Shown here: positions 1-20,504 of the stretch, in pieces
Layout of the letters: the number at the start of each line of letters is the position of its first letter
Position numbering within the stretch: the stretch's first letter is position 1
From: a virus
IMG/VR virus record: IMGVR_UViG_3300034198_024421
Location: 1-20,504 of that record
Length of the DNA stretch: 20,504 nt
Direction: 5' to 3' (one strand)
The notes under the pieces: model-generated
Seen by the model: only the letters and a program-made list of their open reading frames with translations
Told to the model about the DNA's origin: nothing
Databases searched by the model: none
Made by a program: the position numbers and the translations under genes

Positions 1-249
1 CACATCGGCCGCACTTAATTTGCCAATAATCCCGACCGCGCTCAGGTGGGCATTCCAGTACCCGGCAATCCGTTCGTGGTTCGGCAAGGCGTGGTCGTAA
101 TCCCTCCGACGATCCCCCGAAGTGTAGGCCAAGGCCTCCTCAAGCACCGAGGGAACGGATTCGGGGCACCGTTCGGGCAATTCGTCGACACGTTTTCCCA
201 ATATGTCGTCGGCATCGACATATTGGCCGACATCATTTTGCTGGGGCAT
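1..249 (-). CDS. DUF6378-like phage protein (3' end cut by window edge)
   Basis: An open minus-strand frame starts at ATG 249-247 and runs off the left edge (83 residues visible). The segment GDRRRDYDHALPNHERIAGYW followed by NAHLSA and a terminal SAADV resembles the core of the DUF6378 family (GDR..tYG.p..nf.rIA.lW.aYL....ad), small proteins common in phage early regions and of unknown function. The N-terminal part is acidic. It starts 4 bases after the stop of the 162-residue gene and has no clear ribosome site, so it is probably translated with the upstream genes. It is the last visible gene of the leftward early operon. The family assignment is from memory of the motif; the conserved C-terminal half is missing from the window. 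Confidence 0.75.
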   Translation of the reverse strand, partial: MPQQNDVGQYVDADDILGKRVDELPERCPESVPSVLEEALAYTSGDRRRDYDHALPNHERIAGYWNAHLSAVGIIGKLSAADV

Positions 250-253
250 GGGT

Positions 254-742
254 TTAAGCGGCAAGGGTGTCATGGAATTCTGCGGTGGGTAACGGTGCGG
301 GGAACCGGATGATGTTGCGGCCATCGTCCTCAAGGTCTTTGCCGGTGCGGGCTGAAACCATGCGCTCCCTCATGTGGCGCGGGGTACTGGTCCACCACAG
401 GTCGGCCGTGCCTAGCAAGCGGGTTCCGGGATCCACGGGAACCAGGCCGATGCGACGCCGGAATTGCCAGGCCTGCCAATGGGCCGAATCGGTCGAGACA
501 TAATCGCACAACAACTCAAAGTGCTGGCCGGAAAGGAACTCGATCAGCTCTTGCACGGATTGCACGGTGCCGTATCCGAGGGGCCGGTAGCGCCAATCCT
601 TGTTTTTTTCGTAATTCCACCGGCCCTCGTCAATCGTGGTGCCACTCACCGCGCCGATTTCGCGCAAGGTGACGTAGTCCTCAATGGCCAGCTCCAACAT
701 GGCCAGGGCCAAGGCCCGTGCAGGATTCTCGACCGGGGTCAT
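254..742 (-). CDS. hypothetical phage protein, 162 aa
   Basis: I do not recognise a family. The protein is soluble, with no signal peptide or membrane segment. It has a helical N-terminus (about residues 1-30), a W/Y-rich middle (WNYEKNKDWRYRPLGYG, about 43-59) and a second aromatic patch (DSAHWQAWQFRRRIG). A later stretch, LGTADLWWTSTPRHMRERM, is followed by a proline-rich tail. Its ATG (742-740) overlaps the TGA of the preceding 60-residue gene as ATGA (739-742), and the next gene starts 4 bases beyond its stop, so it sits inside a coupled gene string after the helicase. Its position suggests an accessory role in early phage metabolism, but that is inference only. Confidence 0.8.
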   Translation of the reverse strand: MTPVENPARALALAMLELAIEDYVTLREIGAVSGTTIDEGRWNYEKNKDWRYRPLGYGTVQSVQELIEFLSGQHFELLCDYVSTDSAHWQAWQFRRRIGLVPVDPGTRLLGTADLWWTSTPRHMRERMVSARTGKDLEDDGRNIIRFPAPLPTAEFHDTLAA

Positions 743-921
743 GGTTTGGGTGATCTTGGTTGTGTCGCATGGCCGTAGTCCGGACTGAGCGATGCGGACG
801 TGACCAACTCGCGCAGCAACGCAATCTCAATCCTCATGGCGTCGTGTTCGGCCTTGAGTTGGATCATTTTATCCAGCAGGCCGTTGACCTGCTCCTCGGT
901 ATAAATTTGTTTTTTTGTCAT
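739..921 (-). CDS. small coiled-coil phage protein, 60 aa
   Basis: A 60-residue protein with a predicted heptad-like helix from about residue 8 to 42 (EEQVNGLLDKMIQLKAEHD..IEIALLRELV) and a short polar, proline-containing tail. No family is recognised; the pattern fits a small coiled-coil dimeric protein. Upstream of its ATG is GGAG at about 9 bases, one of the few convincing ribosome sites here. It overlaps the 65-residue gene upstream (ATGA, 918-921) and the 162-residue gene downstream (ATGA, 739-742), which supports it as a real gene in the coupled early string. Confidence 0.72.
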   Translation of the reverse strand: MTKKQIYTEEQVNGLLDKMIQLKAEHDAMRIEIALLRELVTSASLSPDYGHATQPRSPKP

Positions 922-1115
922 GCGCCTTTTCTCCGGGGGTTAATCGATCCGAAACTGAATTGGGTCGAATCGCGCCATAAAGGGTCGCGCTTCCGTAAGA
1001 AGGCTTCGCAACGGGCACGCATGATGGCGGCATCGCCATGACTGATCTCGCCCCCGCTTTCGCTGATCTCAAAGCGGAGGTATTTGTTGTTCATTTTGGG
1101 ATTGGTTTCTTTCAT
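918..1115 (-). CDS. small hypothetical phage protein, 65 aa
   Basis: A 65-residue soluble basic protein that I do not recognise. Visible features are NKYLRFEISESGGEISHGDA and a following helix IMRARCEAFLRKRDPLWRDS. It starts at ATG 1115, overlapping the stop of the 87-residue gene as ATGA (1112-1115). An internal ATG (the M of MNNKYL, 1094) is an alternative start. Its own TGA overlaps the next start (918-921). Support comes from its place in an unbroken chain of 4-base overlaps rather than from homology. Confidence 0.65.
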   Translation of the reverse strand: MKETNPKMNNKYLRFEISESGGEISHGDAAIMRARCEAFLRKRDPLWRDSTQFSFGSINPRRKGA

Positions 1116-1375
1116 GAATCGCAGGCGGGTTGTGATGCGGATTGACTTTGTGAAGGTTGGAGGTCGACCTTAAGGAACTTCTCGGGCTCGCGCTCCCAGG
1201 CGGCAATAACGCGGGCACAATCCAGGCCAAAGGCCAGAAAGGTTCGGCTGAACATGGCCCCGTTCTCTGCCAAGACGCGGACATCCACGACCGGCACAAG
1301 GATGTTGTCGGGCTCGGCATGTGGTCGGGGATCCCCGATCAGGATGCGCGAAATGGTGAGAGGCTTTGCGGTCAT
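1112..1375 (-). CDS. hypothetical phage protein, 87 aa
   Basis: An 87-residue protein of unknown family directly behind the helicase. It is soluble. The N-terminal half reads like a short beta-rich domain (ISRILIGDPRPHAEPDNILVPVVDVRVLAENGAMFS) followed by a helix (ARVIAAWEREPEKFL) and a low-complexity S/Q tail. Its ATG overlaps the helicase TGA (ATGA, 1372-1375) with no Shine-Dalgarno sequence, so re-initiation by ribosomes finishing the helicase is likely. It overlaps the 65-residue gene in the same way at its end. Confidence 0.68.
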   Translation of the reverse strand: MTAKPLTISRILIGDPRPHAEPDNILVPVVDVRVLAENGAMFSRTFLAFGLDCARVIAAWEREPEKFLKVDLQPSQSQSASQPACDS

Positions 1376-2772
1376 GCGGCTTTTTTGTGGCCCGAATACC
1401 CCTTCTGATATTTCTCGGAGTTGTTGGAATACATCTCCTCGGTCTTGTCGCTGAATTTGGTATTCTCCCCCGAGAACATCAGCTCCAGCGGGCCGGTGGC
1501 GCCGTCGCGCTGCTTCTCAATCAAGATCGTGCAAGGCTCGACCGGTGCCTCCTTGTCACGGTGCATGAGGATGATGACATCGGCGTCCTGCTCAATAGTC
1601 CCGCTCTCGCGGAGGTCGCTGGCCTTCGGCAGGGATCGCTTGTCGGCGTCGCGGTTTAGCTGTGCCAGGGCCATGATCGGAATGTGCAGCTCCATGGCGA
1701 GCTGCTTCAGCCCTCCGGTGATGTCGCCGATCTCCAGGGCGCGATTCCCATCAGCCCGGCGGCTGGGGCAGCGCATGAGCTGAAGGTAGTCGATGACGAT
1801 GAAGTCGAGCTTGCCCTGGTACTTCATGCGGCGGGCCACCGAACGCAACTGGTGCAGGGTGATGGCGGGCGTGGTCTCCAGCCAGAGATTCCCCCCGGCA
1901 ATCTGCGCTCCGGCAGACCCAATCCGCTGGAGGTCCTGCCTGCTCATGAGCCCATCCTTGATCCGCTGGAGGGTGACTCCCGACTCACTGCAGATCATGC
2001 GGTTGGTCTGCTGGGTGCGGCTCATCTCCATGCTAAAGAACAGGCAATGAAATCCCTCCTTCACCGCGTGGGTGAGGATGTTGAGCGCAAGCGAACTCTT
2101 GCCAATGGCAGGCCGCGCACCCAGGACAATGAACTGGTCGGGCTTGAATCCGGTCAGCATCCGGTCCATGTCCTTGAATCCGGTGGGGATGCAACCGGGC
2201 TGCACGGCCTTGCCTCGGTTCTTATACATGGTTTCGATCTGCTCCAGCGACTCGTCCACGCACTTGCTGATGTGGGCAAGGTTGTCGCCCTGTTTCTTGT
2301 AGACATCGCGAATGCCAAGGAACTCGCTCTCGGCCATGCCGATCAGCTCCTGGGGATTCCCCCGGTCGTCATAGCTGAGGCACTGAGCACGGATGGTGTC
2401 GCAGGATTTCACCAGGCGCATGAGGACGGCCTTGCGCTGGACTTCGTTCATGTGCTCGGTGAAGAGGAACGTCGTGGAGGCAAACACCGCGATGTTGGCC
2501 ACGGCCGCCGCCCCTCCGGCCGCATCGAGGAGCTGCTTGTCGGTCAGGTGCTGGGTGATCGAAATCATGTCGCACCCTTGGCGGTTGGCATGGCGGTCGA
2601 GGATCGCCTCGCAGATCACGAGGTGACCCCCGCCACGGAAGGCCTCGGCTAAGGCCATGCCAACCCCCTCAAGGACGGGGCCAACGAAGTTCGCCGGATC
2701 CTGCATCATGCAGGAAAGGACGACCTTCTCCGATTCAGGGGAAGCGTTGGGAAGAGAGAACAGGTTGCTCAT
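1372..2772 (-). CDS. dnaB: replicative DNA helicase, DnaB family
   Basis: A 466-residue hexameric 5'-3' replicative helicase that unwinds the phage fork. The N-terminal primase-interacting helical domain covers about residues 8-125, then a linker and the RecA-like ATPase core. Walker A is GARPAIGKSS (218-227), followed by the SMEM segment (247-250), Walker B FIVIDYLQLM (324-333), the ALAQLNR sensor segment (368-374), SGTIEQDADVI (390-400) and the KQRDGATG loop (420-427) typical of DnaB. Length and motif order match full-length DnaB, and no intein is present. AGGAGG lies 4 bases before the ATG, and the start overlaps the stop of the DUF1376 gene (ATGA, 2769-2772). This pairing with the initiator-like gene is the classical phage replication module. 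A phage-encoded DnaB suggests that host helicase loading is bypassed or captured. Confidence 0.96.
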   Translation of the reverse strand: MSNLFSLPNASPESEKVVLSCMMQDPANFVGPVLEGVGMALAEAFRGGGHLVICEAILDRHANRQGCDMISITQHLTDKQLLDAAGGAAAVANIAVFASTTFLFTEHMNEVQRKAVLMRLVKSCDTIRAQCLSYDDRGNPQELIGMAESEFLGIRDVYKKQGDNLAHISKCVDESLEQIETMYKNRGKAVQPGCIPTGFKDMDRMLTGFKPDQFIVLGARPAIGKSSLALNILTHAVKEGFHCLFFSMEMSRTQQTNRMICSESGVTLQRIKDGLMSRQDLQRIGSAGAQIAGGNLWLETTPAITLHQLRSVARRMKYQGKLDFIVIDYLQLMRCPSRRADGNRALEIGDITGGLKQLAMELHIPIMALAQLNRDADKRSLPKASDLRESGTIEQDADVIILMHRDKEAPVEPCTILIEKQRDGATGPLELMFSGENTKFSDKTEEMYSNNSEKYQKGYSGHKKAA

Positions 2773-3713
2773 GCGGCCTCCTGGGCGATGGTGGGGTTGC
2801 GGTGAATATCGGCCTTAATCTCCGCAGTCAGCGCGGCCTGTTCGCGGATCTCGGCCTGCACGCTGGCCGGAAGGAAGCGGAAGGAGCTGGGGAAATTCCC
2901 GCTCTGCATTCCGTCCGGATAGTTCTCCGAATGCAGGTCGACCAGGATCTCGCGCCACTGAGTTGGAGCCACTACCTCATCGGGGGCCTTTTCTTTTTTT
3001 CCAAAAGATGACCCTTTTTTTTTTGCGATCTCGGTCGCCCGCTGGATCTCGCCGTGCCAGTTATTCAGCAGGGTGGCAAGGTCTCGGCGGCGGTACTCGG
3101 CCACCTCGCCGCCTTGGGCAAAATACCACTCCAGCAGCAACCAATCCCCCTCGGAGGTGGATTCAACGGCCGCCTTATTTTTTTTCCATGCGCGGTCTTG
3201 GGAGGAATCAAGGACAGTCGAGGGACGCATCCGGAAAAGCATCTTTGCCCGGTGGAGGGCAAGATTGTCATCGATGAGGTCGATGGATGTGTCCCCCGTG
3301 GGGACTATAGGGGTATCTGATAGCTGATTACTGATTATTGATATCGGCGCAGTTGCTTCGGTGTTGGTTTGCTTGTGTTTAGCATTTGCTTTCCGTTGCT
3401 TTGCTTTTGGCCTGCCGCCAGATTTGCCAGAGGTGGATCTTTTCTCGCAAAGTGCGGTGTATGCGGTGATCTCTGCGTGTGCTCGGGCATTAATCCACCC
3501 CTCGGGCGTGGGCTCAAAGTATTCGTTGAGGATATCCTCGACGACATTTGCTTCCATTTGGATTTTCCGTGAAAGCAAAAGGTTATCATTTGGTAATGGG
3601 GTCTCCTCGGTGTAGTAGAGGTCGAGCAGGCGCCGGTAGCACAAGTCCTCGTCATTGCTGAGGTGCCGGGTGCTGACCATGTAGTCGTTGATAAAGAATC
3701 GGTAGAAGTGCAT
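2769..3713 (-). CDS. DUF1376 (YdaU-like) phage replication-initiation-type protein
   Basis: Start chosen at ATG 3713 because the conserved domain begins right there (MHFYRFFINDYMVSTRHLS); 314 residues. Residues 1 to about 95 are DUF1376: YRFFINDY, LSNDEDLCYRRLLDLYY, PLPND and a GW-INARAHAE end. This family stands in place of replication initiators next to helicases or loaders in many phages. A basic linker with GKSGGRPKAKQRK (about 101-120) may contact DNA. The C-terminal half has an aromatic helical segment (GDWLLLEWYFAQGGEV..RRRDLATLLNNWHGEIQRA). It lies immediately upstream of dnaB with an ATGA overlap, which supports a role in origin melting or helicase recruitment (inferred). A run of ten A residues in the coding strand (3015-3024) encodes KKK. 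Confidence 0.85.
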   Translation of the reverse strand: MHFYRFFINDYMVSTRHLSNDEDLCYRRLLDLYYTEETPLPNDNLLLSRKIQMEANVVEDILNEYFEPTPEGWINARAHAEITAYTALCEKRSTSGKSGGRPKAKQRKANAKHKQTNTEATAPISIISNQLSDTPIVPTGDTSIDLIDDNLALHRAKMLFRMRPSTVLDSSQDRAWKKNKAAVESTSEGDWLLLEWYFAQGGEVAEYRRRDLATLLNNWHGEIQRATEIAKKKGSSFGKKEKAPDEVVAPTQWREILVDLHSENYPDGMQSGNFPSSFRFLPASVQAEIREQAALTAEIKADIHRNPTIAQEAA

Positions 3714-3724
3714 GGCGGGTGTGA

Positions 3725-4303
3725 TTAGATGCGGCCCTTTGCCCGTGGTCGCTCGGTGCAGCTCCAGAACTTGGGGATCTCGGCCTTGATGCACCCGCTC
3801 ATGACCATGCCACGGCACCAGGCGTTATTATCGGCCACCCTGACCCGCATGGTCTCGGGATTGCCCGGCTGCCGTGCCAGGACAAGGCGGGGATTAACCA
3901 CATGGGCGCTCAAAACGATGAGGGTGTCCTGCTGGGCGATCCGAGACTCTAGCTTCGCTAGGCCTCCGGCCGTGAGACGGACGAACCCTGCCTCGCGGAT
4001 GTAATCCTTCCCTGCATCGAGGATCCCCTTCCTAAGCCAGGTCACATCCTCATAACCGATGCCAAGGCGCTCGGCCGCAGATTCCTCGGAGTATGTAATC
4101 CCTGCCCCGACGGCGTCCTTGATTTTTTTTGCCATTTGACCCGCTTCTTTTTCAGTAATCGCGGAAGAGGTGGTTGGAGTGACGGCAGTCGTGGGCGAAT
4201 CGCTCAGGACGGCCGTGGCGGGGTTTTTTTTTGCAAACAGGGTGGTGATCGCACTAAAGGCGCCCCCCTCTTTTTTTGGCGGTGTTTTTTGTTCTGTGCT
4301 CAT
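3725..4303 (-). CDS. hypothetical phage protein with possible HTH, 192 aa
   Basis: Start chosen at ATG 4303 (MSTEQKTPPKK); the open frame continues upstream but that part reads as arginine/proline-rich noise. The N-terminal 60 residues are disordered, lysine- and threonine-rich. Residues about 70-100 (GITYSEESAAERLGIGYEDV and on) look like a helix-turn-helix or excisionase-type fold. The C-terminus (about 137-175, NPRLVLARQ..VRVADNNAWCRGMVM) is a beta-rich segment seen, to my recollection, in other phage early proteins of unknown function. It ends 11 bases before the DUF1376 gene, so it is probably co-transcribed with the replication genes. No function is assigned. Confidence 0.75.
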   Translation of the reverse strand: MSTEQKTPPKKEGGAFSAITTLFAKKNPATAVLSDSPTTAVTPTTSSAITEKEAGQMAKKIKDAVGAGITYSEESAAERLGIGYEDVTWLRKGILDAGKDYIREAGFVRLTAGGLAKLESRIAQQDTLIVLSAHVVNPRLVLARQPGNPETMRVRVADNNAWCRGMVMSGCIKAEIPKFWSCTERPRAKGRI

Positions 4304-4367
4304 GGTGTCGTGATGTGGTTGGTTGAATTGAAAGCGATCGATTAAAATAAAATTTCTATGTGACCAA

Positions 4368-5195
4368 TCAGTCGGGGTTTTCGGCCACCGGCTTCGCCGC
4401 AGACCCCCTCCCCCCCTCCTTGGCGGCCGCGGCGTTGGCCTTCGATGTCGGGGACTTTCTGGAGGATTTGGTGGGCGACTTTGTATCCGGAGTTGTAGCC
4501 GGATCCGCCTTATCAGTGTAGAATAGCGGAAAGATTGCTGATAACGGATCAGCACCCGAGGTCTGTATGTTAATTTTGTCCTGGTCGATTTGACATACAG
4601 AGACACCCAGCCGCACCGGATCCACATCGGGCAGCGCCGCTATTGGCTGAGTATTCTCGCCGCCCAGATTGATTGCAGACGCCGTTTCGGGTTCCCACTC
4701 GGCATCGATCACCGGCAACTCATCGAGCATCCGCTCCAGACCGGCTGCAACCTGACTCTGCTCAATCTTCTCAACTCGCGCCGTGACACCGCCGGTCAAC
4801 ACTTGACCTTTATCGATCAGAATACCTACAGCCATCGAAAGCTCACCTGGCTTGATGTTGCCATCAGCAATGATCTCCTCCAATCGCTCCACTCCCATAG
4901 CGGCCACCTTCAAAGCACGAGCACCGAGATCCTTTCTATGTGTGTCAATAGACTGACCCTCACGGATCATGACCGCCTCAATCGTCCGATGGTGCAGGCC
5001 GGTGAGTCGTTTGATCTCCCGAATACCTGTTCCCTGACCGAGAAGCTGAACCGTGATTCGGTAAAGATCCGGGCGTTGAGATATTAACCGATCACCAGTA
5101 GAAGCTCCCGTGAAGACAGGACTGCCTACCTTTTCCAACGCCAACTCCTCCTCAGAAAAAAGAGAAGGGGGCTCATTTGAATCCTTGGAATTCAT
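4368..5195 (-). CDS. HTH-domain phage protein, 275 aa
   Basis: Soluble protein in three parts: an acidic N-terminus (1-40), a helix-turn-helix (about 43-80: YRITVQLLGQGTGIREIKRL, then GLHHRTIEAV) followed by a long helical region (85-148, ALKVAAMGVERLEEI.. LIDKGQVLTGGVTARVEKIE), and a disordered S/T/K/A-rich tail (from about 228). The HTH plus helical LIDKGQVLTG arrangement recalls small DNA-binding phage proteins, including small-terminase-like ones, but its place in the early block fits an early regulator or replication factor better. It is separated from its neighbours by 64 and 76 bases, unlike the overlapped genes around it, so it may have its own promoter. The AT-rich gap just after it precedes the 192-residue gene. 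Confidence 0.75.
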   Translation of the reverse strand: MNSKDSNEPPSLFSEEELALEKVGSPVFTGASTGDRLISQRPDLYRITVQLLGQGTGIREIKRLTGLHHRTIEAVMIREGQSIDTHRKDLGARALKVAAMGVERLEEIIADGNIKPGELSMAVGILIDKGQVLTGGVTARVEKIEQSQVAAGLERMLDELPVIDAEWEPETASAINLGGENTQPIAALPDVDPVRLGVSVCQIDQDKINIQTSGADPLSAIFPLFYTDKADPATTPDTKSPTKSSRKSPTSKANAAAAKEGGRGSAAKPVAENPD

Positions 5196-5271
5196 TACAT
5201 TCTGGCCCGATAGATACCTATCAAAAAAAAGAAAAGGGACGCATACAGGGCGAGCTGAACGACGTCATGAA

Positions 5272-5463
5272 TCATGCCATGCGCTCCTCAATAAATTTCT
5301 GGATCGAAGACTCAGGAAATCGAATATCCTGCTCCAGCCTAAGCACCCGCCCGAACTTACCGGCCTTGACGTATTTGAGCACCGTGTTCTTGTGAATTCC
5401 TAACCGAACCGAAACATCCTTGGTGCTAAAAAACCGCTCATAATTAACCTTTGATGCACTCAT
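5272..5463 (-). CDS. excisionase-like HTH (MerR-type, HTH_17) protein, 63 aa
   Basis: A 63-residue protein that is almost entirely one winged HTH of the excisionase/MerR type: FFSTKDVSVRLGIHKNTVLK (about 11-30) is the HTH, followed by the wing GKFGRVLRLEQDIRFPESSI and a final helix KFIEERMA. The typical family pattern is S-T-K-D-V-A-x-x-L-G-V, then a T-V-x-x-Y segment, then R-x-P-x-S-x-I. In a phage carrying a tyrosine integrase this is a good candidate recombination directionality factor (Xis), although the same fold also serves as a transcription regulator. It overlaps the 37-residue gene upstream by ATGA (5460-5463), so it is translationally tied to the leftward early operon. That matches the need for Xis at induction. 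Confidence 0.85.
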   Translation of the reverse strand: MSASKVNYERFFSTKDVSVRLGIHKNTVLKYVKAGKFGRVLRLEQDIRFPESSIQKFIEERMA

Positions 5464-5573
5464 TGATCAGCTCCTGGGTAGACCGTGGATTGAATGCGCA
5501 GCCGGTCAGCAACCGCGGCCTCATAGCCGGTGACCCACTTGTACCAGGAATAAAAACGCTTCATCAGCTTCAT
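5460..5573 (-). CDS. 37-residue phage microprotein
   Basis: A very short gene (start ATG 5573, TGA 5460-5462) with product beginning MKLMKRFYSWYKWVTGYEAA. It is basic and aromatic at the N-terminus, with a helical middle (GYEAAVADRLRIQ). Evidence that it is real: it exactly fills the space between two neighbours with ATGA overlaps at both ends (5570-5573 with the 80-residue gene, 5460-5463 with the excisionase-like gene). No family is recognised. It may act as a small binding protein, or it may exist mainly to carry ribosomes from one gene to the next. Confidence 0.7.
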   Translation of the reverse strand: MKLMKRFYSWYKWVTGYEAAVADRLRIQSTVYPGADQ

Positions 5574-5812
5574 AGAACGGACGATGTGATCGACTGCCCG
5601 GTCCGCATCCAGCGATGGCACCCGCGCCATATCGCCTGAGCCGCTTCCGGGTCTTCGGTAAATGCCCTCATCTCCCCGTTGAGACGTACCTCATAAAAAA
5701 AAGAAACGGCCGCGCCATGGATCGCCTTGAGGAATTCCCCAGGGATCACCTTGCGAAGCGTCAAAAGGTTTCGCCCCTGCTTGATCTCGACCTCAATGAT
5801 CTCGCGGTTCAT
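5570..5812 (-). CDS. hypothetical phage protein, 80 aa
   Basis: Start chosen at ATG 5812 (MNREIIEVEI), which lies one base past the stop of the membrane-peptide gene; upstream extension in frame has no coding look. The product is a small mixed alpha/beta protein: strand-rich REIIEVEIKQGRNLLTLRKV, helix GEFLKAIHGA, strand SFFYEVRLNGEMRAF, then helix DPEAAQAIWRGCHRWMRTG. No family is recognised. It is coupled to the 37-residue gene by ATGA (5570-5573). Probably an early accessory protein. Confidence 0.7.
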   Translation of the reverse strand: MNREIIEVEIKQGRNLLTLRKVIPGEFLKAIHGAAVSFFYEVRLNGEMRAFTEDPEAAQAIWRGCHRWMRTGQSITSSVL

Positions 5813-5813
5813 A

Positions 5814-5984
5814 TCAGCGAAGGGCAAGGCGATAGCCGGGACGACGGCGGGCTGGCAGCATCCGATCCAGTGACGTATTGCGGTGGCGAATGAATGCCAT
5901 GGCCGCAATCGCTAAAAGCTCAGCCGCCTCACGACGGCAGATTGCAAGAGTTCCAACAATGATTCCAAGTGCCAGGATGATCAT
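5814..5984 (-). CDS. small single-span membrane protein, 56 aa
   Basis: Starts at ATG 5984, overlapping the RHH gene stop as ATGA (5981-5984), and stops at TGA 5814-5816, one base before the next start. The N-terminus MIILALGIIVGTLAI is a short hydrophobic helix, followed by a charged stretch RREAAELLAIAAMAFIRHR and an arginine-rich tail. It would sit in the inner membrane with a basic cytoplasmic tail. A small membrane protein in an early operon could act in superinfection exclusion or host-envelope modulation (inference), or simply be a phage orphan. No family is recognised. Confidence 0.62.
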   Translation of the reverse strand: MIILALGIIVGTLAICRREAAELLAIAAMAFIRHRNTSLDRMLPARRRPGYRLALR

Positions 5985-6166
5985 TTTGATTCTTTGTTTT
6001 CGTGTTGTAGTTCGGTTGTGCCACATTCCGACACCAAATAATTGCGAATAGCAATTCGTGCCAGGTCCGATGGTTTGAGCCAATTCTTCTTGGCCGCTGC
6101 AGCAAGTCTGGACTTGAGTTCTTCGGGCAAGCGAAGCGTTAGGGTGGTATCGAGTTCGTCTGTCAT
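5981..6166 (-). CDS. ribbon-helix-helix (CopG/Arc-type) DNA-binding protein, 61 aa
   Basis: Start chosen at ATG 6166 (MTDELDTTLTLRLPEELKSR), which puts the DNA-binding strand at the usual distance from the N-terminus. The strand TTLTLRLP (7-14) plus helices EELKSRLAAAAKKN and KPSDLARIAIRNYLVSE is a textbook ribbon-helix-helix fold. Such proteins bind short palindromes as dimers and act as phage repressors or antitoxin-like regulators. It is the first gene of the leftward operon, directly beside the divergent control region and opposite another RHH gene. Repeats with TGTG-S-CACA cores lie just upstream of its start and again inside its own 3' end (6017-6025). Likely role: autoregulating switch protein. 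Confidence 0.85.
   Translation of the reverse strand: MTDELDTTLTLRLPEELKSRLAAAAKKNWLKPSDLARIAIRNYLVSECGTTELQHENKESK
5996..6026 (+). repeat. composite repeat, copy 1 (GTTTT..GTTGTAGTT..TGTGCCACA)
   Basis: This copy reads GTTTT, three bases, GTTGTAGTT (6004-6012), four bases, then the palindromic core TGTGCCACA (6017-6025). The second copy is at 6167-6196, with the same blocks in the same order and spacing within one base. This copy lies within the last codons of the minus-strand RHH gene and about 12 bases upstream of the membrane-peptide start. The two copies flank the RHH gene as direct repeats. Confidence 0.7.
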
Positions 6167-6196
6167 GTTTTGAGTTGTAGTTGATATGTGGCACAA
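6167..6196 (+). repeat. composite repeat, copy 2 (GTTTT..GTTGTAGTT..TGTGGCACA)
   Basis: Direct counterpart of 5996-6026: GTTTT (6167-6171), GTTGTAGTT (6174-6182), then core TGTGGCACA (6187-6195). Because the core TGTG-S-CACA is self-complementary, it reads the same on both strands. This copy abuts the minus-strand RHH start codon, so a protein bound here would block that gene's leader. Confidence 0.72.
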
Positions 6197-6258
6197 GTCA
6201 AACACAAATAAGCAATTTGACTATGGCAATTATGATTTCATTGTGCCACATTGGGATT
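6167..6258. promoter_or_regulatory. divergent control region with candidate RHH operators
   Basis: AT-rich segment between two oppositely oriented RHH genes. It holds two copies of the near-palindrome TGTG-S-CACA (6187-6195 and 6242-6250). Between them is an inverted pair of TTTGAC hexamers (plus 6216-6221; minus 6202-6197) that could be two diverging -35 elements. TATGAT at 6231-6236 is a possible -10 for the rightward gene; no equally good -10 is seen leftward. If GTG 6259 is the true rightward start, the 6242 box lies in its leader. This layout resembles a lysis/lysogeny switch; the operators and promoters are inferred. Confidence 0.6.
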
Positions 6259-6510
6259 GTGAAACGAGAAAGCACATTCAACTTCCGACTTCCCAGCACG
6301 CTAAAACAGCGTCTGGATCGCATAAGCGATGAGCGCGGAATATCAAAAGCCGATATTGCTGTGGCGGCCATACGCGAATTTTTGGAAGCCTTGGAGCGAT
6401 TAGATCGCCCCAATTTGTTTCATCGAGTGTATCCGACGGCGGGTAATATCGGATCCTTGCAACCCCCGGAAAACGTCGAACAAACGAAGTTACGCCGAAA
6501 GAAATCGTAA
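6232..6510 (+). CDS. ribbon-helix-helix DNA-binding protein, rightward
   Basis: A second RHH protein, only distantly similar to the leftward one: strand STFNFRLP, helices STLKQRLDRISDERG and SKADIAVAAIREFLEAL, then a basic, proline-containing tail (about 40 residues). The start is uncertain. ATG 6223 and 6232 are possible, but GTG 6259 (preceded by GGGA) gives an N-terminus of normal RHH length and would leave the TGTGCCACA box at 6242-6250 in the leader. As the first rightward gene, followed by cargo and integrase, it is the better candidate for the lysogeny maintenance repressor, with the leftward RHH as its opponent (inference, cro/cI-like logic with a different fold). Confidence 0.78.
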   Translation: MISLCHIGIVKRESTFNFRLPSTLKQRLDRISDERGISKADIAVAAIREFLEALERLDRPNLFHRVYPTAGNIGSLQPPENVEQTKLRRKKS

Positions 6511-6574
6511 CCCTACCCTGTTTTACCTACAGCAACGACCTGATTGACGACAAGTTAATATATTTGAAAATAAC

Positions 6575-6877
6575 ATGAACAAAAACACACTTATCATTAT
6601 TGGATTATCGATAGCTTTTTTATGCGGTTGGGCAACACCACGGAATCGTTATCAGCTCATTCATTTCGATTTGGCCGACAACAAGAAGCAATATGATGCA
6701 ACCCGAATGGATACTTGGACCGGTGATATTCAAGTTATTTTCCGAATGCCGGATCCAAATGGCAGCGATTACCTTTGTGACTATTGGGTTACTATTCCTA
6801 TCAAAAAAACCGAAAATGAAGCCGTTCGGATTTTTGAAAACAGAAAAGCATACAACGAAAAGCAATCTAAAAAATGA
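6575..6877 (+). CDS. exported or membrane-anchored protein, 100 aa
   Basis: Not recognised. The N-terminus (MNKNTLIIIGLSIAFLCGWA, residues 1-20) is a signal peptide or signal anchor; the cysteine at 17 lacks a good lipobox. The rest is a small polar domain with strands RYQLIHFDLAD, DIQVIFRMPDP and LCDYWVTIPIKK, which would lie outside the cytoplasmic membrane. The gene and its partner are visibly more AT-rich than the flanking phage genes, and its stop overlaps the next start as ATGA (6874-6877). It sits between the lysogeny regulator and the integrase, a usual place for lysogenic-conversion genes. TATATTTG (6559-6566) just upstream resembles a Bacteroidota -7 box, but without a well-placed -33 partner. 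Confidence 0.75.
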   Translation: MNKNTLIIIGLSIAFLCGWATPRNRYQLIHFDLADNKKQYDATRMDTWTGDIQVIFRMPDPNGSDYLCDYWVTIPIKKTENEAVRIFENRKAYNEKQSKK

Positions 6878-7683
6878 AAACACTATGCTTCTTTGCATTA
6901 TTGGGCACCATTTCCCTTCATGCTGACATTGTGAATGGCCCGAATGGCGGGTACATTGTCAACCAAATCCCCGGTGGAAATACCCTCGTTACGGGAGAAA
7001 ATTCCAGCACCTACATCCAGCGCAGTGGCCGGAACGTCAACATCATCAGCGACGGCCCCGCGGATCTTGGCGCCATCCAGGCCGCACAACTCGTCACCCC
7101 ACCAGCACCGCAGCCTCCGGAGCCGAATTATTCAATGATACCTCAACCGGTTCAAATTCCCGTACTTGAGCCCGTTTGTTATCCAATCCCGCAAAATGAT
7201 TCTCGGCCAAATGTGGTTCCAGAAAAGTTATCAAGATACATACCTGGCAAAGGTTGGGTGAATGTCGAATCACCCATAGGCTTAAAACATTCGGCACAAA
7301 ATGAAGTCTTGATTAATCCCTATACTGACAAATCAATTCCAACAGATTATCCACCAAAAGATCCCAAACCGTGGCAACAATATCTGATCGCCGCCAAAGT
7401 GCCTTCAAACAAACTTATGCGGGAAAGCACAATGTTGGCTTATTTGCACGGATTCCTCGTTCTCGATAATTACAAAACCCAAATTGGTCACGATCCGGCC
7501 AGCGAGAAGAAATATTCGGAACAATTCACCGCGCTACTGGCGCCACTCAGCGCCGATCAGAAAACACAAATCCGACAACACCTCTGCGAAGACTTTGGAG
7601 TCAAAAATCCCAAAGACATCGAGACCAAAGAAATGATTCCTTACCTCCGGCAATGGATCCGCGAGCATGGATCCAAATTGTAG
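6874..7683 (+). CDS. secreted protein of unknown function, 269 aa
   Basis: A clear Sec signal peptide: MKTLC, hydrophobic FFALLGTISL, then a likely cleavage after HA (about residue 17). The mature N-terminal segment (about 18-70: DIVNGPNGGYIVNQIPGGNT and on) is G/N-rich and beta-like. A proline-rich linker (APQPPEP.. PVQIPVLEPVCYPIP, about 75-110) follows, then PGKGWVNV and a charged helical C-terminal half (about 165-269, LMRESTMLAYLHGFLVL.. LSADQKTQIRQHLCEDFG). No family is recognised. It is translationally coupled to the preceding anchored protein, so the two may act together in the envelope or periplasm. Its composition is unlike the phage core genes, which suggests acquired cargo (moron). 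Confidence 0.78.
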   Translation: MKTLCFFALLGTISLHADIVNGPNGGYIVNQIPGGNTLVTGENSSTYIQRSGRNVNIISDGPADLGAIQAAQLVTPPAPQPPEPNYSMIPQPVQIPVLEPVCYPIPQNDSRPNVVPEKLSRYIPGKGWVNVESPIGLKHSAQNEVLINPYTDKSIPTDYPPKDPKPWQQYLIAAKVPSNKLMRESTMLAYLHGFLVLDNYKTQIGHDPASEKKYSEQFTALLAPLSADQKTQIRQHLCEDFGVKNPKDIETKEMIPYLRQWIREHGSKL

Positions 7684-7936
7684 TCAGACCTGTATCTTTA
7701 GAATTCCTACAGAGAAAAATGGCAAAATGTCATTCAGCGATTACCTCATTGTTGGATCCATGAGTCTGTCTCTTTTGAGATACAGTTGACTGCTTATTCA
7801 AATCTGTTAGAGATACATCCATGCATGATGAAACCGACACAAACCGAACATACGGAACCATCCAAAGTTGTAGCCAAGTTGTAGCCAAGTTGTAGCCAGA
7901 TACCACCATCATACCTGCTATAAATACCACCCACCC
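7684..7936. promoter_or_regulatory. integrase upstream region, candidate attP/integrase control
   Basis: A 253-bp gap without a convincing gene, the longest intergenic stretch in the window. It contains three 11-bp tandem repeats (7865-7897) and TATAAA (7919-7924), which could be a -10 giving a leader of only a few bases before the integrase ATG at 7937. Two gagataca elements occur near 7778 and 7811. Since the integrase 3' end overlaps the convergent gene, this gap is the only roomy place next to int for an attP core and arm sites. That placement is inference, because no bacterial copy is available for comparison. Confidence 0.45.
7865..7897 (+). repeat. three tandem 11-bp direct repeats (AAGTTGTAGCC)
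   Basis: Three exact head-to-tail copies at 7865-7875, 7876-7886 and 7887-7897, about 40 bases upstream of the integrase start. The period is close to one turn of DNA, so proteins bound to each copy would line up on one face, as expected of integrase arm sites or regulator sites. The GTTGTAG core also occurs in the composite repeats of the RHH switch (6004, 6174). Confidence 0.85.
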
Positions 7937-9103
7937 ATGAGCGCAAAAGTTGTTGGCAAATTCAAACATCAGGGCAAATCCTACAGCTTCTATCAGAAGC
8001 CTGGGAACCCCAATCTCTACATCCGCGTCCAGCACCAGGGAAAGGCCCGATGGAAATGCCTCGATACCCCTGACAAGAAGGCGGCGGCGATCCGTGCCGG
8101 GATCTGGATTGATTCCCTATTCAACAGCAAGTGGGATGTGCTTGAGACGTTAAAGACCCGAAACGAGTTTGCCACCATTGGCGAGATCATCGACGTATTC
8201 CTTGCCAACATCCGTCACCTTGGGATCAAGCACGCCACGGCCAAGGGATATGTCGTGAGCTTGAAGAACATTCTTGGCGATGCCTTGGGCTCAGAGGATC
8301 CCTTATCGTTGAAGTCCACCGTGCTCACCGGCGAGACGTTAAACAAATTCGTTGCCGTTTCGCGCCAGGCACGACGGCCCGATTGGTCCATCTCGGGCCA
8401 GATCGGACAGGCGCGTAGCATTTTGAAGGAACGCGAGGGCCGCATGGATATTTACAATGCTTTGCGGTTACCCGATCTCACCACTTGGAGGAATGCCAAG
8501 TGGGCTTTTGAGACCAATATCCGTCGCGGGTTTGTCCCTTTCACGACTCAGCAGGTCCTCGACCTTGAGGCAGGGGCCGCCCAGCTCTATGACGAACGCA
8601 ATCCCGTATGGATTTCCTACACCCTCATGAGCCTCTATGGATTGCGTAACAGCATGGTTAAGAACCTCAAGAAGAGCGACTTTACCATCACCGAGAGCGC
8701 CATCACGTTTATTGTCAAGGGAGACTATGCCGAGGCCAAGGCCGTGGAGCACACTATTGACAAGGAGACCTACGAGAAGATCACGACCTTCTTTGACGAT
8801 GGCGAATATGTCCTGCCAGGGTCGAAAACGAAACGCCAGCACGCCAGCAATACCGAGCTAAACAATTTCATGCGGCGCTTTGTGGATCGATCTACTCAGG
8901 GAGAGCGTAAAAAAGCGTATTTGCTTCGTAGACAGGCCGCCACCGTCATGGCCGATGCCAAGGACATCTTTGCCGCGCAGGCCATGTTGGGGCATAAAAG
9001 CGTCAAGACAACCGAGAACGATTACGGTCCCCGCGTGCTTCGCAGTCCTGGCATTTCTCCTGACGACATCCGGAAGTATTACCGGATCGAGAGGCAGGCC
9101 TAG
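7937..9103 (+). CDS. int: tyrosine recombinase (phage integrase)
   Basis: A 388-residue site-specific recombinase for integration and excision. Residues 1-60 are a basic arm-site-type domain, about 78-175 the SAM-like core-binding domain (IGEIIDVFLANIRHLGIKHATA), and about 200-388 the catalytic domain. Catalytic residues seen: Arg237 in YGLRNSM; a candidate Lys261 or Lys268 in the beta-hairpin; Arg331 in AYLLRRQAA; His353 in LGHKS; Tyr363 in ENDYG. At the position of the usual HxxR histidine there is Tyr328, a substitution known in divergent integrases. The gene is full length, starts at ATG 7937 without a Shine-Dalgarno sequence, and shares its stop with the convergent gene (CTAG). It reads rightward while nearly all other phage genes read leftward. 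Confidence 0.92.
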   Translation: MSAKVVGKFKHQGKSYSFYQKPGNPNLYIRVQHQGKARWKCLDTPDKKAAAIRAGIWIDSLFNSKWDVLETLKTRNEFATIGEIIDVFLANIRHLGIKHATAKGYVVSLKNILGDALGSEDPLSLKSTVLTGETLNKFVAVSRQARRPDWSISGQIGQARSILKEREGRMDIYNALRLPDLTTWRNAKWAFETNIRRGFVPFTTQQVLDLEAGAAQLYDERNPVWISYTLMSLYGLRNSMVKNLKKSDFTITESAITFIVKGDYAEAKAVEHTIDKETYEKITTFFDDGEYVLPGSKTKRQHASNTELNNFMRRFVDRSTQGERKKAYLLRRQAATVMADAKDIFAAQAMLGHKSVKTTENDYGPRVLRSPGISPDDIRKYYRIERQA

Positions 9104-9327
9104 TGGAATTTATAATGGGGCGTGGGGTAGAGGCCCCGGGTCGCCGTCTGCACGATGAATTTTTGAACCGTGACCCGTTTGGCCGCCAGGGCATCGGTGA
9201 TCAGTTTATTGGTGTAGGTGCGACTGGTCTTCCATTCATTTTCCAGATCCTGACGGGAGAACCATCCCGGCGGCACCGTGTCGGCCCGCTTGATGCTTTT
9301 CATTTGATTCAGGGTCGGCGGTTTCAT
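9100..9327 (-). CDS. small winged-helix-like DNA-binding protein, 75 aa
   Basis: Start chosen at ATG 9327 (MKPPTLNQMKSIKRAD), where it overlaps the metallophosphoesterase stop as ATGA (9324-9327). The segment PPGWFSRQDLENEWKTSRTY, continuing TNKLITDALAAKRV, is a helix-turn-helix, and VTVQKFIVQTATRGLYPTPHYKF looks like a beta wing. Small winged-helix proteins at the end of phage operons often regulate transcription; its partner is unknown. Its stop shares the CTAG at 9100-9103 with the integrase stop, so the two genes are convergent with no space for a terminator between them. Confidence 0.72.
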   Translation of the reverse strand: MKPPTLNQMKSIKRADTVPPGWFSRQDLENEWKTSRTYTNKLITDALAAKRVTVQKFIVQTATRGLYPTPHYKFH

Positions 9328-10316
9328 TGGAATTTCCCAGCAAGCTGACCCAGCAGGGACCGGCCCCCAATGATTGGAATGTTTAAGTGGAGGAATTCCC
9401 CGCTGCGGGCCACCGACTGAATGGCAAAACCATGCGTCCAGGACGTTGGGAATGTATGGCACCAGAGCGGTTGGAGTTCACAGAGGCACCCAGGATTCCA
9501 CGACTTGATCTGCCCGGTGTGGACCGGCCGAGCACTGGATGATTGCTCCCTGTGCGTATGGCCAAAGACAATGTTCCCGGCAAACGAGGAGAGCATCGTT
9601 GTCGTGGCCTGCTTCGATGTGGAGGATCCGTGGGTAAAGTAGCACTTGCCCCGCTTGATCGTCCCCGAGAGCGACAGGCCGTCATAGCATTCGGCCTGAC
9701 GATAGTAGGGAATGCCGCGTTCTTTGAGCCGGAGGAGAAACTCCGGGGCAAAGGCCCGCCGGAGATACTCAGCATCCTTGGAGTTGCGTAATGTTTGCGT
9801 GATCGCCCATTGCTCAATCCGGCGCTCGTGGTTGCCCTCGATGTATTCCACTTTGGCACGAGGCGCTGCGGCCTGCAGCGCATCGAGGAATGCATTGGTG
9901 GCCGCAATGTCGGCCTCATAAGTATAGGAGGACTCCGCCACAAATCCCATCACATGGTGTTGGGCGAGGAATCCCCCGCAGTCGACATGGTCTCCGAGGA
10001 GGATTATCTCATCCGGGTCGAGGGCTTGGATGTCACCCAGGCACGCTGCCAGCGCCGCTTTGTCAACCTTGGCCCCATGTGTATCGGGAATGATAACCCT
10101 GACGATGTCGTCTTTCCCTTTGCGGGTTGGTTTGGCTGGGGTGATGACCCGAGCCTTTGGAGTGTGGAGGTGACGGTCGAGGGTAGCGGCAAGCTTTGCT
10201 TTGGACGATTCCGAGGCCTTGAGCTGATCCTTGAGCTTGGCAATCTCAGCGGCATGAGACGACGCCTCTAGGTCAGCACGCAGGGCCTTGGCTGAGATGA
10301 GGCGTTTCATGGTCAT
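9324..10316 (-). CDS. calcineurin-like metallophosphoesterase
   Basis: A 330-residue enzyme with the full metal-site set of the calcineurin-like phosphoesterase superfamily: D78-x-H80 in IIPDTHG, GDHVD (D109, D112), GNHE (N162-H163), H229 in YFTHG, and GHTH (H253, H255). It would hydrolyse phosphodiesters or phosphomonoesters with two metal ions; the substrate is unknown. An N-terminal coiled coil (about 16-50) and basic linker (54-68) precede the catalytic domain. The gene follows the giant virion gene with an ATGA overlap (10313-10316) and is coupled to the small winged-helix gene. Phage copies of this family are thought to act on nucleic-acid ends or nucleotides; its late position also allows packaging with the virion. 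Confidence 0.93.
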   Translation of the reverse strand: MTMKRLISAKALRADLEASSHAAEIAKLKDQLKASESSKAKLAATLDRHLHTPKARVITPAKPTRKGKDDIVRVIIPDTHGAKVDKAALAACLGDIQALDPDEIILLGDHVDCGGFLAQHHVMGFVAESSYTYEADIAATNAFLDALQAAAPRAKVEYIEGNHERRIEQWAITQTLRNSKDAEYLRRAFAPEFLLRLKERGIPYYRQAECYDGLSLSGTIKRGKCYFTHGSSTSKQATTTMLSSFAGNIVFGHTHREQSSSARPVHTGQIKSWNPGCLCELQPLWCHTFPTSWTHGFAIQSVARSGEFLHLNIPIIGGRSLLGQLAGKFQ

Positions 10317-13300
10317 CTTGCCACATCCGGCATCATGTTGTTGTTGACCTTAAAATAATCGAAATGGAATCCCTGCAGCGGTTGTCCGTAAGTGGGCGAT
10401 CCTTTGTCCTGGTCGGTGACACGGTTCATGTCCTCGATGCGGTCCATGCGGATACGGCGGACGACCCCTTGTGGCCCGAAATTGGAGGCCAGCGGGTTTG
10501 CATTCCGATGGACCTTGGAAAAGGAAGTGAGGACGGCATTGACTTCTTTGCGCTTTCCTTCCCCGATCCCGTTTTCACCAGGTAAGCCTTCCTTGTGGTT
10601 TTTCACATACTGCATGATGGAATCACGGATCGCAGCCGCATCATTGTTGTGAAACGGGAAAAGCCCCTGATTGATTCCCTTGAGGACATTCCGCTGCACT
10701 GCCGAGTCATCGATTGTATGGGCAAGGAGATGCCCTTCCTTGGAGACCGAATACTCAAACGGTTCCCAAAAATTCCGAGTGATTGAACGGATATTTCCAA
10801 GGTTGAGGATGCGATAGCTGCCGGACTCTCCCGTTCCCGTGCGGTTCACCTTCATCCGATACACACCACCCTGCCCGGCATCATTGCGCCAAGTATTGGC
10901 AATGGACTGAATCCATGGTCCGAAATGCTGGAGCGCACCCATCGTGGCCGGGAGCTGCGATCCGGAGATCACTTTCTTGCCATCGACCATGCGCGGGCCG
11001 AGCACGGGATCATTCTTGGGTCGTAGGGCCGTGCCGACCGCCGAGGCGATTTGATCTTTGCGTAGCTGATCTGTCTGTTTGATTTCGTCTTGAGATTTGA
11101 AAGTGACCGTGCCGTTGTCATTACGCAGGAAATCATTTTCAAAGACTCCGGGCCGTCCTGGCACGGGTCGCAGGTTGACCAGGTTCGACCGCGCCATGTC
11201 ATAGGGAGACCCCGACGGGGCAATTTGAGTTCCCTCGGTACGTTTGGCACCGAGATCGATGCCGTTCAGCCATGAATCGTAAGAACTGACATATTTTGCC
11301 AGTTGTTTGGAAAGTGTCGGAGAAGATCCAACCAAGGGATTGTCTTTGAATATCGTAGATAATGAACCGATCACCTTTCCGGTTTGCGGATCTATGGAAA
11401 CACCTTGAGCACCTAATGATCGGGCATTCATGGCAAGAATGGATCGGGTGGCCGCATCGGGGTCAACATTTGCAGGCAATCCTTTGCGGATCGAATTCAC
11501 ATCGATACCGGCTTGATTCATATGTTCGGCAAAAATTTCATCCCGCGCCCAATCCAGCGGATGTTCATCACCGGCCGCCATCCCATTGTCGGAGAGTTGC
11601 TGGACCCGTTGCGTGACCCGATCATCCAACGGGGGAAATGTCGGGATGGGTTGCTTATCTTTGATTGCCCGATCCATGAGCGCCCGTTGTTCTGATTCAA
11701 CTTGAGCTTTGGCATATTCACGGGCACGGGCATCGATTCCATCATCCCCGTAAAGTTGTTGGATGAAATTCCGTGCATCGGATCGTTGCGCTCCATCCAT
11801 GACATTGGATGCCAGGATCGCATGGCCGAGCCCTTCATGAATATCTGCCGGGTGCTCCGCATCGAGGTTAATGAAAACCCGTGCCCGCTGGCCGGGGGGG
11901 GCATCGACAAACCATCCTGCAGCACCCCGTCCACCGAGTGCGGCGACGTTGGCCGAATAGTCAGTTCCATCGAGGGGAACCGTATCGGCCGGTGCAATCC
12001 CTGGTTGATTGGCAAGCGCAGTTCCGACCTGTTTGTCAAAGGCCCCCTGTTCAATGACGTTTCCCGTGGCCGGATCAACTTTGGGTTGATTATCGAGCGG
12101 AATGACATCGGTGCCTTTAAGTGAAAGCAGACCTTGAATTGCGGCAAGGTTTTGGAGGCGACTTGCCGGAAGATTGGCAACCTTATTGACATCGCCACCG
12201 ACCAATGCCGTATCCGCCAGGAATCTTGCCACATCTTGATTGCGTTCCCTGGTTGAATTTCCCAGAACGCGGGACGCAAGGCCCCCAGCCGCGCCAAAAC
12301 CAAATCCAGCACCGACCGTGGCACCGGCCTGTTCGTCATTCTGGCCAATGGTTAGCGGAAGCATGGAGAGCGAGCCGCCAATTCCCCTTTCGACCGCCGC
12401 ACCCGCCGTGCGCGAGGCGCCGACCAGCACGGGATTGTTAGCTTTTGCAGCGATGCGTCTGACCCATGCAGGATAGGAATCTGAATTTGCTATTCGTGAA
12501 GGTGTTGAATCGATGGCGCCCGTTCCTCCGGTGGCCACGGCATCACCGGCTGCCGTGCGATAGGCTTCCGGGATGGCAGGGTTGGAAGCAATGGCGCCAA
12601 GCGCATCTTGACGCAACGGCCCCATGGTGTCGGAGGCCTCACGCAGGATCGTACCCGCGACCTGAGCGCCTTGGCCAACCGTTCTGACCACGGCCGCACC
12701 TTTGCGCAGCGCCAGGTATCCAAGCACGGGTTTCATGGCCGACCAGAGAGGGTTGCCACCCTCCTCATCATGGGAGGCACCACTCCACCCGACGAGCCCC
12801 GCACCACCGGCAAGGGCACCCCCGGCGATATCCGCCCCATCATAGACCTTGTCTCCGATCTTGACCGCAGGGATCACCGCATTGACTCGGTCGATGGCGG
12901 CCTTGGCAAGGTTATCGAGCGCATCATTGGCAATGATTGTTCCCGATCCGAGCCCTTGCAAGACGCGGCCGGAAGCATATTTGACCATGTTGCCAATCGG
13001 CACTTTGGAGATTAGCGCACCTGCGGCCCAGGCAATCTGATTTTCCGGCGCTGAGGCCATGGCGGCGGCACCGGTCAGATCCTTGAGTGGTGCGGTGTCT
13101 GGGTTATTGAATGATGCGGCAAGCGCCTGTTGAACTGCTTGTCTCGATGCATCATCGGGAGCCAACATGGAAATAATTTGAGGAACCGACGTGACCGTTG
13201 GGTGTGCGATCTCCCGTTTGAATGCATTGTTCTCGAGATAATTCCCATACCCAGCATCGGCCCCAGCCTTGATTTGCTCGGGAGTGGCATTAACGAGTCC

Positions 13301-13963
13301 GGCATCGGCCGATCCATCAACAAGGCCTTGGATCCCTTGCTTTACTTGTTTGTAAAGAAGTTTGGTGTTCATCCCGGCATTGCGGACACCCTGCAGCCAC
13401 GAGTTAGCCACGGCCGTTTCATGGTTAAGAAATTTCTCCGTGGTATCAGCAAGATCACCATTGTAACGCGGCACATTCCAGAGGTCTTTGATCCCGCCAT
13501 AAGTCGTCTGGAATAAACCCCCAATACCTCCAGCGATATTGGAAAGAGCCGAACTCATAAAGCTACCCCCCACCCGTTGACGGGCCGCCTGGGCGGCATC
13601 CCATTGATCTCGGGTCATGTCGACCGACGGATCATTGAGCGCATCGACCTGCATTTTATCCAGATCGGTCGATGAATAGGTTTTTGGCTGGATCGGACCG
13701 AGTCCCGTGGCGTTGTAGGGACTTGGCGAGGATGGCCCAGCAAGCGGGGATGCGGGCATGGATGACCCATACGCAGCATTGATATGACCAGCGGCCTGGG
13801 CTTGATCTTCCATGGCCGCGATGTCTGCATCGCTATAGATTGCCCCATCCGTGGATGGCGTGGGTGCAACGGACGGTGCTGGCATTGGCGCGGGTTGCGT
13901 ATCACCCGGCGCTGAGGCCATGGCGTTCAGATCCTCATCGCTGACGATGTCGCCGATGGCCAT
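10313..13963 (-). CDS. large virion-associated protein with HExxxH motif, 1216 aa
   Basis: Start chosen at ATG 13963 (MAIGDIVSDEDLNAM), four bases after the stop of the 412-residue gene; the longer frame to 14017 overlaps that gene. Residues 1-110 are disordered and proline-rich, with three short look-alikes: IVSDEDLNAM (6-15), IYSDADIAAM (42-51), TYSSTDLDKM (95-104). Long Gly/Ala-rich helical segments follow (for example SALSNIAGGIGGLF and AGGALAGGAGLVGW) that could enter a membrane. Around residue 709 is HEGLGHAIL, an HExxxH metal-site-like motif. The C-terminal 270 residues form a polar, folded domain. Size, position after ejection-type genes and composition fit an internal virion protein delivered with the DNA, comparable in role to P22 gp16 or a phage polyvalent protein (inference). 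Confidence 0.82.
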   Translation of the reverse strand: MAIGDIVSDEDLNAMASAPGDTQPAPMPAPSVAPTPSTDGAIYSDADIAAMEDQAQAAGHINAAYGSSMPASPLAGPSSPSPYNATGLGPIQPKTYSSTDLDKMQVDALNDPSVDMTRDQWDAAQAARQRVGGSFMSSALSNIAGGIGGLFQTTYGGIKDLWNVPRYNGDLADTTEKFLNHETAVANSWLQGVRNAGMNTKLLYKQVKQGIQGLVDGSADAGLVNATPEQIKAGADAGYGNYLENNAFKREIAHPTVTSVPQIISMLAPDDASRQAVQQALAASFNNPDTAPLKDLTGAAAMASAPENQIAWAAGALISKVPIGNMVKYASGRVLQGLGSGTIIANDALDNLAKAAIDRVNAVIPAVKIGDKVYDGADIAGGALAGGAGLVGWSGASHDEEGGNPLWSAMKPVLGYLALRKGAAVVRTVGQGAQVAGTILREASDTMGPLRQDALGAIASNPAIPEAYRTAAGDAVATGGTGAIDSTPSRIANSDSYPAWVRRIAAKANNPVLVGASRTAGAAVERGIGGSLSMLPLTIGQNDEQAGATVGAGFGFGAAGGLASRVLGNSTRERNQDVARFLADTALVGGDVNKVANLPASRLQNLAAIQGLLSLKGTDVIPLDNQPKVDPATGNVIEQGAFDKQVGTALANQPGIAPADTVPLDGTDYSANVAALGGRGAAGWFVDAPPGQRARVFINLDAEHPADIHEGLGHAILASNVMDGAQRSDARNFIQQLYGDDGIDARAREYAKAQVESEQRALMDRAIKDKQPIPTFPPLDDRVTQRVQQLSDNGMAAGDEHPLDWARDEIFAEHMNQAGIDVNSIRKGLPANVDPDAATRSILAMNARSLGAQGVSIDPQTGKVIGSLSTIFKDNPLVGSSPTLSKQLAKYVSSYDSWLNGIDLGAKRTEGTQIAPSGSPYDMARSNLVNLRPVPGRPGVFENDFLRNDNGTVTFKSQDEIKQTDQLRKDQIASAVGTALRPKNDPVLGPRMVDGKKVISGSQLPATMGALQHFGPWIQSIANTWRNDAGQGGVYRMKVNRTGTGESGSYRILNLGNIRSITRNFWEPFEYSVSKEGHLLAHTIDDSAVQRNVLKGINQGLFPFHNNDAAAIRDSIMQYVKNHKEGLPGENGIGEGKRKEVNAVLTSFSKVHRNANPLASNFGPQGVVRRIRMDRIEDMNRVTDQDKGSPTYGQPLQGFHFDYFKVNNNMMPDVAR

Positions 13964-13967
13964 GGGC

Positions 13968-15206
13968 TTACTGGATCTGCTTCCACTGACCGTTTCCGAG
14001 CGACTGGAAGGTTCCACGCCCAGGGATCGTTTTAATCACCGGAGCTGTGGCGGCAGGCACTGAAGCCGGAGCCGCCGATTGGTTTCCAGTAACAGACGCC
14101 GACGGAGAATAGGAAAATTGCTTGAGGAGGTCTTGGTTGACCGAAGGCATTTTGTCGATTTGCGCTTTCTTGGCGTCGATTGCCTTGTTGAGGATCCCAA
14201 CATATTCACCCACCGAATTTTTGAATGTTTCGGGGGATTGATAGGTCTGCAAACGATTGACCGCATCCTTGACGGCCTGAGCTTCCTGCTGGGTGATTCG
14301 GAAACCAAGTGATGACCCCGGGGTGGAGGCCTCGTCCTTGAGCATGTTGATTCCGGAAATTAGATTCTGTCCTGATACTTGTGCCAAACGTGCTTGCAAA
14401 TCACGTTGACCCGGTGTTACGGCCGGGAGGAAACGAGCCGCCCCGACTACATATTTCAGTTCCGGATGGTCGGCGATTGCCTGCAAATTGTCGCGCTGCG
14501 TTTCAAGTGAGGAGACCTGGTTGCTTGCATCCTGCAATGCTTTCCCTTTGGCCAGCTCCCCGGCAATGACCTTGGATTGGGATTCGGCCGTCTGGGCCTG
14601 CAGGTTTTGATCTTTCATCCCCTGGGTGGAGATTTCATGTTGCATCTGCTGGAGCTTGAGCTGCTTCTCCGGGTCTTGAAGTTCAAGCTGTTTGAGCATC
14701 AGGGCATCAAAAGCTTTATGGGCTTGCAAACGATCCGCCGGGGTCAAATCGATGTTGACCCGACCGGTCTGGATCATGAACTTGTCAAAATCAGAATACT
14801 GCGGCTGGGCGGTTTGCCGCCCTGCCTGTTGGCCAACCTGTTGTTGGTTCATGCCCATCCCTTGATTGGCCGCACCATTCGGCGTGTAGGGATTGGTTGC
14901 TGGGTTAAATGTGACCGATGTTCCAGATTGCGAAGGATCTGATCCTGCGCTGCCTGGGTTCCCTAATTGAGCCGCCGATGGCGCGGGCGGTGGCATCGGC
15001 CCCGAAGTAAATCCATTGGGGTCATCCATGGTTGCCAGGACGGCCGGATCGATTCCGCTGGAGGTATTTTGGGGCATCGATTGCGCAAGCATGGGCGCAA
15101 TGCCCGCCGCTTGCAGGTCTGCCGGGCTGATCCCTTGCTGGGGAATGGTGATCGAGCCATTGCCTTGGGCGGGTACGCCCAGGTTCATGAGTTCTTCGGC
15201 GGTCAT
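13968..15206 (-). CDS. internal virion/ejection-type protein, 412 aa
   Basis: A 412-residue soluble protein. The disordered N-terminus (1-135, Q/P/N/G-rich) carries short helical motifs MTAEELM, ISPADLQAAG and IDPAVLATM, similar in style to those in the next gene. Residues about 136-245 form a long Q-rich coiled coil (LQAHKAFDALMLKQLELQDP and on). About 255-365 (RFLPAVTPGQRDLQARLAQV, SGQNLI.. FRITQQEAQAVKDAVNRLQT, YQSPETFKNSV) is a helical domain whose pattern I associate with phage virion proteins near ejection genes. The tail is S/A/P-rich. It lies between the 145-residue protein (3-base gap) and the 1216-residue protein (4-base gap). It is probably one of the DNA-delivery proteins. Confidence 0.8.
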   Translation of the reverse strand: MTAEELMNLGVPAQGNGSITIPQQGISPADLQAAGIAPMLAQSMPQNTSSGIDPAVLATMDDPNGFTSGPMPPPAPSAAQLGNPGSAGSDPSQSGTSVTFNPATNPYTPNGAANQGMGMNQQQVGQQAGRQTAQPQYSDFDKFMIQTGRVNIDLTPADRLQAHKAFDALMLKQLELQDPEKQLKLQQMQHEISTQGMKDQNLQAQTAESQSKVIAGELAKGKALQDASNQVSSLETQRDNLQAIADHPELKYVVGAARFLPAVTPGQRDLQARLAQVSGQNLISGINMLKDEASTPGSSLGFRITQQEAQAVKDAVNRLQTYQSPETFKNSVGEYVGILNKAIDAKKAQIDKMPSVNQDLLKQFSYSPSASVTGNQSAAPASVPAATAPVIKTIPGRGTFQSLGNGQWKQIQ

Positions 15207-15209
15207 GTT

Positions 15210-15647
15210 TTATTGATCAGATGGCGTTGAGTCATCTGCCGAAATCGACCCGCTCGGCACATATCCTTGGCCGGGAATGTATCTTGTGGTTTGGACTTTG
15301 GCGGCGGCCGCATCAGCTTTCTTTTGGCCGAGTCCGAGCATCATTGCATAATGGTCTGCCGTGGTTTTCTGGCCGATCATCTGAATCAGGTTGGGGGCAA
15401 TGGAAACCTTTTGCTGCCAGGGAAGTGCCTTGACCGTGTCGACGGCCGTCGAATCAATCAGGCCCATTTTATTGGCCAAATCGACCGTGGCATCAGCCTG
15501 CTGGGATTGAAGTTTGAGCGCATTCATTTGCTTGATGGCGTCCGCGATGCCGGATCCGGCCTGATTGATGCCGTTGGCAAGGTTTTCGCCACCCTGGGCA
15601 ATGTAGGCAGCGCCGTTGTTGAGCTGGGGAGGATTGTAAGCAAACAT
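15210..15647 (-). CDS. small helical virion-type protein, 145 aa
   Basis: A 145-residue Ala/Gln-rich protein with no signal peptide. The N-terminal half is amphipathic helix (NLANGINQAGSGIADAIKQM, NALKLQSQQADATVDLANKM), the middle is helical (LPWQQKVSIAPNLIQMIGQK), and the C-terminus (TTRYIPGQGYVPSGSISADD) is disordered. No family is named. It is sandwiched among ejection-type genes (18 bases after the 629-residue gene, 3 bases before the 412-residue gene), so a structural or internal virion role is likely. The first helix resembles short segments in phage proteins that line the ejection channel, which is speculative. Confidence 0.75.
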   Translation of the reverse strand: MFAYNPPQLNNGAAYIAQGGENLANGINQAGSGIADAIKQMNALKLQSQQADATVDLANKMGLIDSTAVDTVKALPWQQKVSIAPNLIQMIGQKTTADHYAMMLGLGQKKADAAAAKVQTTRYIPGQGYVPSGSISADDSTPSDQ

Positions 15648-15665
15648 GGTTATTGGTTGTGTTGA

Positions 15666-17555
15666 TTAATTTCCGTAATAGGCGGCACCTACTTTGCCGA
15701 TTGTTCCGATTGCACTGCCCAAAAGCGCATTATTGCTGGCATAATTTGCCGCATTATAATTGTTACCGGACGACCAGTTACCCGAAGCAAGGTTGGTATT
15801 GAATGACGGTACATTTCCAGCTACCTCCATTCCTTGACCATACGAGTTGTTCACAAGACCACTCTGGAATCCAAGGTTCTGCGCCGTGTATGGCACACTA
15901 TAGCCTAAAGACATTGTGTAAGGGTTGAGCGAGCTATACATTCCGGCACCTTGAAGGCCGAGTCCAGTGGCACTGCCGAGGGCCGATGCCGATTGGCCCA
16001 GCATATTGGACGAATTTCCAAGCAGGCCCGAGGCGGCGGCCGCGTTCCCGTTATTGGATTGGTTGACCCCTTGATTTGCGTTGAGTAGGAAATTCTGACT
16101 TTGCCCCGTGTTGGTGAGGTTGGCAGATTGATTCATTCCCTGACGCTGAATATCTTGGCCATTGTATTGGCCTTGGGCGCCGAGGTTTGAGCTCTGGCCT
16201 GACAAATCGTATCCGGCATTGGCTAGATTGGTATTTTGCTGGTATCCCGAATTGACCTGATTGGTATTAAAAGCCGTGTTTTGATTCTGAATTCCCGCCT
16301 GCTGCTGATACCCGGCATTGGTTGTGTTGGCGTTTTGTTGGTTTCCCGTATTGATCTGACCGGTATTGAATTGCGTGTTCTGATTTTGGACTCCGGCCTG
16401 TTGCGCGAGCTGAGCATTGGTCTGGCCAGCCTGTTGGGTGTACCCGGCATTGTAATTGCCCAGTTGCAGGTTCGTGTTCTGGTTCTGGATCTGGCCTTGA
16501 TTGGAGGCCGCCTGATTGGAAAGGCCAAACTGGTTGAGCGAATTTGTGTTGGCCTGACGCAATGCCGTGTCGGCATTGTTTACATTTTGGCCGAATGCCT
16601 GGTATTGCTGGAGTCGGGCATTGGTGGCCGCATCACGGTTGAGGATTCCGGCGGCGGCCGCACTGGCACCGGTGCCGAGACCATTGGCCGACCAAGTCGC
16701 GGCAGCCTGCTGGGAAGCATTCCGCAAGGCCTCGGGGCTGAGTTGACCCCCGGACGCAAGTTGATCCTGTGCCTGACGCAGAAGCTGGTTGCCGAGCCCA
16801 CTGCTTTCCGTGGTTTGCGCTCTGGCCATGGTCGGCCGGACTTGTTGGATCGGGGAAATCTGGGCGGCCCGCATTGAGGCAGCGGTCACGTTGTCGACCG
16901 GGGCCATTTGCGCGGCCGTGACGTTCGCGGCCGTGACATTGTCGACCGGGGCCATTTGCGCTGCCGTGGCCGTAGGTGCCTGTATGTAGTTGAGCGCACC
17001 AGGGGCTGAGACCTGAGTCGCCGTGTTATTCATGGCCGTCAGGCCGGCATCTTGTAACTTTTGGGTCAGCGGGGTGGGGCTTGAAGCCCGAGCCACAGCC
17101 GAAGCGGCAAGACCAGTATTAACCCCGGATAGGGATCCCATTCCCGATCCGATTCCCTCAATCGAGTTGACGTTGCCAAGTGCATGGTCGGTAGCGGCAA
17201 GGGCCTGTTTCTCTTGGGGAGATTTGGCAATCTTCTTGGCGACACTATTGACCGTGTCAAATTGCTGATTGCTGATCCCGCTATACCCCCCGTTGGTGAC
17301 ATTCCCGAGTCCGGAACTGTAAATCTGCGAACCACCCGAAGTTCCATTATTGATGATGTCTTGGAAGTTCAGCGGTTTGGCAGGATTCTGGCCAATACTA
17401 GGTGAGCCGTTTGACATAAAACCGCCAGCCAAGGCTCCCAAAGCGGCACCGCCAAGCATTCCAATCGGCCCACCGGCCAGGCCAATCATAGCTCCACCGG
17501 CCGCGCCTCCGGCAGCGCCTTTGGCTGCACCTGATCCAGAAAATGTTGATCCCAT
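15666..17555 (-). CDS. Gly-zipper and Q/N-rich internal virion protein, 629 aa
   Basis: Residues 9-46 are a strongly hydrophobic Gly/Ala zipper (AAGGAAGGAMIGLAGGPIGM and on) able to insert in a membrane. Residues about 190-235 are three 16-residue repeats (TAAQMAPVDNVTAANV type). The central region (about 240-365) is Ala/Gln-rich helix, and about 365-455 is Q/N-rich with tandem units (QQAGIQNQNTAFNTNQVN type). The C-terminal third is G/N/S/Y-rich. Composition and neighbours fit a P22 gp7/gp20-like DNA-ejection protein that forms a conduit through the envelope, though sequence identity to those is not evident. It starts at ATG 17555 with no Shine-Dalgarno sequence. Confidence 0.8.
   Translation of the reverse strand: MGSTFSGSGAAKGAAGGAAGGAMIGLAGGPIGMLGGAALGALAGGFMSNGSPSIGQNPAKPLNFQDIINNGTSGGSQIYSSGLGNVTNGGYSGISNQQFDTVNSVAKKIAKSPQEKQALAATDHALGNVNSIEGIGSGMGSLSGVNTGLAASAVARASSPTPLTQKLQDAGLTAMNNTATQVSAPGALNYIQAPTATAAQMAPVDNVTAANVTAAQMAPVDNVTAASMRAAQISPIQQVRPTMARAQTTESSGLGNQLLRQAQDQLASGGQLSPEALRNASQQAAATWSANGLGTGASAAAAGILNRDAATNARLQQYQAFGQNVNNADTALRQANTNSLNQFGLSNQAASNQGQIQNQNTNLQLGNYNAGYTQQAGQTNAQLAQQAGVQNQNTQFNTGQINTGNQQNANTTNAGYQQQAGIQNQNTAFNTNQVNSGYQQNTNLANAGYDLSGQSSNLGAQGQYNGQDIQRQGMNQSANLTNTGQSQNFLLNANQGVNQSNNGNAAAASGLLGNSSNMLGQSASALGSATGLGLQGAGMYSSLNPYTMSLGYSVPYTAQNLGFQSGLVNNSYGQGMEVAGNVPSFNTNLASGNWSSGNNYNAANYASNNALLGSAIGTIGKVGAAYYGN
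16200..16460 (-). repeat. in-gene repeats encoding Q/N-rich units
   Basis: Within the 629-residue gene, the stretch encodes repeating QQAG.QNQNT.FNT.Q.N.G.QQN units of about 29 residues (two clear copies plus partial ones). The DNA shows the same repeated segments (for example tgttttgattctgaattcc and its degenerate partners). It probably arose by slippage or unequal crossover. Confidence 0.65.
16891..16960 (-). repeat. 48-bp in-gene repeat (16-residue unit)
   Basis: The 22-base stretch beginning ttgtcgaccggggccatt is identical at 16891-16912 and 16939-16960, offset by 48 bases. It encodes the unit AAQMAPVDNVTAA twice; a third diverged unit (RAAQISPIQQV) follows in the protein. Being in frame, it lengthens a linker without breaking the gene. 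Confidence 0.85.
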
Positions 17556-17577
17556 AATTATTTAATGTTGAAACCCG

Positions 17578-17913
17578 TTAAATGCACCCAACTTTGGCAG
17601 CGAGTTTGTGCCATGGATGTATGTGATAATGTTGTCCAGGACGCCCGAGTGCCCGTTGCCAGATGACATAAGAGAGCGGGTGTGGCAGGGCACCCATGAG
17701 CTGCTTGAGTGATCCGGTGGTCGATGCCAGGGGAATGAACCAGGCATTCGCCGGAGTGATTTCCGATTCTGGATAGCAAACCTGTTTTGCCAGCAGAAAA
17801 TTTTCCGGCGTGGAATGAACGATCCCATGCTGGAAGAAATGACCCAACAAATCCTCGAAACGATTGCCCGGTTCCGATTCGTAAAGATTGCGTGCGATTT
17901 GCCATGCCAGCAT
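17578..17913 (-). CDS. small phage protein after tail fibre, 111 aa
   Basis: Start chosen at ATG 17913 (MLAWQIARNLYESEPGNRFE), whose A is the last base of the fibre stop (TAATG). The protein is soluble and aromatic: LLGHFFQHGIVHSTPENFLL (about 22-41), AWFIPLASTTGSL (about 58-70), then PHPLSYVIWQRALGRPGQHY and HIHPWHKLAA near the end. This V-x-x-Q-R-x-x-x-R-P pattern with a late aromatic motif is reminiscent of small proteins coded beside tail fibres in other phages, whose function is unknown to me; assembly help for the fibre is a plausible guess. It ends 22 bases before the 629-residue gene. Confidence 0.78.
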   Translation of the reverse strand: MLAWQIARNLYESEPGNRFEDLLGHFFQHGIVHSTPENFLLAKQVCYPESEITPANAWFIPLASTTGSLKQLMGALPHPLSYVIWQRALGRPGQHYHIHPWHKLAAKVGCI

Positions 17914-19355
17914 TAGGTTCCAAAGACTTGGACACAGACAATCGACCCATCTTTGGCTACTCCGTTGAAGTTGAACACGCTGATGCTGGCCGAGGTGGCT
18001 GTTGGCGTTGTTCCGTACGTCAAACCGCAACCTAATACCCCTCCCGCCTGAGAAGACATTGCCGAAACTACCAAACAATAATTGGAATTGGAAAAAAGCC
18101 CCGTAGGGAAAGTCAGCACATAAAGTCCGGTGCTGCTCCGGGTGACTGCTGAAACATTGAACGCTAGGGAAATTGTTCCGGTCGTGCCGTCAAAGGTAAC
18201 CCATGCTTTGCAAAGGGCTGCCTGAGTCGTCGTTGCCAGGTTCGAAGTGGCAATGACGCCGGAACCAATTTGCGTTGATGTCGTGATGGCCCCGGTGGCC
18301 ACGGTTGTAGCGGTTCCGGCGGTTGTCGCCGTGGTGGCGTTACCGTTGAGAGCAGCCGTGATCGTCCCGGCCGAGAAATTGCCGCTGGAATCCCTGGCTA
18401 CAATGGCCGAGGCGGTGTTGGCATTGGTGGCCGTGGTGGCGCTGTTACTGACCTTGCCTGCGCTAGAAATGGTGGCCAAGGAGGAATCCGGCAAAGAAGA
18501 AATCGTGGTCGTGAGCGCAATGTTGGCGCTCCCGTTAAAGCTGACCCCCGTGGCCGCAACGGCTCCGCTTAATGAGATCGTGCGCGCCGTGGCCAGGGTG
18601 GTGGCCGTGGTGGCATTTCCCGTGAGTGCGGCCGTGATGGTTCCGGCCGAGAAATTGCCGCTGGAATCGCGGATGACAATCGCCGACGCCGTGTTGGCAC
18701 TGGCCGGTGATTGCCAAGAAAGCGCAGCCGCTCCATTGCTGGTCAGCACTTGCCCGGTGGTTCCCGCACCGAGCATGGCGGTCGTTCCGGCGGCGGATTG
18801 GTAGGGGAGTGATCCAGCCAAACCTCCGGTGAGGTTGCTGGCATTGGTGGTCGTGGCCGAAAGCGTCTGCCAAGATGGTGCGGCAGCCCCATTGCTGGTG
18901 AGGACTTGTCCGGCCGTTCCCGTCCCGGTCTGGGCGGTCGTTCCGGCAGCGGATTGGTAGGGGACAGTTCCGGCCGAACCTCCGGCCAGATTGGTGGCCG
19001 TGGTGGCGGTCGTGGCATTGCCGGTGACGGCGCCGGTGAGTGGTCCCGAGAATGCCGTGGCCGTGACGGTGCCCGTGACGGTGGCCCCACCACTCAGGGT
19101 GGCTGCCCCTGTGGACTTGAAAGTTCCGGTGACGGTTTGATTTCCTCCTATGGTGGAATTGCCCGTCGTGGCAATCGAGGCCCCCGTGATCGCCCCGGTG
19201 ACGGCCAGCGGACCGGTCAGGCTCCAGTTTTGGCTTGCGGTCGTCAAGTCGGCTTGGACGATGGTTCCGGCCGCCAGGGTGGGGTTGGCGTTGAGGATTG
19301 CCGGAGTGACGACGTCACCGTTGCTGACTGCAATTCCTGAGACGAGGGAGGCCAT
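17913..19355 (-). CDS. phage tail fibre / receptor-binding protein, 480 aa
   Basis: Low-complexity S/T/G/A-rich fibre. The N-terminus (MASLVSGIAVSNGDVVTPAI) is the probable virion-attachment part. The shaft has two copies of a unit with PYQSAAGTTA..GQVLTSNGAAA..SWQ (about 125-163 and 177-215) and two copies of a unit with ASAIV.RDSSGNFSAGTITA (219-252 and 312-345), the kind of repeat common in trimeric beta-helical fibres. The C-terminal 100 residues (from KAWVTFDGTTGTISLAFNVS) lose the repeats and form a distinct beta-rich tip with several cysteines, the likely receptor-binding head. It lies between the gp10-like gene and the TAATG-coupled 111-residue gene. Confidence 0.9.
   Translation of the reverse strand: MASLVSGIAVSNGDVVTPAILNANPTLAAGTIVQADLTTASQNWSLTGPLAVTGAITGASIATTGNSTIGGNQTVTGTFKSTGAATLSGGATVTGTVTATAFSGPLTGAVTGNATTATTATNLAGGSAGTVPYQSAAGTTAQTGTGTAGQVLTSNGAAAPSWQTLSATTTNASNLTGGLAGSLPYQSAAGTTAMLGAGTTGQVLTSNGAAALSWQSPASANTASAIVIRDSSGNFSAGTITAALTGNATTATTLATARTISLSGAVAATGVSFNGSANIALTTTISSLPDSSLATISSAGKVSNSATTATNANTASAIVARDSSGNFSAGTITAALNGNATTATTAGTATTVATGAITTSTQIGSGVIATSNLATTTQAALCKAWVTFDGTTGTISLAFNVSAVTRSSTGLYVLTFPTGLFSNSNYCLVVSAMSSQAGGVLGCGLTYGTTPTATSASISVFNFNGVAKDGSIVCVQVFGT
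18321..18701 (-). repeat. tail-fibre repeat pair B
   Basis: Two DNA and protein copies of a roughly 100-bp unit at 18600-18701 and 18321-18422, encoding ASAIV(I/A)RDSSGNFSAGTI with the following TAAL.GNATTATT. They are separated by about 180 bp of unique shaft sequence. Confidence 0.8.
18711..18983 (-). repeat. tail-fibre repeat pair A
   Basis: Two copies of a roughly 117-bp unit at 18867-18983 and 18711-18827 encoding G(T/S)(V/L)PYQSAAGTTA with the following GQVLTSNGAAA.SWQ. Near-identity at DNA level makes them substrates for recombination that could change fibre length. Confidence 0.82.
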
Positions 19356-19417
19356 GCGAAGAGATTAGGTTGTGAGGATCGACACCTTAAGTGGGTTCGG
19401 TTCGCAGAATGATTTTC

Positions 19418-20504
19418 TTAGGATTCGGTGCGGGCCAGGCGGCTCGGATCGCTGGTCACTGCGGCGTCGGCACTGATGGCGCGGATGGTGGGACGCCCGC
19501 CCGAGGTGGAGACCTGGATGTCGAGGTATTCGGCCGTACGGCGGATCGGGGCCTTGATCGTGTAGTCGTTGTCAGCTTCGGCATTGGTTACCGAGGCAAC
19601 TTGGGTCGTGCTATCGCGGTCGGTGGCAATCGCCGTGACATTCACCGTAGAACCTGCCGGAAGGTAGGAGGAGACCGTGACCGAGTTGAGGCGCTTGTGG
19701 TTGAGCTGACCGTAGAAATATCGCCGCGTGGTAAGCGATCCGACCACACCAACCGAGGCATCACCACTGGTCGCGTCATCGGCGGCCGAGTTGTATTGTT
19801 CTAAAAGGTAAAGCAGGCCCGTGGTGGAGGCAGCATAGAGTCGGCGCTGGGTGGCCGTGGTCGTGACGTAATCGCTCACCACCAGGCGGTCGAGGGAGAA
19901 GGGGTAAGTGTCGACCGATTCCCAGGCCTCGTTGAGCTGATTGTAGATCAGCAGCGTATTGTTGCTGGTGGAACTTCCGGTCGGAATGGCCAGATAATAC
20001 CGATTGTTAAAATACAAGCCGCAGGCATTGGAGACGGTCGCCGGATTGATCGTTGAGAGGATGTCGGCAATCGGCTCGGAGAGCGGTAGCGTGTTGCCGC
20101 GCAGCGCAAGGTCGAGCTGGGTATTGTCGAGCCGATAGACCCCGTTATCCGAGAGGAAGTAGATGTAATTTCCGGCCGTGGTGACGGTGTTGCGGGCATT
20201 GCACCCGATTTCGTTGGTCAGGATCTGCAAGAACGAGGCGGCCGGATCAATCGAAACGCCATCACTTTTTAAAACGATTTTTCCCAAGTAAATTGATTTG
20301 CGCAGGAACACGATCACTTGACCATTGGCATAGGGGTGGATGGCGGTAATGTAATCATTGGAACCGACATTGGTTCGGAAACTCTTCAGCAAGGGATCGA
20401 AGTTCGTAGGATCCAGAACATCGGAAACGATCAAGGCATCCCGCGCATTGGCAATGACGAGTTGGTTGTTGTAGAAGGTTGCAATCGCCCCATAAGGACT
20501 ACTC
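19418..20504 (-). CDS. P22 gp10-like tail protein (5' end beyond window)
   Basis: The frame is open to the right edge (at least 361 residues), so the true start lies outside the window. The protein has repeated strand pairs of a beta-propeller type: GAIATFYNNQLVIANARDAL, then IVSDVLDPTNFDPLL, YITAIHPYANGQVIVFLRKS, YIYFLSDNGVYRLDN, FNNRYYLAIPTG and LLIYNQLNEAWESVD. This 'object labelled with a status, used in a location' propeller pattern is that of P22 gp10/packaged-DNA stabilisation and other tail hub proteins. The C-terminal part (about 270-361) is a separate beta domain. It is first of the visible late genes and is separated from the fibre by 62 bases. The assignment is by pattern and synteny; a generic propeller tail protein is the alternative. 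Confidence 0.72.
   Translation of the reverse strand, partial: SSPYGAIATFYNNQLVIANARDALIVSDVLDPTNFDPLLKSFRTNVGSNDYITAIHPYANGQVIVFLRKSIYLGKIVLKSDGVSIDPAASFLQILTNEIGCNARNTVTTAGNYIYFLSDNGVYRLDNTQLDLALRGNTLPLSEPIADILSTINPATVSNACGLYFNNRYYLAIPTGSSTSNNTLLIYNQLNEAWESVDTYPFSLDRLVVSDYVTTTATQRRLYAASTTGLLYLLEQYNSAADDATSGDASVGVVGSLTTRRYFYGQLNHKRLNSVTVSSYLPAGSTVNVTAIATDRDSTTQVASVTNAEADNDYTIKAPIRRTAEYLDIQVSTSGGRPTIRAISADAAVTSDPSRLARTES

Follow-up and report, generated by a model that had tools for sequence, protein, structure and literature searches.

A divergent pair of ribbon-helix-helix proteins as a putative exchangeable immunity module in an uncultivated phage lineage

The stretch of DNA analyzed here, hereafter the window, corresponds to an entire IMG/VR virus record (G000) of 20,504 bases, in which two small ribbon-helix-helix (RHH) proteins, RHH1 and RHH2, are encoded back to back next to repeated TGTG-S-CACA boxes. 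We consider it fairly probable that this locus is an exchangeable immunity module, with RHH2 as a CI-like repressor and RHH1 as a Cro-like early gene. The earlier note on this DNA had proposed a CI/Cro-like switch built from two RHH proteins. The location of the divergent pair where the early and integrase operons meet, the presence of a box in the early promoter and the exchange of boxes together with RHH2 all speak for this proposal, whereas the binding of the same boxes by both proteins does not fit box types B to E described below, where the boxes follow RHH2 and not RHH1.

Genomic context of the RHH pair

On the minus strand, a leftward early/replication operon begins with RHH1 and goes on with the small membrane-like ORF, the 80-aa ORF, the excisionase-like gene, the primosomal gene and the helicase gene. 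On the other strand, RHH2 opens a rightward operon with the integrase at its end, RHH1 and RHH2 being separated by a divergent intergenic gap of 92 bp (Table 1). As judged from the predicted gene functions, this arrangement is that of a lysis-lysogeny junction. We infer that these phages lysogenize because both an integrase and an excisionase-like gene are present; scans of 84,980 species genomes with RHH1 and the terminase returned no integrated prophage. The terminase of the window has distant matches only among phage records, and the largest protein of the window, encoded by a 1234-aa ORF at 10313-14017, lacks a PHROG match as well as any relative among 50,697 phage records.

Table 1 Positions of the RHH genes, boxes, promoter elements and neighboring genes in the window.
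Feature	Position	Strand	Remarks
DnaB-like replicative helicase	1372-2772	-	Leftward operon; PHROG match
Primosomal protein homologue	2769-3818	-	Leftward operon; PHROG match
HTH_17/excisionase-like gene	5272-5463	-	Leftward operon; Pfam HTH_17 E = 6.5e-11; excisionase phrog_66 E = 4.8e-7
Conserved 80-aa early ORF (SFFYEV...WRGCHRW)	5570-5812	-	Served as syntenic anchor
Small membrane-like ORF next to RHH1	5814-5984	-	Also in sister phages
RHH1	5981-6166	-	61-aa RHH protein; putative recognition strand T-L-T-L-R
Box 3, TGTGCCACA	6017-6025		Inside RHH1 at its 3' end (Cys-Gly-Thr codons); exact in 7/8 type A phages
RHH1 promoter -10, TACAAC	6174-6179	-	7 nt before ATG
Box 1, TGTGGCACA	6187-6195		-35/-10 spacer of the RHH1 promoter; exact in 8/8 type A phages
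RHH1 promoter -35, TTGACT	6196-6201	-	Adjoined by box 1
ATAAG-N7-CTTAT, degenerate copy	6208-6224		RHH1-RHH2 intergenic region; conserved element of types A-E
Box 2, TGTGCCACA	6242-6250		8 bp ahead of the RHH2 GTG; exact in 7/8 type A phages
RHH2	6259-6510	+	83-aa RHH protein, GTG start at 6259; putative recognition strand T-F-N-F-R
Tyrosine integrase	7937-9103	+	End of the rightward operon; Pfam Phage_integrase E = 2.2e-8; phrog_1 E = 4.7e-17

Conservation of the TGTG-S-CACA boxes

The palindrome TGTGSCACA occurs three times within 234 bp, boxes 3 and 1 lying 170 bp apart, at exactly the positions given by the earlier note, and nowhere else in the contig. This clear enrichment (0.19 copies expected in the window; 0 of 100 shuffles reached three) vanishes when one mismatch is allowed (6 copies found versus 7.8 expected), so that the signal is the exact palindrome.

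Phages of the same type as the window, named type A, were collected by protein searches and by a DNA search for two of the boxes, the third box being outside the search pattern. The same RHH pair is carried by seven other phages, in addition to the nearly identical contig 3300032271_001027 (36 kb); in the six phages that were aligned, RHH1 is 61–68% and RHH2 50–63% identical to the window proteins. Loss of the boxes in relatives would have spoken against the earlier note's reading, but they are conserved at fixed offsets in the seven relatives: all type A phages (n = 8 with the window) carry them at -149, +20 to +22 and +74 to +77 from the RHH1 start, with single-mismatch exceptions in L012 (box 3) and L036 (box 2). 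The orientation of box 1 varies between phages (TTGTGCCACAT or ATGTGGCACAA), as expected for the target of a symmetric dimer. In box 3, synonymous positions of RHH1 are preserved: TGT, GGC and ACA are the sole codons used wherever these phages have Cys-Gly-Thr, while most other RHH1 codons, including other four-fold sites, vary among them.

Five of the 12 two-box matches in viral contigs (L015, L018, L021, L022 and L023) were discarded as unrelated chance or repeat matches. The RHH1 relatives found first (L006–L010) are other phages, and neither of the two examined, L007 and L010, has this architecture.

Fold and relatedness of RHH1 and RHH2

Both proteins belong to the RHH (MetJ/Arc) superfamily, RHH1 as assigned from its sequence and RHH2 also from its predicted structure. 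Their single-sequence Pfam RHH matches lie under the curated cut-off, the PHROG matches of the pair are CopG/Arc-like repressors, and profile searches match the solved RHH protein ORF56 (E = 1.2e-4 for RHH1 and 0.008 for RHH2). The RHH2 model has an extended N-terminus followed by helices 13–26 and 30–47, and its top PDB matches in a fold search are mostly RHH proteins (CopG, Arc, AmrZ), none with E < 0.001. The RHH1 model is too poor for such use (pLDDT 63, uninformative fold search), which is why its fold assignment rests on sequence.

When compared as profiles by hhalign, the two proteins align with 96.8% probability and 33% identity over 42 columns, which marks the type A RHH1 and RHH2 as predicted paralogs. 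The divergent RHH pair of the earlier note is thus borne out, whereas its description of the two proteins as unrelated in detail is not. Alternate residues of the N-terminal strand are invariant in both: T8, T10 and R12 of RHH1 across the seven aligned type A sequences, and T6, N8 and R10 of RHH2 in the aligned type A sequences. This pattern is compatible with a dimer reading DNA by its N-terminal strand. Mnt has a recognition strand similar to that of RHH2.

The RHH1 promoter

A promoter of the form TTGACW-N16-TACAAM lies upstream of RHH1 in 8/8 type A phages, with box 1 directly after the -35. It was found by comparison between phages, having been overlooked by a generic sigma-70 scan because its -10 is weak. 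The short distance from this -10 to the ATG implies a near-leaderless early mRNA.

The earlier note had taken two inverted TTTGAC hexamers as possible back-to-back -35 boxes. Both are present, at 6197-6202 on the minus strand and at 6216-6221 on the plus strand; the former is conserved as the RHH1 -35, whereas the latter, absent from the seven type A relatives, was rejected as a -35 of RHH2. No RHH2 promoter was identified at the locus, and RHH2 has no clear Shine-Dalgarno sequence.

Other RHH pairs with other boxes in sister phages

Two phages, G004 and G006, have terminases 94–97% identical to that of the window lineage, yet they lack these RHH proteins and boxes. When the syntenic loci of sister phages were located by using conserved neighboring genes as anchors, a divergent RHH pair was observed in 19/19 usable loci. 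The comparison comprises 8 loci of type A, 11 of types B–E and 5 others. Eight box types, A to H, assigned by hand from the DNA, can be distinguished, with clear odd palindromes in four of them: TGTG-S-CACA in type A (three boxes), CCTT-W-AAGG in type B (3 copies), CTTT-N-AAAG in type C (2–4 copies) and CATT-N-AATG in type D (2–3 copies). Types E to H are less certain, as they comprise few loci or repeats of other geometry. Type E has repeated ACAGA half-sites, and the clearest member of type F, L169, carries CTAGTT-N5-AACTAG. The repeats of types G (CTCATGAG) and H (TTGGTGCA) lie in the RHH1 promoter region and at the RHH1 3' end, 170 and 181 bp apart, respectively, type G having the same spacing and layout as type A. 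The difference between the two spacings amounts to one helical turn, which would suit looping but is no evidence of it.

The boxes are specific to their types. Among 34 records, multiple copies of TGTGSCACA occur in type A genomes only, a single copy being present in three of the others, and TCTTTNAAAGA is confined to the three type C genomes, at the RHH locus or just downstream of RHH2. The RHH1 promoter recurs at the same place as TTG...N17...TA in types C, E, F and H, with their own repeats inside. The RHH1 -10 is similarly close to the ATG in types F and H.

Several other observations were made in these phages. The type C phages have one or two extra boxes about 420–470 bp rightward, just upstream of the next rightward gene (L158:4010-4020, L159:4076-4086 and L155:4062-4094, in reverse complement coordinates); the extra box of L158 and L159 has a TTGACA in front of it, suggesting that RHH2 may control a second promoter. 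A third small RHH-like protein, with no Pfam match, is encoded in the rightward operon (L039:12879-13151, L126:1932-2207, and also in L041 and L125). The type F RHH2 resembles the family of this third protein, suggesting its recruitment into the RHH2 slot. Also in the rightward region, G003 encodes an ArdC-type antirestriction protein (ArdcN + MPTase-PolyVal; L039:13283-14155) between RHH2 and the integrase, and G020 a RadC/JAB-domain protein (L125:2444-2935) in the rightward operon. Near the terminase, L038 encodes on its minus strand (16817-17128) a small metalloprotease-like protein with an HELLH motif and weak IrrE/M78 and phage metalloprotease matches, which could have an ImmA-like role in repressor inactivation.

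Co-variation of the boxes with RHH2 and exchange of the module

What changes across types B to E is RHH2 together with the boxes, RHH1 being nearly constant (up to 96% identical). Over these 11 loci, RHH2 identity is 82% within a box type versus 54% between types (p = 0.0004); the corresponding values for RHH1 are 74% and 77% (p = 0.97). A label-free Mantel test on intergenic 5-mer content agrees more weakly with the link between RHH2 and the boxes (r = 0.39, p = 0.018 for RHH2; r = -0.18, p = 0.84 for RHH1). As RHH1 remains constant while the boxes change, it probably does not read the boxes of types B to E in a sequence-specific manner. RHH2 most likely reads them and represses the RHH1/early promoter in a CI-like way. 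For type A, where RHH1 and RHH2 both differ from those of types B to E, reading of the boxes by RHH2 would hold by analogy with the latter.

The similarity breakpoints outline the exchanged segment. At the DNA level the window matches G004 over positions 1003-5938 (75%), and this similarity disappears across the RHH module. The match to L154 stops at 5857 and restarts at 6515, directly behind the stop codon of RHH2. In L012 and L013, which have another backbone, the only match near the locus covers 6011-6293. One immunity type can therefore sit on more than one backbone and one backbone can carry more than one type, and the exchanged segment appears to be just the RHH1-RHH2 module. The mark of a heteroimmune series, a syntenic module whose repressor and operators co-vary among relatives, is recognizable in these sequences, and the related phages most likely form such a series, built from RHH proteins.

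The element ATAAG-N7-CTTAT, a second palindrome of the locus, is found in 17/34 records (types A–E), at the RHH locus and nowhere else in those records, its carriers being the window, L012, L013, L017, L019, L020, L025, L036 and the type B–E intergenic regions, and it is kept across differing RHH1 and RHH2 proteins. It is a candidate target of RHH1 in types B to E, although type A keeps it despite a different RHH1.

Proposed mechanism and alternatives

According to the mechanism that we propose, RHH2 dimers would bind the short palindromic boxes and, on box 1, within the -35/-10 spacer, would shut the RHH1 promoter in the prophage state, turning off the leftward early operon with its excisionase-like protein, primosome and DnaB genes. 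Box 2, close ahead of the start of RHH2, may serve RHH2 autoregulation, and box 3, 170 bp from box 1 within the RHH1 gene, may be an auxiliary operator that acts through looping or as a roadblock. As the early operon's first product, RHH1 would be the Cro-like partner. The type A RHH1, as a paralog of RHH2, may share the boxes, while the RHH1 of types B to E would have to read something else. Other RHH2-box combinations on the same architecture would render related phages heteroimmune.

A strict CI/Cro analogue, with competition of the two proteins for one set of TGTG-S-CACA boxes that they would bind in opposite affinity orders, would suit the homology of the type A proteins seen in their hhalign match and the likeness of their recognition strands, all invariant, T-x-T-x-R in RHH1 and T-x-N-x-R in RHH2; we nevertheless regard it as rather doubtful, since in types B to E the boxes change with RHH2 under a nearly unchanged RHH1. 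It is improbable that the locus is a secondary immunity region like P22 immI, where the genes under control of the RHH pair would be accessory ones or that of an antirepressor, with the true prophage repressor encoded elsewhere. Such a secondary role is exactly that of Arc/Mnt, the closest known RHH pair (PMC11016777, PMC7549136). Here, however, the RHH pair heads both the replication operon and the integrase operon, and scans of genes of the window and its relatives revealed no CI/S24-type repressor.

RHH antitoxins bind palindromes within their own promoters, and RHH1 has a weak HicB-family match and is followed in sister loci by a small membrane-like ORF; RHH1 could thus be antitoxin-like and the boxes its operator, in a toxin-antitoxin or plasmid-type autoregulation involving, for example, this ORF. 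This is very unlikely, as the boxes track RHH2 rather than RHH1, one of them lies at the RHH2 start, a second divergent RHH gene is present in all loci, and no known toxin family appears among the neighboring ORFs scanned, where 5460-5630 and 5570-5908 gave no Pfam match. There is only the slightest chance that the boxes are recombination joints or replication iterons and not operators: cross-backbone similarity does begin near box 3 (6011) and end just past box 2 (6293), but the boxes differ between types at the same place, they sit in promoter spacers, and those of type A are three separate sites and not an iteron array.

Taking RHH2 as the repressor of an exchangeable module, we lean slightly towards a broader view, that of a temperate lineage whose primary lysis-lysogeny switch consists entirely of RHH proteins, which has diversified into at least four, and probably eight, immunity specificities while its framework hardly changed, and whose RHH2-operator pairs form a readable specificity series for strand-mediated recognition. 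RHH pairs seem to hold the primary switch position in this uncultivated phage lineage, repressor and operator changing together while the remainder of the locus is kept. If true, these phages would offer natural experiments on the evolution of immunity specificity and on a possible simple code of the RHH recognition strand, and the RHH-box types would provide a sequence rule predicting which phages exclude each other.

Comparison with known systems

To our knowledge, phage immunity is understood almost entirely through helix-turn-helix (HTH) repressors, RHH repressors being known mainly from the accessory locus of P22. There, arc and mnt are divergent, and the Arc operator lies between the -35 and -10 of Pant. 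This immI locus likewise is a phage immunity region with a pair of small RHH repressors, and the likeness to the window, a divergent RHH pair with boxes in the shared promoter region, is one of architecture only. Mnt represses arc and ant, while Arc represses mnt and moderates ant (PMC11016777, PMC7549136). The P22 locus is secondary, acting via the antirepressor Ant on the HTH repressor C2, whereas the pair described here directly heads the early and integrase operons, and the scanned genes of the window and its relatives include neither an ant gene nor a CI/S24 or HTH prophage repressor. Furthermore, box and protein specificity vary between relatives here.

The nearest solved structures to RHH1 and RHH2, by profile and by fold, are of the CopG/ORF56 type (2k9i, 1b01), plasmid copy-control repressors; in those systems one RHH protein controls plasmid replication, without a divergent partner or an integrase operon. 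No earlier report of an RHH pair as a primary phage switch was found in the open-licence literature.

Lambda CI/Cro and the lambdoid immunity groups share with the present locus the divergent regulators at the early/lysogenic junction, the operators within a promoter and the block-swapped module. Their regulators are HTH proteins, the prophage repressor having a cleavable C-terminal domain, whereas here they are RHH proteins of 61–83 aa without such a domain, one box lies inside the first early gene and operators need not be common to both regulators. Cluster A mycobacteriophages use a single HTH repressor with 20–30 stoperator sites across the genome (PMC6550527). They too have a series of repressors with matching, diverging sites, heteroimmunity and some sites in transcribed regions (PMC6550527); here, in contrast, there are two RHH proteins and about three to five sites at one locus. 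The closest precedents for exchange or divergence of repressor-operator specificity are thus HTH systems, and what appears new here is an RHH pair at the putative primary switch whose specificities are exchanged between related phages.
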